From the NCBI GenBank assembly GCA_947460875.1, contig CANHGR010000010.1, forward strand, positions 1 through 64,000: 64,000 nucleotides of DNA, given 5' to 3'. The notes below the pieces were generated by a model. The model made no database searches. It saw only the letters and a program-made list of their open reading frames with translations, and had not been told where the DNA came from. The stretch is from Sphingobacteriaceae bacterium. GTDB taxonomy: Bacteria > Bacteroidota > Bacteroidia > Sphingobacteriales > Sphingobacteriaceae. Below, one piece after another: positions 1 to 64,000 of this stretch. Position 1 is the first letter of the stretch; each line of letters starts with the position of its first letter. The translations under genes and the position numbers were made by a program.

Positions 1-1308
1 AAGCGGATTTACACCAGCTTGCTTATAAAGTTTAAGATATTCCTGTTGCAATAAGGTTGGGTTGTCTTCACCTACTTTAGCTTTAATCTCATCCATTTCA
101 GGTTTTAGAACCTTCATTTTAGCCATTGAAAGGTACGACTTGTATGTTAAAGGCGATAAAACCAGCTTTAGTAAAATGGTTAGAATCAGGATAATTAGTC
201 CGTAACTCCAATTATTTCCCTCAAGCATATTGAAGACTGGCAGAACAATATACCGGTTGATCCATTTAAGCGGTCCCCAGCCCAGGTCGATTTGACGCTC
301 TAATTCGTAGTTGCCTTGGTCATAGAGTGTCTTAAATTTGTTGGGTCCAAAGTAAAATTCCATTGGATAGCTGGTCATATCTTGTCCGCTATACGGAAGC
401 TGCATACTTGCAGCAAAGGATTTTACAATTGACGGATCGGCGGAGGTAGTCACAGAAAGTGTTCCTTTGTCGAACCCATTTTTTGATATCAATACATTTG
501 AGAAAAAATGTTGCTTAAATGAAAACCACTGAATTTTGCCTTCATTTAACTCTAGTTTTTCGTCTTTGCTGAGCTCAAGGTGCGAAACTTGTTCGTCAAC
601 AGGTTTGTAGTAAGCAGTAGAATAATTACGCTCGCTAGTAATGTCTTTCTCTTTTTTCTTCAAGACAGATTCCCAGTTTAAAACGATATGCTGTTGACCG
701 CTGGCAATCACATCCTGCATTCCTTTAGCAATAATTTTGAAGCCGACGGTATGGCTATTCCCTTTCAGCGAATATTGATAGTCGATATATTTGCCTTCTG
801 AATAATTCAGGCGCATAATCACTGACGCAGAATCATTATTGGAAACTTCTACAGAAGGTGATGTTGAACTAAAATAGAGGTCGTTGGTAGAGATATTTTT
901 CCCCGCTGCATTGAATAGTAGTCCGAATTTATTTCCACTGCCTTCGAAAAGGATTAGCGGTTTGTCTTCATAAGTTTTCTCACCTTTTAATTCTGCAGAT
1001 GCAATCCGGCCGCCTTTACTGCTGATATAAAGCTTTAAAAACTCATTTTCTAAAATAACTAATTTATCCTCTCCGCCGACAGCAGCCCCAAAAGGGCCTT
1101 TGAATATCGTCGAGTCTATATCAGCATTGGACGTAACAGATTTGGCTGTATCACCGGGTTTTGAAACGGTTCCAACGGAAACTTTTGCAGCAGAATCCTG
1201 GAGTTGTCTCTCGCGTTTTATCTCTTCTTCAGAAGGCTTTAACAAAAATGTTGATCCAACTAAAATGATCAAGATTAAGAAAACCCCTGTAAACGTATTT
1301 CTATCCAT
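1..1308 (-). CDS. yidC: Membrane protein insertase YidC (3' part outside window)
   Basis: Inserts and folds inner-membrane proteins, with or without the Sec translocon. The 436 residues visible begin MDRNTFTGVFLILIILVGS, a single N-terminal transmembrane anchor. A long periplasmic beta-domain follows, and then the first hydrophobic segments of the conserved 60-kDa inner-membrane-protein domain (WSYGLIILILTILLKL, then KMKVLKPEMDEIKAKVG). The frame is still open at base 1 (ending AGVNPL), so the last helices lie outside the window. It starts 17 nt after the pyrG stop and is probably co-transcribed with it, the usual arrangement in this phylum. The start is the only ATG before the anchor helix. 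Confidence 0.95.
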   Translation of the reverse strand, partial: MDRNTFTGVFLILIILVGSTFLLKPSEEEIKRERQLQDSAAKVSVGTVSKPGDTAKSVTSNADIDSTIFKGPFGAAVGGEDKLVILENEFLKLYISSKGGRIASAELKGEKTYEDKPLILFEGSGNKFGLLFNAAGKNISTNDLYFSSTSPSVEVSNNDSASVIMRLNYSEGKYIDYQYSLKGNSHTVGFKIIAKGMQDVIASGQQHIVLNWESVLKKKEKDITSERNYSTAYYKPVDEQVSHLELSKDEKLELNEGKIQWFSFKQHFFSNVLISKNGFDKGTLSVTTSADPSIVKSFAASMQLPYSGQDMTSYPMEFYFGPNKFKTLYDQGNYELERQIDLGWGPLKWINRYIVLPVFNMLEGNNWSYGLIILILTILLKLVLSPLTYKSYLSMAKMKVLKPEMDEIKAKVGEDNPTLLQQEYLKLYKQAGVNPL

Positions 1309-1325
1309 TTTTATAAGGTACTTTG

Positions 1326-2936
1326 TTATTTTTTCCTGGAGTGAGCCAGTGAAGCGGCGACAAAGTTAACAAAAAGAGGATGAGGATTGGTAACAGTCGA
1401 TTTTAATTCCGGGTGAAACTGACTCGCCACAAAAAACGGATGATTTTTCATTTCGATAATTTCAACTAAGTTATTATCCGGATTGATTCCGGAAGCGATT
1501 AACCCGGCATCTTCATAATCCTTCATAAATGCGTTATTAAATTCATAACGGTGTCTGTGTCGTTCTGAAATATTGGTCTTTCCATAAATTGCGGCAGCTT
1601 TCGTGCCTTTTTTAATTTCACACTTATAGGATCCAAGTCGCATTGTGCCGCCTTTATTTCGCACCTTTTTCTGTTCTTCCATCATTGAAATAACAGGGTG
1701 CAAAGTCGCGTCGTTCATCTCGGTGCTGTGTGCATCTTTCCAGCCGAGAACATTACGTCCAAATTCTACTACGGCACATTGCATTCCAAGGCAAATACCG
1801 AAAAAGGGGATATTATTTTCGCGCACAAATTGTATTGCGGTAATCTTTCCTTCTATGCCCCTGCTTCCAAAGCCGGGAGCAACTAATATACCGTCTAATC
1901 CACTAAGTTTTTCAGCAGCATTTTCTGGCGTGATGTCTTCAGAATGGACGCATTTTACTCGAACCTTACATTCATTTTTCGCGCCGGCGTGAATAAATGA
2001 TTCATTAATTGATTTATAAGCATCTGGTAGTTCTACATATTTACCTACCAGGCCAATTTTAACTTCTGCAGTAGGATTTTTTAGCCTTCCGAGAAAGTCC
2101 TTCCACGTTTCCAAGTTTGGTTCTTGGTTTTTGGTGAGCTTGAGCTTAGAAAGAACTATTTTGTCCAGCTGCTCTTTCAGCATTAGCAGGGGCACATCAT
2201 AAATGGTAGAAGCATCTATAGATTCAATTACTGCATTTGCATTTACGTTGCAGAAAAGTGCAATTTTTTTTCTTATTTCCTGAGATAAGTGGTGCTCTGT
2301 TCGGCAAACAAGTATATCCGGCTGGATTCCGTATTCAAGCAACATTTTTACTGAATGCTGTGTAGGCTTTGTCTTTAGCTCTCCGGCAGCTGCAAGGAAT
2401 GGAATGAGCGTAAGATGTATAACGAGTGAGTTTCCGATTCCAACTTCCCATCTAAACTGACGTACAGCTTCTATGTAGGGCAGCGATTCAATGTCGCCTA
2501 CAGTTCCACCAAGTTCCGTTATTACAATGTCATACTGATTGCTTTCGCCTAGAATACGGATGTTTCGTTTAATCTCGTCCGTAATATGAGGTACAACTTG
2601 GACGGTCTTTCCAAGGTAAGCACCTTCGCGCTCCTTGTTGATAACATTCTGGTAAATTCGACCTGTTGTAATATTATTGGCCTGAGAAGTTGGCGCGTCA
2701 AGAAAGCGCTCATAATGGCCCAGATCAAGGTCGGTTTCGGCCCCATCCTCAGTCACATAGCATTCGCCATGTTCATATGGATTCAATGTTCCTGGATCAA
2801 TATTAATATACGGATCAAACTTTTGAATGGTTACCCGGTAACCGCGAGCTTGTAGTAGCTTGGCTAACGAAGCTGAAATAATACCCTTTCCTAAGGAGGA
2901 GGTTACACCGCCCGTTACAAAAATATACTTGGTCAT
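1326..2936 (-). CDS. pyrG: CTP synthase
   Basis: Makes CTP from UTP, ATP and glutamine, the last step of de novo pyrimidine nucleotide synthesis. It is 536 residues, normal for the family. The N-terminal synthetase domain carries the P-loop-like VTSSLGKGI near residue 12 and the substrate stretch [19 protein letters not shown] near residue 40. The C-terminal class-I glutamine amidotransferase domain has its nucleophile at Cys382 (FFGICLGMQ) and the His508/Glu510 pair (SQFHPE). It is first in a minus-strand pair with yidC. A TAnnTTTG promoter box lies about 67 nt upstream. Nothing is missing. Confidence 0.98.
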
Positions 2937-3003
2937 GATTTCTAATTAATTCAGCCCAAGGACCCGTTTTGGTACTTGTATAGGCGGCTGATTGTACGGG
3001 ATT

Positions 3004-3011
3004 CAAAACTA
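3004..3011 (-). promoter_or_regulatory. Predicted -7 box for pyrG (TAGTTTTG)
   Basis: Matches the Bacteroidota housekeeping -7 consensus TAnnTTTG on the minus strand, 67 nt before the pyrG start. No clear TTG -33 element is seen at the expected spacing. Confidence 0.45.
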
Positions 3012-3178
3012 AGAATATTTTTCGCTATGACAGACTTTGTGGAGAAATTCAACTAGTGTGGAGAGTTGGGAGGGGCGTATAACCTAGAACCTATAGGGTA
3101 TTGCGCACCAGACACAGCACTTTATCACGCAAACCACCTTTTTTAGCTACATTTATCCCAAATAAAGCATAGTAAATT

Positions 3179-4372
3179 TTGACATTCGACGATTTTAATT
3201 TTGATGAACAACTGCTGGAAGGATTATACAGCATGGGCTACCGGAAGCCTACTCCAATACAGGAACAATCTATTCCTATAATACTTGAACGAAAAGATCT
3301 GATCGCTTGTGCGCAAACAGGAACCGGAAAAACTGCATCTTATTTATTGCCAATTCTACATCATCTAACCTGCGAGGCAAAGGGTCATATTAATGCTCTG
3401 GTATTGGCGCCAACACGTGAACTAGCTCAACAGATCGATCAGCAAGTGGAAGGTTTGGCCTATTTTACAGGGGCAAGTTCTATCGCCGTCTATGGTGGTG
3501 GCGATGGTATTATCTATGAACAACAACGCAGGGCATTGAATGAGGGAGTGGATATCATCATTGCAACCCCCGGACGCTTAATAGCCCACCTGATCTCCGG
3601 GACGATAAAACTCGATGATCTGCAACATCTCGTACTTGACGAAGCGGATAGAATGCTAGACATGGGTTTTTATGACGATCTGATGAGAATTATAAGCTAT
3701 CTGCCCGAAAATCGGCAAACGCTTTTGTTTTCTGCCACCATGCCTCCAAAGATCAGGACATTAGCAGCACGTATTCTAAAGGATCCTCAGCAAGTAAACA
3801 TCGCGACATCGCAGCCGGCTGTGGGAGTACTACAACAAGCTTATATGACTTATGACCCTCAAAAAATGACATTAGTAAGCAAGCTTCTTAAAAACATTGA
3901 CTATAAAAGTGTAATCATTTTCGCTTCTACGAAAGATAAAGTTAAAGAATTGGACCGCACATTTAGACGCGCTGGCATTAAGGCAGAAGCCTTTCATTCA
4001 GATCTTGATCAAGAGCAACGGGAAACTATTCTTCGCGCTTTTAAAGCGCGACAGTTGCCTGTTATTATCGGTACGGATGTGCTTTCTCGAGGTATTGATG
4101 TGGAAGGTATAAGCCTGGTAATCAATTTCGATGTGCCACCCGATCCAGAAGATTATATACACCGTATAGGTAGGACTGCAAGAGCAGAAACAACGGGTAC
4201 GGCTATTACGTTCGTTAATGAAAAGGATCAGCGTAAGTTTGCCGCCATAGAAAAATTTATTGGCAAGGAAATTGCTAAGATTCCATTACCTGAAGAGATG
4301 GGGGAAGCGCCTCTGTACCAACCATTGCTTAAAAGGCCAGAAATGAAAAAGCGTCCTTGGAAAAAAAGATGA
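3179..4372 (+). CDS. DEAD-box ATP-dependent RNA helicase (RhlE-like)
   Basis: Unwinds short RNA duplexes with ATP, probably in ribosome assembly or RNA decay. The motifs run in order: Q motif (RKPTPIQEQ, near residue 22), Walker A AQTGTGKT (45-52), PTRELAQQ, DEAD (154-157), SAT in FSATMP (about 185), then the helicase C-domain ending HRIGRTARA. The 397-residue length and short basic tail (KKRPWKKR) fit RhlE/CsdA-type housekeeping helicases. The start codon is TTG; no in-frame ATG lies ahead of the Q motif. It is transcribed away from pyrG and followed 33 nt later by the epimerase gene. Confidence 0.93.
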   Translation: MTFDDFNFDEQLLEGLYSMGYRKPTPIQEQSIPIILERKDLIACAQTGTGKTASYLLPILHHLTCEAKGHINALVLAPTRELAQQIDQQVEGLAYFTGASSIAVYGGGDGIIYEQQRRALNEGVDIIIATPGRLIAHLISGTIKLDDLQHLVLDEADRMLDMGFYDDLMRIISYLPENRQTLLFSATMPPKIRTLAARILKDPQQVNIATSQPAVGVLQQAYMTYDPQKMTLVSKLLKNIDYKSVIIFASTKDKVKELDRTFRRAGIKAEAFHSDLDQEQRETILRAFKARQLPVIIGTDVLSRGIDVEGISLVINFDVPPDPEDYIHRIGRTARAETTGTAITFVNEKDQRKFAAIEKFIGKEIAKIPLPEEMGEAPLYQPLLKRPEMKKRPWKKR

Positions 4373-4405
4373 AATTTTGCTTAGCTTGAGATTCAATTTT
4401 AAACT

Positions 4406-5278
4406 ATGGTTACTCTCGAAAATGCACTATTAAAAGTAGTGGTCAGCTCAGAAGGGGCAGAGCTACAGTCTGTTTTTAATAAAAAGTCGAATATTGAGCA
4501 TTTATGGCAGGCAGATGCCGAAATTTGGGGCTGGCACGCTCCTCATCTTTTCCCAATAGTTGGTCAGTGCTCTAACAATCAGTTGCTTGTTGAAGGACGG
4601 CCATACCCTGCATTGCGACATGGATTTGCGCGTCACTCACATTTTAAGCGTATGGATTCATCGGATATTCACGCTAAATTTTCGTTGAATTATAGTGCTG
4701 AAACACTAGCTGTATATCCATTTAAATTCGAATTTCAGGTTTTATACGATCTTTTTGATGATCACTTGCGCATATCGTACAAGGTTCTCAACAAAGATGA
4801 TAAAACAATTTACTTCTCAGTAGGGGCGCATCCTGCTTTTAATGTGCCTTTTCATGATGGGGAGGCATATGGAGATTATTTCATTGAGTTTGAGCCTAAT
4901 GAGAGGCTTGAAAGGCATCTGCTTTCTGCTAATGGATATTTTACAGGAGCCGTTCAGCCTGTTGCACTAATCGCTAACCGACTGCAATTACACAAGGACA
5001 TGTTTGTTGATGATGCCCTGGTGTTCAAAAAACTGAAATCAAGGCAAGTTAATATCCGAAGTAAAAATCGTCGCGAATACGTGTCTGTAAGTTATCCTCA
5101 TATGGATTACTTGACACTTTGGGCTAAATCCGGCGCAGACTTTATATGCGTAGAGCCATTGCTGGGCTGTCCAGACATGGAAGGCCGGTCGACAGAATTA
5201 AAAGATCGTGAGGCCATCCAAAAGGTTGAACACGGCCACGTTTTCGAAACAGATTTTACTGTTGGTTTTCATGCTTGA
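4406..5278 (+). CDS. Aldose 1-epimerase family protein
   Basis: A galactose-mutarotase-fold protein expected to interconvert alpha and beta anomers of an aldose or sugar phosphate in the cytoplasm; there is no signal peptide. Visible family landmarks are RHGFAR near residue 72 (a binding His/Arg), GAHPAFNVPF near residue 140, and the likely catalytic Glu in CVEPLLGCPD near residue 248. At 290 residues it resembles the LacX/YeaD-like branch more than classical GalM (about 350). No sugar operon surrounds it, so the substrate is unknown. Confidence 0.87.
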   Translation: MVTLENALLKVVVSSEGAELQSVFNKKSNIEHLWQADAEIWGWHAPHLFPIVGQCSNNQLLVEGRPYPALRHGFARHSHFKRMDSSDIHAKFSLNYSAETLAVYPFKFEFQVLYDLFDDHLRISYKVLNKDDKTIYFSVGAHPAFNVPFHDGEAYGDYFIEFEPNERLERHLLSANGYFTGAVQPVALIANRLQLHKDMFVDDALVFKKLKSRQVNIRSKNRREYVSVSYPHMDYLTLWAKSGADFICVEPLLGCPDMEGRSTELKDREAIQKVEHGHVFETDFTVGFHA

Positions 5279-5416
5279 TGATGAAACTGAACAGAAATTT
5301 TTATCATGGATAGCGCCCACAATCACATTGATTTCTTAAAAATACTGATCTCGTCGAAAATAATAGATAATTGATGCAACCAAGCGGTTGAGATTTTCAT
5401 CTTATCTTTAAAGTGC

Positions 5417-5986
5417 ATGAAGTTGAATCCTAAGTCTACTCCAGACGCCTTGCTTGAAGGTTGCAAAAAGGGGGAACGAAAATCTCAGGAACTCCTTTAT
5501 AATCTTTTGTCTCCCAAAATGATGGGGGTCTGCATGCGCTATGCAAAAGACCGTGAGGAAGCTGAAGACATTCTACAGAATGCATTTGTAAAAGTATTTC
5601 AAAAGCTAACAGAGTTCAGAAATGATGGTTCGTTTGAGGGTTGGATACGGAGAATTATGGTCAATACAGCAATAGAGTCATATCGAAAAAATCAAAGGAT
5701 GCTAAATGTAATCGATATTGACGAAGCTCATGATCTACAGCAAACCCTTTTTGATATGAATGTGTTAGAGACTCGCGACCTGTTTAAATTGATTGAGCAG
5801 TTATCTGGAGGATACCGCCTAGTATTTAATATGTATGTCATTGAGGGATATTCACATAAAGAAATTGGAGAACAATTGGGTATAACTGAGGGAGCATCAA
5901 AATGTCAATTATCAAGAGCGAAAGCAATACTTAGAGAAAAAATTAAAAAAATGGAGAGTATAAATTATGCAAGCTATACCGGATAA
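5417..5986 (+). CDS. ECF-type RNA polymerase sigma factor (sigma-70 family)
   Basis: Directs RNA polymerase to alternative promoters. The 189-residue protein has sigma region 2 at about 25-95 (RYAKDREEAEDILQNAF, then GSFEGWIRRIMVNTAIE) and region 4 at about 130-180 (GYSHKEIGEQLGITEGASK, a helix-turn-helix). There is no region 1 or 3, so it is ECF type. Its 3' end overlaps the next gene by 20 nt. That gene encodes a single-pass membrane protein in the usual anti-sigma position, and an outer-membrane barrel follows. The trio is probably an envelope-sensing unit; that role is inferred from gene order. Confidence 0.94.
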   Translation: MKLNPKSTPDALLEGCKKGERKSQELLYNLLSPKMMGVCMRYAKDREEAEDILQNAFVKVFQKLTEFRNDGSFEGWIRRIMVNTAIESYRKNQRMLNVIDIDEAHDLQQTLFDMNVLETRDLFKLIEQLSGGYRLVFNMYVIEGYSHKEIGEQLGITEGASKCQLSRAKAILREKIKKMESINYASYTG

Positions 5987-6722
5987 AGAGTTTAATGAGA
6001 TTTTTCGGCGAAAGTTAGGCGAATTTGAAGTGCAGCCTTCCGCGGCAGTATGGAATGGGATCGTGGCTCAGCTTGATAAAAAGACTTCTAAAAAGGCGCT
6101 TCCTGTTTTTTGGCTTTCTATCGCGGCAAGCCTTTTAGTCGTTTTGAGTGCTACTTTATGGCTATTGAGTCCTAAAGATCCGATAATGTTGAAGGGGAGA
6201 CCGGAGACCGTTACTATTGTAAGGCAGCAGGAAGTCATAGAAGACGTGATGACTCCGGATGAAGAGTTGGCAGCCATAACGATATTAGAGGATTCAGTTC
6301 TTCATCCAGAAAGTCTTCCTGTAAGTATTTCCCCAGGCAACTTAATCTCTGATGCCGAAAAACAAGTTGAAGAAAGTCCTGAAAAGCTGATAGAAGTAGG
6401 CGTTAATTCTTCCAAAGATACGCCGGTAGCCATCAGTTCAATTGTGCGAGAGGCGAATATCGAGCCACTGACAGCGCAGGTCGAGAATCCGCCCGTTGTT
6501 GCTTTTGCCGCAAAAGAGTCAGCTAGCGATTATTCAAAAGCTTTGTCGTCTCAAAGACGTTCAAAAGGAGGCGATTTATTAGGGAATCTTGTAAATTATG
6601 TTGTGGGGAAAGTAGATCCCCGTCAGGATAAAATTGTTGAAATAACTGAAGATGGCGATGGCGGGTCTGAAATATCCAGCATAAACTTGGGCTTTCTGAA
6701 AATTAAAAATGGAAATAAATAG
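5967..6722 (+). CDS. Putative anti-sigma factor or single-pass membrane protein
   Basis: A 251-residue protein with a cytoplasmic N-terminus of about 45 residues (FNEIFRRKLGEFEVQPSAAVW), one transmembrane segment near 47-66 (FWLSIAASLLVVLSATLWLL), and a long periplasmic tail rich in Glu, Ser and Val. It overlaps the ECF sigma gene, the usual place for an anti-sigma factor. The short N-terminal region resembles sigma-partner proteins of Bacteroidota, but no classical FecR or zinc (HxxxCxxC) motif is present. The anti-sigma role is inferred from position and topology. Confidence 0.65.
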   Translation: MQAIPDKEFNEIFRRKLGEFEVQPSAAVWNGIVAQLDKKTSKKALPVFWLSIAASLLVVLSATLWLLSPKDPIMLKGRPETVTIVRQQEVIEDVMTPDEELAAITILEDSVLHPESLPVSISPGNLISDAEKQVEESPEKLIEVGVNSSKDTPVAISSIVREANIEPLTAQVENPPVVAFAAKESASDYSKALSSQRRSKGGDLLGNLVNYVVGKVDPRQDKIVEITEDGDGGSEISSINLGFLKIKNGNK

Positions 6723-6729
6723 CAACTAC

Positions 6730-7524
6730 ATGAAACCTGTATTTTTAGTGGGAATACTATCATTGATGATAAGTGGAGCGCGGGCTCAGAATATTCAGAC
6801 CGATTCTGTTGAAACCGGAAACGCTAATAGAAAGGGACTGAAAATTTCTGTCAGTTATACGAAAGACAAGAAAGATTCTACCAGCACAACTACCAGTAAC
6901 CCCGGTTTTTCCTTTAAAGTGACCTTTGCGAGGCTCGACTTGGGATTTACCAAGTTGGTAGATAATAATAGTTTTTCATTGTCGCCGGCTAATGAGTTTC
7001 TCCAGAACAAGGCCTGGAAGACCCACAATATCGGCTTTGACTTATTGCAGTTCGGTTACAGGTTTAGTAGTCATTTTAAGGTCTACCTATCAGGAGGTTT
7101 TGATTGGAACCACATCCAGTTGACAGACCAGATTACTATTCAGCGTGATCAGCCAACTCTTAACTACACCGTTGATACAGTTGATTATTCAAAAAATCGA
7201 TTCACATCATCGTACCTACGAATACCGCTTTCGTTTGAATTTAGAAGTAAGGATGATAATGATGGGAATAAGTTTCATTTTGTTTTTGGACCTGAAGCTG
7301 GCTTTTTTATTAATGGTCGCGTAAAACAAGTTAGCGAGACGAATGGGAAACAGAAATTTGATGACCATTATCATTTCACTCAATTCAGGTACGGTGCGTT
7401 TGCCCGCGTCGGGTATAATGGTTCAGGTTTGTATGCGAAATACTATTTTAATGATATGTTTGAGAATAGTCCGGCTCAGGCAGGAATAAACAATATGTCT
7501 TTTGGTTTAATGTTAGGGTTCTAA
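6730..7524 (+). CDS. Outer-membrane beta-barrel protein
   Basis: Begins with a clear signal peptide, MKPVFLVGILSLMISGARAQ, which fixes the start at this ATG, 8 nt after the previous stop, and not at an ATG 21 nt earlier inside the upstream gene. The mature protein (about 245 residues) is built of alternating amphipathic strands (FKVTFARLDLGF, HFKVYLSGGFDW, FRYGAFARVGY) and ends LGLMLGF-like (FGLMLGF), with a terminal Phe typical of barrels. It is third in the sigma/membrane-protein/barrel operon and may be the output or sensor of that system. A terminator follows directly. Confidence 0.8.
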   Translation: MKPVFLVGILSLMISGARAQNIQTDSVETGNANRKGLKISVSYTKDKKDSTSTTTSNPGFSFKVTFARLDLGFTKLVDNNSFSLSPANEFLQNKAWKTHNIGFDLLQFGYRFSSHFKVYLSGGFDWNHIQLTDQITIQRDQPTLNYTVDTVDYSKNRFTSSYLRIPLSFEFRSKDDNDGNKFHFVFGPEAGFFINGRVKQVSETNGKQKFDDHYHFTQFRYGAFARVGYNGSGLYAKYYFNDMFENSPAQAGINNMSFGLMLGF

Positions 7525-7555
7525 AGGGAGCGATCTCTGGATCGCCCCGATTTTT
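7525..7555 (+). terminator. Rho-independent terminator after the sigma-factor operon
   Basis: The stem GCGATC/GATCGC is extended by a GG/CC clamp across one mismatch and is followed by TTTTT. It lies directly after the barrel-gene stop and abuts the promoter box of the next gene. Confidence 0.6.
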
Positions 7556-7556
7556 C

Positions 7557-7564
7557 TATCTTTG
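7557..7564 (+). promoter_or_regulatory. Predicted -7 box (TATCTTTG) for the ABC ATPase gene
   Basis: A perfect TAnnTTTG ends only 3 nt before the ATG at 7568. If it is used, transcription would begin at or beside the start codon and give a leaderless mRNA. No good -33 TTG is present. Confidence 0.45.
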
Positions 7565-7567
7565 GTC

Positions 7568-8560
7568 ATGCCCGACCAGTTTATTATACGCCTGAAACAG
7601 ATTAGTAAGACCTATCATTCAGAACAAGCAGGGGGGGTAGCAGAGATCGACCTCAATGTTGAAAAAGGCAAAATTCTAGCAATCGTAGGAGAAAGCGGCA
7701 GCGGGAAGAGTAGCCTGTTGAAATTAATATATGGTCTAATAAGTCCGGATACCGGCAATGTTTTCTTTAATGATGATGAAGTTTTAGGTCCGGAAAAAAA
7801 GTTAATTCCCGGTCATGACCGTATGAAAATGGTGACCCAAGATTTTAGTCTTAATCTATTCGCCAAGGTTTATGATAACATTGCCGGGATGCTTTCGAAT
7901 ACCGACCTGAAAGCAAAGCGTCAGAAAACGCTGGAGGCGATGGATTTTTTAAATATCAGTCACCTGTCCGAAAAGCGTGCTACAGACCTAAGCGGAGGGG
8001 AGCAGCAACGTGTTGCAATTGCTAGGGCAATTATTTCAGATCCTGAGGTTCTGTTGCTCGACGAACCCTTTAGTCAAGTTGATGCTTTATTGAAAAATCA
8101 ATTACGCGCAGACGTCAAGAGACTGGCTGTACAATTAGGTATAACTGTCATTTTAGTTTCGCATGATCCCGCAGATGGCTTATCGCTTGCTGATCACCTA
8201 ATAGTCCTTAAAGAAGGTAGAATTATTGAATACGGTACCCCCATGGGCTTGTATGCCAATCCTAAGAATCTACATACTGCCAAGCTCTTAGCAAATTGTA
8301 ACGTATTGACTGCTGAAGATGCCCTTATGGTGGGGATAGCAGCAAAAGGAGAGGTAGTAGTGATCTACCCAGAATGGGTTCAGATAAAAAAGGGGAGGCA
8401 TAGCAAACTATTTCATGTTAAGGATTCGTTTTTTAAGGGTTTCTACCGCGAATTGCTGCTTGAAAGTGGACAGTGTAAGCTTAGAGCCGTCGACTTTAAT
8501 TCTGCCTACGAAAAAGGCGATCGAGTACAGGTGATCATAAAAAAGTATTTGGAATTTTGA
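7568..8560 (+). CDS. ABC transporter ATP-binding protein (PotA/FbpC-like)
   Basis: An importer-type ATPase of 330 residues. It has Walker A GESGSGKSS near residue 42, a Q-loop (VTQDFSLNLF), signature LSGGEQQR near 142, Walker B VLLLDEP near 162, and an H-loop (VSHD). The last 100 residues look like a TOBE-type regulatory domain, as in polyamine, iron or sulfate importers. No permease or binding-protein gene is adjacent, so it is an orphan subunit with unknown substrate. The ATG is preferred to a TTG 6 nt upstream because a -7 box occupies that TTG. Confidence 0.88.
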   Translation: MPDQFIIRLKQISKTYHSEQAGGVAEIDLNVEKGKILAIVGESGSGKSSLLKLIYGLISPDTGNVFFNDDEVLGPEKKLIPGHDRMKMVTQDFSLNLFAKVYDNIAGMLSNTDLKAKRQKTLEAMDFLNISHLSEKRATDLSGGEQQRVAIARAIISDPEVLLLDEPFSQVDALLKNQLRADVKRLAVQLGITVILVSHDPADGLSLADHLIVLKEGRIIEYGTPMGLYANPKNLHTAKLLANCNVLTAEDALMVGIAAKGEVVVIYPEWVQIKKGRHSKLFHVKDSFFKGFYRELLLESGQCKLRAVDFNSAYEKGDRVQVIIKKYLEF

Positions 8561-8638
8561 GTCTTCAAGGCGGAGAGGTTTGAGATTAACAAATCTCCGA
8601 CTTTACTGCAACTATCGTAGATATAAATATCATAATTA

Positions 8639-9088
8639 TTAGTCCGAAATTCCACTAATGTTTCTAAAAACAAATTCAGTCGAACCGCTATTTTGTTTAA
8701 TTTCAAAGTTTAAGTCTTCCAATTCAGCACCTATATATCCTATCCCCTTCGTCTTCAGAATCCTTTCTATTCCTTTTACGGAGTCATTTACCCTAAGATC
8801 AATTAGAGCGCACAGGCCGTCGCCCTGAACATTTGCTGTGAGATACTTAGACGTATTATCTTCGCGATAATTTGCCAGCCAGTAAGTCAGTTTAGATTTG
8901 TCCAGCTTTTCGAATTGCTTGATTAGTTCTTCCTTGTATCCCTTAGTATCAGCGGGATATTTGTCTAAAGCAATATTTGTGTTGTGGCATGCAGGTCTAT
9001 CGCATGAAGCGATTAGAGAAAGTACTAGGGTAGATAAAGGGAGTAAAAATAGATGGAATAAAGAGTAAGGAGGATGGCCGTTAAACAT
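8639..9088 (-). CDS. Putative lipoprotein of unknown function
   Basis: I do not recognise this family. The 149-residue product starts with a long hydrophobic leader (HLFLLPLSTLVLSLIASC) ending in a lipobox-like I-A-S-C, so it is probably a lipoprotein exported to the periplasm. The mature part is soluble and about 120 residues long, with alternating charged and hydrophobic stretches. This ATG is chosen because it places the leader at the N-terminus; a longer frame would start inside the preceding SRPBCC gene. It lies 28 nt after that gene and may be co-transcribed with it. Confidence 0.6.
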   Translation of the reverse strand: MFNGHPPYSLFHLFLLPLSTLVLSLIASCDRPACHNTNIALDKYPADTKGYKEELIKQFEKLDKSKLTYWLANYREDNTSKYLTANVQGDGLCALIDLRVNDSVKGIERILKTKGIGYIGAELEDLNFEIKQNSGSTEFVFRNISGISD

Positions 9089-9116
9089 TCGATTCGGGGG
9101 TGAATGTGCTTTCAAA

Positions 9117-9497
9117 TTATTCCTCATAAAAATCCTTTAGTGCCCCGAAATACGACTCGTTCCAGCCCTGAGCAAAATCCGAATACTCCTTATCAGGAAT
9201 GTTTGTGTGCGTTAGCTCTACAGAAGTCCCTTTCTTATCAGGATGAAGAAAGATGGTTACGATGGATTTTTCTTCTTGGTCTCCGAAATACCATTCTTGC
9301 ACAATTTTCTTTCCCTCCTCAAACTCGAGATTCTTCCCAACGATGCTTCCATCCCATAGAGAGAATTCTGAGCCCGGGGCGGTAGTCATCTCTGCTTTTT
9401 CGCCTGTCCATAGTTCAATAGTTAGCGGGTTAGTCAAAGCTAAATACAGTTCCTCTGGCGGAGCCGGAATACTATAATATTTTTTAAAATCTTTCAT
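9117..9497 (-). CDS. SRPBCC (AHSA1-like) family protein
   Basis: A 126-residue START/Bet v1-fold protein of the activator-of-Hsp90-homologue type. It begins with the strand-helix pattern KKYYSIPAPPEELYLALTNP, followed by LWTGEKAEM, and has the typical VQEWYFGDQEEKS strand and a C-terminal GWNESYFGALKDF helix. These domains bind hydrophobic ligands, or assist proteins in the case of Aha1-like members; the ligand here cannot be told from sequence. It precedes the small lipoprotein gene on the same strand. Confidence 0.82.
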   Translation of the reverse strand: MKDFKKYYSIPAPPEELYLALTNPLTIELWTGEKAEMTTAPGSEFSLWDGSIVGKNLEFEEGKKIVQEWYFGDQEEKSIVTIFLHPDKKGTSVELTHTNIPDKEYSDFAQGWNESYFGALKDFYEE

Positions 9498-9650
9498 CGC
9501 GTACGCTTAAAGCAATTATTTCTTTTTTATTAAGTATTCTCCGAAACTAGTCTTTTAGTCCTTCTTTAGGAACCCAGGCTCTCTGAGTTCCCTAATTTTG
9601 ATCTTTTTGTGCATCAAAATTTTCGAACCTGACATGTCATACGTCTGATC

Positions 9651-11081
9651 TCAGCCTTCTGAATTCAGATCTTTATCGCCAAAAGCTTTCCACAAATAAT
9701 AAATCGGCAATCCCGTTAGGACAATAATCAAACCCGGCCAGGTGAAATTGGGCTTGTAAATTATTAAAAGTACGCAGAACGTCAATCCCATCAAGATGTA
9801 TAAAGCAGGTAAGAAAGGGTATCCGAAAGCTTTGTAAGGCCGCTCAGCATCGGGTTGTTTCACACGGAGTATGAATATACCGGCAATGGTCAGCACGTAG
9901 AATATGACCACCACGAAAGAAATCATATCGAGTAAATCTCCGTATTTGCCACTCAGGCAGAGTATAGAAGCGACCAGGCATTGTATCCAAAGTCCGAATT
10001 CCGGAACACCGTGTTTGTTCAGAGTTGCCGTATTTTTAAAAAATAGGCCATCCTTGGCCATAGAATAATACACCCTGGCGCCTGATAAAATCAACCCGTT
10101 ATTACATCCGAATGTGGAAACCATTATCATTAATGCGATGACGAGGGTACCTACATTTCCAAAAATAATATTTGAGGCGGTCACGGCAACGCGGTCTTTA
10201 TCAGCAATAGCAATTTCCTGTAGAGGTAGCACAGCAATATAGACCACATTTGCCAAAATATAAATCACTGTTACAATGGTAACCCCAAAGAATAAACTCA
10301 GTCCGACATTTCTTTTCGGATCTTTCATTTCCCCAGCAATGAAAGTAACGTTATTCCAGGCGTCGCTGCTGAAAATAGAACCAACCATGGCTGCTGCAAC
10401 AGCGCCCATGGCAGCGGCTATGGTATAACTTTCAAAAGTGCCGTCAGGATTTAGTTTATGCATGTCCCAAGCATTGGTCCAGTTAGCATTCCAGACATCG
10501 GGCTTTAGCGCAATCAATCCAAAAATGATAAGCGCAAACAGACTCAATAGTTTCGTAATCGTAAAAGTGGATTGGATCAATTTTCCGCCTTTTATTCCCT
10601 GTGTATTGATATAAGTGAGCAAAATTATAATGACGATCGAGAGGCATTGCGCCGGAGATATACTTAGTCCACCGACATTGAATAAGACAAGAGTTTCGCT
10701 CACCTCGGGGATCAAATAAGCCAGAAATTTAGAAAATGCAACTCCTACGGCAGCGATAGTGCCCGTCTGAATGACAGTAAAAAAGCTCCATCCGTACAGA
10801 AATCCCGTTAAAGGGTTATACGCTTCCTTCAGATAGACGTATTGCCCGCCCGCCTTTGGATACATTGCGCTCAGTTCGCCATAGCTTACAGCAGCTATCA
10901 GCGTCATTAGGCCGGTTATCAGCCAAATAGCGATAAGCCAACCACCGGAGCCTACATTACGGGTAATATCTGCACTAACAATAAAAATTCCAGAACCGAT
11001 CATACTGCCGGCTACAAGCAAGGTGCCGTCTAAAAGGCCCAGCTCCTTTTTCATTCCAGTATTTTCAGTACTTTGTGTCAT
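9651..11081 (-). CDS. APC-superfamily amino acid permease (LAT-like)
   Basis: A 476-residue integral membrane protein with about 12 hydrophobic segments. The N-terminal helix-1 motif GSMIGSGIF (near residue 26) is the substrate-binding break of APC transporters, and SYGELSAMYPKAGGQYVYL in helix 2-3 is a family signature. It resembles L-type amino-acid exchangers/permeases, but the substrate cannot be assigned. Divergently transcribed from hppA; the roughly 200-nt spacer holds an ACACAT-4-ATGTGT inverted repeat at 11149-11164. Confidence 0.92.
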   Translation of the reverse strand: MTQSTENTGMKKELGLLDGTLLVAGSMIGSGIFIVSADITRNVGSGGWLIAIWLITGLMTLIAAVSYGELSAMYPKAGGQYVYLKEAYNPLTGFLYGWSFFTVIQTGTIAAVGVAFSKFLAYLIPEVSETLVLFNVGGLSISPAQCLSIVIIILLTYINTQGIKGGKLIQSTFTITKLLSLFALIIFGLIALKPDVWNANWTNAWDMHKLNPDGTFESYTIAAAMGAVAAAMVGSIFSSDAWNNVTFIAGEMKDPKRNVGLSLFFGVTIVTVIYILANVVYIAVLPLQEIAIADKDRVAVTASNIIFGNVGTLVIALMIMVSTFGCNNGLILSGARVYYSMAKDGLFFKNTATLNKHGVPEFGLWIQCLVASILCLSGKYGDLLDMISFVVVIFYVLTIAGIFILRVKQPDAERPYKAFGYPFLPALYILMGLTFCVLLIIYKPNFTWPGLIIVLTGLPIYYLWKAFGDKDLNSEG

Positions 11082-11213
11082 TTGTTTGAAGGTTTAGAAA
11101 ACGAATTTATCTAAAATACCCGCAATTAAAAATAAGTGGGTAGATAAAACACATTTCTATGTGTGTCCTATTGATAAAAAAGTACTAAAAATGCGAATAG
11201 ATAGAAAATTTAA

Positions 11214-11244
11214 TTTGTTTAATTAATTAACCCTGCTATTTTTG
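11214..11244 (+). promoter_or_regulatory. Predicted Bacteroidota promoter of hppA
   Basis: The -33 element TTTG (TTG at 11215-11217) and the -7 element TATTTTTG (11237-11244) are separated by 19 nt, within the usual range for the primary sigma factor of this phylum. The leader would be about 35 nt. Confidence 0.6.
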
Positions 11245-11284
11245 CCGGTCGCATCTTTCTAAATTAAAAATTATAAATCTAAGT

Positions 11285-13507
11285 ATGGAGTTTTTACAAG
11301 ACAATCTGATTTATCTAATTCCGGTACTGGGATTAGTCGGTATTATTACGATGATCATCAAATCAGCATGGGTCGTCAAGCAGGATGCAGGTGATGAGAA
11401 TATGCAAGTCTTAGCAGGTTATATTGCCGATGGGGCAATGGCATTTCTCAGAGCAGAGTGGAAAATTCTTACTTATTTTGCAGTAATCGGCGCAATTTTA
11501 CTTGCCTATTCAGGCACACTGGTAGAAACTTCAAGTCCGGTAATAGCAATTTCTTTTTTAATTGGAGCATTTACTTCTGCCTTTGCGGGTTACGTTGGGA
11601 TGAGGATTGCTACTAAGGCAAATGTGCGTACGACACAGGCGGCTAGAACGAGTTTAGCGAAAGCCCTTAAAGTTTCTTTTACTGGCGGTAGCGTAATGGG
11701 AATTGGTGTTGCCGGTCTTGCAGTACTCGGATTAGGATCTTTATTTATTGTGTTCTATCAAATGTACGTAACAAGCTCTAATCCTGCCGAAGGTGTAAAC
11801 GGTGAACAGATGGCTAAAGCGTTGGAAGTTTTGGCAGGCTTTTCATTGGGAGCTGAATCGATTGCTTTGTTTGCACGTGTAGGAGGTGGTATTTATACCA
11901 AAGCTGCTGACGTTGGTGCCGACCTTGTAGGTAAGGTAGAAGCAGGTATCCCGGAAGATGATGTGCGTAATCCTGCAACTATTGCAGATAACGTAGGCGA
12001 TAACGTGGGTGATGTTGCTGGTATGGGCGCCGATCTTTTCGGTTCCTATGTCGCTACGATTCTTGCAACGATGGTATTAGGACGCGAGATTGTGTCAGTA
12101 GACAATTTCGGTGGTATTGCACCAATTCTACTTCCAATGTTGATTGCAGGTCTTGGACTAATATTTTCAATCATCGCTACTTTCTTTGTACGAATTAAGA
12201 ATGAAACAGACAGCGTTCAAACTGCTCTTAACATGGGTAACTGGTCGTCAATTATTATGACTGCCATTGCTTCATTCTTCGCAGTTAGATGGTTGCTTCC
12301 CGAAACGATGAGTATTCGTGGTTTTGACTTTACTAAAACTGACGTTTTTATGGCGATTATGGTGGGATTGGTTGTTGGAACGTTAATGAGTCTTATAACA
12401 GAATATTATACAGCAATGGGTAAACGTCCGGTAATGTCTATCATTAAACAATCATCGACAGGCCATGCGACCAATATTATTGCTGGACTTGCAGTTGGTA
12501 TGGAATCAACGGTATTGCCAATTCTGGTGCTTGCTTCAGGTATTTACGGAGCTCATTATTTTGCAGGATTATACGGAGTAGCGATTGCTGCTGCGGGGAT
12601 GATGGCAACAACAGCGATGCAATTGGCTATCGATGCATTCGGCCCAATTGCTGATAATGCAGGTGGAATTGCAGAGATGAGTCAGCTTCCTGATGAAGTA
12701 CGCCATCGTACCGATAATCTTGATGCTGTTGGTAATACAACCGCCGCTACAGGTAAGGGATTTGCAATAGCTTCAGCAGCATTAACATCATTGGCCTTGT
12801 TTGCCGCCTTTGTAGGTATTGCAGGAATTGATCGTATTGATATTTATAAAGCCGATGTTTTGGCAGGATTATTTGTTGGAGGGATGATTCCTTATATTTT
12901 CTCTGCTTTATGTATTTCTGCTGTTGGTCGCGCTGCGATGGACATGGTACAGGAAGTTCGTCGTCAGTTCAGAGAAATTCCGGGCATTATGGAATACAAA
13001 GCAAAACCGGAATACGAAAAATGTGTTGCGATCTCTACCGAAGCGTCAATCCGTGAGATGATGCTACCTGGGGCTATTGCATTGATCGTTCCATTGCTTG
13101 TTGGTTTTTCATTCGGGCCGGAAGTATTAGGAGGCTTACTTGCTGGCGTAACAGTATCAGGGGTATTGATGGGTATGTTTCAATCTAATGCCGGAGGAGC
13201 ATGGGATAATGCTAAAAAATCTTTCGAAAAAGGAGTGGAAATTAATGGCGAGATGTTCTTTAAGAAGTCTGAGCCACATAAGGCTTCTGTAACCGGAGAT
13301 ACCGTAGGCGATCCTTTCAAAGATACCTCGGGCCCTTCGATGAATATTCTAATCAAATTAATGTCTATCGTTTCTTTGATCATTGCACCTCACATCGCCG
13401 TGGGTCCGGCAGAAGGGACTGCCAAGGTTGAAACAGTAAAAGAAGTGAAAATCGCCAGCCCGGTTAAAACAGTGGCTACTGAAAATAATATTCTAAGACT
13501 AAAATAA
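11285..13507 (+). CDS. hppA: Membrane-bound ion-translocating pyrophosphatase
   Basis: Couples pyrophosphate hydrolysis to ion export across the inner membrane. The 740-residue polytopic protein carries the substrate motifs [11 protein letters not shown] (209-219) and [18 protein letters not shown] (235-252). [10 protein letters not shown] has Ala where K+-independent enzymes have Lys, so it is probably K+-dependent. The TM6 position that is Glu in Na+-pumping enzymes (DLFESY) is Gly253, and Glu191 ([11 protein letters not shown]) sits in TM5 where Ser is usual. That suggests a proton pump with a relocated gate Glu; this is an inference. A terminator follows. Confidence 0.96.
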
Positions 13508-13528
13508 ACTAACCTCGTAACTAAACTA

Positions 13529-13564
13529 AAAATCCTGCAGATCCTTCTCTTGCAGGATTTTTTT
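13529..13564 (+). terminator. Rho-independent terminator of hppA
   Basis: AAATCCTGCA and TGCAGGATTT form a 10-bp stem with an 11-nt loop, followed by a T-run. The rest of the spacer up to the thioesterase gene shows no gene-like structure. Confidence 0.85.
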
Positions 13565-13788
13565 GTTTGCAGGAAACTTGTTAGTACTCATCAAATGCAC
13601 TCATGTGAGAAAAATTGATGTGGTGATAGTGGTCTTAAGTTGATCGGATCATCGCTATTGTAGAACAAAGAGTAACGAGCAAGGAGTGAGGACGATGCTC
13701 GTAAAGTTTCGGCAAATCCAGAAGGGATGTGATTATTATAGAAGATAAAAGAAAAGTATCTTAACTCTGAAAGGGTGACATTTTTAGC

Positions 13789-14199
13789 TTAAATCGAGTA
13801 TTTTTCAATGACCTCCGCAGGCACTTTCATCCCACGTCCGCTCTTCATATCGATCATGGTATAATCAAACCAGCCCTCGCAGGCCACTTTATCGGTTTTT
13901 TTAACGCGAATTTCAAATTTCACCCTGCAACCTTTATCGTGAATGCTTTCAATACCTGTTTGGACCTTGAATTCATCGCCTAAGACGAGCGCCCGCTTGT
14001 AGTCCACATAAGCGGTACGCACTACCCAGCCGAGACCCTGTTTTATAAACTCTTCCATAGACATGTTGTAGCAGCGCTCCATTTGATCGTATCGCGCTGC
14101 TAATACATAGTCAAAATACGTGCTATTATGCACATGGTTGAACATGTCAATGTCATCCGGACGAACACGGAACTCGCTTGTAAAGGTGCTGAAGGCCAT
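13789..14199 (-). CDS. Acyl-CoA thioesterase (4HBT/YbgC-like hotdog fold)
   Basis: A 136-residue hotdog-fold thioesterase predicted to hydrolyse acyl-CoA esters in the cytoplasm. The N-terminal active-site pattern RPDDIDMFNHVHNSTY contains the expected Asp and the HN pair of the 4-hydroxybenzoyl-CoA thioesterase family. The length and the DYKRALVLGDEF strand match YbgC/FadM-type enzymes. The substrate is unknown. The ATG is preferred over a TTG 6 nt upstream. Divergent from rpsO. Confidence 0.88.
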   Translation of the reverse strand: MAFSTFTSEFRVRPDDIDMFNHVHNSTYFDYVLAARYDQMERCYNMSMEEFIKQGLGWVVRTAYVDYKRALVLGDEFKVQTGIESIHDKGCRVKFEIRVKKTDKVACEGWFDYTMIDMKSGRGMKVPAEVIEKYSI

Positions 14200-14208
14200 G
14201 GTCAAATT

Positions 14209-14261
14209 TACGATTTAAGATTTACGATTTGCTTGCCGCCCGCAGTAAATCTAAAATCGTA
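14209..14261. repeat. Inverted repeat between thioesterase and rpsO
   Basis: TACGATTTAAGATTTAC (14209-14225) and GTAAATCTAAAATCGTA (14245-14261) are complementary at 16 of 17 positions around a 19-nt spacer. The left arm also contains a TTTACGATTT direct repeat, a low-complexity style common in intergenic DNA of this phylum. Confidence 0.6.
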
Positions 14262-14281
14262 CTTTTTAAATAAGTACGAAC

Positions 14282-14312
14282 TTGCATCCTCTATTTAAAT
14301 TCCCTAACTTTG
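14282..14312 (+). promoter_or_regulatory. Predicted Bacteroidota promoter of rpsO
   Basis: TTG (14282-14284), a 20-nt spacer and TAACTTTG (14305-14312) form a full -33/-7 pair. The start codon is 45 nt downstream, giving a leader of about 40 nt in which S15 autoregulation could act. Confidence 0.65.
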
Positions 14313-14357
14313 CGCGCAATTAACAAGATTGTTTAACGCTTTAATATTATTCAAGTA

Positions 14358-14636
14358 ATGTATTTAAGTAAAGAGTACAAGGCAGATATTTTTGCCAAAT
14401 ATGGTAGCGCAGCTACCGACACCGGTTCTGCAGAAGGGCAGGTAGCATTATTCACAAACAGAATTGCTCATTTGACAGGGCATTTGAAGAAAAACAAGAA
14501 AGACTTTTCTACTCAGTTATCTCTTCAGAAACTTGTTGGTAAACGCCGTGCTTTGCTGGCTTACCTTTACAAAAAAGATATCAACAGATATCGTGCAATT
14601 ATCAAAGCATTAGAATTAAGAGATATTATCAAATAA
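14358..14636 (+). CDS. rpsO: 30S ribosomal protein S15
   Basis: A primary 16S rRNA-binding protein of the small-subunit platform. Its 92 residues match the family length. The conserved DTGSAEGQVALFTNRI (residues 21-36) and the C-terminal basic part (GKRRALLAYLYKKDINRY) are intact. It has its own promoter and is closed by a strong terminator; pnp follows, the classic rpsO-pnp order. Because of the terminator, pnp probably relies on read-through or its own promoter. Confidence 0.98.
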   Translation: MYLSKEYKADIFAKYGSAATDTGSAEGQVALFTNRIAHLTGHLKKNKKDFSTQLSLQKLVGKRRALLAYLYKKDINRYRAIIKALELRDIIK

Positions 14637-14651
14637 ATCTTTTTCTTGCAG

Positions 14652-14684
14652 AAAAAGCCATTCGTTTATGCGAATGGCTTTTTT
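14652..14684 (+). terminator. Rho-independent terminator after rpsO
   Basis: AAAAAGCCATTCG pairs with CGAATGGCTTTTT around a 6-nt loop (TTTATG) and ends in a T-run. Confidence 0.88.
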
Positions 14685-14758
14685 ACTTTAAAATAAACAA
14701 TTCTATATACAAACCGGATGTGTTCAAAAGAGGAAAAGCACGTCTTTAAAAAATCAAA

Positions 14759-16900
14759 ATGAGTTATAATTTAATTAAAAAATCATTCGATCTGGGCGAT
14801 GGACGCACAATTGAGATCGAAACAGGCAAGTTGGCTAAACAAGCCGATGGCTCTGTCGTTGTAAAAATGGGAGATACGATGCTCCTTGCTACCGTTGTTT
14901 CAAACATCGGCGCTAAACCGGGTACAGATTTCTTACCCCTTTCAGTGGACTACCAAGAGAAGTATGCATCAACTGGTAGAATCCCGGGCGGGTTTTTACG
15001 TCGCGAAGCACGTTTATCAGATTATGAGGTTTTAATCTCACGTTTGGTTGATCGCGCTCTACGTCCGATGTTCCCTGAAGATTATCATTCAGATACGCAG
15101 GTCATGATCTCGTTGATTTCTGCTGATAAAAATATTATGCCTGACTGCCTAGCCGGGTTGGCAGCGTCGGCAGCTATCGCAGTTTCTGACATTCCGTTTA
15201 ACGGGCCAATTTCAGAAGTGCGTGTAGCTAAAATAGACGGGAAGCTTATTATCAATCCTTATCTAAGCGACCTTGAACGTGCTCGTTTAGAATTTATGGT
15301 AGCTGGTACGGATAAAGATATTGTGATGGTTGAAGGCGAATGTAACGAGATTTCTGAAGAGGAAATGGTAGAAGCAATCGAGTTTGCTCACAAAGCTATC
15401 GTTATTCAAGTGCAGGCTCAGAAAGAACTTGCCGAGCTGGTTGGTAAAACAGTGAAGCGTGAGTATAGCCATGAAGCACATAATTTGGACCTAAGGGCTC
15501 AGGTATTTGCAGCTACTTATGATAAAGTATATGCAGTTGCTAAAAGCAATAGCGGCAAGCAGCAGCGTGGAGACGATTTCGGTGCAATCCTGATAGACTT
15601 TATCGACACTTTAGGTGAAGGAATTGATGATGAGACCGGCTTTTTAGCAAAAAAATATTTCCACGATGTACAGTATGACGCCATTCGTAACCTCGTTTTA
15701 AATGAAGGAATTCGTCTTGACGGTCGCGATGCCCGTACTGTTCGTCCGATCTGGAGTGAAGTTGGATATCTTCCTTCTGCTCACGGATCTTCTATTTTCA
15801 CTCGTGGTGAAACTCAATCCTTAACTACAGTTACATTAGGCGCAAAATCTGATGAGCAGATGATAGATGGAGCGTTCTTCAATGGATACCAAAAATTCTT
15901 ATTACACTATAATTTCCCTGCATTTTCTACAGGTGAGGCTCGCCCAAACCGTGGCGTTGGCCGTCGCGAAATTGGTCACGGTAACTTGGCAATGCGTTCT
16001 TTAAAGAAAGTATTGCCAGATGATAGTCCGTATACCATTCGTGTAGTTTCTGATATCTTAGAATCTAACGGCTCATCATCAATGGCTACAGTTTGTGCTG
16101 GTACGCTTGCACTGATGGATGCTGGTATTCAGATCAAAGCTCCCGTGTCAGGTATTGCCATGGGTTTGATTACAGACGAGAAAACTGGTAAGTATGCGAT
16201 TTTAAGTGATATCCTTGGCGATGAAGATCATTTAGGAGATATGGATTTTAAAGTAACGGGTACCGAAAAGGGAATTGTTGCTTGCCAAATGGATTTAAAA
16301 ATCAACGGATTGAAATGGGAAGTGTTAACCGCAGCTCTTAAACAAGCAAACGAGGCACGTCTTCATATCTTAAATGAGATGAAGAAAACTATTGCTGCTC
16401 CGGCGGAAGATTTCAAACCACACGCTCCACGTATCGTGACATTGAAGATCGATAAAGAGTACATTGGTGCTGTAATAGGGCCCGGTGGAAAGATCATTCA
16501 AGAAATGCAACGTGAAACCGGTGCTACCATATCAATTGAAGAGAAAGATAATCAAGGCATCGTTGAAATTTTTGCAGACAATAAAGAAGCTATCGACAAA
16601 GCTGTTAATCGTATCAAAGCTATTGCCGCTAAGCCTGAAGTTGGAGAAATCTACGAAGGTAAAGTGAAATCTATCATGCCTTTTGGCGCATTTGTAGAGA
16701 TCATGCCAGGTAAAGATGGCTTATTACACATTTCTGAAATAGATTGGAAACGTTTTGAAACGATGGACGGTATTTTTAATGTCGGTGATGAAGTACGTGT
16801 AAAGCTTTTAGATATTGATAAACAAGGTAAATTTAAATTATCAAGAAAAGCCCTGTTGCCTCGTCCTCCAAAACCTGAAGACGCCGTAGATCAAGCTTAA
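14759..16900 (+). CDS. pnp: Polyribonucleotide nucleotidyltransferase (PNPase)
   Basis: Degrades RNA 3' to 5' by phosphorolysis and can add tails; a core enzyme of RNA decay. The 713 residues comprise two RNase PH domains (the second with [17 protein letters not shown], holding catalytic Asp residues near 490), a KH domain ([17 protein letters not shown], near 572) and an S1 domain ([19 protein letters not shown], near 635). All are intact. It lies downstream of rpsO, as in many bacteria, and is followed by a terminator. Confidence 0.98.
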
Positions 16901-16906
16901 CTCTAA

Positions 16907-16936
16907 TAAAAAGGCTGCCGATGGCGGCCTTTTTTA
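16907..16936 (+). terminator. Rho-independent terminator of pnp
   Basis: AAGGCTGCC pairs with GGCGGCCTT (one G-T pair) around a GAT loop, flanked by A- and T-runs. Confidence 0.85.
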
Positions 16937-17033
16937 TTATTCGATATTGGTTCGCTTTATAGATGTGTTGCTTACAAGAAAGGAAAATAAAGAGACTCGA
17001 TAAATGCGTCCTCTCCAGGATATGCAATTTTAT

Positions 17034-17041
17034 TATATTTG
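17034..17041 (+). promoter_or_regulatory. Predicted -7 box (TATATTTG) for rpe
   Basis: A perfect TAnnTTTG ends 4 nt before the ATG, which predicts a leaderless or near-leaderless rpe mRNA. No convincing -33 TTG is seen. Confidence 0.5.
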
Positions 17042-17045
17042 AAAT

Positions 17046-17717
17046 ATGAAACATCTTGTGGCTCCTTCGATCCTTGCGGCAGACTTTGCTATTCTTGGCC
17101 AAGAAATTGAAATGGTTAATGATAGCATGGCCGATTGGTTTCATGTAGATATTATGGATGGTATTTTTGTACCTAATATCTCATTTGGGTTTCCGGTTCT
17201 GGAAGCGGTGGCGAGGCATGCAAAAAAACCCCTCGATGTGCATTTAATGATCACCGATCCGGATCGATTTATTAAACGTTTTAGTGAAGCAGGCGCAGCA
17301 AACATCACTGTTCATTATGAATCATGTACGCATTTAAACAGGACATTAAACGCGATAAAGGACTTGGGATGCAAGGCAGGCGTAGCCATCAATCCGCACA
17401 CTCCCGTTCAACTTCTAAACGATGTTCTCGGCGATGTAGACTTGGTTTTATTGATGTCTGTTAATCCGGGCTTTGGTAATCAGAAATTTATTAGACATAC
17501 CTATGAAAAGATTAGGCAACTTAAAGCGCTAATAGCAGATTGCAACGAGAATGTTTATATCGAAATAGACGGAGGGGTCAGCAATAGTAATGCAGCTGCA
17601 CTTATAGATGCGGGTGCAAATGTCTTGGTTGCAGGGAATACCATATTCTCTTCTCAAAATCCTCTACAGACTATTCAAGAATTAAAGAATATTTCTCCTG
17701 AAATTATACAAGGCTGA
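17046..17717 (+). CDS. rpe: Ribulose-phosphate 3-epimerase
   Basis: Interconverts ribulose-5-phosphate and xylulose-5-phosphate in the pentose phosphate pathway. It is a 223-residue TIM barrel with the metal-site pattern FHVDIMDGIFVPNISFG (near residue 33), DVHLMI (near 65), LLMSVNPGFGNQKF (near 137) and EIDGGVSNSN (near 175). It is complete and normal in length. The gene for a TonB-dependent receptor begins 9 nt after its stop, so the two are probably one transcript although their functions have no obvious link. Confidence 0.97.
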   Translation: MKHLVAPSILAADFAILGQEIEMVNDSMADWFHVDIMDGIFVPNISFGFPVLEAVARHAKKPLDVHLMITDPDRFIKRFSEAGAANITVHYESCTHLNRTLNAIKDLGCKAGVAINPHTPVQLLNDVLGDVDLVLLMSVNPGFGNQKFIRHTYEKIRQLKALIADCNENVYIEIDGGVSNSNAAALIDAGANVLVAGNTIFSSQNPLQTIQELKNISPEIIQG

Positions 17718-17725
17718 ATAACTTG

Positions 17726-20128
17726 ATGAAAAAGTTACTGTCGGTAGCGTTCTTGCTTTATTGCAGCATCACACTGGCACAAAGTACTGGACAAGTTAGC
17801 GGAACAGTGAGAAATGAGATGGGCGAGCCGCTAGAAAATGTAATTGTACGGGTTTACAATTCACAAATTCCCTTGGTGGTGACCAATGTCGCTGGTCGAT
17901 ACACTATTTTAATTCCCCAATCAGAAATCCCTGTTAAAGTTTCCTATTCGCTGACAGGCTATTTAGCTTTCACACTGACCATAAATCCTGCAGATCAACA
18001 AGCCATTGTTCCTAATGTAACACTGCAATCCTATGTGCAAGCGCTAGATGAGGTGATCATTCTCTCGGGGGTAAATGGCATAGGTAACCTGCAAAATATT
18101 GATCTTAATTTGTTGCAAAATCTTCCCACGACGTCGCAAAATTTCGAATCGATTTTGAAAACCCTTTCCGGTGTATCCACCAACAACGAACTTAGCGCTC
18201 AGTACACTGTGAGAGGCGGAAATTTCGACGAAAATCTGGTTTATATAAATGATGTTGAAATTTTTCGTCCTTTGCTTGCCCGAAGCGGGCAGCAGGAAGG
18301 ATTGAGTGCTCTTAATGCTGACCTTACAAGTTATGCCAGCTTTTCCGCGGGGGGCTTTCGATCGAGGTATGGGGATAAAATTTCATCAGTCCTGGATGTG
18401 CGATATGGTCGGCCAGATAGTTCAAGTATTGTGGTTGCTGTCGGCCTGACCGGAATATCCGGTGCATGGAAGGCGCTATCGACTGACCGGAAAAGCTATT
18501 TACTCATTGGTTTGCGCAGCAAACTGAACCGGAATATTCTGAATAATCAGGAAGTAAAAGGTAGTTACAACTCCAATTTTCATGATTTGCAATTTCTTGC
18601 GCAAACGGAGCTTAGTTCTAAACTAAGTCTTTCTTTGCTTGGCAGTTATAATAAAAGTCAGTTTGAGCTCATGCCCGAGGATCGCGAAACCAAATTCAGC
18701 ACACTTACTGATGCTTTGCAGTTTAACATAAACTATGAAGGATTTGAACAAGATAAATATGAAACCCTTATGGGTGCTGTAACTTGGTTATATAAAAGCT
18801 CAGATAAGCTAAATTTTAAATGGATTAGTTCGGTATTTGAAATTAATGAACATGAAAATTTTGATATCCAAGGGCGATATGTCTTAAACGGTCTTGCCGC
18901 GCGCGGCGGTAACCCCGGGTACACCATTGGTGCTAACAGGAATTACGGTGACAATAGACTTAATGTCGGTATTTACAGCACTGAAATGCGAATGTATTTT
19001 CAGACAAAAAAGACATATATTGAAGTGGGTAGCCGTTTTCAGCGCGAGCAGATCGCAGATCAACTCGATGAATATTCCCGCCTGGATTCCAGAACTTCGG
19101 GCGGACTAGATACCTCAATTATTGTGAATTTTGTCAGTAGTGATAATCGTATAGCGACCAATAGGTTCATGGGCTTTTTAGAAAGCACCTTATCCCTGTC
19201 GCAAAGAATAAAGCTTTCTGCTGGCATACGTGCCAATTACAGTTCTTATACCGAAGAGATACTGTGGAGTCCCCGCATTGGCATGTTGTTTGATCCGCTA
19301 AAAAAGCAAAATATAAGCTATCGTTTTTCTGCCGGTGTTTATAATCAACCGCCGTTTTACCGCGAGTTGCGTAACATGAACGGATCTCTTGAACCAAACA
19401 GCCGAGCCCAACGTTCTCTGCAACTTCTTTCGGCAGTCGACTATGGTTTCAAGAATTCGACCCTCAAATTCAGTACGGAGCTTTATTATAAACAGCTTCA
19501 TAAATTAATTCCATATAAAATTGAAGATCTTAAAATTAGATATCTCGCGGATCAAAAATCTTCAGGCTATACGGCTGGCATCGATTTTAGCTTGCACGGC
19601 GAGTTTGTTAATAATATGGAGTCTTCTTTTCGGCTGTCGCTGCTACAGTCTAGTGAGAATGTTTTAGGAGATTCCTACACGAACGCCAATAATACCGTCA
19701 TTACCCCCGGCTATCTTAGAAGGCCTACGGATCAACGAGTTAACTTTTCAATATTTTTTCAAGATCGCGTGCTCAACAATCCCGCTAACAAAGTTCATGT
19801 TAATGTGTTGTACGGCTCAGCTTTGCTAGTAGGGCCACCTCAAACGGAAAGGTATCTCGATGTCTTTAAAATTCCATCTTATAAAAGAATTGATATTGGC
19901 TTTTCAAAAGATTTCGTCGACCCCAGTGGAAAGAGGCAGTCGACATTTCTAAAACGGTATTTTAACTCATTAAATGTCTACGCCGAGATCTTCAATGTAC
20001 TCAATATTAAGAACACTGTTTCATGCCTTTGGATAAGAGACACTAGTAACAATCAGTACGCAATACCAAATTATCTAACATCGCGTCAGCTGAATATCAG
20101 AATAATTGCAAATATTAAATACAAATAA
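17726..20128 (+). CDS. TonB-dependent outer-membrane receptor with CarboxypepD_reg domain
   Basis: An 800-residue outer-membrane gated channel. It has a signal peptide ([19 protein letters not shown]), a CarboxypepD_reg-like beta-sandwich (about 20-105, [18 protein letters not shown]), a plug domain ([37 protein letters not shown]), then a barrel to the C-terminus. No SusD partner is adjacent, so it is not a clear SusC pair; the ligand could be a siderophore, peptide or glycan. The ATG is preferred over a TTG 3 nt upstream. Probably co-transcribed with rpe. Confidence 0.92.
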
Positions 20129-20148
20129 CAAAACATCTGAAATTGTCT

Positions 20149-20156
20149 TAGTTTTG
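20149..20156 (+). promoter_or_regulatory. Predicted -7 box (TAGTTTTG) for serC
   Basis: A TAnnTTTG match 21 nt before the serC ATG, just after the receptor gene stop. No -33 TTG was found at 17-23 nt. Confidence 0.45.
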
Positions 20157-20177
20157 CAAAAAAAAACTATTAAAGCT

Positions 20178-21245
20178 ATGATGCATAATTTTGGTCCCGG
20201 TCCATGTGTACTTCCTCAAGAAGTTTTTAAACAAGCTTCTCAAGCTGTTCTTAATTTTAATGGCACCGGACTTTCGATACTTGAAATCTCACATCGAGCG
20301 CCTGAGTTTGAAGAAGTGGTAAAGGAAGCGGAGCGCCTTGTAAAAGAATTATTAAATGTACCAGAGGGATATTCTGTAATTTTCCTTCAGGGCGGTGCAA
20401 GCTTACAATTCTCAATGGTACCGATCAACTTGTTGGCCGATGGGCACACTGCAGCTTATGTAGACAGTGGCGCGTGGGCAAATAAAGCTTTGAAGGAAGC
20501 TAAACTTATTGGCAATGTTAATGTTCTAGCTTCTTCTAAAGAAAGCAACTATAGTTTTATCCCTAAAGATTATTCAATACCTGAAGATGCAGCCTATCTT
20601 CATTTAACCTCTAACAATACTATTTACGGTACAGAGCTTCATAATTTCCCTAAATCTCCGATTCCGATAGTTTCCGACATGTCTTCCGACATTTTTAGTC
20701 GTCAAATCAATGTTGCCGATTTTGGCTTGATTTACGCCGGTGCGCAGAAGAATATTGGTCCCGCAGGTGTTACACTAGTAATTGTGAAGAACGATATTTT
20801 AGGAAAGGTAGATCGTAAGTTGTCTTCTATGTTAGATTACAAAGTTCAGATCGATGGTGGATCAATGTACAATACACCGCCTGTATTTTCTATTTATGTT
20901 GCAATGCTCAACCTACAATGGTTAAAATCTAAGGGTGGTGTTGCGGAGATTGAAAAGGAAAATATTGCAAAAGCAAGGGCTTTATATGAGGAAATCGACC
21001 GTAACCCACTTTTTAAAGGGACTTGCGCAATCGAGGATCGTTCCAGGATGAATGTTTGTTTCGTAATGGAGAACCCAGAACTTGAGAAGCCATTTTTGAA
21101 ATTGGCAGAATCACGCGATATTGTCGGTCTAAAAGGTCACCGAAGTGTTGGTGGTTTCAGAGCGTCAATGTATAATGCCTTGCCAATTACAAGCGTACAT
21201 GTATTGATTGACGCCATGCAAGAGTTCGCTGAGAATAATGTATAG
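20178..21245 (+). CDS. serC: Phosphoserine aminotransferase
   Basis: Converts 3-phosphohydroxypyruvate and glutamate to phosphoserine in serine synthesis, and a related step of pyridoxal phosphate synthesis. It is a 355-residue class-V aminotransferase starting [13 protein letters not shown], the usual N-terminus; a longer frame upstream would begin inside the promoter. The PLP lysine lies in [16 protein letters not shown], and [10 protein letters not shown] binds phosphate. The next gene, serA, supplies its substrate; the two are 67 nt apart with CCGATAACTTA repeated twice between them. Confidence 0.97.
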
Positions 21246-21312
21246 CGAATTGCGTATTGGGAAATCCGATAACTTACAACCGATAACTTAACAACTCTCA
21301 CAACATAAAAAA

Positions 21313-22263
21313 ATGATCAGAATATTAGCAAACGATGGGATTGATCCGATTGGCAAGGAAATGCTAGAAAAAGCAGGATTTCAAGTAGATACAGAAAACA
21401 TACCTCAGGATAAACTTATTTCCGAACTGAAGAATTACGATGCGATCACGGTAAGAAGTGCAACCAAGGTTCGTAAAGAACTTATTGACGCTACGCCCGG
21501 ACTGAAATTGATCGGTCGTGGCGGTGTAGGGATGGATAATATCGACGTTGAATACGCTAGGAGCAAAGGCTTGGCGGTGGTAAATACTCCTGCCTCATCA
21601 TCACTTTCTGTTGCCGAACTAGTGTTTGCCCATTTTCTTGGCGGCGTCCGATTTTTACACGATTCAAATCGCAAAATGGCTGTCGAAGGAAGTACTAAAT
21701 TCAACGATTTGAAAAAGGCTTATGCAAAGGGAATCGAATTACGAGGAAAAAAATTGGGGGTGGTTGGATTTGGTCGCATCGGTCGCGAGACCGCTAAAGT
21801 TGCTCTTGGTCTTGGAATGGAAGTTCTTGCATATGATCTAATTGATGTGCCTTCTGAGTTAGAGTTGAGCCTAGCGGGTGGCATCATTGTAAAGGTGCCT
21901 GTGAAAAAGGTAAGCTTTGATGAATTGATTACCGAATCTGATTTTATAAGTCTGCATGTGCCATTCTTAGACAAACCGGCTCTTGGAAAAGAAGAATTTG
22001 CTAAAATGAAAAAGGGTGTTGCAGTTGTTAACTGCTCGCGCGGAGGTGTTATTGATGAAGCTGCGTTGTTGGAGGCACTAAACTCGGGGAAAGTCTCCTT
22101 TGCTGGCTTGGATGTGTTTGATAACGAGCCGACACCTCGTAAAGACTTGTTAGAGCATCCGAAAGTATCTTTAACTCCTCATATTGGCGCAGCCACTAAC
22201 GAAGCTCAGGAACGTATAGGTGTTGAGTTGGCAAGCTTGATTATTGATTTCTTTAAGAAGTAG
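21313..22263 (+). CDS. serA: D-3-phosphoglycerate dehydrogenase (short form)
   Basis: Oxidises 3-phosphoglycerate to 3-phosphohydroxypyruvate, the first step of serine synthesis. It has a Rossmann domain GVVGFGRIGRE near residue 152, catalytic Arg in NCSRGGVIDE near 234, Glu in DNEP near 263, and His in TPHIGAATNEAQ near 284. At 316 residues it lacks the C-terminal ACT regulatory domain, so serine feedback as in the long form is unlikely. It follows serC in an operon. Its stop codon is part of a long hairpin shared with the converging gene. Confidence 0.93.
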   Translation: MIRILANDGIDPIGKEMLEKAGFQVDTENIPQDKLISELKNYDAITVRSATKVRKELIDATPGLKLIGRGGVGMDNIDVEYARSKGLAVVNTPASSSLSVAELVFAHFLGGVRFLHDSNRKMAVEGSTKFNDLKKAYAKGIELRGKKLGVVGFGRIGRETAKVALGLGMEVLAYDLIDVPSELELSLAGGIIVKVPVKKVSFDELITESDFISLHVPFLDKPALGKEEFAKMKKGVAVVNCSRGGVIDEAALLEALNSGKVSFAGLDVFDNEPTPRKDLLEHPKVSLTPHIGAATNEAQERIGVELASLIIDFFKK

Positions 22264-22309
22264 ATCGTGGTGATCCGATGACTTGAAATCATCGGATCAC
22301 TACGATCTA
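22261..22309. terminator. Stop-to-stop hairpin between convergent serA and MBL gene
   Basis: A 21-bp inverted repeat (22261-22281 and 22289-22309) with a 7-nt loop. The outer TAG/CTA of the stem are the serA stop codon and, on the other strand, the MBL-gene stop codon. One position is G-T on the plus transcript and C-A on the minus transcript. There is no T-tract, so it is a bidirectional hairpin, not a textbook terminator. Confidence 0.75.
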
Positions 22310-23695
22310 TAGATAAAAACTCTCTCCTTTTTCCGGGATTAATACCGGATACGCCTCGTTTTCTAGTGCAACTTTCATTGCCAGCATACTACTTTCTTCT
22401 CCGTGCACCAGGAATATTTTTTTCAGCTTATCCTTATCCTGATTTTTAACTAAATCAACCAGGTCTTGATGGTCAGCATGTCCGCTTAAAGTATCTGTTT
22501 TCTTTATCGTCGCATAAACAGAAAGCTCGCGGTTGCGGATGTTTACAACAGGGTCGCCACGTAGTAGTCGATGCCCGAGTGTTCCCTTTGCGCAATAGCC
22601 GATAAAAAGAATGGTACAGTAATAATTCTGGATATTATAGAACAGATGATCCTGAATTCTGCCTCCTTCTAACATTCCTGCAGAGGAAACGATGATACAG
22701 GGCTCAAAATAATTTGATATTGCCTTGCTTTCGTTCATATCTTGTACGTAAGATAGGTTATCAAACTCAAATTCATCCCCTTTGGCTCGGTAAAATTCTT
22801 TTGAATCTTCGTTTAAGAGATTATCATATTTGCGATAAATATCCGTCGCGCGAAGCGCTAAGGGGCTGTCTACAAATACTTTAACAGGCGGTAATAATCC
22901 TTTGCTGAATATATTATTAAGAGAATAAACCAACGCTTGCGTTCGTCCGATACTAAAGGCTGGAATCAATAATCTTCCCGGGGTTCTCACGCATGCGTCA
23001 TTTATGGTTTCAACGAGCGTTTCTTCTATCGTCTTATTTCTTGCATGCATCCTGCCTCCGTAGGTTGATTCACATATAAGAAAATCTACTGGCGGTAGTA
23101 TTTCTGGATCTATAAGTACCGGATAGTTTTTTCTGCCCACATCGCCCGTAAAAGCTATTTTCTTGCTTTTTCCGTGCTCAGTTACCGTAAGCACTATTGC
23201 TGCGGCACCTAGAAGATGCCCCATAGGGATAAAAGTCAATTCAATTTCTCCGGTAATTCTAAAGGTCTGGTTAAATCCAATTGTAACGAAGCGCTCAACG
23301 GTGTCCATGACATGCTTCTGCAAGTAGAGCGGCTTTATTCCTCCGGAGTTTCCACGCCGGCCTTTTGATGAGCGCTTACTTTTGCCCAAGAATATGTTTA
23401 CAGAATCGAGCATCAGTAATTGCGCTAAATCTGCAGTTGGTCCTGTACAGAGTATCTGGCCCTCAAAACCCATCCGCAGTAGAGTTGGCAAATTTCCAGA
23501 ATGATCGATATGAGCGTGAGTTAAAATTACCACGTTGATCTCAGACGGCATGAACGGAAATTGTTCATTTTCTTCGATATAAGTGCCCTTTTCATAGTCT
23601 AAGCCACAATCGATAAGGATTTTATAATCATCTGTTTCCAGCAAATGCATACTTCCCGTAACCTGTTTGGCCGCGCCCCAGCTGGTAAATTTCAT
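22307..23695 (-). CDS. MBL-fold, beta-CASP hydrolase (CPSF73/RNase J superfamily)
   Basis: Predicted zinc-dependent RNA nuclease of the metallo-beta-lactamase/beta-CASP group. The 462-residue protein has the zinc motif THAHIDHSG near residue 60, GDVGRKNYP near 180, a beta-CASP insert (VFVDSPLALRATDIY) and the C-terminal RMMBL part with LSGHADHQDL and VHGEES. It resembles bacterial YsgF/CPSF73-like proteins more than RNase J, so its exact RNA substrate is unknown. It follows an ABC exporter gene by 28 nt on the same strand. Confidence 0.9.
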   Translation of the reverse strand: MKFTSWGAAKQVTGSMHLLETDDYKILIDCGLDYEKGTYIEENEQFPFMPSEINVVILTHAHIDHSGNLPTLLRMGFEGQILCTGPTADLAQLLMLDSVNIFLGKSKRSSKGRRGNSGGIKPLYLQKHVMDTVERFVTIGFNQTFRITGEIELTFIPMGHLLGAAAIVLTVTEHGKSKKIAFTGDVGRKNYPVLIDPEILPPVDFLICESTYGGRMHARNKTIEETLVETINDACVRTPGRLLIPAFSIGRTQALVYSLNNIFSKGLLPPVKVFVDSPLALRATDIYRKYDNLLNEDSKEFYRAKGDEFEFDNLSYVQDMNESKAISNYFEPCIIVSSAGMLEGGRIQDHLFYNIQNYYCTILFIGYCAKGTLGHRLLRGDPVVNIRNRELSVYATIKKTDTLSGHADHQDLVDLVKNQDKDKLKKIFLVHGEESSMLAMKVALENEAYPVLIPEKGESFYL

Positions 23696-23723
23696 TTATA
23701 TTTTAAATAGATTATCAATCAAG

Positions 23724-25547
23724 TCACACATCGAATTGAAGCTGACTTAGGTGGCGGTACAGACCGTTTTCATTCTGAATAAGCTCTTGATGAGTGCCCG
23801 TTTCAATCACTTTCCCCTTTTCAAGCACTAGTATTTTATCTGCTTCGCGGATAGTTGAAAGCCTGTGTGCGATAATAATAGAGGTACGGTTCTTCATCAG
23901 CTCTTCCAAGGCTTCCTGCACTAGACGTTCAGACTCTGAATCGAGCGACGAAGTGGCTTCATCCAAAATGAGTATAACCGGATCTTTTAGAAGCGCACGA
24001 GCTATCGCGATTCGCTGCCTTTGTCCGCCGGATAACTTTATTCCTCGTTCGCCCACAATCGTATCGTAGCCCTCGGGGAAACTGCTAATAAAGGCATGTG
24101 CATTGGCTCGGTTGGATGCCTCGATAATCTCTTCTTCCGAAGCGGTTATTTTTCCATAGCAAATATTTTCTCTGATCGACCCACCGAATAGCAATACATC
24201 TTGAGGTACAATAGCGATTTGATTGCGTATGTCGGTCAATTTGAAGTCAGACGAGGGTGTGCCATCAAATAGTATTTTTCCGCCCTGTGGATCGTAAAAA
24301 CGTAAAATGAGCGAAGCGATAGTAGACTTGCCCGCTCCACTCGGACCTACGACAGCGATTTTTTCGCCAGCATTTACGTTAAATGAAACACCGTCCAGGA
24401 TCAGCATTTCTTTTCGAGAAGGATACGTAAATTGTACATTATCAAACTCAAGACTACCATAAATAGGTGCCTTTACTTCATTTTCAATTATCTGAGTAGA
24501 AATTGGCTCATTTTCTTCATCCAAAATTTCTAGTACGCGTTCGCTTGAACCTACTGCCTTTTGAACGTTTGCGTATAGTTCAGGGAAACCTCCCATCGCC
24601 GCGCCAACAAAAACTGCGTACAGAATATACATGGTCAGCGATCCAACAGATAACTCATTATTAGAAACCAGTACAGAGCCATACCAAATAACACCGACGA
24701 TTGCTCCGAAAAGACAGAAAATAATAAATGAAACAAACGCACCGCGATAGGTTGCGCCCTTCAGTGCGATATTCACAACCTCCCGCAAGTTCTTATCATA
24801 GCGATTAGCCTCATATGCTTCATTTACAAATGCTTTTACATTGCTAATGCCCTGCAATGTTTCTTGTACTACGGTATTTGAGATGGCAAGCTGATCTTGT
24901 GCCTGACGAGATATTTTACGTATAAATTTGCCAAAAAATACAGCAACTACTACTAAAATAGGGAGAACTCCTAAATTAAGGAAGGTAAGCTTTACAGAGA
25001 TTGTAAATAAAAAGGCTACACCTCCAATCATCAACACTACCTGTCTAAATAACTCGGCAAGTGTCGTAGTCATGGTGTCTTGAATTTGCGAAAGGTCGGC
25101 GGATAGGCGGCTATTCAGTTCTCCAACCCTTCTGTTAGCAAAGAAGTTCATTGGCAGTGTTATGAGCCTGAAGTACGTATCGCGACGGATGTCTGCCAGT
25201 GCTTTTTCAGCTACTTCAACGAAAAGTTTTATCCTGAAAAATGACACAAAAGATTGAATAAACAGTATAGCGAAAGCAATGAAGCCAATTGAATTAATGT
25301 CGCTTGGTATAAAGCTAATTTTTTGTTTTCCCTGCGCCGCATCGATCATAGCGCCAAGCAAAGCTGGAAAGGCGAGACCTACGAGACTTGAAAGAAACAA
25401 AAAGCCCATTCCGACAATAAACTTCCAACGATAAGGTCGAATATATTTTAGCAACCTAGATATTTTCTGGATGCTCTCTTTGTTGATCTTTACTTTAGGA
25501 AGTTCTTCAGCGGTAGGATTCCCGCTGTTTAATCTGGTACGTGCCAT
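23724..25547 (-). CDS. ABC exporter half-transporter (permease-ATPase fusion, MsbA-like)
   Basis: A 607-residue type-I ABC exporter subunit. The first 340 residues contain about six transmembrane helices (RWKFIVGMGFLFLSSLVGLA is TM1). The ATPase domain has Walker A VVGPSGAGKST near residue 395, signature LSGGQRQRIAIARAL near 500, Walker B ILILDEATSSLD and the H-loop IAHRLST. It would act as a homodimer in the inner membrane, exporting lipid or drug; MsbA-like lipid export is possible but not shown. Upstream of the beta-CASP gene in a probable operon. Confidence 0.93.
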   Translation of the reverse strand: MARTRLNSGNPTAEELPKVKINKESIQKISRLLKYIRPYRWKFIVGMGFLFLSSLVGLAFPALLGAMIDAAQGKQKISFIPSDINSIGFIAFAILFIQSFVSFFRIKLFVEVAEKALADIRRDTYFRLITLPMNFFANRRVGELNSRLSADLSQIQDTMTTTLAELFRQVVLMIGGVAFLFTISVKLTFLNLGVLPILVVVAVFFGKFIRKISRQAQDQLAISNTVVQETLQGISNVKAFVNEAYEANRYDKNLREVVNIALKGATYRGAFVSFIIFCLFGAIVGVIWYGSVLVSNNELSVGSLTMYILYAVFVGAAMGGFPELYANVQKAVGSSERVLEILDEENEPISTQIIENEVKAPIYGSLEFDNVQFTYPSRKEMLILDGVSFNVNAGEKIAVVGPSGAGKSTIASLILRFYDPQGGKILFDGTPSSDFKLTDIRNQIAIVPQDVLLFGGSIRENICYGKITASEEEIIEASNRANAHAFISSFPEGYDTIVGERGIKLSGGQRQRIAIARALLKDPVILILDEATSSLDSESERLVQEALEELMKNRTSIIIAHRLSTIREADKILVLEKGKVIETGTHQELIQNENGLYRHLSQLQFDV

Positions 25548-25638
25548 TAAAACTTAAAATAAGAAATCGTCGGGTTTGACGACGCCGCTAAATTAGCTTT
25601 TATTAATCAAAAGCCTCTGGTTTAAAATCAGGTGAAGG

Positions 25639-25785
25639 TCAACTTTTTTTAAGGTATAGCCATGATATAGTAACGGTAAATAACAAGGTGAGTCCGAGAG
25701 TTGAATAAAAGTAAGCTGTATCTTGTTGGGCGATGGCAACATCCGATATTTCCAAAAGGAGAATTAATAGCAGAGAAGATCGCAT
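25639..25785 (-). CDS. Small putative membrane protein (48 aa)
   Basis: I do not recognise this ORF. Its ATG starts a 48-residue product with a signal-like hydrophobic N-terminus (MRSSLLLILLLEI, then DVAIAQQDTAYFYS) and a second hydrophobic segment (LGLTLLFTVTISWLYL) ending KKS. That layout, leader cleavable after AIA then a C-terminal anchor, is typical of small inner-membrane proteins. It sits alone in a 403-nt gap between the SAM hydrolase-like gene and the ABC exporter gene, on the same strand as both. The rest of the gap shows no other start-to-stop ORF. Confidence 0.45.
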   Translation of the reverse strand: MRSSLLLILLLEISDVAIAQQDTAYFYSTLGLTLLFTVTISWLYLKKS

Positions 25786-25860
25786 TATTTTCGGTTGTCA
25801 GTAATTAGTTGTTGGTTATCACGAAACTTTATTAGTAATCACGCTGTTATTGACTAACTT

Positions 25861-25950
25861 TTAATTTGTCTTTTCAATCGTCCATTTCGGATTCACCTTA
25901 CAATAGTCATCCTTCAGGCTCCTCCATACAACAGCCCAACAAATAAATTG
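25861..25950 (-). other. In-frame open extension after the SAM hydrolase stop
   Basis: Directly past the TAA of the upstream SAM hydrolase-like gene the same frame stays open for 29 codons and has a protein-like composition (VVWRSLKDDYCKVNPKWT, ending EKTN) before a second TAA. It has no ATG. It could be chance, a decayed C-terminus, or a read-through tail. Confidence 0.2.
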
Positions 25951-26742
25951 TTATGCCATTAATCCGGGATGAAACTCAATTCGAACGATATCATTCAGAC
26001 TTAAACCCAGCAAGCCGCTTGCGTTTCCCTTATTGATCGCAATTTCCAAATAATTGCTTATTCCGAACAAGCAGAGTTTCTCGCCTTCAGGTACTTCGTT
26101 ATAATGCCAGCTCAGTTGTGAAATAGATTCATTGCGTCTAAAGTATAACGTAAAATCACGGTTAAGCTGCACCTGGGTAAATAGATCGCGTGTAATGTTG
26201 GTAATCACATTTTGGAAGGAGTCTATATAGATCACGCTGCCGCGGATGATATCGCGCTCGATAACAGGTTGTAGATTGGCTTTTTCTTCGATGGAGTCTA
26301 CGGGAAGCCCGATATCTGTGGTCTTCCCACCTTTAGCAAGATGGCAGGCAGCTTTAGCAAGAATATCAGTTAAGGGAAAATGAAGAAATTTTAGATCTTG
26401 CATGATGTTAAGCTCTACAATTTCATCGGCCTCCTGATCAAAAAGAAGCGAAAAAATACCATTGTCGGAACCTACAAAGAAATGGTCTTTATATTTTAAA
26501 GCCAGATAGCGCGTGTTTTTATTGTAGACAGAATCGATTCCGACTAAGTGGACAGTACCTTTTGGAAAATAAGGAAAGGCATTTTTTAAAACAAACGCGG
26601 CTTGTTGAATATTAAAAGGGGAGATGTTATGAGTAACATCAATAACTGTGACGCTGGGCAATAAGCTCATGATACTTCCCTTCAGCGCCGACTGGTAAAA
26701 GTCTTTGTCGCCAAGGTCTGTTGTTAGAGTGATTATTGCCAT
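25951..26742 (-). CDS. SAM hydroxide adenosyltransferase / SAM hydrolase family (DUF62)
   Basis: Members of this family (relatives of the chlorinase and fluorinase) hydrolyse S-adenosylmethionine to adenosine and methionine. The 263-residue protein has the family start IITLTTDLGDKDFYQSALKG with the conserved Asp, DVTHNISPFNIQQAAF near residue 36, HLVGIDSVYN near 66, FVGSDNGIF near 90, and a C-terminal beta-barrel domain. It is of normal length. It is divergent from the PhoH-like gene. Its physiological role in bacteria is not settled. Confidence 0.9.
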   Translation of the reverse strand: MAIITLTTDLGDKDFYQSALKGSIMSLLPSVTVIDVTHNISPFNIQQAAFVLKNAFPYFPKGTVHLVGIDSVYNKNTRYLALKYKDHFFVGSDNGIFSLLFDQEADEIVELNIMQDLKFLHFPLTDILAKAACHLAKGGKTTDIGLPVDSIEEKANLQPVIERDIIRGSVIYIDSFQNVITNITRDLFTQVQLNRDFTLYFRRNESISQLSWHYNEVPEGEKLCLFGISNYLEIAINKGNASGLLGLSLNDIVRIEFHPGLMA

Positions 26743-26838
26743 TAAAAATTAAATATTTATTATTATTCTTGTGAGAGCGAAAAGCTCATGCAAATATTGA
26801 ATTTTTAATTAAAAAAAACCTGCACTAAAAAAAGCATC

Positions 26839-27801
26839 TTGAACGAACTGCTGCTGACTCTCGACAATATTAATCCTTTAGTACTCTGGGGCGCAAATAA
26901 CGAGTATTTTGAAGTTATCAAAAGGCATTTTCCGAAAATAAAAATTGTAGCGCGCGGCAATGAAGTAAAAATTCTTGGCGATGAAAATGAGCTTGCGGCT
27001 TTCAGCGGACGTTTCAACGAAATTCTCGATCATGTTGAGAAATTTCAAAGCCTGAACACCAATGAATTGGGCAACTTGTTGAATACTAAAATCACCATTG
27101 TTTCGCAAGGCGATGCTTCTCAGGAAAAAGTTGCGGGCAATGGCGAAGCTATTGTTTTTGGTCCCAACGGAATTATTGTAAAGGCTCGTACGGCAAATCA
27201 GCGTCGGATGGTAGCTAGTATAGACAGTAACGATGTTATTTTTGCAATCGGTCCAGCGGGTACTGGTAAAACGTACACTGCTGTAGCACTTGCCGTCAGA
27301 GCACTAAAGAATAAAGAAATAAAGCGAATCATATTAACGCGTCCGGCAGTGGAAGCTGGTGAGAACCTTGGCTTTTTGCCTGGTGATATGAAAGAAAAAA
27401 TCGACCCTTATCTTCGTCCTCTTTACGACGCCTTGGACGATATGATTCCGGCAGAGAAACTTAAGCTTTACCTTGAAAATCGAACGATAGAAATAGCGCC
27501 CTTAGCTTTTATGCGCGGACGAACATTAGATAATTGTTTCGTTATACTCGATGAAGCACAGAATACCACAGATATGCAATTGAAGATGTTCCTAACCAGA
27601 ATGGGTCCTTCTGCCAAATTTATTGTCACAGGGGATGTGACACAGATTGATCTTCCCCGAAAACAACAGTCTAGTTTGCATACCGCCCTACGCCTTTTTG
27701 CCGAAATCAAGGGAATTGACATCATCTACCTAACCGGGGAAGACGTTGTGCGGCATAAATTAGTAAAAAAAATACTCGAAGCCTACGGAGATATACAGTA
27801 A
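26839..27801 (+). CDS. PhoH family ATPase (PhoH-like)
   Basis: A 320-residue P-loop ATPase of the PhoH/YbeZ group, linked in other bacteria to RNA metabolism together with YbeY. Walker A is GPAGTGKTYTAV near residue 138, followed by RPAVEAGENLGFLPGDM near 170 and Walker B FVILDEAQNTT near 233. An N-terminal KH-like part of about 110 residues precedes it. The start codon is TTG; no ATG occurs before the conserved N-terminus. purC follows 154 nt later on the same strand. A direct YbeY partner is not in the window. Confidence 0.92.
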   Translation: MNELLLTLDNINPLVLWGANNEYFEVIKRHFPKIKIVARGNEVKILGDENELAAFSGRFNEILDHVEKFQSLNTNELGNLLNTKITIVSQGDASQEKVAGNGEAIVFGPNGIIVKARTANQRRMVASIDSNDVIFAIGPAGTGKTYTAVALAVRALKNKEIKRIILTRPAVEAGENLGFLPGDMKEKIDPYLRPLYDALDDMIPAEKLKLYLENRTIEIAPLAFMRGRTLDNCFVILDEAQNTTDMQLKMFLTRMGPSAKFIVTGDVTQIDLPRKQQSSLHTALRLFAEIKGIDIIYLTGEDVVRHKLVKKILEAYGDIQ

Positions 27802-27955
27802 AGGGGACAGAAGGGAGTAAGGATTAAAGAGAATAATGATAGAAGGTTAAAGGACTAGAGACGAAGAAAAAAGGAGTATCGCATCGAATTTGCTTAGTTA
27901 CGTCACGCTGTGAACTTTGTCCATGCCCTTTGCCGAAGCCAAAAACACATAACAA

Positions 27956-28903
27956 ATGCTTGCCATAAAAGAAACTCATTTTCAATTTCCACGACAAACC
28001 AATTATTACAAAGGGAAAGTCCGCGATGTATATACTATTGATGATCAATATTTAGTAATGATCGTTTCAGACCGCATTTCCGCGTTTGACGTGGTACTAC
28101 CGGAAGCTATTCCATTTAAGGGGCAGGTACTCAACCAGATTGCAGCAAAGTTTTTGCTGGCCACTCAGGACATTGTTCAAAACTGGGTGATCGATGTGCC
28201 AGACCCAAGCGTAACAATTGGTAAAATTTGTACCCCCTTTAAAGTTGAAATGGTGATCCGTGGCTATCTGGCCGGTCACGCCTGGAGAGAATATCAAGCG
28301 GGAAGAAGGCAAGTCTGCGGAGTTCAGCTTCCCGACGGCTTAAAGGAAAACGACAAACTGCCACAGCCAATAATTACGCCAACAACGAAAGCTTCTGTTG
28401 GGCATGACGAGGATATATCTCGGGAGGAAATACTAAATAGAAATATTGTGTCTGAATCAGATTATATCTTACTTGAGCGATATACTCAGCAGTTGTTTCA
28501 GCGAGGCACCGAAATGGCAGCAGAAAGGGGATTGATCTTAGTCGATACCAAATATGAGTTTGGAAAAGATCTAACTGACAAAATTACATTGATTGATGAA
28601 ATTCACACACCCGATTCTTCCAGATATTTCTATTTAGAGGGATATGATGACCGTCAATCTAAAAATGAGAATCAACGTCAGCTATCAAAGGAGTTTGTTA
28701 GAAAATGGCTCATTGAAAACGGTTTTCAAGGCAACGATGGCCAGGTTGTCCCGCAGATGACTCCAGAGATTGTGAGTTCTATTTCAGAACGATATATTGA
28801 GCTTTTTGAGCGTATAACAGGAGAAAAGTTCCAGAAAGCATCTCAGGAAGATATTCTTAATCGCGTGGAAAGAAATATTCTGGAGTTTTTAAACCGCGCC
28901 TAA
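27956..28903 (+). CDS. purC: Phosphoribosylaminoimidazole-succinocarboxamide synthase
   Basis: Joins CAIR and aspartate with ATP to give SAICAR in purine synthesis. It is 315 residues, the longer form seen in Bacteroidota and yeast. The nucleotide-binding stretch [20 protein letters not shown] with VSDRISAFD (near residues 18-48) and [12 protein letters not shown] (near 103) are intact, as is the DTKYEFG strand. The ATG gives the expected N-terminus. No other purine gene is nearby. Confidence 0.97.
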
Positions 28904-28945
28904 AAACGAACGAAACCCAAGCCTTTTTTTTTAGCCCTAAAAACA

Positions 28946-28953
28946 TATATTTG
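28946..28953 (+). promoter_or_regulatory. Predicted -7 box (TATATTTG) for the STAS-rnz pair
   Basis: A perfect TAnnTTTG lies 30 nt upstream of the STAS-gene ATG. The -33 position holds only a T-run. Confidence 0.45.
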
Positions 28954-28983
28954 TATAGTGAACGAAATAGCTAGCTCAATCAG

Positions 28984-29361
28984 ATGAAATTTACTGTAGA
29001 CAAGCATGATAAGTATGTATTGATTAAGTTGAATGAGACGAAGCTCAACAGCCTTATGTCTCCTCATCTCAAATCTGAATTGATACTTATGAATACTGAG
29101 GGTCAGAGGAACGTTATTTTAGACCTTTCTTCTGTAAGATATTCAGATTCATCCGGATTAAGCAGTTTACTTGTAGGTCATCGTTTGTGCAAGAATGCTG
29201 AGGGTGTTTTTATTCTAACAGGAATTAATGACAATATTTCGCGACTGCTAGTTATATCTCAGTTGGAAAATGTGCTGACAATTGTTCCTTCCGTTGAAGA
29301 AGCGGTTGATTTGATTTTTATGGAAGAAATTGAAAAGGAATTGAAAAAAGAGGTAAAGTAG
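28984..29361 (+). CDS. STAS-domain protein (anti-sigma factor antagonist-like)
   Basis: A 125-residue single STAS domain. The fold is visible as beta strands YVLIKLNE and NVILDLSSVRYSDSSG, with the Ser that is phosphorylated in SpoIIAA-like proteins in DSSG (near residue 60). The C-terminus is a short charged helix (EEIEKELKKEVK). A matching kinase/anti-sigma gene is not in the window, so its partner is unknown. It is 10 nt from rnz and is probably co-transcribed. Confidence 0.88.
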   Translation: MKFTVDKHDKYVLIKLNETKLNSLMSPHLKSELILMNTEGQRNVILDLSSVRYSDSSGLSSLLVGHRLCKNAEGVFILTGINDNISRLLVISQLENVLTIVPSVEEAVDLIFMEEIEKELKKEVK

Positions 29362-29371
29362 CGGGTTCGCA

Positions 29372-30283
29372 ATGCGGTTTGAGGTAAGTATCTTAGGAAG
29401 TAGTTCTGCAACTCCGATCTTCAACCGAAATCCAACATCCCAACTTCTCAATATTAATGAACGGCTATTTCTCATAGACTGTGGGGAAGGCACCCAACTG
29501 CAGCTTTTAAGATATGGTTTTAAGGCCCAGCGCATTGACCATATTTTTATAAGTCATTTGCATGGCGACCATTATTTTGGGCTCATCGGACTGTTATCAT
29601 CTTTGCATTTAAACGGACGCACAAAGCCTATGACCATCTTTGCACCGCATGGTCTTCAGGAGATTCTTGAAATGCAATTTAATTATTCGCAGACTAGCCT
29701 TAGATACCCTCTTGTTTTTCTGCCAACAGATCACACGGTAAGTGGTCAAATCTTTGAAAACAGTGACATGCAGGTTGAGACAATTATTTTAGACCATCGC
29801 ATTCCTTGCACTGGGTTTAAATTCAGTGAGAAAAAGAGATCTGGAAAAATCATTAGGGCAAAAGTCGACGAACTAGACATTCCCATCAACTATATTCCGC
29901 TGATCAAGGCCGGGCAATCTTTCACTGATAAGGAAGGCAATGTGCATCCTGCTTCTGAGCTTTCTGAAGAATCAAACAAACCAAGATCTTACGCTTATTG
30001 TTCAGACACTGTCTGTAGTTGGAGTTACCTAGAACAAATTAAAGGAGTTGATACGCTGTACCATGAGGCTACCTTTATGCATGATATGCTGCTTCGTGCA
30101 CAGGAAACATTTCATACTACAGCCCTTCAGGCCGGTGAGATCGCTAAGAGAGCTGAAATTAAACAGTTACTTATTGGTCATTTCTCTGCACGCTACCGTG
30201 ATTTAATTCCATTGTTGGAGGAGACCCGTTCTGTTTTTACAAACACCCAGCTGGCCGTAGAAAGCCAAACCTTCGTTATTTAA
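29372..30283 (+). CDS. rnz: Ribonuclease Z
   Basis: Endonuclease that trims 3' ends of tRNA precursors. The 303-residue MBL-fold protein has the zinc motif ISHLHGDHYFGL near residue 62, CDTV plus HEATF near 212-230, and GHFSARY near 269. The length is that of the short bacterial form. The stop codons of rnz and of the converging MlaD-type gene overlap by 4 nt. The tRNA-Leu in this window has no encoded CCA end, consistent with a need for RNase Z processing. Confidence 0.95.
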   Translation: MRFEVSILGSSSATPIFNRNPTSQLLNINERLFLIDCGEGTQLQLLRYGFKAQRIDHIFISHLHGDHYFGLIGLLSSLHLNGRTKPMTIFAPHGLQEILEMQFNYSQTSLRYPLVFLPTDHTVSGQIFENSDMQVETIILDHRIPCTGFKFSEKKRSGKIIRAKVDELDIPINYIPLIKAGQSFTDKEGNVHPASELSEESNKPRSYAYCSDTVCSWSYLEQIKGVDTLYHEATFMHDMLLRAQETFHTTALQAGEIAKRAEIKQLLIGHFSARYRDLIPLLEETRSVFTNTQLAVESQTFVI

Positions 30284-31224
30284 TCAGTTTTTCTGCCGAA
30301 CACCGAGAGGTGGACATAGCGTTTTGGATTAGCTTTCAAATCAATCATTAGCTTATCTAAGTTCTCTGCAGACCTGTTAAGTTCAGAGTATAATTTTTTG
30401 TCGTTAATAAGCATCCCTAAAGACCCCTCACCAGTGTTGATTTTGCTAACAATCAGTTGCATATCGGCAACGGCTTTATCAGCGTTTTTAATTGTTTGGG
30501 TAAAATTAGCTCGGGCTACTTCATCGGTGATCTTGTCTAGATTATTCATTACGGAGGTAATTTTCGAATTGTTGTTTTTGAAGTTTTCAGAAATAGATTC
30601 AAGATTTGCAACTATTGAGGCGATATGATTGCTTTGTGATCCAACAAGCGCATCGACCTTACGGGTTGTGCCTTCTAAAGTTTCAAGCGTACGAGCAATA
30701 CTGGCAAAACTTCTATCAAAATTTTGTTGAAATTCCGGACTAAGAGCTGAGTTGATGGACGTTAGCATCGAGTCAAGTCTTACAATGATCTGCTCAACTT
30801 TTTTCTGGATAGGTTGAACCTGATCCATGATATTTTTCTGAATATTCGCATTTAGGGTATCTCCTTCCTGAAGATACTCGTTGCTGTTTGCAAGTTCAAA
30901 AACAATTGCTTTTCCACCAAGAAGGTCGGTGCTTTCAAGTCTCGCTATCGTATTTTTGGGAATCGCGTACTCCGGATTTATCTGAAATTGCGCCAGGATC
31001 TGCCCGTCTGGCAGAAGAGTTAGTTCAGAAACTCGGCCGATTTGAAAGCCATTCACAAGTACAGGTTTTGATACTTGTAATCCTTCTACTTGAGCATACT
31101 TTGCGTAAAATTCCTTTTCATTAGAAAATACATTATTGCCTTTCAAAAAGCTATATCCAACGATCAAAATGGTAATAGCCACGGCCGCAAGTACGCCTAC
31201 CTTAGTTTCATTTGTTATTCTCAA
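30280..31224 (-). CDS. MlaD/MCE family lipid-transport protein
   Basis: A 314-residue protein with an N-terminal transmembrane anchor (VGVLAAVAITILIVGYSFL, near residue 8) and one MCE domain (EFYAKYAQVEGLQVSKPVLVNGFQIGRV...). The MCE domain forms a ring or tube for phospholipid transfer between membranes. The C-terminal half is coiled-coil rich (LDKITDEVARANFTQTIKNA). It lies 37 nt after the amidase gene and reads in the same direction, so envelope biogenesis genes are grouped here. The MlaE/F partners are not in this window. Confidence 0.9.
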   Translation of the reverse strand: MRITNETKVGVLAAVAITILIVGYSFLKGNNVFSNEKEFYAKYAQVEGLQVSKPVLVNGFQIGRVSELTLLPDGQILAQFQINPEYAIPKNTIARLESTDLLGGKAIVFELANSNEYLQEGDTLNANIQKNIMDQVQPIQKKVEQIIVRLDSMLTSINSALSPEFQQNFDRSFASIARTLETLEGTTRKVDALVGSQSNHIASIVANLESISENFKNNNSKITSVMNNLDKITDEVARANFTQTIKNADKAVADMQLIVSKINTGEGSLGMLINDKKLYSELNRSAENLDKLMIDLKANPKRYVHLSVFGRKTD

Positions 31225-31261
31225 AACATTAAATTTATTTAGACAATAATGGTTTCAGGCG

Positions 31262-32074
31262 TTATTCAATTTCGATAATCCTTTTATAAGCCTGGACTGC
31301 TTTTAATAAACAATTCGCAATTTCGTTTTGACCTGCTTCAGAGTTTAGATAATCTTCTTCCTCAGGGCTACTTATAAATCCGATTTCAGTTAGCACCGCA
31401 GGCATCGCCGCACGCTGCAAAACGGCAAGTGGTTGCTCTTTTACACCTCTATCAATTCTTCCAGTTGAAACATATTCGTCTTGGATAAGAGTTGCTAGCC
31501 GTATGCTTTGCTCACGAAAGGTATTCTTCATCATTGAAAACATAATTACACTAGCCGGATCTTTCGGATCAAAACCCGCATAATTATCTTTAGCATTTTC
31601 TTTTTCTAAGAGTATTGATGCATTCTCCCTTAAAGCTACGTCTTGCTCTCCCAATCGACCAAAGCCGGCCACCAAAGTCTCTACTCCACGAACAGCAGAA
31701 CGGTTTTTAAGTGTAGATGGCATTGAATTACAGTGAATTGAAATAAATAGATCGGCATTAGCTTTATTCGCCACATCTATACGCTCATATAGAGGAACAA
31801 AAACGTCCGACTTGCGGGTGTATATAACCTTTACGTCTTTAAGATTTTCTTCAAGGGTTTTCCCTACTAGAAGCGCAATTCTTAATGCGACATCTTTTTC
31901 CTTTGAATATTTGCCTTGTGTTGACCCATCATGGCCGCCATGCCCAGCATCGATTACTATTGTTTGAATTTTATGTGGAACGACATTTAAACTATTTGTA
32001 AAAGATGCAAGCGGAAACATCAGATTTAATAATATTAAGCTTGTAGTTAATCTCTTCAATGGTATAATTTTCAT
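31262..32074 (-). CDS. N-acetylmuramoyl-L-alanine amidase (Amidase_3)
   Basis: Cleaves the amide bond between MurNAc and L-alanine in peptidoglycan. It is 270 residues with an N-terminal signal anchor (TTSLILLNLMFPLASF). The zinc ligands are seen in IDAGHGGHDG (near 43), SIHCNS (near 111) and the catalytic Glu in AVLTEIGFIS (near 235). It acts in the periplasm on septal or growing wall. Divergent from the LptD-like gene with only about 45 nt between them, so their promoters share a small region. Confidence 0.93.
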   Translation of the reverse strand: MKIIPLKRLTTSLILLNLMFPLASFTNSLNVVPHKIQTIVIDAGHGGHDGSTQGKYSKEKDVALRIALLVGKTLEENLKDVKVIYTRKSDVFVPLYERIDVANKANADLFISIHCNSMPSTLKNRSAVRGVETLVAGFGRLGEQDVALRENASILLEKENAKDNYAGFDPKDPASVIMFSMMKNTFREQSIRLATLIQDEYVSTGRIDRGVKEQPLAVLQRAAMPAVLTEIGFISSPEEEDYLNSEAGQNEIANCLLKAVQAYKRIIEIE

Positions 32075-32119
32075 TAATTTTGTCAGTTATTAGAAGGTGT
32101 TAAACAAAAATAATATTCA

Positions 32120-34723
32120 TTGCTGAATTTGAAATTTATCAGAGTCTTTTTTCTAAGCTTTCTAATGTCAGGATTGTTGTTATTTACAGCAAATAACCTA
32201 TTTGCCCAACAAAATATTTTAGGTAAAGATACAATAACTGACCCTCAACTCATACAGTCGGATACAATAACTAAAAAAGTCGTTCTGAGTAGTGCATTAA
32301 CATCGGAAGTTAATTACGGTGCATTTGATTCGATCGTCGTCGACCATCAGCATAATATCATCTATCTCTATGGTAAAGCAAGAATTCTTTACGAAGAATT
32401 TGAGTTAGATGCAGACTACATTAGATTAGATCAGAATAATAATACCGTCTTTGCCAGGGGGTATATAGACAGCCTTACAAATCGGTATTCCCGACGACCG
32501 ATTTTTAAGCAAGGAAGCGAGCCCCCAATTACTACCGACTCGTTGGTCTATAATTTCGAGACAAAGAAAGTAAAAGTTTACAGCGTTAGTACGCAAGTTG
32601 AAGGAGGCTATATTCTAGCAGAAGAAGTTAAAAAAAATGAATATAACGAAGCCTTTATTAATAAAGGGATTTATACAAGCTGCAACCTTCCACACCCGCA
32701 TTTCGGAATCCATAGTCGTAAATTACTGGTAACTGAAAATCAAGTTCTTACCGGTCCTGCTTATCTTGAGATTGAGGGAATACCTCTGCCTATTGTCGTG
32801 CCTTTCGGACTATTTCCAAAAACTAATAAGCGAGCCTCCGGAATTTTATTTCCAACCTTCGGGGAGGATTTTACCAGAGGTTTTTTTATGCGCGACCTCG
32901 GTTATTACGTAGGGTTAAATGATTATTGGGGAGCAGAATTTCGAACAACTCTCTATAGCAAAGGCTCTTATGATCTTAGTACATTGGCTAGCTACAGAAA
33001 AAATTATAAATTTGACGGGCGAGTAAATTTGAGGTACTCGTCTACCCGGACAGGGGTTGAAGGAACGCCCGGCTATAATCCGACAAAAGATTTTAACATA
33101 CAGTGGAGCCACTCACAACGACCTGAAGCAAATCCGGGTACTACGTTTAGTGCTTCGGTTAATGCAGGTACTTCAACCTATTTAACGCGTACCGCCGGCG
33201 GCGGTTCTTATGATCGCGACGAAGTAACGCGTAACAGTCTGTCCTCCAGTATAAGTTATGGAAAGACATTTGCAAACGGGCTTGTAAATTTTACTTCAAG
33301 TTTATCTCATAATCAGGATCTTGCTACAAAAAGAGTATTTCTTCAATTGCCCACATTTAACTTAAATGTGAGTACCATTAGTCCCTTTGATTCAAAGGAC
33401 CGGGTAGGCGAGCAAAAATGGTATCAGCGGCTAACAGTAGGCTATAGCCTTCAGGGAAGCAATTCAATTGAGACAACAGAAAATCTATTGTTTAAGAGAG
33501 AGAGTTTAGAAAAGTTTAAAAATGGTTTTCAGCATAATATTCCTGTAAGTCTTTCTTTAAATTTATTGAAATACATGCAATTCAGCTCAAGTGTTCAATA
33601 TAGCGAAAAATGGTACTTGCAAACAATAAGAAAGAATTTCGATCCACTACTAAATGCTGTCCAAACCGATACAACAGGTGGATTTGCTCGTGCATATGAT
33701 TACACCTTTAGTACAGGATTTGCAACAAAGCTTTATGGCAGAAAGAACTTTAGAAAAGGAAAGTTAGAGGCTCTAAGGCATATTATGACCCCATCTTTTA
33801 GTTTTAGCTACCGGCCAGATTTTGGCAAAGAAAGCTTTGGATTCTATCGTGATGTTCAAACGAATTCCCTTGGCAACACTCAACGGTATTCTATTTTTGA
33901 GCAAGGTATTTTTGGGGGTCCGGGCATCGGCAGAGTTGCAGCAATGGGGTTTTCTGTTGAAAACACCATCGATGGAAAAATACGGGCAAATGGCGATTCA
34001 ACAAACGCTACTTCGCGTAATATACCGCTATTGCAAGGCTTAAGTTTTTCAGGTAATTACAACTTTGTGGCTGATTCATTCAAATTGTCAACAATTAATT
34101 TTGGTGGTCGAACTTCCTTGTTTAAACAATCAATCTCAATCAATTTTTATGGGACTTTTGATCCATATAAGCTGAATAATCTCGGGCAACGCGTTAATGA
34201 GTTTGCCGTTAATGATGGCAAGGTTGCACGCCTTACAAGTGCAGGTTTTGCTTTCGATTTTAATCTTAACTCAAAAGCAGGCAAGAGTCGCAATGATGCG
34301 CTTCGGCAAGTGGGCGACAACACCGGCCGAACGCCGGCGCAAATTGCCGAACTTGAAAGAATCAGTCGTGATCCTAATTCCTTTGTTGATTTTAGTATCC
34401 CATGGAATATCAATGCAGCTTATAGCTTCAATTATTCGAAAACCGGACTGGAAGCAAACATCACGAATACATTAAACCTCACCGGCGACCTAAGTGTGAC
34501 CCCCAAGTGGAAGGTGCGATATACGTCCGGATATGATTTCCAGACAAAAGGCATTAGTTATACGACATTTTCGATTTTACGCGACCTTCATTGCTGGGAT
34601 ATGTCGTTTAATTGGGTGCCTTTTGGGCAGTATCGTAGTTACAGTTTTGATCTGAAAGTCAGATCTTCTATACTTCAGGATTTGAAATTAAGTCGACGCC
34701 GCGATTATTTTAATAATTTTTAG
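32120..34723 (+). CDS. LptD-like outer-membrane LPS assembly protein (OstA family)
   Basis: Probably inserts lipopolysaccharide into the outer leaflet. The 867-residue protein has a signal peptide (FFLSFLMSGLLLFTANNLFAQ), an OstA-like periplasmic beta-jelly-roll (about 60-190; IVVDHQHNIIYLYGKARI, ELDADYIRLDQNNNTVFA), then a large barrel. The C-terminus ends NNF, with the terminal aromatic typical of barrels. The start must be TTG, because the first ATG would remove the leader. CinA follows with no gap. LptE and other Lpt genes are absent here. Confidence 0.88.
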   Translation: MLNLKFIRVFFLSFLMSGLLLFTANNLFAQQNILGKDTITDPQLIQSDTITKKVVLSSALTSEVNYGAFDSIVVDHQHNIIYLYGKARILYEEFELDADYIRLDQNNNTVFARGYIDSLTNRYSRRPIFKQGSEPPITTDSLVYNFETKKVKVYSVSTQVEGGYILAEEVKKNEYNEAFINKGIYTSCNLPHPHFGIHSRKLLVTENQVLTGPAYLEIEGIPLPIVVPFGLFPKTNKRASGILFPTFGEDFTRGFFMRDLGYYVGLNDYWGAEFRTTLYSKGSYDLSTLASYRKNYKFDGRVNLRYSSTRTGVEGTPGYNPTKDFNIQWSHSQRPEANPGTTFSASVNAGTSTYLTRTAGGGSYDRDEVTRNSLSSSISYGKTFANGLVNFTSSLSHNQDLATKRVFLQLPTFNLNVSTISPFDSKDRVGEQKWYQRLTVGYSLQGSNSIETTENLLFKRESLEKFKNGFQHNIPVSLSLNLLKYMQFSSSVQYSEKWYLQTIRKNFDPLLNAVQTDTTGGFARAYDYTFSTGFATKLYGRKNFRKGKLEALRHIMTPSFSFSYRPDFGKESFGFYRDVQTNSLGNTQRYSIFEQGIFGGPGIGRVAAMGFSVENTIDGKIRANGDSTNATSRNIPLLQGLSFSGNYNFVADSFKLSTINFGGRTSLFKQSISINFYGTFDPYKLNNLGQRVNEFAVNDGKVARLTSAGFAFDFNLNSKAGKSRNDALRQVGDNTGRTPAQIAELERISRDPNSFVDFSIPWNINAAYSFNYSKTGLEANITNTLNLTGDLSVTPKWKVRYTSGYDFQTKGISYTTFSILRDLHCWDMSFNWVPFGQYRSYSFDLKVRSSILQDLKLSRRRDYFNNF

Positions 34724-35977
34724 ATGTTAGCCGAAATAATAACTATTGGAGATGAAATTCTTATTGGGCAGATTGTCGATACCAATTCTGCTTGGATTGC
34801 TAAGCAGTTAAATGATATTGGTGTTCGCGTAAAGCAAATCACCTCGGTTTCTGATGATCGATTACACATTCTTGAAGCACTGCAGACCGCTTGTAAGCGT
34901 GCTCAAATAGTACTCATAACCGGCGGACTTGGACCCACCAAAGACGATATTACAAAAAAGACTCTTGCAGAATATTTCCGAGTGGACATGCGCCAGGACG
35001 CTTTGACACTTGAACTTGTAGAAGATATTTTTAGAAAAAGCAACAGGCCAATGCTCGACGTTAACACCCGTCAGGCGGATGTGCCTTCAAATTGTACTGT
35101 GCTGCCTAATAAGAATGGGACAGCACCTGGAATGTGGTTTGATGATCTTGAGAATATATATATATCTCTTCCCGGAGTGCCTTTCGAGATGATGATTTTG
35201 GTTGAAGAAGAGGTGCTGCCGCGACTAAAATCTCATTATAGCTTACCCATAATTGTGCATCATACGGTACTTACTGCTGGTATTGGAGAGTCTTACCTTG
35301 CAGATAAAATATCGGGAGTAGAAGACTCATTACCCTCACATATTAAGCTAGCTTATTTGCCTAAGCTCGGACAAGTTAGACTAAGGTTTAGCGCTTATGG
35401 CACGGATAAGCAGCTACTTGATAGCGAGATTGATCATTATATCGATCAAATCACCCATCTAATCGGCGAATATATCGTTACGTCCGAAGATAAACCGATC
35501 GAGAAAGTCATTCTTGAATTCATGGAGGCTCGCAGTTTATCGCTTTCTGTAGCAGAGAGCTGTACCGGTGGATACCTGTCACAACTTATAACCCGGCATC
35601 CTGGTTGTAGTAAGGTGTTCTTGGGAGGAGCAATTTCATACTCCAACCACTTGAAAATAAAAATGTTGGAAGTTTCTGAAGCAACTATTGCGCAATATGG
35701 AGCAGTAAGCCAGCAAACGGTTCGAGAAATGTCTTCGGGCGCTCAAAGGATCTATGGATCCGACTATTCAATTGCTATTAGCGGAATTGCCGGCCCGGAT
35801 GGGGGCACTCCAACCAAACCGGTTGGGCTCGTTTGGATTTCTGTATCCGGTAAATACCATACGTTGGCAACTGAATTTAAATTCGGCAGAAGGCGAGAGC
35901 AGAACATCGAGCGAGCCGCCGTGAGTGCCTTGATCATGCTTCTTAAATTGCTTCGAGAAGAACAGTCTACTAGTTAA
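34724..35977 (+). CDS. cinA: CinA family nicotinamide-nucleotide amidohydrolase / putative competence-damage protein
   Basis: A 417-residue two-domain protein. The N-terminal MoaB/COG1058 domain (about 1-170; GDEILIGQIVDTNSAWIA, LITGGLGPTKDD) is linked to pyridine-nucleotide (ADP-ribose) hydrolysis, and the C-terminal CinA domain (about 260-415; SVAESCTGGYLSQLI) is a nicotinamide-nucleotide amidohydrolase in other bacteria. The start codon follows the LptD stop directly, with no intervening base, so translation is likely coupled. The domain order and length are normal. Confidence 0.95.
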   Translation: MLAEIITIGDEILIGQIVDTNSAWIAKQLNDIGVRVKQITSVSDDRLHILEALQTACKRAQIVLITGGLGPTKDDITKKTLAEYFRVDMRQDALTLELVEDIFRKSNRPMLDVNTRQADVPSNCTVLPNKNGTAPGMWFDDLENIYISLPGVPFEMMILVEEEVLPRLKSHYSLPIIVHHTVLTAGIGESYLADKISGVEDSLPSHIKLAYLPKLGQVRLRFSAYGTDKQLLDSEIDHYIDQITHLIGEYIVTSEDKPIEKVILEFMEARSLSLSVAESCTGGYLSQLITRHPGCSKVFLGGAISYSNHLKIKMLEVSEATIAQYGAVSQQTVREMSSGAQRIYGSDYSIAISGIAGPDGGTPTKPVGLVWISVSGKYHTLATEFKFGRRREQNIERAAVSALIMLLKLLREEQSTS

Positions 35978-36012
35978 AAGCTTATGTTTGTTTTTTTGCA
36001 AAAGTGTTAAAT

Positions 36013-37362
36013 ATGGCAGAGTATGAATTATTGCTTCCTAAAATGGGAGAAAGCGTTGCAGAAGCCACCATTATTAAGTGGAATAGACAACCTGGGGATG
36101 CTGTAAAGGAAGATGATGAAATTGTTCAAATAGCTACTGACAAGGTAGATTCTGATGTGCCTTCACCCGTCAAAGGAATACTTAAACGGCAGTTATGCAA
36201 GGAAAATGATGTAGTACGGGTAGGGGAGGTTATTGCAATTATAGAAACAGCGCAAGTCATCAGTAGTTCTGATCCCTCAGATTCGATAGAAGAAGCTCCA
36301 GATGAAGAAGTTTACGCCGATGAATTTGTGGCTGACGAAATACCAGGTATCGACTATTTAAATACTGTAGCGAAAGATATCGGTGATCAAACTGATGATA
36401 GTGCCGGGTCGGAATTTTATTCGCCTTTGATTAGGAGCATCGCCGCCGAAGAACGAATTTCTCTGGAAGAACTCAATAAAATTAAAGGAACCGGTTTACA
36501 AGATCGCGTTACAAAGCAAGACCTTTTAGATTATATCAGCTTTAGAAATGGGGCTAGTAATTCAGTTGTCTCGGCGTCAGAAAAACATGCGCTTGTAGAA
36601 GAGCCAAAATTGGAGCAAAAAATTAGTCAATCTAAACCGGTTTCTTTATCAGGCGGAGATGAAATTATTGAAATGGATAGAATGCGTCGCTTAATTGCAG
36701 AGCATATGGTGATGAGCAAGCAGATATCACCACATGTTAACTCATTTGTCGAAGTGGACGTTACTAACCTAGTACACTGGAGAGATAAAATTAAAGCAAG
36801 CTTTCAGTCTACTCACGGAGAAAAAGTAACTTTTACACCTATTTTTGTTCAAGTCGTCGCAAAAGCGATCGTTGATTTTCCAATGATTAATGTATCTGTA
36901 AACGGAACGCAGATCATCAAAAAGAAAAACATTAATATCGGAATGGCAACTGCCTTGCCTTCTGGCAATCTGATTGTTCCGGTGATCAAGAATGCTGACC
37001 AACTGAGCCTGCCGGGTCTGGCTAAATCAGTAAACGACCTGGCAAATCGGGCCCGAGCCAATAAGCTACGACCCGACGATGTGCAAGACGGCACATTTAC
37101 GATTACAAATATTGGTTCTTTTGGAAACACAATGGGTACACCCATCATAAACCAGCCTCAGGTAGCGGTTATAGCTTTTGGTGTCATTAAAAAGAAGCCG
37201 GCAGTTATTGAGACAAATTTTGGCGATATGATCGGGATCAGGCATATCATGATTTTATCATTAGCTTATGATCACCGAGTTGTTGACGGAGCCCTTGGTG
37301 GGATGTTTGTCAAAAGAGTTGCTGATTACCTTGAAAATTGGGATTCTGAATTAAAGGTCTGA
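36013..37362 (+). CDS. 2-oxo acid dehydrogenase E2 (dihydrolipoamide acyltransferase)
   Basis: Transfers acyl groups to CoA in a pyruvate, 2-oxoglutarate or branched-chain 2-oxoacid dehydrogenase complex. The 449 residues contain a lipoyl domain (1-75; lipoyl Lys in ATDKVDSDVP), an acidic linker, a peripheral subunit-binding domain (about 135-170; SPLIRSIAAEERISLEELNK), and a catalytic domain ending with the His/Asp motif YDHRVVDGALG near 425. The ATG is preferred over a GTG 9 nt upstream. E1 and E3 genes are not adjacent, so the substrate is open. Its 3' end overlaps metX by 12 nt, convergent. Confidence 0.93.
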   Translation: MAEYELLLPKMGESVAEATIIKWNRQPGDAVKEDDEIVQIATDKVDSDVPSPVKGILKRQLCKENDVVRVGEVIAIIETAQVISSSDPSDSIEEAPDEEVYADEFVADEIPGIDYLNTVAKDIGDQTDDSAGSEFYSPLIRSIAAEERISLEELNKIKGTGLQDRVTKQDLLDYISFRNGASNSVVSASEKHALVEEPKLEQKISQSKPVSLSGGDEIIEMDRMRRLIAEHMVMSKQISPHVNSFVEVDVTNLVHWRDKIKASFQSTHGEKVTFTPIFVQVVAKAIVDFPMINVSVNGTQIIKKKNINIGMATALPSGNLIVPVIKNADQLSLPGLAKSVNDLANRARANKLRPDDVQDGTFTITNIGSFGNTMGTPIINQPQVAVIAFGVIKKKPAVIETNFGDMIGIRHIMILSLAYDHRVVDGALGGMFVKRVADYLENWDSELKV

Positions 37363-38403
37363 AATACCCATGTTGTCAACATCGCAATTTTTCAAAAAAT
37401 TGCCAATTTCCTTTGTAAGGATTTCTGTTTCTATTAAGAAGCCATCATGTCCGTAAAAAGAATTGATTTCTGCGTAACGTGCATTGCTGATATGCTGCGC
37501 CAGAAATTTTTGTTCTTCCGGCGGAAATAGCAAATCTGAAGTTATACCAATTACCAGAGTTTTCGCACTGATATATTTTAAGGCATCTTCAATTGTGCCC
37601 CTGCCACGTGCAAGGTTATGGCTATCCATCGCTTTGCTCAAATACCAATAACTATAGGCATCAAATCGATTGATTAATTTTTCTCCTTGATACTTTTGAT
37701 AAGATGAGGCCTTAAAATCATCAGTAATCTCAGTTGATGTTTCTTGCTGTGACGTGCCATATGTTTCATACGTTCGATACGAAAGTAAAGCCATACTACG
37801 AGCTGCTTTTAGACCTTGTCTGCCTCCTTCTAGGGATTCGGATTTGAATGTTGGATCAGCGCTAATCGCCAGCCGCTGACTTTCATTAAACGCAATGCCC
37901 CACGGAGAATGATAGGCGTTAGTTGCAATTAACACAAGGTGTTGTATGCGTTTTGGTTCTGCAATAGCCCATTCGGAAGCTTGTTGGCCACCTAAGGAAC
38001 CGCCAATGAGCAGCTTTACTTGTGTGATCTCCAAATGATCGGCAAGTAGTTGGTGGACACGTGCCATGTCGCGTGTGGTGTATTGCGGAAAGGAGAGGCA
38101 AAAAGATTTCTCTGTCGCCGGATTCCGGCTTGCTGGGCTGCTCGTCCCATAGGGCGATCCCAGCACGTTAGGGCAAATAATAAAATGTTCGTTGGTATTA
38201 AAAATCCTATTCGGCCCAACCATTCCTTCCCACCATTCTGAAGCATCAGAATTTCCGGTTAGAGCATGACAGATCCATATTACATTGTCTTTCTTTTCAT
38301 TAAGTGTGCCAAAACTATGGTATGCTATATGCAAGTCTGGAAGGTTTTTGCCACTTTCCAGTTCAAAAGACTTATTGTACTTATAGGTTTTGAATTCTTT
38401 CAT
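37351..38403 (-). CDS. metX: Homoserine O-acetyltransferase
   Basis: Acetylates homoserine with acetyl-CoA, committing carbon to methionine. The 350-residue alpha/beta hydrolase has its nucleophile Ser136 in GGSLGGQQ and the catalytic Asp/His near the C-terminus (SFYGHDGFL). The ATG at 38403 is preferred; a TTG 6 nt upstream is possible. It is the last gene behind a SAM riboswitch and a 33-codon ORF, so excess S-adenosylmethionine should lower its expression. The 3' end overlaps the E2 gene by 12 nt in convergent orientation. Confidence 0.95.
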   Translation of the reverse strand: MKEFKTYKYNKSFELESGKNLPDLHIAYHSFGTLNEKKDNVIWICHALTGNSDASEWWEGMVGPNRIFNTNEHFIICPNVLGSPYGTSSPASRNPATEKSFCLSFPQYTTRDMARVHQLLADHLEITQVKLLIGGSLGGQQASEWAIAEPKRIQHLVLIATNAYHSPWGIAFNESQRLAISADPTFKSESLEGGRQGLKAARSMALLSYRTYETYGTSQQETSTEITDDFKASSYQKYQGEKLINRFDAYSYWYLSKAMDSHNLARGRGTIEDALKYISAKTLVIGITSDLLFPPEEQKFLAQHISNARYAEINSFYGHDGFLIETEILTKEIGNFLKNCDVDNMGISDL

Positions 38404-38472
38404 TCTCAATCTGTTGTTGTGTTTTTAATAGGCAATCCGACAATTGGGAAATCTTTAAGCGATTTTCGGATT

Positions 38473-38574
38473 TTACTTAGAATTGCATGCAACAGATAGA
38501 AATAGTTTGTTCTCAGCTCTAAGCTGTAGGAGGTTCATGATTGAACCGCAGGGATTATGGTTTCCTTGTTTCAT
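38473..38574 (-). CDS. 33-codon ORF between the SAM riboswitch and metX
   Basis: I do not recognise it. It starts with ATG 8 nt past the 3' strand of riboswitch helix P1 and ends 69 nt before metX. The peptide reads MKQGNHNPCGSIMNLL, then QLRAENKLFLSVACNSK. The context suggests a riboswitch-controlled leader peptide or small protein. Its translation is unproven. It contains Cys9 and Cys30 and no evident signal sequence. Confidence 0.45.
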   Translation of the reverse strand: MKQGNHNPCGSIMNLLQLRAENKLFLSVACNSK

Positions 38575-38581
38575 GGTTAAA

Positions 38582-38686
38582 AATTTATTTGTTCCCGGTT
38601 ATTTTTCGGGACAGGATTTGGCACCTTCTGTATCCAGGGTTGCCAGTGGGTCTGTGAGCCTGTCTCTCGCCACTTCTTTATAAATC
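38582..38686 (-). promoter_or_regulatory. SAM-I (S-box) riboswitch before metX
   Basis: On the minus strand the order of conserved blocks is GTGGCGAGAGAC, GGCTC, GACCCACTGGCAACC, then AGGTGCCAAATCCTG, matching the SAM-I core as found in Bacteroidota. The outer helix P1 can form between GATTTAT (38680-38686) and ATAAATT (38582-38588). A short CCCG/CGGG hairpin precedes the 3' P1 strand. No intrinsic terminator is seen, which fits translational control. SAM binding should repress the downstream ORF and metX. Confidence 0.9.
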
Positions 38687-38742
38687 AAAACCTAATCGTA
38701 GTCGAGGTAATGATAGATAGGTATTGCTACCAAATAATAATT

Positions 38743-38775
38743 CAAATATAGAAGCATTTGATAGCAAAAACCAAA
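38743..38775 (-). promoter_or_regulatory. Predicted promoter of the SAM-riboswitch transcript
   Basis: On the minus strand, TTTG (38772-38775), a 21-nt spacer and TATATTTG (38743-38750) form a full Bacteroidota -33/-7 pair, just past the stop of the trans-sulfuration gene. The start site would be near 38736, about 50 nt before P1. Confidence 0.6.
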
Positions 38776-38797
38776 TTTAATTTCAATCCAGTTATAA

Positions 38798-39913
38798 CTA
38801 ATTGATTGTCAATTGTAAATCTTCAATCAAATCTGCCTGATTTTCAAGGCCTACCGAAATTCGAAGCAAGTTTTGTGGCGTTTTCGTATTCGGACCTTCT
38901 ACCGCAGCGCGTCGCTCTACCAGACTCTCTACGCCTCCTAAACTGGTGGCCTGGGAAAAGAGTTTCAAGCTCCCGGCAATTCGCTGAGCTTCTTCTGCGC
39001 CGCTCCTTACTATAAAGGAAATAACAGCCCCAAAACTGCTCATCTGCGCTGCGGCTATGGTATGCCCTTCATTACTTTTTAGTCCGGGATAGTACACCCG
39101 TTCAACACGGGGATGATTCTCCAGAAACTCTGCAATTTTCATAGCATTTTCTGCGTGGCCGCGCATCCGGTATGGCAGCGTTTTAATTCCACGTACGGTT
39201 AAGTAACAATCGAAGGGTGAGGGAACGGCCCCTGATAGCTCCTGATTGCGTCTTATCCTCTCCCATAATTTAGTCTTGTCTTTTGTAATTAATGCTCCCC
39301 CTAGAACATCGCTATGACCCCCGAAATATTTTGTTGTGGAATGCATCACCAAATCGACCCCCATTTCAATGGGCCGTTGAAAAATTGGAGTTGCGAAGGT
39401 ATTATCACAACAGACCAATATGTTATGCCTTTTAGCGATAGAGACTATTGCGAGAATGTCTGTAACTTTTAATAATGGATTCGATGGAGTTTCAATCCAA
39501 ATAGCCTTTGTTTCTTTTCGTATATGTCCCTCTATTGACTTTTGATCAGACATGTCCACGAAGTCGACTTCAAGTATCCCATTAAAAACTTCGTTTAACT
39601 GAGCTCGCAGGCCGTGATACATATCGTCTGGTGCGATGATATGGCTACCTGGCTCTAAAGCTTGAAAAAATGCACCCCCAGCAGCATTTCCCGATGAAAA
39701 CGAACACGCGTCGGCACCACCTTCAAGCTTTGATAAAACTTGTTCTAGAGATGAGCGGTTTGGATTCGACGCACGGGTATATATATAATTACTTACCGGA
39801 GCCCCATTCTCATCGCGTTTAAACGTCGTGCTCAGTGTTATGGGTTGAATAACGGCTCCTGTTGCAGCATCTACTGTATTTCCTGCATGTATCGCGATTG
39901 TTTCAAGTTTCAT
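38798..39913 (-). CDS. Trans-sulfuration enzyme (cystathionine gamma-synthase-like, PLP-dependent)
   Basis: A 371-residue Cys/Met-metabolism PLP enzyme. Lys195 in STTKYFGGHSDVLGG is the expected Schiff-base residue, and FSSGNAAGGA and CCDNTFATP are further PLP-site motifs. With metX next door, the likely reaction uses O-acetylhomoserine with cysteine (cystathionine gamma-synthase) or sulfide. Sequence alone does not separate these from cystathionine lyase. It lies upstream of the riboswitch promoter, so it is not under that riboswitch. A TACATTTG box lies 22 nt before its ATG. Confidence 0.9.
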   Translation of the reverse strand: MKLETIAIHAGNTVDAATGAVIQPITLSTTFKRDENGAPVSNYIYTRASNPNRSSLEQVLSKLEGGADACSFSSGNAAGGAFFQALEPGSHIIAPDDMYHGLRAQLNEVFNGILEVDFVDMSDQKSIEGHIRKETKAIWIETPSNPLLKVTDILAIVSIAKRHNILVCCDNTFATPIFQRPIEMGVDLVMHSTTKYFGGHSDVLGGALITKDKTKLWERIRRNQELSGAVPSPFDCYLTVRGIKTLPYRMRGHAENAMKIAEFLENHPRVERVYYPGLKSNEGHTIAAAQMSSFGAVISFIVRSGAEEAQRIAGSLKLFSQATSLGGVESLVERRAAVEGPNTKTPQNLLRISVGLENQADLIEDLQLTIN

Positions 39914-39935
39914 ATGAAATATCTAAAAGATTAAG

Positions 39936-39943
39936 CAAATGTA
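39936..39943 (-). promoter_or_regulatory. Predicted -7 box (TACATTTG) for the trans-sulfuration gene
   Basis: A perfect TAnnTTTG on the minus strand, 22 nt before the ATG. No -33 TTG at the normal distance. Confidence 0.4.
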
Positions 39944-40007
39944 CGCACATTGGCTCTCTAATTTAATGGTATTGCAACTGGATGATAAACGAATTATAAC
40001 ATTATCG

Positions 40008-40015
40008 TATTTTTG
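40008..40015 (+). promoter_or_regulatory. Predicted -7 box (TATTTTTG) for the mqnE operon
   Basis: A perfect TAnnTTTG ends 14 nt before the mqnE ATG. No -33 TTG at the normal distance. Confidence 0.45.
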
Positions 40016-40029
40016 TATTAATAATCATA

Positions 40030-41223
40030 ATGGACACTGAAAGAACACTCTCGATAATATTAAAAGATCCCACTCTTTCGCCCGACCTGAGATCAATCGC
40101 CCTTAAAGTACAAAATGAAGAAAGAATTTCATTTGACGATGGAATACTTCTTTATGAAAAGGGAGATCTTGCATATTTAGGTACTCTCGCTAATTTCATT
40201 CGCGAAAAGAGACACGGAAATAAAACCTATTTCAACCGTAATTTTCATATCGAGCCAACCAATCTTTGTGTTTACGATTGTAAGTTTTGTTCGTATTCCC
40301 GCCTAATTAAGCAACGTTCAGAAGGTTGGGAATATACAATGGAAGAGATGTTGGATATCGTTAAGAAGTACGACGATCAGCCCGTTACCGAGGTTCATAT
40401 TGTCGGAGGCGTACTTCCTCAATATGATCTTAAGTTTTATATGGACCTGTTTACCCAAATCCGTGAACATAGACCGGGACTTCATGTAAAAGCATTAACA
40501 CCAGTTGAGTACCATTACATTTTCAAAAAAGATAAAGTTGATTATCCTACCGGGATGAAAATGATGAAAGAGTCCGGACTCGATTCTATCCCAGGGGGAG
40601 GCGCTGAAATTTTTCATCCGGAGATCCGCGAACAGATCGCAAAAGACAAATGCACCGGCGAACAATGGCTTCAAATCCATGAAGAATGGCATAAATTAGG
40701 AATGAGGTCTAATGCAACGATGCTTTATGGTCATATCGAAAAATATTGGCACCGCGTTGATCATATGGAACATTTAAGAAGCTTGCAGGATAAAACCAGA
40801 GGCTTCCAGACCTTTATTCCTCTAAAGTTTAGAAATAAGGATAATCAAATGTCTGATGTTAAAGAGGTTTCTACAATTGAAGATCTGCGAAATTATGCCA
40901 TTGCACGAATTTATCTAGATAATTTTGATCATATTAAAGCTTATTGGGCGATGATAAGTCGTAATACCGCGCAACTTGCATTAAATTTTGGAGTAGACGA
41001 TATCGACGGTACACTTGACGATACGACCAAAATTTACACGATGGCCGGCTCAGAAGAACAGCATCCGGCGATGAGCACAAAAGAGCTTGTTTCGCTTATA
41101 AAAGATGTCAATAGACAGCCAATTGAGCGAGATACATTTTATAATATCATTACCGATTATAGTAATTTTGAATTTCCAGACGACGAAAAACCCAAGTTTT
41201 ATAGATTGCCAGTGTTGAATTAA
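40030..41223 (+). CDS. mqnE: Aminofutalosine synthase (radical SAM)
   Basis: Forms aminofutalosine from a chorismate-derived enol ether and SAM in the futalosine route to menaquinone. The 397-residue radical SAM protein has the 4Fe-4S cysteines 80, 84 and 87 in NLCVYDCKFCSY, preceded by the family stretch FNRNFHIEPTN. The C-terminal SPASM-free extension matches MqnE/MqnC-type enzymes, and the near match to MqnE (not MqnC) is judged from the order with mqnA and the DSIPGGGAEIF stretch. It heads an operon with a phosphatase and mqnA. Confidence 0.9.
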   Translation: MDTERTLSIILKDPTLSPDLRSIALKVQNEERISFDDGILLYEKGDLAYLGTLANFIREKRHGNKTYFNRNFHIEPTNLCVYDCKFCSYSRLIKQRSEGWEYTMEEMLDIVKKYDDQPVTEVHIVGGVLPQYDLKFYMDLFTQIREHRPGLHVKALTPVEYHYIFKKDKVDYPTGMKMMKESGLDSIPGGGAEIFHPEIREQIAKDKCTGEQWLQIHEEWHKLGMRSNATMLYGHIEKYWHRVDHMEHLRSLQDKTRGFQTFIPLKFRNKDNQMSDVKEVSTIEDLRNYAIARIYLDNFDHIKAYWAMISRNTAQLALNFGVDDIDGTLDDTTKIYTMAGSEEQHPAMSTKELVSLIKDVNRQPIERDTFYNIITDYSNFEFPDDEKPKFYRLPVLN

Positions 41224-41236
41224 TTACACGACAAGA

Positions 41237-41962
41237 ATGAGAGAAGGCGAAGCCAAAATTATTTCGAACGAGCAAGATATTTTCCCATCGGGAGATCCGG
41301 GTGCTCGACCAGCAACTGGGCCTAAGGCAGTCAAAACTGTATATATTATTCGCCACGGGGAAACGGATTTGAACAAAAACGGAATTGTACAAGGCCGTGG
41401 CATGAATACTCACTTAAATGAACTAGGCAGGCAGCAGGCCGAAGCTTTTTACCAGTGTTACAATCATATTCCTTTCGATAGAATTTACACTTCTACACTT
41501 AGGAGGACTCATCAAACAGTAAAAAGGTTTATTGATGACGGTATCCCATGGGTTCAATATGCCGGACTGGATGAATTAGGTTGGGGAATACATGAGGGGC
41601 AGGAAAGTACCGATGAGCTAAAATCTGCATTTGTCAAGATGATGGCCGGTTGGAGAAACGGTGATGTCCATCTGAAATTTGAAAATGGCGAAAGCCCGAT
41701 GGAAGTAAAAGAAAGGCAGCTCGAAGTGTTCGAAAAATTGATTGAAGTTAACAATGATCAGAACATTTTGATTTGCATGCATGGCAGAGCGATGCGACTA
41801 TTTCTTTGTGTCTTAACAGGAAAGTCAATCACCGAGATGGATGATTTCCCACATCAGAATACAACTTTGTATAAATTGAGCTATGACGGTGAAACGTTTT
41901 CAATTACGGACTTTAATAATATCGATCATTTGAAAAATGATAAGATAATTGATGGCGAATAA
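41237..41962 (+). CDS. Histidine phosphatase family protein
   Basis: A 241-residue phosphoglycerate-mutase-like phosphatase. The phospho-accepting His is in the RHGETDLNKNGIVQGRG motif near residue 40, and the second His is in CMHGRAMRLFL near residue 180. The 37-residue N-terminal extension before the motif is longer than usual. It lies 13 nt after mqnE and overlaps mqnA by 11 nt, so it is co-transcribed with two futalosine-route enzymes. A phosphatase step is not part of the described route; the substrate is unknown. Confidence 0.9.
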   Translation: MREGEAKIISNEQDIFPSGDPGARPATGPKAVKTVYIIRHGETDLNKNGIVQGRGMNTHLNELGRQQAEAFYQCYNHIPFDRIYTSTLRRTHQTVKRFIDDGIPWVQYAGLDELGWGIHEGQESTDELKSAFVKMMAGWRNGDVHLKFENGESPMEVKERQLEVFEKLIEVNNDQNILICMHGRAMRLFLCVLTGKSITEMDDFPHQNTTLYKLSYDGETFSITDFNNIDHLKNDKIIDGE

Positions 41963-42695
41963 AATAAGGGTATCTGCTGTTTCTTACACCAACACGATGC
42001 CCTTTGTGTATGGCTTGCAACATTCGACCATAATCAATTCCATCGATTTAACTCTCGACGTCCCGGCCATTTGTGCTTCTAAGCTTATTGAAAATCAAGC
42101 GGATATAGGATTAGTGCCGGTGGTTGCGCTTCTTGATATTCCCGAATATCACATTATCTCCCGCTATTGTATTGGCGCTGTAGCGGCGGTAAATTCAGTT
42201 TTTATTTTTAGTAACAAACCAATCGGGAAAATCGGCAGTCTTCGTCTTGATTTGGAGTCGCGTACTTCTAACCAGCTGGCAAAAATTCTTCTTAAACGGC
42301 ACTGGCATGCCGATCCAATTTTTACCACTACGGGAAGCGCAGATGCGTTTGTAGAGATAGGCGACCGAACTTTTGGTAAAAAGGATAAGTTCCCATTTGT
42401 ATATGATCTTGCAGAAGAGTGGATAAAATACTCAGGTCTTCCTTTTGTATTTGCTGTTTGGGCGTCAAATAAAAATATCTCGAATGAATTTTTAGACCGA
42501 TTTAATGAAGCACTGTGTTTCGGACTAGAGAATCGAATTGAAGTGATTAAGCAGATACGTCTACGGGATGATTTTGATATCCTACACTATCTCATGAACT
42601 CTGTCGATTATGCGTTGGACGAGAAAAAACGAAAAGGTCTAAGTCTGTTTCTTGAATTAGTGAGAGAATTAGATAAACCCAGTCAAAAGGTCTGA
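41952..42695 (+). CDS. mqnA: Chorismate dehydratase
   Basis: Dehydrates chorismate to 3-[(1-carboxyvinyl)oxy]benzoate, the first step of the futalosine menaquinone pathway. The 247-residue protein begins IRVSAVSYTNTMPFVYGL, the family start, and has ADIGLVPVVAL near residue 55 and FVFAVWASNK near 163. The first part of the coding frame overlaps the phosphatase gene by 11 nt. ATG is chosen over a TTG directly before it. mqnB, mqnC and mqnD are not in the window. Confidence 0.92.
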   Translation: MANKIRVSAVSYTNTMPFVYGLQHSTIINSIDLTLDVPAICASKLIENQADIGLVPVVALLDIPEYHIISRYCIGAVAAVNSVFIFSNKPIGKIGSLRLDLESRTSNQLAKILLKRHWHADPIFTTTGSADAFVEIGDRTFGKKDKFPFVYDLAEEWIKYSGLPFVFAVWASNKNISNEFLDRFNEALCFGLENRIEVIKQIRLRDDFDILHYLMNSVDYALDEKKRKGLSLFLELVRELDKPSQKV

Positions 42696-42764
42696 ATTCT
42701 TAGCTTGTCGTCTTTTTTAAGAAAATAAAGCTCTAACATATACGTAATTTGAAAACTTTTCTAC

Positions 42765-43025
42765 TTAATTTTTTATCGGCTTTACCGCAGATCCCGGGGG
42801 CTCGCCGTCGTCGCTTAGCTTAAAGACGGATCTGTCTGTACTTAGCCTTAATGCCCAGCAAGAGTGTCGTGCCTTAGGATGTTTAGATTTTATTCGATTT
42901 AACAGCATTTTAAAATCGTTCTCCGATGATATCGGAAACGCAAAAGCGATGAATTTGCTTCCATTATTACTGTAAACCCCTTCCGATGGAATAGTAATAC
43001 TTTTGTAGGAGCTGGAAAGTTCCAC
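42765..43025 (-). pseudogene. Truncated YigZ/IMPACT-family protein (UPF0029 N-terminal half)
   Basis: The 86 residues from a GTG right after the ribD stop (TAAC-GTG) match the N-terminal half of the YigZ/IMPACT family: SITIPSEGVYSNNGSKFIAF, SKHPKARHSCWA and DDGEPPGSA. In complete proteins (about 200 residues) this continues into a strand motif VVVVRYFGGT and a second domain. Here the frame ends four codons after PPGSAVKP, and no frame downstream restores the motif before mqnA. Likely a remnant, though a trimmed functional domain cannot be excluded. Confidence 0.7.
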
Positions 43026-43026
43026 G

Positions 43027-44085
43027 TTAGAGTACAGTTGTAGCGTAGTGTATTTGTAACGAATCTGGACCAACTGCAATCACTTCAGCGGGTTTTGTTG
43101 CTATGGCAGGCGCTTTAATACCTCTGCCCCAATTTTTAGGAGCAACGAAAACGCGAGCTTCATCCCAAAGTCTGGCTTTAATAAACATGTCTAGGGTTTT
43201 AGCTCCACCCTCAATAATGACCGACTGAACATCAAAAATATACAACTGATAGGCGATCAGCTGGGGTAGGTAATAGTCAAAATCCTCTAGCTGTATATAT
43301 TTGACATTTTCGGATACCTCTGTTTTTATTTCGTTGAAAACGATTGTTTCTGTTAATTGATCAAATAGATGCAAGGATTTAGGCAACTCTAGCCTACGGT
43401 CTATTAAAATCCTTTTTGGGTTTCGACCTCCCTCAATAAGTCTTGTGTTTAATTGTGGATTATCTATTAGAGCAGTGTTCTTCCCAACTAAAATTGCATC
43501 TTCTTCATTTCGCCATTTATGCACCAGTAGTTTTGAGGATTCTGAGGAAATCCATTCTTGACTATCATTTTCAGGTGCGAAATACCCATCGGCAGTTTGA
43601 GCCCATTTTAAAATAATATAGGGTCTCTGCATACGGACACGAGTAAAGAATCTCTTGTTTAAGTTTTCGCATTCGGCTTCTAATACTCCAGTAATAACTT
43701 CTATTCCTGCATGTCGAAGTATCTCAATTCCTTTGCCATTTACCTGGTCAAAAGGATCGCGGCAGCCAATAATTACTTTTGGGATAGCGTGCCTGATAAT
43801 GAAGTCTACACAGGGAGGGGTCTTTCCATAATGAGCACAGGGTTCTAGGCTAACATATATTTCTGATTTTTTTAAAATAGTTTCTGCATTCTCGAAGTTG
43901 TCTAATACGGCCCTTATTGCATTCACTTCAGCGTGAGGCGCGCCATATTGCTCGTGGTAGCCCTCAGCGATTATCTGCCCGTCATTTACTATAACACAGC
44001 CTACCATAGGGTTAGGGCTTACTCTTCCTGATGCCAATTGAGCAAGCTCAATGCAACGCAGCATAAATTTTTCCAGATCAGACAC
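43027..44085 (-). CDS. ribD: Bifunctional riboflavin deaminase/reductase
   Basis: Deaminates and then reduces the pyrimidine intermediate in riboflavin synthesis. The deaminase domain has the zinc site HAEVNAIRAV near residue 50 and EPCAHYGKTPPC near 75-85. The reductase domain follows from about 150 (RPYIILKWAQTADGYFAP). The 352 residues start at a GTG giving (M)SDLEKFMLRCIELAQ, which aligns with known RibD N-termini; a TACTTTTG box sits 3 nt before it. The longer frame from an upstream ATG would run into prmC. Divergent from prmC by 31 nt. Confidence 0.9.
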   Translation of the reverse strand: MSDLEKFMLRCIELAQLASGRVSPNPMVGCVIVNDGQIIAEGYHEQYGAPHAEVNAIRAVLDNFENAETILKKSEIYVSLEPCAHYGKTPPCVDFIIRHAIPKVIIGCRDPFDQVNGKGIEILRHAGIEVITGVLEAECENLNKRFFTRVRMQRPYIILKWAQTADGYFAPENDSQEWISSESSKLLVHKWRNEEDAILVGKNTALIDNPQLNTRLIEGGRNPKRILIDRRLELPKSLHLFDQLTETIVFNEIKTEVSENVKYIQLEDFDYYLPQLIAYQLYIFDVQSVIIEGGAKTLDMFIKARLWDEARVFVAPKNWGRGIKAPAIATKPAEVIAVGPDSLQIHYATTVL

Positions 44086-44088
44086 ATA

Positions 44089-44113
44089 CAAAAGTAGCTT
44101 TTTTGTTTCTTTG
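44089..44113. promoter_or_regulatory. Back-to-back -7 boxes between ribD and prmC
   Basis: TACTTTTG on the minus strand (44089-44096) ends 3 nt before the ribD GTG. On the plus strand TTTCTTTG (44106-44113), one mismatch from TAnnTTTG, ends 3 nt before the prmC ATG. Both predict leaderless mRNAs. The prmC box is the weaker. Confidence 0.4.
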
Positions 44114-44116
44114 TCT

Positions 44117-44980
44117 ATGTTGACCATCGCCGAAATTGAAAAGCAGTTCGTTAAAGATCTTAAGACTATTTACGAGCTTAGCGAGATAAAGGAGATTTTT
44201 CTTCAAGTAATGGAAGACTACTTAAGGGTAAAAAAGTCGTATTTATTACTTCATAAGAAAGAATCCCTTCAAGTTAATCAAGTAGAGGATTTAAAAGCCA
44301 TACTAAAAGCGCTTAAATCGGGCAGACCGATTCAATATATTTTAGGTGAAACAGAATTTTACGGATTGCGAATTAAAGTAAACAGCTCTGTGCTTATTCC
44401 TCGCCCTGAAACCGAAGAGTTAGTATTCCTAGCTTTAAGCAGTATAGAAGAGAGGGGAGAAACGGCTTCAGCGCTTAATGTTCTGGATGTTGGCACCGGG
44501 AGCGGATGCATTGCCATCAGTCTGAAAAAGCATCTTTCTTCAGCGAAAGTTCAGGCAATAGATGTTTCTATCGATGCTCTGCAAGTTGCGATAGAAAATG
44601 CGAAAGCTAATGAGGTTGAGATCGAATTTATCGAAAGAGATGTTCTTCTAGATCAATTTCCAGAACAACGATATGCATTAATTATTAGCAATCCTCCCTA
44701 TATCACAGAGGATGAAAAAAATACTATGCACCTAAATGTGCTTGATTTTGAACCTTGGCAGGCATTATTTGTTCCGAATGATGACCCTCTAATTTTCTAT
44801 CGGCGAATAGCAGACCTTGCGTTTAGCTGCTTACTTAAAAATGGAGAACTATTTTTTGAGATCAACGAACGATTTGGCCTAGAGGTTGTAGAAATGTTAG
44901 AAAATAAGGGATTTCAGGCGAGAATAGTTAAGGACATTCAGGGAAGAGATCGCATGGTCAGAGCGATTATTAATTCGTAA
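44117..44980 (+). CDS. prmC: Peptide chain release factor N5-glutamine methyltransferase
   Basis: Methylates the Gln of the GGQ motif in release factors RF1/RF2. The 287-residue class-I methyltransferase has its SAM-binding motif LDVGTGSGCIAISL near residue 120 and the substrate-binding ISNPPYITE near 190. The N-terminal helical domain is typical (YLRVKKSYLLLHKKE). The ATG starting MLTIAEIEKQF is preferred; an upstream frame would cross the divergent ribD start. Complete. Confidence 0.94.
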   Translation: MLTIAEIEKQFVKDLKTIYELSEIKEIFLQVMEDYLRVKKSYLLLHKKESLQVNQVEDLKAILKALKSGRPIQYILGETEFYGLRIKVNSSVLIPRPETEELVFLALSSIEERGETASALNVLDVGTGSGCIAISLKKHLSSAKVQAIDVSIDALQVAIENAKANEVEIEFIERDVLLDQFPEQRYALIISNPPYITEDEKNTMHLNVLDFEPWQALFVPNDDPLIFYRRIADLAFSCLLKNGELFFEINERFGLEVVEMLENKGFQARIVKDIQGRDRMVRAIINS

Positions 44981-45129
44981 AGTCAGCCCTTAGTTTTATA
45001 CAGCAATTTCTTTTTTTCTATACATAGTTTCCGTTTACTTGTCAAAATTGTTATCGAACTACATAAAAGAGAAGGCATTTTCATAGAAATAGAAAATTGG
45101 ATTCTCTTTTGAATAAGTTAAGAAAATCT

Positions 45130-45258
45130 ATGATGAGGCCTACCAAGCCTACATTTTTAAAGCCATTAATCGTCCAGCAAAAGAGGAAATACGATGTCAT
45201 TATCTGCAAGATAGTATTTGCGCTAGCCCTAATAATGTCGATTTATTTTACAGTATGA
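45130..45258 (+). CDS. Possible small membrane protein (42 aa)
   Basis: An ATG starts MMRPTKPTFLKPL, a basic and polar head, followed by IVQQKRKYDVIICK and a hydrophobic tail IVFALALIMSIYFTV. It could be a single-pass small protein. There are no recognised relatives and the two ATGs are tandem. Composition is plausible but not strong evidence. Confidence 0.25.
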   Translation: MMRPTKPTFLKPLIVQQKRKYDVIICKIVFALALIMSIYFTV

Positions 45259-45593
45259 CGCGCTACAATATGCATGCAATATCTGCGATCTATCTTTTGG
45301 CCTTTTCATAGGCCCCGTTCATAATCCGTTTTTCGACGTCAACAATTTTCGGCACCTTAGTTTGTTCGGCGGTACTACTTTGATCGAATTACATTGGATT
45401 TATAGCAATAAAAAAAATTCGGTTGTGTGTTTCACCGACGGGTTTTAACCAAACCAGACTGTCATTTAAAAGAAATTGTTTTTGCTTAGATGTTAAAAAT
45501 TACAAAAGAATTCACGGCGATGGTTTAATTGAAATATCATATTAATTTCATTTATAACTTTATTTTTCAGGGCTACTGATTAAGAGATTAAGT

Positions 45594-45601
45594 TATATTT
45601 G
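45594..45601 (+). promoter_or_regulatory. Predicted -7 box (TATATTTG) for ftsK
   Basis: A perfect TAnnTTTG 23 nt before the ftsK ATG. No -33 TTG at the usual distance. Confidence 0.45.
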
Positions 45602-45624
45602 TATCATAAAATACTACATAACGA

Positions 45625-48093
45625 ATGTCCGTGAGAGGAAATCAGTTTAAGTCCAATTCTTTTCGAGATGAACCACGCACTAAACCTGCAAAGGGTGAAT
45701 ATGCCCCCAAAGAAAAGTTGGAAGTGCTTCCAAAATTTAAATTCGATGATGGCCGTGCAATAAAGATTCTTGGATTATTTCTGTTGATGCTTTCTCTTTA
45801 TTTTATGGTTGCATTTACTTCTTATCTTTTTACCTGGGAAGAGGATCAAAGCTATGTGCTAGATGCAAATGGAGGATGGAGTAATCTTTTCAACACAGGG
45901 GAAGTCGCGAAGAGTGGTATTATAAGTCCGATAGTTGAAAACTGGCTTGGAAAAGTCGGCGCACTACTTTCTCATCAGTTTATCTATGAATGGTTTGGGA
46001 TAGCGTCGTTCTTATTTATTGCTATATTTTTCATTATTGGCTACCGTTTATTGTTTAAAGTCCGCCTCGTTTCAATTATTAAAACATTAAGCTACTCTTT
46101 TTTTCTGCTTGTATTTACGTCGGTAACGTTTGCTTTTTTTCATAGTTTTTTTTCAGACTTCCCTCATTTTCTTGAAGGAGAGTTCGGATTCTGGATTAAC
46201 CGCTTGCTTGAAGCACAAATTGGAAATTCAGGTATCGCCGGATTACTAGCATTTGCCGGATTAACGACCCTTATCATTGCTTATAATATAGATTTTAAAA
46301 TCCCCGAAAGGAAAAAGCCTTTACCGGATATTTTAACAGATTCGGGTGTAAAGCTGGAGGATGAAATCAAATCTGTTCCGGTAGAGTTTCCTCTAAAAAA
46401 TAACTTTCTCGATGAGCAGTTAGTGAATGAACACGTTCTGCTTCCTGATCCTGTTAGTGAGGATACAATGGAGGTTTTATTTAATGAAAACGAAGTGGCC
46501 GCTCTTTCTGTCCCGGAATTCATTATAGAAGAAACGGCCGAAGATAAAAAAGCGGAGGCTCTTGTGGAGCAGTTTGGAAATTATGATCCCCGCCTCGATC
46601 TTTCAAGTTATAGGCAACCGTCGCTTGATCTCCTTGAGAATTACGGATCAAATAAGATTTCTGTCAATTCTGAAGAATTAGAAGCCAATAAGAATAAGAT
46701 TGTTGAAACTCTCAATCATTACAATATCGAGATAGATAAGATTAAGGCAACGATTGGGCCTACTGTTACTTTATACGAGATTATCCCAGCACCGGGGGTG
46801 CGAATTTCGAAGATTAAGAATCTGGAGGATGATATTGCGCTTAGTCTGGCTGCTTTAGGTATCCGTATTATCGCCCCCATGCCAGGTAAGGGTACGATCG
46901 GCATCGAAGTGCCTAATCAGAACCCTGAGATGGTTTCTATGCGTTCAGTCCTGGCTACAGAAAAGTTTCAAAATACAACTATGGATCTTCCGATTGCTTT
47001 AGGAAAGACCATATCTAATGAGGTATATATCGCTGATCTTGCAAAAATGCCTCACTTGCTTGTCGCAGGTGCCACAGGTCAGGGTAAATCTGTGGGGATT
47101 AACTGTATATTGGCGTCATTGCTCTATAAGATGCATCCTTCACAGCTCAAATTTGTGCTGATTGATCCAAAGAAGGTAGAGCTAACGCTATTTCGTAAGA
47201 TCGAACGTCATTTTCTGGCAAAGCTACCGGGAGAAGAAGATGCAATTATTACCGATACTAAAAAGGTAATTAATACTTTGAATTCCTTGTGTATCGAGAT
47301 GGATCAACGGTATGATCTGCTTAAGAATGCCGAAGTAAGAAATCTAAAGGAGTATAACGCGAAATTTATTCATCGCAAATTAAATCCGAATGATGGACAT
47401 AAATTTTTGCCTTTTATCGTTCTTGTGATTGATGAATTTGCAGATTTGATGATGACGGCTGGAAAGGAAGTAGAAACGCCAATCGCGCGTTTAGCCCAAT
47501 TAGCTCGCGCAGTTGGTATACACTTGGTTATTGCTACCCAAAGACCATCTGTCAACATCATAACAGGTACTATCAAGGCCAATTTCCCGGCCAGATTAGC
47601 ATTTAGAGTCTTGTCTAAAATAGATTCCCGTACAATTCTTGATTCTGGTGGTGCAGATCAACTTATCGGGCGCGGAGATATGTTGTTTTCTACCGGTAAT
47701 GACCTGATAAGACTTCAATGTGCCTTCGTCGATACTCCTGAGGTAGAACGGATTTCTAACTTCATTGGCGAACAGCGGGGCTATCCATCAGCATGGATGC
47801 TACCTGAATATACCGATGAAGCCGGAGAGGGAAGCTCGAAGGATTTTGATCCGGATAACCGCGATCCGTTCTTTGAAGATGCGGCAAGACTGATCGTAAT
47901 GCACCAACAAGGTTCAACTTCCCTTATCCAAAGAAAGTTAAAACTTGGATATAATCGGGCGGGGCGGATAATTGATCAATTAGAGTCTGCTGGTATCGTC
48001 GGACCATTTGAAGGTAGTAAGGCTAGGGAAGTACTTATCGGCGATGAGCATTCTTTGGAACAATTTTTAGGGACTCTTAATAACAAAAGTTGA
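45625..48093 (+). CDS. ftsK: DNA translocase FtsK/SpoIIIE
   Basis: Pumps chromosomal DNA through the closing septum. The 822 residues contain four transmembrane helices in the first 210, a linker, and an ATPase motor with Walker A GATGQGKS at 482-489, Walker B FIVLVIDEFADLM and a C-terminal gamma winged-helix (AARLIVMHQQGSTSLIQRKL, then YNRAGRIIDQLE) that reads KOPS-like sites. Length is that of short FtsK forms in Bacteroidota. The LolA-like gene follows 9 nt later. Confidence 0.97.
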   Translation: MSVRGNQFKSNSFRDEPRTKPAKGEYAPKEKLEVLPKFKFDDGRAIKILGLFLLMLSLYFMVAFTSYLFTWEEDQSYVLDANGGWSNLFNTGEVAKSGIISPIVENWLGKVGALLSHQFIYEWFGIASFLFIAIFFIIGYRLLFKVRLVSIIKTLSYSFFLLVFTSVTFAFFHSFFSDFPHFLEGEFGFWINRLLEAQIGNSGIAGLLAFAGLTTLIIAYNIDFKIPERKKPLPDILTDSGVKLEDEIKSVPVEFPLKNNFLDEQLVNEHVLLPDPVSEDTMEVLFNENEVAALSVPEFIIEETAEDKKAEALVEQFGNYDPRLDLSSYRQPSLDLLENYGSNKISVNSEELEANKNKIVETLNHYNIEIDKIKATIGPTVTLYEIIPAPGVRISKIKNLEDDIALSLAALGIRIIAPMPGKGTIGIEVPNQNPEMVSMRSVLATEKFQNTTMDLPIALGKTISNEVYIADLAKMPHLLVAGATGQGKSVGINCILASLLYKMHPSQLKFVLIDPKKVELTLFRKIERHFLAKLPGEEDAIITDTKKVINTLNSLCIEMDQRYDLLKNAEVRNLKEYNAKFIHRKLNPNDGHKFLPFIVLVIDEFADLMMTAGKEVETPIARLAQLARAVGIHLVIATQRPSVNIITGTIKANFPARLAFRVLSKIDSRTILDSGGADQLIGRGDMLFSTGNDLIRLQCAFVDTPEVERISNFIGEQRGYPSAWMLPEYTDEAGEGSSKDFDPDNRDPFFEDAARLIVMHQQGSTSLIQRKLKLGYNRAGRIIDQLESAGIVGPFEGSKAREVLIGDEHSLEQFLGTLNNKS

Positions 48094-48102
48094 ATTTAGA
48101 AG

Positions 48103-48753
48103 ATGAGAAAGGTTATTGTCGTGGGTGCGATTCTTCTAAGTTCGTTAGGTGCTGTTTTCGCACAGACAGATACGAAGGCAAGAGCAATTTTGGCGCAGGT
48201 GAGCAAGAAATATCGTTCATACGATATAGTTAAGATTGGTTTTACTTACACTTTAGAGAATCCACAAGCGAAGATTAATGAAATCCAAAGCGGCACTCTT
48301 TACGTAAAATCGAAAACAAACAAGTTTAAAGTTGACCTTAAAGAGCAGGAATTGTTAAGTGATGGAATATCTCAGTGGACCTATTTGAAAGCGGACAAGG
48401 AAGTTCAGCTAAATGATGTCGATACAGATCCTAATTCGTTAAATCCTGCGAAGGTTTTTACCATGTATGAAAAGGGATTTAAGTATGCTCTTGTTGGAAA
48501 CGCAAAGCTTAACAATCGCGTAACTAACGTTATAGAGCTTACGCCATTTGACACAAAGAGATCTTTCTTTAAAGTACGTTTAAACATAGATCTGGTAAAT
48601 AAGCAGCTTGTGAAAGCTGTTATTTTTGATAAAAATGGCAGTCGTTACACCTATACCATTCAATCATTTATCCCAAACGTCAAAGTACCGGAATCTATTT
48701 TTTCGTTTGATCCTAAACAGCATCCTGGCGTCGAAGTAGTCGATCTTAGATAA
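48103..48753 (+). CDS. Outer-membrane lipoprotein carrier LolA-like protein
   Basis: Predicted periplasmic chaperone that ferries lipoproteins to the outer membrane. A signal peptide (VIVVGAILLSSLGAVFAQ) is followed by a LolA/LppX-fold half-barrel: SKKYRSYDIVKIGFTYTLE, SGTLYVKSKTNKFKV and a repeated beta pattern to the end. At 216 residues it has the family length. It sits directly behind ftsK, a common order in this phylum; LolB is absent in these organisms, so partners are unclear. Confidence 0.88.
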   Translation: MRKVIVVGAILLSSLGAVFAQTDTKARAILAQVSKKYRSYDIVKIGFTYTLENPQAKINEIQSGTLYVKSKTNKFKVDLKEQELLSDGISQWTYLKADKEVQLNDVDTDPNSLNPAKVFTMYEKGFKYALVGNAKLNNRVTNVIELTPFDTKRSFFKVRLNIDLVNKQLVKAVIFDKNGSRYTYTIQSFIPNVKVPESIFSFDPKQHPGVEVVDLR

Positions 48754-48820
48754 TGGATGACAGAGCATTAAAAAGGGTTTAGATACGATCAGTATATGAG
48801 CTCTTTTCTTATTTTTGGAA

Positions 48821-49096
48821 ATGCCAGTCACATTTACTCAGCACACCCTTGAAAAGCTAGAAATCTTGCTAAAGGCTATAGACTATAAAGTTAGGTATGA
48901 AAAAGGGAATTTTAAGACAGGAGCATGCTTATTAGAAGCTCATAAAGTAATCGTTGTAAATAAATTTTCAAATCTGGAGAGCAAGATAAATGCCCTCGCA
49001 GAAATTTTGCAAAATATGGAAGCGGACGAAGCCTTATTTGATGAAAAACAAAAGCAATTTTATTACTTGCTTAAACAAACAACTCTAAAGCTTTGA
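48821..49096 (+). CDS. Small conserved hypothetical protein
   Basis: A 91-residue soluble protein, MPVTFTQHTLEKLEILLKAI..., with YKVRYEKGNFKTGACLLE, KVIVVNKF and a charged C-terminal helix. It matches the style of a conserved Bacteroidota protein of unknown function next to an MBL-fold gene. The ATG at 48821 is used; a TTG two codons upstream exists. The next gene starts at TTG inside its stop (TTGA overlap of 4 nt), so translation of the two is coupled. Confidence 0.75.
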   Translation: MPVTFTQHTLEKLEILLKAIDYKVRYEKGNFKTGACLLEAHKVIVVNKFSNLESKINALAEILQNMEADEALFDEKQKQFYYLLKQTTLKL

Positions 49097-49854
49097 AGAT
49101 TACAATATTGGGCAGCGGAACTTCCCAAGGTATTCCGGTAATTGCTTGTCCTTGTTCGGTTTGCTCGTCAGATGACCTGAGAGATAAACGTCTGCGAGTG
49201 TCTGTATTAATTGAACATGAAGGAAAAAATATAGTTATTGATTCCGGACCGGATTTTCGTTACCAGATGCTTCGAGCCGGTGTAAAACATCTTGAAGCTA
49301 TACTATTCACGCACGAACACAAAGACCATATCGCTGGACTAGATGATATCCGAGCATTTAACTACCGGCAACAAACAGCGGTGAACGTTTATGCGCATCC
49401 TAGGGTTCATGAAGCCATAAAGAGGGAATTTCACTACGCATTTTCTGAATCGAAATACCCAGGATTACCTGTTATTACTCTTCATGAGATTGAAAATACA
49501 GATTTTTCGGCGGAAGGGATCAGCGTTGTACCAATAGAGGTTATGCATCATTTATTGCCGGTGTTCGGCTTTAGGATTGGAGATTTTACCTATATAACAG
49601 ACGCGAAAACAGTATCCGAACGAGAAAAACGAAAGATATATGGTTCTAAAATACTCGTTATCAATGCCTTACAGAAAGACAATCATTTATCTCATTTTAC
49701 ATTAGATGAAGCCATTGCCTTTGCTGAAGAAATAAGAGCTGAAAAGACGTATTTTACCCATATCAGTCACAAAATGGGTTTACACGCAGATGTTTCAAAA
49801 CTGCTGCCGCCGGGTATTGAGATTGCTTATGATGAGATGGTGTTTGAAATTTGA
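49093..49854 (+). CDS. MBL-fold phosphodiesterase (PhnP-like)
   Basis: A metallo-beta-lactamase-fold hydrolase of 253 residues with zinc motif THEHKDHIAGLDD near residue 75, VDS-type IDSGPDFRYQML before it, YITDAKT near 175, and TYFTHISHKMG near 215. The N-terminal GSGTSQGIPVIACPCSVC is a PhnP-like start with a Cys cluster. PhnP acts on cyclic phosphate ribose in other bacteria, but no phn genes are near, so the substrate is uncertain. The TTG start overlaps the preceding stop. Confidence 0.88.
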   Translation: MKITILGSGTSQGIPVIACPCSVCSSDDLRDKRLRVSVLIEHEGKNIVIDSGPDFRYQMLRAGVKHLEAILFTHEHKDHIAGLDDIRAFNYRQQTAVNVYAHPRVHEAIKREFHYAFSESKYPGLPVITLHEIENTDFSAEGISVVPIEVMHHLLPVFGFRIGDFTYITDAKTVSEREKRKIYGSKILVINALQKDNHLSHFTLDEAIAFAEEIRAEKTYFTHISHKMGLHADVSKLLPPGIEIAYDEMVFEI

Positions 49855-49997
49855 CTTAAGAAAGCTAAGTGTTTCCTAGTTCCGGTCGTTTCTCTTGTTT
49901 TGAAAAAAAGTAGCCACTCAGGAGCGGTCCCTATAGTGATCTGCAACAACTACCGAATTGGTAGGCTGAGCGTACTAAACTAACATAGGACTTGTTG

Positions 49998-50082
49998 TAC
50001 CCGGGAGCAGATTCGAACTGCCACACCTGTTAAGGCGCCACCCCCTCAAAGTGGTGCGTCTACCAATTTCGCCACCCGGGTA
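49998..50082 (-). tRNA. tRNA-Leu (anticodon GAG)
   Basis: An 85-nt class-II tRNA on the minus strand. Acceptor TACCCGG pairs with CCGGGTA over 7 bp. The anticodon stem CCACT/GGTGG holds the loop TTGAGGG, so the anticodon is GAG. A long variable arm precedes the T-arm with TTCGAAT. The 3' CCA is not encoded. Confidence 0.96.
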
Positions 50083-50103
50083 TTTATCTCGCTTTAAAGA
50101 CAG

Positions 50104-50154
50104 AAAAAAGGCCTAATGGCACTGTCAATGCGCAGCTAAATTAGGCTTTTTTTG
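50104..50154. terminator. Hairpin with A- and T-tracts upstream of tRNA-Leu
   Basis: GCCTAAT pairs with ATTAGGC, bounded by A6 (one extra G bulged) and T7, so it can terminate in either direction. The most likely user is the esterase cluster on the minus strand. The remainder of the gap up to 50387 shows nothing gene-like. Confidence 0.55.
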
Positions 50155-50387
50155 CGTATTTTAAACTGTGCTTGTTCAAATACATGGCTGCGCTTCTCCG
50201 CCTTTCCGCTTGCTATTTTTTTGTTTTCTTTTAAAGAAGGGGCAATGAATATCTGACTTTCATGCCGAAAACTAGCGATTAATCGCGCAGAATTGTAGAA
50301 TAAAATTTCATGAGTTTAGCTGCTATAAATATTTTAGGTTCACAAAAATTAAACAAAAATGGACGGCTATTTAAAAACTTCATTCAA

Positions 50388-50948
50388 TTAATGAGTCGGC
50401 GTGAGCATAATATGAGCTCGGTGCGTGCCGGCATCCATTAGCCAAGGGGCTCCGCCGGGCAATGGTGCGGTAGACAGTCCAGTTGATTCTGCGGTTGCAT
50501 ACGGAACGTAAACAACCCAGCGATAAGTTGCCTCTTGTTCATTTTTACCCGCAAAAACATAAAGGGTGCTCGGATGGGTAGGCATTTTTAACGCTCCGCT
50601 CTTCGCTTCCTTTTCGCGGAGATTAAAAATTTCTTTAGTCGTTTTGCCTTGCGCTACGAGCGCGCGCCCTCTAGCCATAAAAGGGTTAAGGTCCTTGTGG
50701 TAGCAAGCTACATCAAAACCCGCTCTCTTTGGGTTATCGGCAAGGCAAATCAAGTTATTGGTTCCTTCTTTCAGCACTACGAGGTTTCCGCTTTGATCAT
50801 AGCCAAGTACCGTACATTCAGCTCTCAAATGCTCGGGCGCAGCAAGCAATGCCGATTTTATCTGTGTGTCTTTAGGTGGGATCTGGGCAAGAGTGTCAAA
50901 GGATAGGAACGCTAGAGCGATACACAAGGCAAGTAGTAGTGTTTTCAT
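50388..50948 (-). CDS. Secreted protein of unknown function in an esterase cluster
   Basis: I do not recognise this protein. An ATG gives a clear signal peptide (MKTLLLALCIALAFLSF, then DTLAQ) and a 186-residue product; a longer frame upstream would place the leader in the middle. The mature part has three Cys (AECTV, LICLAD, VACYHK) and a C-terminal HRAHIM stretch after DAG. It follows the CE15-like gene by 164 nt on the same strand and may be part of that transcript. The presence of cysteines and His suggests a folded, exported domain. Confidence 0.55.
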   Translation of the reverse strand: MKTLLLALCIALAFLSFDTLAQIPPKDTQIKSALLAAPEHLRAECTVLGYDQSGNLVVLKEGTNNLICLADNPKRAGFDVACYHKDLNPFMARGRALVAQGKTTKEIFNLREKEAKSGALKMPTHPSTLYVFAGKNEQEATYRWVVYVPYATAESTGLSTAPLPGGAPWLMDAGTHRAHIMLTPTH

Positions 50949-51112
50949 GATCGTCATTTTAGAGTGTTTGGTAACTGATGTCTTTCTAAATTTAATAAAA
51001 CCTGTGACGTCAACAAATTTATTTACTCCGATACCTGAGAGCCACTTGATCGCACTAATTACAAAATCGTTCTGCCTCAACAGCATCGAGTGTTTGACCA
51101 TGTTTTGACGCA

Positions 51113-52663
51113 CTAGGGCCTTGCAGCCGTTGCACCGGGAGGATTATACCCCATCAATTTTTTCGCCCAGGAAATAAAATATTTTACGTTGGGTGCATCG
51201 GTATGACCGCCGTCGTGCTGCCGCCAGGCGAGTTCGCCACCAATTGGTCCAACATTGAACGCTGGCATCACTTCTGTTTTATAATCGTTTGAAACGCCTA
51301 AATCACGAGCGCCTAATAACTTAAATGCCGGACCGGCAGCAATTGCAGCCATATAGCTTCCCTGCTGATCGAGCCATTTCGCATCGCCTTTTTCAGGAAT
51401 TCCATAACTTATAAAAGTAAGCCTCGGTGCGCAAAGGGCAATAAGCTGGTGTTGGTCTACCGGGATATCGCCTCCGTTCTTGCTGCCAAAGCTTGATTCC
51501 GAAGCGCCGTATTTCATAAAGTTGCCAGCCATCCAATAGTACTCTCCTCCGGTAAGGCTTTCTACTGCCTCGCCCCAATTTCTGCGATGTAGGGTTGCAC
51601 CTCCTTTTCCGGAAGATCCAATAAGACCCATGGCAAAGCGTGGTTCGAAAGCAAGTGTTACAAGCGCTGCCTTACCATATCGGGAAACTCCTTCGATGCC
51701 AACACGTTTAGAATCAACAGCAGGATCACTTTCTAGGTAATCTAATCCTCTGGCTGCCCCCCATGCCCATGCGCGCAAAGCGCCCCAATCATCGGGTTTG
51801 CGTGGCTGTCCTTTGTTGACTAAACCAATTATTCCACGCGTAATGCCGGCACCATTATCAGCCTGTATGCTCGCAGGGTCTATTAGAACGTATCCCCATC
51901 CCGCAGCTATCAGCTGTTGGGCAGTTGGTGGGTCACCTGCCGGAGTAGCTGGTGGTCCGGGTGGCAAAGCGGTGGCCGGCCTAGTGATCGGATTATAAGC
52001 CGGATATTGTTCAAGTATTGCTTTGACATCGGGGTCTGATTTCGACAAAAGATCACGCAATGCGGCGTTAATTTTATCCAATCCTTCCTGATTGGGCTGG
52101 GCCGGTGCAGGAAGTGCACTTCTTCCAAACATCATTAAAACCGGTACTGGACCTTTGGCATCTGCTGGAATGACAAGTGTCATTGCAATATTCACGCTGA
52201 TTAGAGGATAATTTGAATTGTCTACCCGACCTACGAGCTGTTTCGCTATAACCGGTATTCTGCCAACAACTTCTCTGTCTGTTACTAAAACTTTCCAGGT
52301 TACATTTGGGATATTTTTTGGCAATTTCCCGTAAACTTCTCTTTCTATATCTTCAACAATTTCCGGACGGCGCTGGTTCCACCACATTTCTGGCGTAGTT
52401 ACTTTTTTTCCGTTTTTCAAAGTCATTAACTCAGGAAGGTTGGGGTAGGGGTTTGCCATTGTAGGCTCGTAATTCGCATGATTCGGTGCATTTTCATTTC
52501 CGCTTGGACCCGGACGAAGGGCTTTAATTCCTAATTGTTCCATCATATTTTGATGGTCCTGCTGGGCTGTGAATTGTACTGGAGGAGGGTAGTTTGCCGG
52601 AATATTTTGTGCAGATAAGCTACCGTAAAGCAATAAAAATAGTACAGATAGACTCTTATTCAT
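51113..52663 (-). CDS. CE15-like glucuronoyl esterase (alpha/beta hydrolase)
   Basis: Probably cleaves ester bonds between glucuronic acid on xylan and lignin alcohols. The 516-residue secreted protein (signal peptide LSVLFLLLYGSLSAQ) has the CE15-type nucleophile motif GVSRYGKAAL near residue 330, the acidic residue in NWGEAVESL, and His in WRQHDGGHTD near the C-terminus. A proline-rich stretch (PPGPPATPAGDPP) lies inside. It sits between an O-acetylesterase and a secreted unknown, which suggests hemicellulose side-chain removal. Confidence 0.85.
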   Translation of the reverse strand: MNKSLSVLFLLLYGSLSAQNIPANYPPPVQFTAQQDHQNMMEQLGIKALRPGPSGNENAPNHANYEPTMANPYPNLPELMTLKNGKKVTTPEMWWNQRRPEIVEDIEREVYGKLPKNIPNVTWKVLVTDREVVGRIPVIAKQLVGRVDNSNYPLISVNIAMTLVIPADAKGPVPVLMMFGRSALPAPAQPNQEGLDKINAALRDLLSKSDPDVKAILEQYPAYNPITRPATALPPGPPATPAGDPPTAQQLIAAGWGYVLIDPASIQADNGAGITRGIIGLVNKGQPRKPDDWGALRAWAWGAARGLDYLESDPAVDSKRVGIEGVSRYGKAALVTLAFEPRFAMGLIGSSGKGGATLHRRNWGEAVESLTGGEYYWMAGNFMKYGASESSFGSKNGGDIPVDQHQLIALCAPRLTFISYGIPEKGDAKWLDQQGSYMAAIAAGPAFKLLGARDLGVSNDYKTEVMPAFNVGPIGGELAWRQHDGGHTDAPNVKYFISWAKKLMGYNPPGATAARP

Positions 52664-52690
52664 GATTTTCTGGTTTATAAAATGGTTAAG

Positions 52691-54631
52691 TTATGGTTCG
52701 GTTTCAAAAGGAGAGGCCGGTAGACCTTCTTTATTATATAGATTCGCAGTGTCTGGGTTGTTGGCCCAGGCATAACGAACAACTAATGGTTGGTTTATAT
52801 GGTCGTTCCAAACTACAACTTTATCTCCTTCAATAACAGCTTTTGCCCAAACAAAATTTCCGTCAGCGCCGGCAATAGAGAAGTAGTTCAATTCTCCTCC
52901 GTCTTTTGAAATCAATCCGCTGCCTGTATTGCTGAAGCTGATAGATACTTTTTTTCCTTCGATTTTTGCCGATTGGTATAATGGCCCGGAAGAGACAATT
53001 CCTTCGCCGTAGGCTAAATTCTGTGCAGAAAGGGCCAGCCGTTCGCCAACATCCTTTTTATTGAGAGGATGTATGTCGTTCCACTCACCTAAATCGATGG
53101 CAACAATCATCGCTGTATTTGGAACAGTTAAAGCCTTGAGTTGTCCTTGTCTCAATACTGCCCAATCGCTCTCTGATGGCGAATACTCAACTTCCATAAA
53201 ATTTGGCAATTGAACGTATAAAAAAGGGAGGTCGGGTTGCTTCCATTTCGCGCGCCAATCGTTAATCAACGCCGGCAACAGATAACGATATTCTACTGCT
53301 CTATCGACATTTGATTCCCCCTGATACCAGATCATGCCTTTGAGGCCGTAATTAATTGCAGGGGCAATCATCGTATTATACAAACCAGTTGGTGCACTTT
53401 GCATAGAAAAGGAGGGAATAACCTTGAGGGGATCCAAAGTTGGAAAAACCTGACCAACGCAATATTGCCACTCGCCCTTTAAATCAATAGATTGACCTGC
53501 GGCCGTTAAATAGTAGGGTTTGTCCGGTACAAATCCGCCTTTGCCGATATTACTTACAACACGTACAACAATGATGTTTTTTCCAGGTATTAAACGACCC
53601 GTTGGCAGCTCATATCTTCTAGGTGGATATTGGTAGGTTATTCCGCCAGAAAGAATGCCATTTACATAGACATTGTCTGCATCGACGATCCTACCGAGAT
53701 ATAATTTAGCAGGCATCCCAACCATTGAAGAGGGAACATTTATCTCTTTTCTATACCAAACTACACCGTTTAGGTCTTTTATGCCTTGGTCAGTCCAATA
53801 GCCGGGCACCATCATTTTTCGCCAAGCACTTGCATTATAGGTGGTATCATACCATTTTGTAGTCCCGCTCATCCCTTTATCGGGCTCAAGAAGTACTTTG
53901 GGTCGGTTGGAGCCAGGTTGTTCCCGCAGATTACTTAAATACTCGGGATCTTTGAATTTGGCGATTTGTTCTACATTGGCTGGAAATTCTTTTAGTCCTT
54001 CTTCACTTATCCATGATTCGATAGGGGTACCACCTACACTGGCATTGATGATGCCAATGGGAATACGGTATTTTTGGTATAGCTTTTTGGCAAAGAAATA
54101 GGAAACTGATCCAAATTGGAGAACTGTACTGGGGTTAGTAACTACCCATTTTCCTGGAGGTAGATCATCATGAACCGTAGCTACGTCTGCAAGGGTAGGA
54201 ATAAAAAAATTTCTAATCTCCTGAAAATCGGCCAGCGGAATTTCTTCGGGATATTTTTCTTTGACCCGTTCTATTGGATTGACCATGTTTGACTGCCCTG
54301 AGCATAGCCAGACATCGCCAATCAATATGTTTTTGATCGACAATTCGTTATTTCCACTGATTTTCATCTCGAAAGGACCGCCATGCGGCATTGCCGGTAA
54401 TGAAATAATCCACTTTCCATTAAAAGCTGTAGTAGTTTTGTAATTTTTTCCTCGAAACTGAACACTCACTTTTTCTCCGGAGGCTGCCCATCCCCAAATT
54501 GAAATTTTAGTGTTTCTCTGAAGAACCATGTTGTCACTCACCAACGTGGGAAGTCTTACGTTTCCAAACGATTGAATGTTTGACAGAAAAATTATCAGTA
54601 GAGAATATATCAGTCGTCTAATGGATCGCAT
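52691..54631 (-). CDS. Sialate O-acetylesterase-like carbohydrate esterase
   Basis: A 646-residue secreted SGNH-type esterase. The nucleophile Ser is in the CSGQSNM motif near residue 115, WYQGESN lies near 435, and the Asp/His pair is in NDIHPLNKK near 520. A galactose-binding-like jelly roll (about 280-390) is inserted. The N-terminus from ATG MRSIRRLIYSLLIIFLSN is a signal peptide; an upstream TTG would add 7 residues. It is first in the minus-strand esterase cluster. It may remove acetyl groups from glycans; the substrate is unknown. Confidence 0.87.
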   Translation of the reverse strand: MRSIRRLIYSLLIIFLSNIQSFGNVRLPTLVSDNMVLQRNTKISIWGWAASGEKVSVQFRGKNYKTTTAFNGKWIISLPAMPHGGPFEMKISGNNELSIKNILIGDVWLCSGQSNMVNPIERVKEKYPEEIPLADFQEIRNFFIPTLADVATVHDDLPPGKWVVTNPSTVLQFGSVSYFFAKKLYQKYRIPIGIINASVGGTPIESWISEEGLKEFPANVEQIAKFKDPEYLSNLREQPGSNRPKVLLEPDKGMSGTTKWYDTTYNASAWRKMMVPGYWTDQGIKDLNGVVWYRKEINVPSSMVGMPAKLYLGRIVDADNVYVNGILSGGITYQYPPRRYELPTGRLIPGKNIIVVRVVSNIGKGGFVPDKPYYLTAAGQSIDLKGEWQYCVGQVFPTLDPLKVIPSFSMQSAPTGLYNTMIAPAINYGLKGMIWYQGESNVDRAVEYRYLLPALINDWRAKWKQPDLPFLYVQLPNFMEVEYSPSESDWAVLRQGQLKALTVPNTAMIVAIDLGEWNDIHPLNKKDVGERLALSAQNLAYGEGIVSSGPLYQSAKIEGKKVSISFSNTGSGLISKDGGELNYFSIAGADGNFVWAKAVIEGDKVVVWNDHINQPLVVRYAWANNPDTANLYNKEGLPASPFETEP

Positions 54632-54700
54632 AGCAAGATTGGTTGGTAACAAAGCTCGTTCTAAAGTGCTTACCTAATCTAAGGGGTTTCGGTATTCAGT

Positions 54701-54726
54701 TTTGTAACTTTAATGTTACAAATTTA
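54701..54726. promoter_or_regulatory. Palindrome overlapping the esterase-cluster -7 box
   Basis: TTTGTAAC-tttaat-GTTACAAA (54701-54722) is a perfect 8-bp inverted repeat. Its right arm overlaps a minus-strand TAAATTTG -7 box (54719-54726) for the sialate-esterase gene. This layout suggests a repressor operator. No regulator gene is adjacent. Confidence 0.45.
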
Positions 54727-54810
54727 ACTTGTTGACGTCTTAGATTTTCGAGAGTAAATCGATTGCAAATTCCGTTACAACTTTTACAATCCTTTATTGT
54801 TAATATAGTG

Positions 54811-55077
54811 ATGAAATATGACGTTTTCTTTCTAGGGAAGGAGGTTGCGCATGTTTGCTACGAACTAATTTTTCATCGCAATGGCACTCTCAAAATGCGG
54901 GTTTTTCGTCTAACGGAAATGAACTTCAAGCCGAGAGCAGAGGAGCTTCAGCGTTATGCAAATGATCATGCTGATTTGCTAGCGTTCGAAACTTACGATT
55001 ATAATAAAGAGGACCCTGGTTTAATCATTGAAGCCATCCTATGGTCTGCCAATTATGTAGAATATCCAGAAATGTAG
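54811..55077 (+). CDS. Small hypothetical protein
   Basis: Unrecognised 88-residue soluble protein, MKYDVFFLGKEVAHVCYELIF..., with a charged, helical middle (RAEELQRYANDHADLL) and a C-terminal hydrophobic IIEAILWSANYV. The ATG at 54811 fits better than an upstream TTG 48 nt earlier. It is divergent from the esterase cluster and may share its control region. Confidence 0.5.
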   Translation: MKYDVFFLGKEVAHVCYELIFHRNGTLKMRVFRLTEMNFKPRAEELQRYANDHADLLAFETYDYNKEDPGLIIEAILWSANYVEYPEM

Positions 55078-55225
55078 ATTTTACCTGAGGATCCGCCTAG
55101 CGAAATAAACAATCAATAATTGGGTAGCCTTTAATTGCAAAATTCATAAAAATACTTTTGGAGCATATTTCGGCACATTTTAGCATGATTTGGAGCAATA
55201 AAAAATATTGAATATCGAAAATGGA

Positions 55226-55444
55226 ATGGACAACAAGAAGATCTTAACTCTGTCCTTAGCGGGTACAGCGGTTGGCGTAGCATTATGGTTTTTACTAAAA
55301 ACTAAAAGCGGCCAGGGTATCACTAGAGATATAGTCGGCTCTATTGGGACGAAAATTAATAATGGAATTGACGACTTTTCTGGGCACTTTGGAGAAATGA
55401 TTAACTACCTCAAGACAAAAGCGAACAATTCTATACCTGTTTAG
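55226..55444 (+). CDS. Small membrane-anchored protein (YtxH-like)
   Basis: A 72-residue product, MDNKKILTLSLAGTAVGVAL..., with a transmembrane anchor (LAGTAVGVALWFLLK) and a charged, amphipathic tail (RDIVGSIGTKINNGIDDF). It resembles YtxH-like small proteins in layout only. ATG at 55226 is used, since an upstream TTG would add only six residues. Function unknown. Confidence 0.5.
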   Translation: MDNKKILTLSLAGTAVGVALWFLLKTKSGQGITRDIVGSIGTKINNGIDDFSGHFGEMINYLKTKANNSIPV

Positions 55445-55485
55445 ACGTTTAGTTAGATGGAATAAAATGAATTGCCACCAACACT

Positions 55486-55519
55486 AAAAAAAGCCTTCAT
55501 TTGGTAGCGGCGGCTTTTT
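55486..55519. terminator. Possible bidirectional hairpin between YtxH-like gene and clpB
   Basis: AAAAAGCC pairs with GGCTTTTT around an 18-nt loop. The stem is short and AT-flanked, so it is a weak terminator for both converging genes. Confidence 0.4.
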
Positions 55520-55575
55520 GTAATATTTAGTATTTATAACCTAGCGCATACGACCTATAACCTACAATCTAATAC

Positions 55576-58200
55576 TTACAGTGCAGCACTTTCCACGCCC
55601 TCTTTTTCCTTTGCATTCATAAACACAAACTGATTGTCAAAGACGTCTAGTTTGATTTTTGAATCTTTGTCTACTTTGCCCGCCAATATATCTTTAGATA
55701 ACTCGTTTAGAACTCGCTTCTGAATTACTCGTTTCAAAGGCCGTGCTCCGAATTGTGGATCATAACCTAGTTGTGATAGCCAATCGAGTGCCTCATCAGT
55801 AGCCTCGATTTGAATGCCCATTTCCGCTAAGGTGTTTTGAACGCCCTTAAACTGAAGCGTTACTATATCACGCAATTCTTCTCTATTTAACGGGGTAAAC
55901 ATGATTAACTCATCTATTCGGTTTAAAAACTCTGGTCTAATTGTCTGTTTCAATAGTTCAAACACCTGAGTTTTAGTTTTGGCAACGATTTCCTCTCGAT
56001 TAATTTCATTCAAGGCGCTAAAATTATCCTGTATGAGGTGAGAACCGGTATTTGAAGTCATGATAATGATCGTATTTTTAAAGTTGACCACCCTGCCTTT
56101 GTTATCTGTTAGACGACCGTCATCTAAAACCTGGAGCAAAATATTAAACACATCTGGATGTGCTTTTTCAATTTCGTCTAGCAGAATAACTGAATAGGGC
56201 TTTCTTCTAACTGCCTCAGTTAATTGGCCGCCTTCATCATAACCCACGTAGCCCGGAGGCGCACCTATTAGTCTGGACACTGAATGGCGTTCTTGGTACT
56301 CGCTCATGTCAATACGAACCATTGAATGCTCATCGTTAAAGAGAAATTCGGCAAGCGCTTTAGCTAGTTCTGTTTTTCCTACACCAGTAGTGCCTAGAAA
56401 GATGAACGAACCAATAGGTTTCCGTTTATCTTGTAAGCCTGCTCGTGAACGTCTAATGGCATCAGAAATAGCCTCAATTGCTTCTTGCTGCCCCGCTACA
56501 CGTTTGTGGAGTTCTAGTTCAAGATGTAATAGTTTTTCGCGCTCGCTCTGAATCATCTTTGTAACAGGAATTCCTGTCCAGCGAGATACTACACCGGCTA
56601 TGTCATCTGCTGTTACTTCTTCTTTAAGCATCCGACTGCCAAGTTGGGTTTTTTCCAACTCCTTTTTTAATTTTTCAAGTTTATCTTGAACCTCTTTGAT
56701 TTTTCCATAGCGTAACTCGGCCACTTTACCGTAATCACCTGCTCGCTCTGCTTGTTCGGCTTCAAGTTTATAGTTTTCAATCTGCTCTATTTGAGTATTA
56801 ATACCATCAACAAGATCTTTTTCTCCTTTCCATTTTGCTCGTAGAGAATCCCGTTCACCTGATAGGTTTGCAATTTCCTCACTTAACTCTTTTACTTTTT
56901 TGTCGTCATGTTCCCGTTTGATGGCTTCGCGCTCAATTTCGAGTTGCATAATTTTTCGGTCAAGCTCATCGACTGATTCTGGCACAGAATCCATTTCAAG
57001 TCGCAGTTTCGATGCGGCCTCGTCCATTAGGTCAATAGCTTTATCGGGCAAAAAACGGTCGGAGATATATCGTTGCGATAATTCAACCGCAGCGATGATT
57101 GCTTCGTCGCGAATTCGAACTTTATGATGTGCTTCGTAGCGTTCTTTCAGTCCGCGAAGAATAGATATAGCATCTTGTGTATCAGGTTCTTCTACCATTA
57201 CTTTCTGGAATCTGCGCTCGAGCGCTTTATCTTTTTCCAGGTATTTTTGATATTCATTCAACGTGGTGGCGCCAATCGCGCGCAGTTCGCCGCGCGCAAG
57301 TGCCGGTTTCAAAATATTTGCTGCATCCATCGCACCTTCACCGCCGCCTGCTCCGACAAGAGTGTGTATTTCGTCTATGAAAAGGATAATATCCCCGTCG
57401 CTCTCGCTTACTTCTTTCACCACAGCTTTCAATCGCTCTTCAAACTCTCCTTTATATTTTGCTCCCGCGATAAGAGCCCCCATATCTAATGAGTAGACAG
57501 TTTTATTCTTCAAGTTTTCCGGAACATCACCCTGAATAATCCGGAAAGCAATTCCTTCGGCTATGGCAGTTTTTCCAACTCCGGGCTCTCCGATAAGAAT
57601 AGGATTATTTTTAGTGCGCCTTGACAGGATTTGTATAACTCTACGAATTTCTTCATCGCGTCCGATCACCGGATCAAGCTTACCGGATTCAGCGTAGTCA
57701 TTTAAATTTCTAGCGTATTTATTTAAGGCATTATAGGTCGCTTCCGCATTTTGGTCGGTTACACGACTGTTTCCTCTTAGCTCTGTTATTGCCTTTTTTA
57801 AGTCTTTTTCATTTACACCTGCATCTTTTAATATTCCGCTTACTTTATCACCACTGCTTAGAATTCCAAGTAAAATATGCTCGACAGATACAAAATCATC
57901 TTTAAATTCTTTAAGATATGATTGTGCTTTTTGTAGTGCAGAGTTTGCTGAAGAAGAAAGATAGATATCGCTCCCGCTTACTTTCGGAAAGCTCTCAATT
58001 TGTGCATCTAACACACTTCCAACGCGCTTAACATTAACATTAAGCTTCTTCAGCAGATAGCTAATCACATTTTCGTCTACTAAGAGGAGGGCTTTTAGTA
58101 TGTGTGCATTCTCAACGGCTTGTTGCTGATTGCCCGACGTTATTTCGGAGGCTTTTTGTATAGCTTCCTGGGCTTTTATGGTAAAATTATTTAGATTCAT
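55576..58200 (-). CDS. clpB: ClpB disaggregase chaperone
   Basis: An AAA+ machine that rescues aggregated proteins with DnaK. The 874 residues hold an N-terminal Clp_N domain, first nucleotide-binding domain with Walker A GEPGVGKT from residue 204, a coiled-coil middle domain (about 395-530) and a second domain with Walker [10 protein letters not shown] from 603. The presence of the middle domain distinguishes it from ClpA/ClpC. Complete and normal. A heat-shock promoter was not recognised. Confidence 0.97.
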
Positions 58201-58345
58201 AGCACATCATTTAAGTCAAAACGATTGCCATTTCCATTTTGTTTGATATGTAAGACAAATTGACATTTTCTTTCGAAATATTGCGACAAAATTGCTGTAA
58301 GTGAGGGACTTAGCCTGCAAAATTTGCAGTCTGTTGGGTGTGAGT

Positions 58346-58741
58346 CTAAAGAATATTCTTCAACGTGAGCGTCTGGTGGTCAGTAAGTTTTTGGAGAGGG
58401 CCACTAGCTAACATTTTCATCATCATATTGAGCTCGGCCGTAATAATCAGCTTGGCTTGAGTTGTCCCGTTTGCGGCATCGATTACCATCCATTTTAGGT
58501 CGACTGAAAAAGGCGCTTCTTCGGCAGATATAATTTGTACGCTACTGTTCTCTACTCGTTCTGAAACCTTTAGCGCAAGCTTCGCCATGTTTTGAATAGT
58601 AAATCGTGCTTCGTCTGCAGTTGAAGACCAGCTATAAATATTTTCAGGCATCAACTTCTGGTGATTGTTTAAATCAGCAAGAAAATTATAAACGTCTTTA
58701 ACCGGTTTGTTAATTAACGAGCTGCTTTCAAAGATCGTCAT
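58346..58741 (-). CDS. SRPBCC family protein
   Basis: A 131-residue START/Bet v1-like domain, beginning MTIFESSSLINKPVKDVYNF, then FLADLNNHQKLMPENIYSW and a beta-sheet core. These proteins bind hydrophobic ligands; the ligand is unknown. It overlaps pyrE by 4 nt (ATGA-type), so the two are translationally coupled. The position between pyrE and clpB suggests housekeeping. Confidence 0.8.
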   Translation of the reverse strand: MTIFESSSLINKPVKDVYNFLADLNNHQKLMPENIYSWSSTADEARFTIQNMAKLALKVSERVENSSVQIISAEEAPFSVDLKWMVIDAANGTTQAKLIITAELNMMMKMLASGPLQKLTDHQTLTLKNIL

Positions 58742-59403
58742 AATGATTCGGCAGTTTTAATGAGGCTACCCCATTCCGAGGGATTATTGCGCCATTTATT
58801 CAACATTTCATGTTCATCATCATTTATGAAGCTATGTTCGACACCATATTTGATTAATGAATTGTAATTTGAGAGGGTAATGAACGGACATTTGGCTGCT
58901 TTGAAGTTCTCTTCTGCGATGTCTAGGCTATAACTAAATATCGCTACCAGTCCGGCAACATCACATCCTGCTTCTCGAAGTGCTTCGACGGCCTGGAGAC
59001 TACTTTTTCCTGTTGAAATTAGATCTTCTACAACTACAACCCGCTGACCTTCAAAAAGATCGCCTTCAATTAAATTTCCTCGGCCATGTTCTTTTGCAGC
59101 AGTCCGTACATACACGAATGGCAGGCCCAATTCTTGCGCTACCAGCACTCCCTGTGGTATTCCGGCCGTTGCAACGCCTGCTACCATACCCACAGAACCA
59201 AATTCCTCTTGCACAAGGTTAGATAATTTTTGACGTATATAAGTCCGGATCGAGGGATGAGAAAGGGTGATACGGTTATCGCAATAAATAGGAGATTTCC
59301 AGCCAGATGCCCATGTAAATGGATTGGACGGTTGTAATTTTATTGCTTTAATTTGCAATAAAAATTCAACAATCTTTTCTTCGATCTCGCTTTTGTTTAC
59401 CAT
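58738..59403 (-). CDS. pyrE: Orotate phosphoribosyltransferase
   Basis: Couples orotate and PRPP to OMP in pyrimidine synthesis. It is a 221-residue type-I PRTase with the PRPP-binding motif VVVVEDLISTGKSS near residue 122 and the catalytic Lys in VRTAAKEHGRGN near residue 102. The start at ATG 59403 sits on a CATG in which the first base set of the opposing Nudix gene's possible ATG overlaps. A TACATTTG box ends 4 nt before the ATG, so the mRNA is probably leaderless. Confidence 0.96.
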   Translation of the reverse strand: MVNKSEIEEKIVEFLLQIKAIKLQPSNPFTWASGWKSPIYCDNRITLSHPSIRTYIRQKLSNLVQEEFGSVGMVAGVATAGIPQGVLVAQELGLPFVYVRTAAKEHGRGNLIEGDLFEGQRVVVVEDLISTGKSSLQAVEALREAGCDVAGLVAIFSYSLDIAEENFKAAKCPFITLSNYNSLIKYGVEHSFINDDEHEMLNKWRNNPSEWGSLIKTAESL

Positions 59404-59407
59404 GGCT

Positions 59408-59415
59408 CAAATGTA
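59408..59415 (-). promoter_or_regulatory. Predicted -7 box (TACATTTG) for pyrE
   Basis: A perfect TAnnTTTG on the minus strand ends 4 nt before the pyrE ATG and lies inside the Nudix gene's first codons. No -33 TTG at the usual distance. Confidence 0.45.
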
Positions 59416-60013
59416 TAGAATTTATATTAACGATGTAACTCTAATCCTCAACGATATAGCTCCTGAACACATAACAAATTATCAAGAAATTGACAATCAG
59501 CATTTTAATATTCTATTATTTTATCAACAAGTTAAAGCTGAAAAGCTCTCGGGTCGATATTTGTTTTTATCGCCAAATCCAAGTCTATTGTTTAGAAAAA
59601 TCAAGAAATCCTTTAAAATAGTTAGAGCGGCGGGCGGAATAGTTCGCAACGAAGAGAATAAAATTCTATTCATTTTTAGGAATGGAAAATGGGACCTGCC
59701 CAAAGGTAAGCTTGACAAAGGCGAAAAGCCTAGACAGGCCGCAGTTCGAGAAGTGGAAGAAGAGTGCGGTATCACGGTAAAAAGCATTGGGAGCCGTGTT
59801 TGTAAAACCTGGCATATCTATGAATTTGGTGGACAAGAAATTTTAAAAAGAACTTCTTGGTATAATATGGAAGCGTTCAACCAGAACAGGTTAATACCGC
59901 AGAAGGCGGAGGGGATTACAAAAGCAAAATGGCTGGCTATTGGTGATTTTAAAAAAGTGAGTGAAGCTACTTATCCACTTATTGCTGATATGATCAATGA
60001 AATCGAGATCTAA
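59411..60013 (+). CDS. Nudix hydrolase family protein
   Basis: Hydrolyses nucleoside diphosphate-linked compounds. The Nudix box GKLDKGEKPRQAAVREVEEE, continuing CGI, is a perfect GX5EX7REUXEEXGU match around residue 100. The N-terminal 70 residues (MYRIYINDVTLILN...) are an extra domain. An ATG at 59402 (MAQMYR) is also possible and would overlap the pyrE start codon on the other strand (CATG). Substrate unknown. The 3' end overlaps coaD by 4 nt. Confidence 0.88.
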   Translation: MYRIYINDVTLILNDIAPEHITNYQEIDNQHFNILLFYQQVKAEKLSGRYLFLSPNPSLLFRKIKKSFKIVRAAGGIVRNEENKILFIFRNGKWDLPKGKLDKGEKPRQAAVREVEEECGITVKSIGSRVCKTWHIYEFGGQEILKRTSWYNMEAFNQNRLIPQKAEGITKAKWLAIGDFKKVSEATYPLIADMINEIEI

Positions 60014-60471
60014 AGATATTGAAGCACTTCTTTGGGCACGAATTGAGTAATATCTCCTTTATACCTCATGATGTCTCTTACAATTGTTGAACTAATTGAT
60101 GAGTAGCCTGGTTTGCTCACAATGAAGATGCTTTCAATTTCTGGCACCAACGCATGATTCATTTGCGCTATAGCTTTTTCATATTCAAAATCAGATACCG
60201 TTCGTATACCTCTAATCATGTAGGCTGCACCTATTTTTTTGCAAAATTCTACGGTAAGTCCTTCATAAGTGGTTATGTCGATTTTTGGCTCATTTCTAAA
60301 AACCGCTTTTAAGATTTTTTCTCTAAGACCTGAGCTTAAGAAAGGCGTTTTAGTGCTATTAAGACCGATACCTATCACAACTTTGTCGAATAGTGGAATA
60401 GATCGCTCAATAATATCCACATGCGCTTTGGTTACAGGATCAAATGAGCCGGGAAAAAGGGCAACTTTCAT
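60010..60471 (-). CDS. coaD: Phosphopantetheine adenylyltransferase
   Basis: Transfers AMP from ATP to 4'-phosphopantetheine to make dephospho-CoA. The 153-residue protein has the nucleotidyl-transfer motif FPGSFDPVTKAHVDII near residue 6 (the T-x-A-H replaces the common T-x-G-H) and IRGIRTVSDFEYEKAIA near residue 87. Length matches the family. It is 35 nt after rsmD on the same strand. Convergent with the Nudix gene. Confidence 0.95.
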   Translation of the reverse strand: MKVALFPGSFDPVTKAHVDIIERSIPLFDKVVIGIGLNSTKTPFLSSGLREKILKAVFRNEPKIDITTYEGLTVEFCKKIGAAYMIRGIRTVSDFEYEKAIAQMNHALVPEIESIFIVSKPGYSSISSTIVRDIMRYKGDITQFVPKEVLQYL

Positions 60472-60506
60472 AGAATAAATTTAGATGTTATAAATTAAAA
60501 ACACGA

Positions 60507-61046
60507 TTATTCTAAACAACTAAAAAAGCTAAAGGATGAATAGCCGTATTTCCTTTGTTCGCGGAAGTAGGGTTTATCGTCCAGTTTCTTCATACTCGGA
60601 TGTTCCATTATAAGCAAGCCTGAGGGCGTGAGGATCTTCTGTCTGAAAATAATATCAGAAATTGCAGTCAGCTGCGGTAGATCAAATGGAGGATCTGCAA
60701 AGATTAGATCGTACTGTTTAGTTTCAGTTTCGAGGTACTTTAACACATCTGCTTTTACAGTAGTAATCGCGCTTAATTGATGTTGCTTTGCAATTGTTTT
60801 CAAATAAGTAACGCACGGCATGCTTTTATCGATGGAAGTAATATCTGAACAGCCTCTTGAAGCAAATTCTAAAGAAATGCCACCAGTTCCGCTAAATAGG
60901 TCTAAGACAGTGAGTAATTGATAATCAACGCGATTATTAAGGATGTTGAATAAAGCCTCTTTTGCCATGTCGGTTGTAGGGCGTACCGGTAGTCCAGTCG
61001 GCGGAGTTAAGCGTAAGCCCTTGAGACTTCCGCCAATTATTCGCAT
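60507..61046 (-). CDS. rsmD: 16S rRNA (guanine-966-N2) methyltransferase
   Basis: Methylates G966 of 16S rRNA. The 179-residue class-I methyltransferase has its N-terminal MRIIGGSLKGLRLTPP, SAM motif LDLFSGTGGISLEFASRG near residue 48, and catalytic DPPF near residue 117. Length is that of the family. The first codons overlap the DUF3822 gene by 10 nt, a common arrangement. Confidence 0.94.
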   Translation of the reverse strand: MRIIGGSLKGLRLTPPTGLPVRPTTDMAKEALFNILNNRVDYQLLTVLDLFSGTGGISLEFASRGCSDITSIDKSMPCVTYLKTIAKQHQLSAITTVKADVLKYLETETKQYDLIFADPPFDLPQLTAISDIIFRQKILTPSGLLIMEHPSMKKLDDKPYFREQRKYGYSSFSFFSCLE

Positions 61047-61873
61047 AGGTTAAGACTGAAAAGCGAAAAAAATTGATGTGCAGTAATATGTTGGAATCGT
61101 TCTGTTCTGCGCATCAGTACACTGGTATCCGCAAAACTAATCGCGCTGAAATATTTTTGAATCTTGCTACAATAGTCATTATCATGCGTTATTTCACCAG
61201 AAATTACAATATCTGTATTAGCGTAACTTAATTCAAATTCATTTATAATTGCTAAAAGAAAATAATTAAATTCTTCAGAAGTTTCTATTCTAAATACGTT
61301 ATAGTGTTCTATTTGTCCGGTTTTTATCAGTAAGGCTTCAAAAGAAGAATTGTTGAACTGAAGAAAGAGTCGATTTTGCCTTGATTTAGGGTAGAGATGC
61401 AATGCAGCCTCGGTCAGTGGATTTACCTGGTTTACAATTAATGGGTCATTAAAATAAGCTAATAGATAGTCCAAGAGACCTTCATCAATCGCGCTAATAT
61501 TTTTTATTCCGGCAGAAAGAATACTTCTAACTAGAATAGTAGACTTTGCAAGTGGATATGTAAAAATCGCATAAGAGGCCAAGTCGACTTCAGAATAAAT
61601 CTCTGCCGGGATGAAGGTAAATTTTGAAGTTTCAATTGAGATTTTTACTTTCTTATAGCTGGCTTGAAGTAAAGGTTCCATCGCGATAGCTGCCTTCAAG
61701 CCTTGTAAAGTTGGATTAATCGCAGTTTCAACTAATGCTTTCAGTTGTTTATCGTTTTGGTTTAATACTGAATAAGACAATTTTTCGTCAGAAATTCTGA
61801 TCAAAAGATTACATTTTTCGGAATGCTTTGGTAGAAAATCCTGGTCAACCAGATGGATTTTTGCTGCGCTCAT
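61037..61873 (-). CDS. DUF3822 family protein
   Basis: A 278-residue soluble protein, a Bacteroidota-specific family without known function; the position upstream of rsmD is typical. No catalytic motif is obvious, but repeated beta-strand/helix patterns (KVKISIETSKFTFIPAEIY, FNYFLLAIINEFELSY) suggest an actin-like or ribonuclease-H-like fold. The ATG is preferred over a TTG 9 nt upstream. A TAGTTTTG box lies 6 nt before the ATG. Confidence 0.8.
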   Translation of the reverse strand: MSAAKIHLVDQDFLPKHSEKCNLLIRISDEKLSYSVLNQNDKQLKALVETAINPTLQGLKAAIAMEPLLQASYKKVKISIETSKFTFIPAEIYSEVDLASYAIFTYPLAKSTILVRSILSAGIKNISAIDEGLLDYLLAYFNDPLIVNQVNPLTEAALHLYPKSRQNRLFLQFNNSSFEALLIKTGQIEHYNVFRIETSEEFNYFLLAIINEFELSYANTDIVISGEITHDNDYCSKIQKYFSAISFADTSVLMRRTERFQHITAHQFFSLFSLNLCE

Positions 61874-61879
61874 CAGACA

Positions 61880-61887
61880 CAAAACTA
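61880..61887 (-). promoter_or_regulatory. Predicted -7 box (TAGTTTTG) for the DUF3822-rsmD-coaD operon
   Basis: A perfect TAnnTTTG ends 6 nt before the ATG on the minus strand. It predicts an mRNA with almost no leader. Confidence 0.4.
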
Positions 61888-61940
61888 AAATATTTTTACG
61901 GAATAGGTATCATCCTGTATAATTGCGCAATTTTACTTAA

Positions 61941-63347
61941 ATGAACGTCAGATCTTTACTGAAGCAAAAATTTAAAAATAGACCAACTGAACAGCAGGAA
62001 GAAGCTTTTGGCTGCCTGGAAGCATTTTTAACTTCGAATGAAGGTGACGAGTGTTTCGTCCTAAAAGGCTACGCCGGAACCGGTAAAACCACGATCATTG
62101 CCGCAATAGTTGAGATTTTGCCTATCATCGGTTTGAAATATATTCTCTTGGCCCCAACAGGCAGGGCGGCTAAGGTGATCGCGAACTATTCAGGAAAAAA
62201 AGCATTTACAATTCATAAGAAGATCTATCGAAAAAGAAATGCATTAACACCTGAGATGAGTTTTGATGTAGGTCAAAATAATGCCGATGATACGTTGTTC
62301 ATTGTGGATGAAGCTTCGATGATTAGCAACGAAACAGGTGACTTTGGCCATTTTAGTTTACTGTACGATCTGATAAAATACGTTTATAATGGAAAAAACT
62401 GTCGATTGATGTTTGTCGGCGACGTAGCTCAACTTCCTCCAGTGGGATCCTTGCTCAGTCCGGCATTGGACGAAAAACTGTTAGATGAATTTTTTGGGCT
62501 AAACTTATTTCATTATGAGCTGACAGCTGTGGTTCGTCATGAAAAAGATTCGGGAATTTTAGATAATGCTACTCGAATACGGGAGTTGATTCGAAATGAA
62601 AAAGCAGAATTCCCTAAATTTTCAGTTAAGGGATTTAATGATATTTATCGGATGACCGGTGAAAAGCTAGCTGAAGGTATTCAGTATGCTTATGACAAGT
62701 ATGGAATTCCTAATACATTGGTTGTTTGCAGATCTAATAAAAGTGCTAATAGCTACAATCAACAAATTAGAAATCGTATTTTGTATAGAGAAGAAGAGCT
62801 AAACGGCGGCGATTTCGTTATGGTGGTGAGAAATAATTACTATTGGTTGCCACCAGAAAGTTCGAATGCTTTTATTGCAAACGGAGATATCGCTCGAATT
62901 CGTAAGGTTAGAACTATTCATGAAGTATATGGTTTTCGCTTTGCGGATGTTGTTTTGGAGTTCATCGATTACCCAGAACAAGTGCCACTTGATTGTAAAT
63001 TGCTGCTCGATACATTGTACATGGATACCCCTAATTTGGCTGCAAAAGACAACAAACGTTTGTTCGACGCAGTAATGGAAGATTACCAGCATATTTCGGA
63101 TAAAAGGTTGCGCTCTGCTGAAATAAAGACTAATCCATATTATAATGCCTTACAGGTTAAATTTTCATTTGCTGTAACTTGCCATAAAGCACAAGGAGGG
63201 CAATGGGATATAGTTTTCGTGGATCAGGGTTACCTTACCGATGAAATGGTCAATCAGGAATTTTTGCGTTGGCTATACACAGCGGCTACCCGGGCTACTA
63301 AGGAATTGTTTCTAATCAATTTTAGTGATCTTTTTTTTGAGGATTGA
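61941..63347 (+). CDS. RecD-like ATP-dependent helicase
   Basis: A 468-residue superfamily-1 DNA helicase without the N-terminal nuclease-related region of RecD. It has Walker A LKGYAGTGKTTII near residue 44, Walker B FIVDEASMIS near residue 121, FVGDVAQLPPVGS near 160, and the C-terminal AVTCHKAQGGQWDIVFVD motif with TAATRATKELFLINF. The start is ATG at 61941. It likely works in DNA repair or recombination; no recBC genes are adjacent. Complete. Confidence 0.92.
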   Translation: MNVRSLLKQKFKNRPTEQQEEAFGCLEAFLTSNEGDECFVLKGYAGTGKTTIIAAIVEILPIIGLKYILLAPTGRAAKVIANYSGKKAFTIHKKIYRKRNALTPEMSFDVGQNNADDTLFIVDEASMISNETGDFGHFSLLYDLIKYVYNGKNCRLMFVGDVAQLPPVGSLLSPALDEKLLDEFFGLNLFHYELTAVVRHEKDSGILDNATRIRELIRNEKAEFPKFSVKGFNDIYRMTGEKLAEGIQYAYDKYGIPNTLVVCRSNKSANSYNQQIRNRILYREEELNGGDFVMVVRNNYYWLPPESSNAFIANGDIARIRKVRTIHEVYGFRFADVVLEFIDYPEQVPLDCKLLLDTLYMDTPNLAAKDNKRLFDAVMEDYQHISDKRLRSAEIKTNPYYNALQVKFSFAVTCHKAQGGQWDIVFVDQGYLTDEMVNQEFLRWLYTAATRATKELFLINFSDLFFED

Positions 63348-63460
63348 AGAACTAGATCGAAAGCGGAGGTTTAATTAGCTGATTACCAACATAAATGGAA
63401 AGTTTTGCTGTTGATTTTCTATCTAATAAACCCTAATTTAGTGTTCAAATTGTCGCTGAT

Positions 63461-64000
63461 ATGAAATACAGCTTATCGATTTTATTTGTACTAACGCATA
63501 GTTATTTTGCCATTAGTCAGGTAATACAACAAGTCAATAATGTCGACCGAATTCCAGTTATAGTGCAGCAGGGATTCATGATAATTGTAACAAAAACTGA
63601 TACCTTGTTTAACGTTGAAAGCTATTATGAGTCGGGGAAGCTACGTTCAAAGGTGCACTTCAAAGATGAAGCGTTAACTATTTTAGAAGGTAGCGCAAAA
63701 TATTACTATGAAAATGGAAATCTTGACGCGGAAGGAAATTTCAGTAGCAATAAACGCAATGGAGAGTGGATTTTTTTTTTCAATACCGGATTGCCAAGTG
63801 GGCGTATATTTTTTAAAGATGGAAAGATAGACACATCCGATAAAATGGCAGCAGAAAGAAAAGTATCGAAGAGAGCTCCATCTTATACTTCAGGGGATCG
63901 ACATCCATCTTTTCGTGGAGGAAAAGCAGCTTTGGCAATGTATATCCGAGAAAAGTTCAAGCCACTACAAAAATCACTGGGAAGAGATAAAATAGGAGGC
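63461..64000 (+). CDS. TonB-like protein with MORN-type repeats (3' part outside window)
   Basis: The first 180 codons are present. A signal peptide (MKYSLSILFVLTHSYFAISQ) is followed by repeated YYESGKLR/YYYENGNLDAEGN motifs like those of YwqK/MORN_2 proteins. Then PSFRGGKAALAMYIREKF begins a TonB C-terminal-like domain. It could be an energy transducer or a related periplasmic protein. A run of ten T's (63771-63780) lies inside the coding frame. The 3' end is cut by the window. Confidence 0.7.
   Translation, partial: MKYSLSILFVLTHSYFAISQVIQQVNNVDRIPVIVQQGFMIIVTKTDTLFNVESYYESGKLRSKVHFKDEALTILEGSAKYYYENGNLDAEGNFSSNKRNGEWIFFFNTGLPSGRIFFKDGKIDTSDKMAAERKVSKRAPSYTSGDRHPSFRGGKAALAMYIREKFKPLQKSLGRDKIGG

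Follow-up and report, generated by a model that had tools for sequence, protein, structure and literature searches.

A small open reading frame between a SAM-I riboswitch and metX in a Sphingobacteriaceae bacterium: a putative leader peptide recurring in Bacteroidota

Organization of the metX leader

The window analysed here is a 64,000-nt stretch of DNA from a Sphingobacteriaceae bacterium (assembly GCA_947460875.1, contig CANHGR010000010.1, positions 1 to 64,000). On its minus strand, a SAM-I aptamer, a 7-nt spacer, an ATG, a 33-codon ORF (the uORF), 69 nt and metX follow one another in this order (Table 1). The aptamer scored 73.9 bits against a gathering score of 44.4 for RF00162 and covered model positions 1-108 (Rfam). 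Moreover, the subtype motif TTTATAAAGAAGTGGCGAGAGACAGGCTC was exact in it. A first-pass annotation, made from the letters of the sequence, had described a SAM-I core followed by an ATG just past the 3' strand of P1, and a 33-codon frame ending 69 nt before metX. The family match ran through this core from end to end; the ATG started at 38574, with 7 nt between it and P1, and the frame closed with a TAA at 38475-38473, ahead of the metX ATG at 38403. The 7-nt spacer would be the landing site of the ribosome, and formation of P1 would crowd it.

The metX product reached the cut-off of PRK00175 and matched TIGR01392 with 366 bits (E 1.7e-109), which is below TIGR01392's own cut-off, and the identity given to it earlier was retained. 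We propose that metX is the gene regulated by this leader. Its 3' end overlaps a 2-oxoacid dehydrogenase acyltransferase gene on the plus strand (36004-37362) by 12 bases (37351-37362). No intrinsic terminator was predicted on the minus strand, including the interval between the leader ORF and metX, in agreement with the annotation. Besides SAM, no second RNA family was found in the window, and none was found in the leaders of ten relatives. The other SAM-I aptamer of this genome precedes metH, and no comparable ORF lies behind it.

Table 1. Coordinates of the features of the metX leader and its neighbours in the window
Feature	Position	Strand	Basis
SAM-I (S-box) riboswitch aptamer	38582..38686	-	RF00162, 73.9 bits, E 1.9e-15, full length
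P1 strands of SAM-I aptamer	38686-38679 and 38589-38582	-	
7-nt spacer, P1 3' strand to uORF start	38575..38581	-	sequence
Leader ORF, 33 codons, MKQGNHNPCGSIMNLLQLRAENKLFLSVACNSK then stop	38473..38574	-	reading frame; positional equivalents in 136/143 loci
Cys30 codon TGC	38485..38487	-	sequence; fourth codon before uORF stop
AUCUGUUG, uORF tail, 5' arm of predicted long-range helix	38490..38497	-	fold z -3.47; masking test
CAACAGAU, just before metX ATG, 3' arm of predicted long-range helix	38409..38416	-	fold; masking test
Hairpin AAUCCGA/UCGGAUU with nested stem, directly after uORF stop	38434..38472	-	fold prediction
metX, homoserine O-acetyltransferase	37351..38403	-	PF00561; TIGR01392; PRK00175
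Upstream neighbour, Cys/Met PLP enzyme (cystathionine gamma-synthase/lyase type)	38798..39913	-	PF01053; PRK07811 best, below cut-off

Position and codon content of the ORF in relatives

A search with the 5' half of the aptamer subtype as query hit 221 of 401 family genomes, most of them at a single place. The loci read were 90 from the family and 80 named ones from the genome collection (Pedobacter, Sphingobacterium, Olivibacter, Algoriphagus and other Cyclobacteriaceae, and Psychroflexus), of which 143 were distinct after duplicate removal. An ORF of 15-60 codons that started within the same 45 nt was found in 136 of these 143 subtype loci, in Sphingobacteriaceae, Cyclobacteriaceae and Psychroflexus, against a base-shuffle expectation of 23%; the loci are related by descent, and the counts are not independent trials. 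The position of the ORF is far beyond chance. Since the loci share descent, the recurrence in three families is a stronger argument than the counts. In almost all loci, the gene behind the ORF was metY or metX. Among SAM-I loci of other subtypes, a comparable ORF was present in 8 of 26 family loci and in 2 of about 28 loci at the class level (read by eye), approximately 10 of 54 together.

The spacer between P1 and the ORF was usually 7-13 nt in the relatives. The uORFs start in an A-rich context, and 90% of them have A at +4, which fits initiation in Bacteroidota (PMC6847099). One might suppose that the ORF arose by accident in an A-rich spacer and that the riboswitch acts on metX by RNA structure alone, the peptide being irrelevant. 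Evidence from a single genome is indeed weak, because one 33-codon ORF could arise by chance at the rate seen in the shuffles; nevertheless, the ORF standing in place at nearly every locus, the Cys bias described below and the start context make this explanation hardly credible.

The ORF was lacking at seven loci: L035 and six of Algoriphagus type, most of which precede a MetZ-like gene. In L035, and also in L125, the ATG of metY or metX itself occupies the place of the uORF after P1, and both loci lend support to the P1-adjacent start as the putative point of action. Five loci of Algoriphagus and relatives (L134, L140, L159, L186 and L200) had the same SAM-I subtype with a MetZ-like gene behind and no uORF; they shared a stretch like CUACCCC..UUUCUGGUU..GGGAAA after P1, which is possibly a different platform.

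The annotation had found that the peptide resembled nothing known, and no real match was obtained among 60 relatives, Pfam or NCBIfam. Behind SAM-I in the relatives, where the annotation had suggested looking for the same peptide, the position of the frame recurs and the sequence of the window peptide does not. The N-terminal parts of the uORFs varied among genera. Cys took up 479 of 4813 uORF codons (10%; shuffle mean, 131) and 455 of 2040 in the last 15 codons (22%), compared with 242 and 44 in the other two frames. TGY codons numbered 479 and TGG (Trp) codons 2; therefore, the Cys bias is not a mere consequence of TG-rich sequence. The final codons were mostly rich in Cys and Met, as in the endings ..CMCCCIQ of Pedobacter and ..CCMCMCC of Olivibacter, each directly followed by the stop. 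Outside the Sphingobacteriaceae, Cys runs likewise stood before the stop in a Cyclobacteriaceae MAG (..SHCCCCCC) and in Psychroflexus (..PMSCCCCMCA). Many Sphingobacterium uORFs ended with Arg-Met-Arg and had few or no Cys (5% in that group), and those of Algoriphagus were mostly without Cys. In Sphingobacterium loci including L097-L118, the uORF often ended with CGAATGCGN TAG (Arg-Met-Arg-stop), a near-constant sequence that may act in RNA pairing or as a stalling motif.

The window peptide has only two Cys, isolated from each other (P ~0.04 at 1% Cys), one near the start and one near the end, as had been noted. The Cys30 codon falls in the region where the relatives have their Cys runs, judged by Cys frequency with distance from the stop. 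With two Cys in the window peptide, Cys sensing is read mainly from the relatives, in which the codon runs suggest it well; for the window, the suggestion is weak.

A functional product was also considered. The annotation had offered a small protein of methionine metabolism as the alternative to a leader peptide, and this was not supported, because the sequence varies among genera and matches no Pfam or NCBIfam family. In a broader form, the uORF product would be a small protein with a function of its own or a Cys-rich nascent chain that senses metal or redox state, like CruR, a uORF product with CXXC that senses copper (PMC9426467). The dN/dS of approximately 0.58 across 17 Pedobacter uORFs could be cited for such a role. 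However, the variable N-terminal parts, the lack of a family match, the irregular spacing of Cys across the uORFs and the association with metX or metY speak against it, and we regard it as improbable. The same dN/dS points to weak constraint, of the kind to be expected of a translated leader in which the exact residues count for little.

Since a frame stands at that place behind nearly every related switch, and usually ends in Cys, it probably encodes a leader peptide. Position, start context, intact frame and Cys-rich ending are shared by several genera, and the RNA past the stop is structured, all of which favours this half of the earlier proposal. We rate the case for a leader ORF as strong in the family and as good in the window.

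RNA structure behind the ORF

The window leader from 38560 to 38404 folded with a z of -3.47. The main long helix predicted in it pairs AUCUGUUG (38497-38490) with CAACAGAU (38416-38409), right before the metX AUG. In a masking test, the bases under a ribosome with a given codon in the A site were blocked and the leader was refolded. The predicted unpaired fraction of the metX start region was 0.44 in the free leader, 0.81 with the ribosome at Cys30 and 0.57 with the ribosome at the stop. An equal effect of masking was seen in 7 of 400 shuffled window leaders, a figure for a helix that was predicted from one sequence and chosen after looking. At only 5 of 124 loci did the uORF tail strongly mask the gene start; therefore, the window helix is not the general mechanism, and sequestration of the start in this way was discarded as a general rule. 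The helix is likely a local platform of the window leader.

In the relatives, the stretch that begins in the uORF tail and reaches the gene start folded better than dinucleotide shuffles, with a mean z of -1.97 and 59 of 124 loci below -2. Three helices were found in Pedobacter, one within the Cys codons and two past the uORF stop, with 94.8% of cells paired and 34 double-sided changes compared to 12.3 in shuffles; the covariation sits mostly in the third helix. As the Cys and Met codons share bases with an RNA helix in Pedobacter, part of the codon bias could be structural. In Pedobacter loci such as L058, a short conserved UACGC, for which no role was found, follows the third leader hairpin. 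In Sphingobacterium, a GUCGUC/GACGAC-type hairpin with paired changes begins at the uORF stop codon, and a 12-bp pairing of the uORF tail with the later leader was predicted in one group. A hairpin after the uORF stop is common to the window, Pedobacter and Sphingobacterium, with different sequences, and the leader structures vary among genera. Such differences from genus to genus are usual for attenuators.

Proposed control of metX and comparison with known leaders

In the mechanism that we propose, the SAM-I riboswitch would act first on the 33-codon leader ORF and not on metX. At high SAM, P1 would close 7 nt before the uORF AUG and keep the ribosome off; at low SAM, P1 would open and the leader would be translated. 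In the untranslated leader, the uORF tail would pair with the segment before the metX AUG, so that the metX start would be hidden. This helix would be melted by a ribosome standing in the tail, most effectively by one paused at the Cys30 codon, and metX would then be translated. In the relatives, runs of Cys and Met codons together with genus-specific RNA helices occupy the same place, and the stance of the ribosome in the Cys/Met tail would decide which helices form. The general device would be a sulfur-amino-acid leader-peptide attenuator gated by a SAM riboswitch. The 7-nt spacing, and the two loci in which metY or metX takes the uORF place, suggest that uORF translation would depend on the ligand state. 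The order of the parts, the conserved position, the Cys bias and the structured RNA past the stop are features of the sequences themselves; that the leader is translated, that P1 gates it sterically, that the output depends on Cys or Met, and that starvation turns the gene on are our inferences. That the riboswitch gates translation of the leader peptide, and that the position of the ribosome in the sulfur-amino-acid-rich tail sets metX/metY expression, is in our judgement the probable reading.

A simpler scheme would dispense with amino-acid sensing in this genome. The SAM riboswitch would gate translation of the leader, this translation would be needed for downstream expression (through Rho protection or unfolding), and Cys codons would matter only in the relatives. 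The two Cys of the window peptide fit such a scheme, and there are precedents in Mycobacterium tuberculosis: PPE2 requires translation of the ppe2 uORF (PMC11260477), and an Mbox acts on a uORF both through translation and through Rho termination (PMC12810186). Nevertheless, Cys is strongly enriched near the stop in most relatives, and Cys30 adjoins the helix arm that would be cleared. We therefore consider the simpler scheme unlikely, yet deserving of more weight than an accidental ORF or a functional product.

The B12 riboswitch/uORF leaders of metE and ppe2 in M. tuberculosis combine a riboswitch with a translated uORF, and translation of the uORF sets downstream gene expression (PMC11260477); the present leader resembles them in layout and, presumably, in translation of its uORF. 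They differ in the B12 ligand and in the phylum; moreover, the abstract reports no amino-acid codon run, and ppe2 uses termination-reinitiation. In the Mbox upstream of pe20, the riboswitch directly controls a small uORF, rv1805A, by a translational platform (PMC12810186), as we presume for the SAM-I subtype. Unlike here, the ligand is Mg2+, rv1805A is highly conserved with a homologue elsewhere, and Rho-dependent termination was shown. In view of these cases, both a translational and a Rho-set output are possible for the metX leader.

Classical attenuators (trp, his) have a short leader ORF, control codons near its end and alternative helices after it. The present leader likewise has a short ORF, with candidate control codons near its end in most relatives and a single late Cys in the window, and helices behind or overlapping the end of the ORF, which a ribosome could change by its position, are predicted, with covariation in Pedobacter; it differs in the SAM-I aptamer in front, which could gate translation of the leader, and in the lack, on the minus strand, of the intrinsic terminator that stands between leader ORF and gene in a trp-type transcriptional attenuator. 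Canestrari et al. reportedly described poly-Cys leaderless ORF attenuators in mycobacteria in 2020. Going by the title, a short Cys-codon ORF precedes genes that it attenuates, as is presumed here, and the ORF is leaderless, unlike here; we know of no riboswitch in those systems. As a full-length member of RF00162, the window aptamer is particular in that the first start codon after P1 is that of a leader ORF and not of a metabolic gene.

As a rule, riboswitches are discussed apart from leader-peptide attenuators, and the Bacteroidota, which are without Shine-Dalgarno starts, have few worked-out riboswitch platforms. More than 100 species share the layout of a SAM aptamer right before a small ORF, mostly rich in sulfur-amino-acid codons, and it offers a case in which two-signal control by a single leader can be tested directly. 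The layout points to the first AUG behind P1 as the real target of this SAM-I subtype, and the uORFs add a set of small ORFs outside every protein family. We lean, by a small step past even, towards a wider reading for several Bacteroidota families: the direct target of the subtype would be a leader peptide and not the enzyme gene, the Cys/Met codons would be a second sensor, metX/metY would be controlled on one mRNA by two inputs (SAM and charged Cys/Met tRNA), and genus-specific RNA platforms would evolve behind a conserved aptamer. No earlier report of this arrangement was found among open-licence papers.

The idea that the window organism is without direct sulfhydrylation was dropped, as its genome has a MetZ-like gene (named by eye). 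This sulfhydrylase gene lies at L285, on contig C18, with no SAM aptamer nearby in the genome scan. At the Pedobacter-type locus L058, a Flavo-1 RNA (RF01705, 58.5 bits, positions 142-235) was found upstream of the SAM aptamer.
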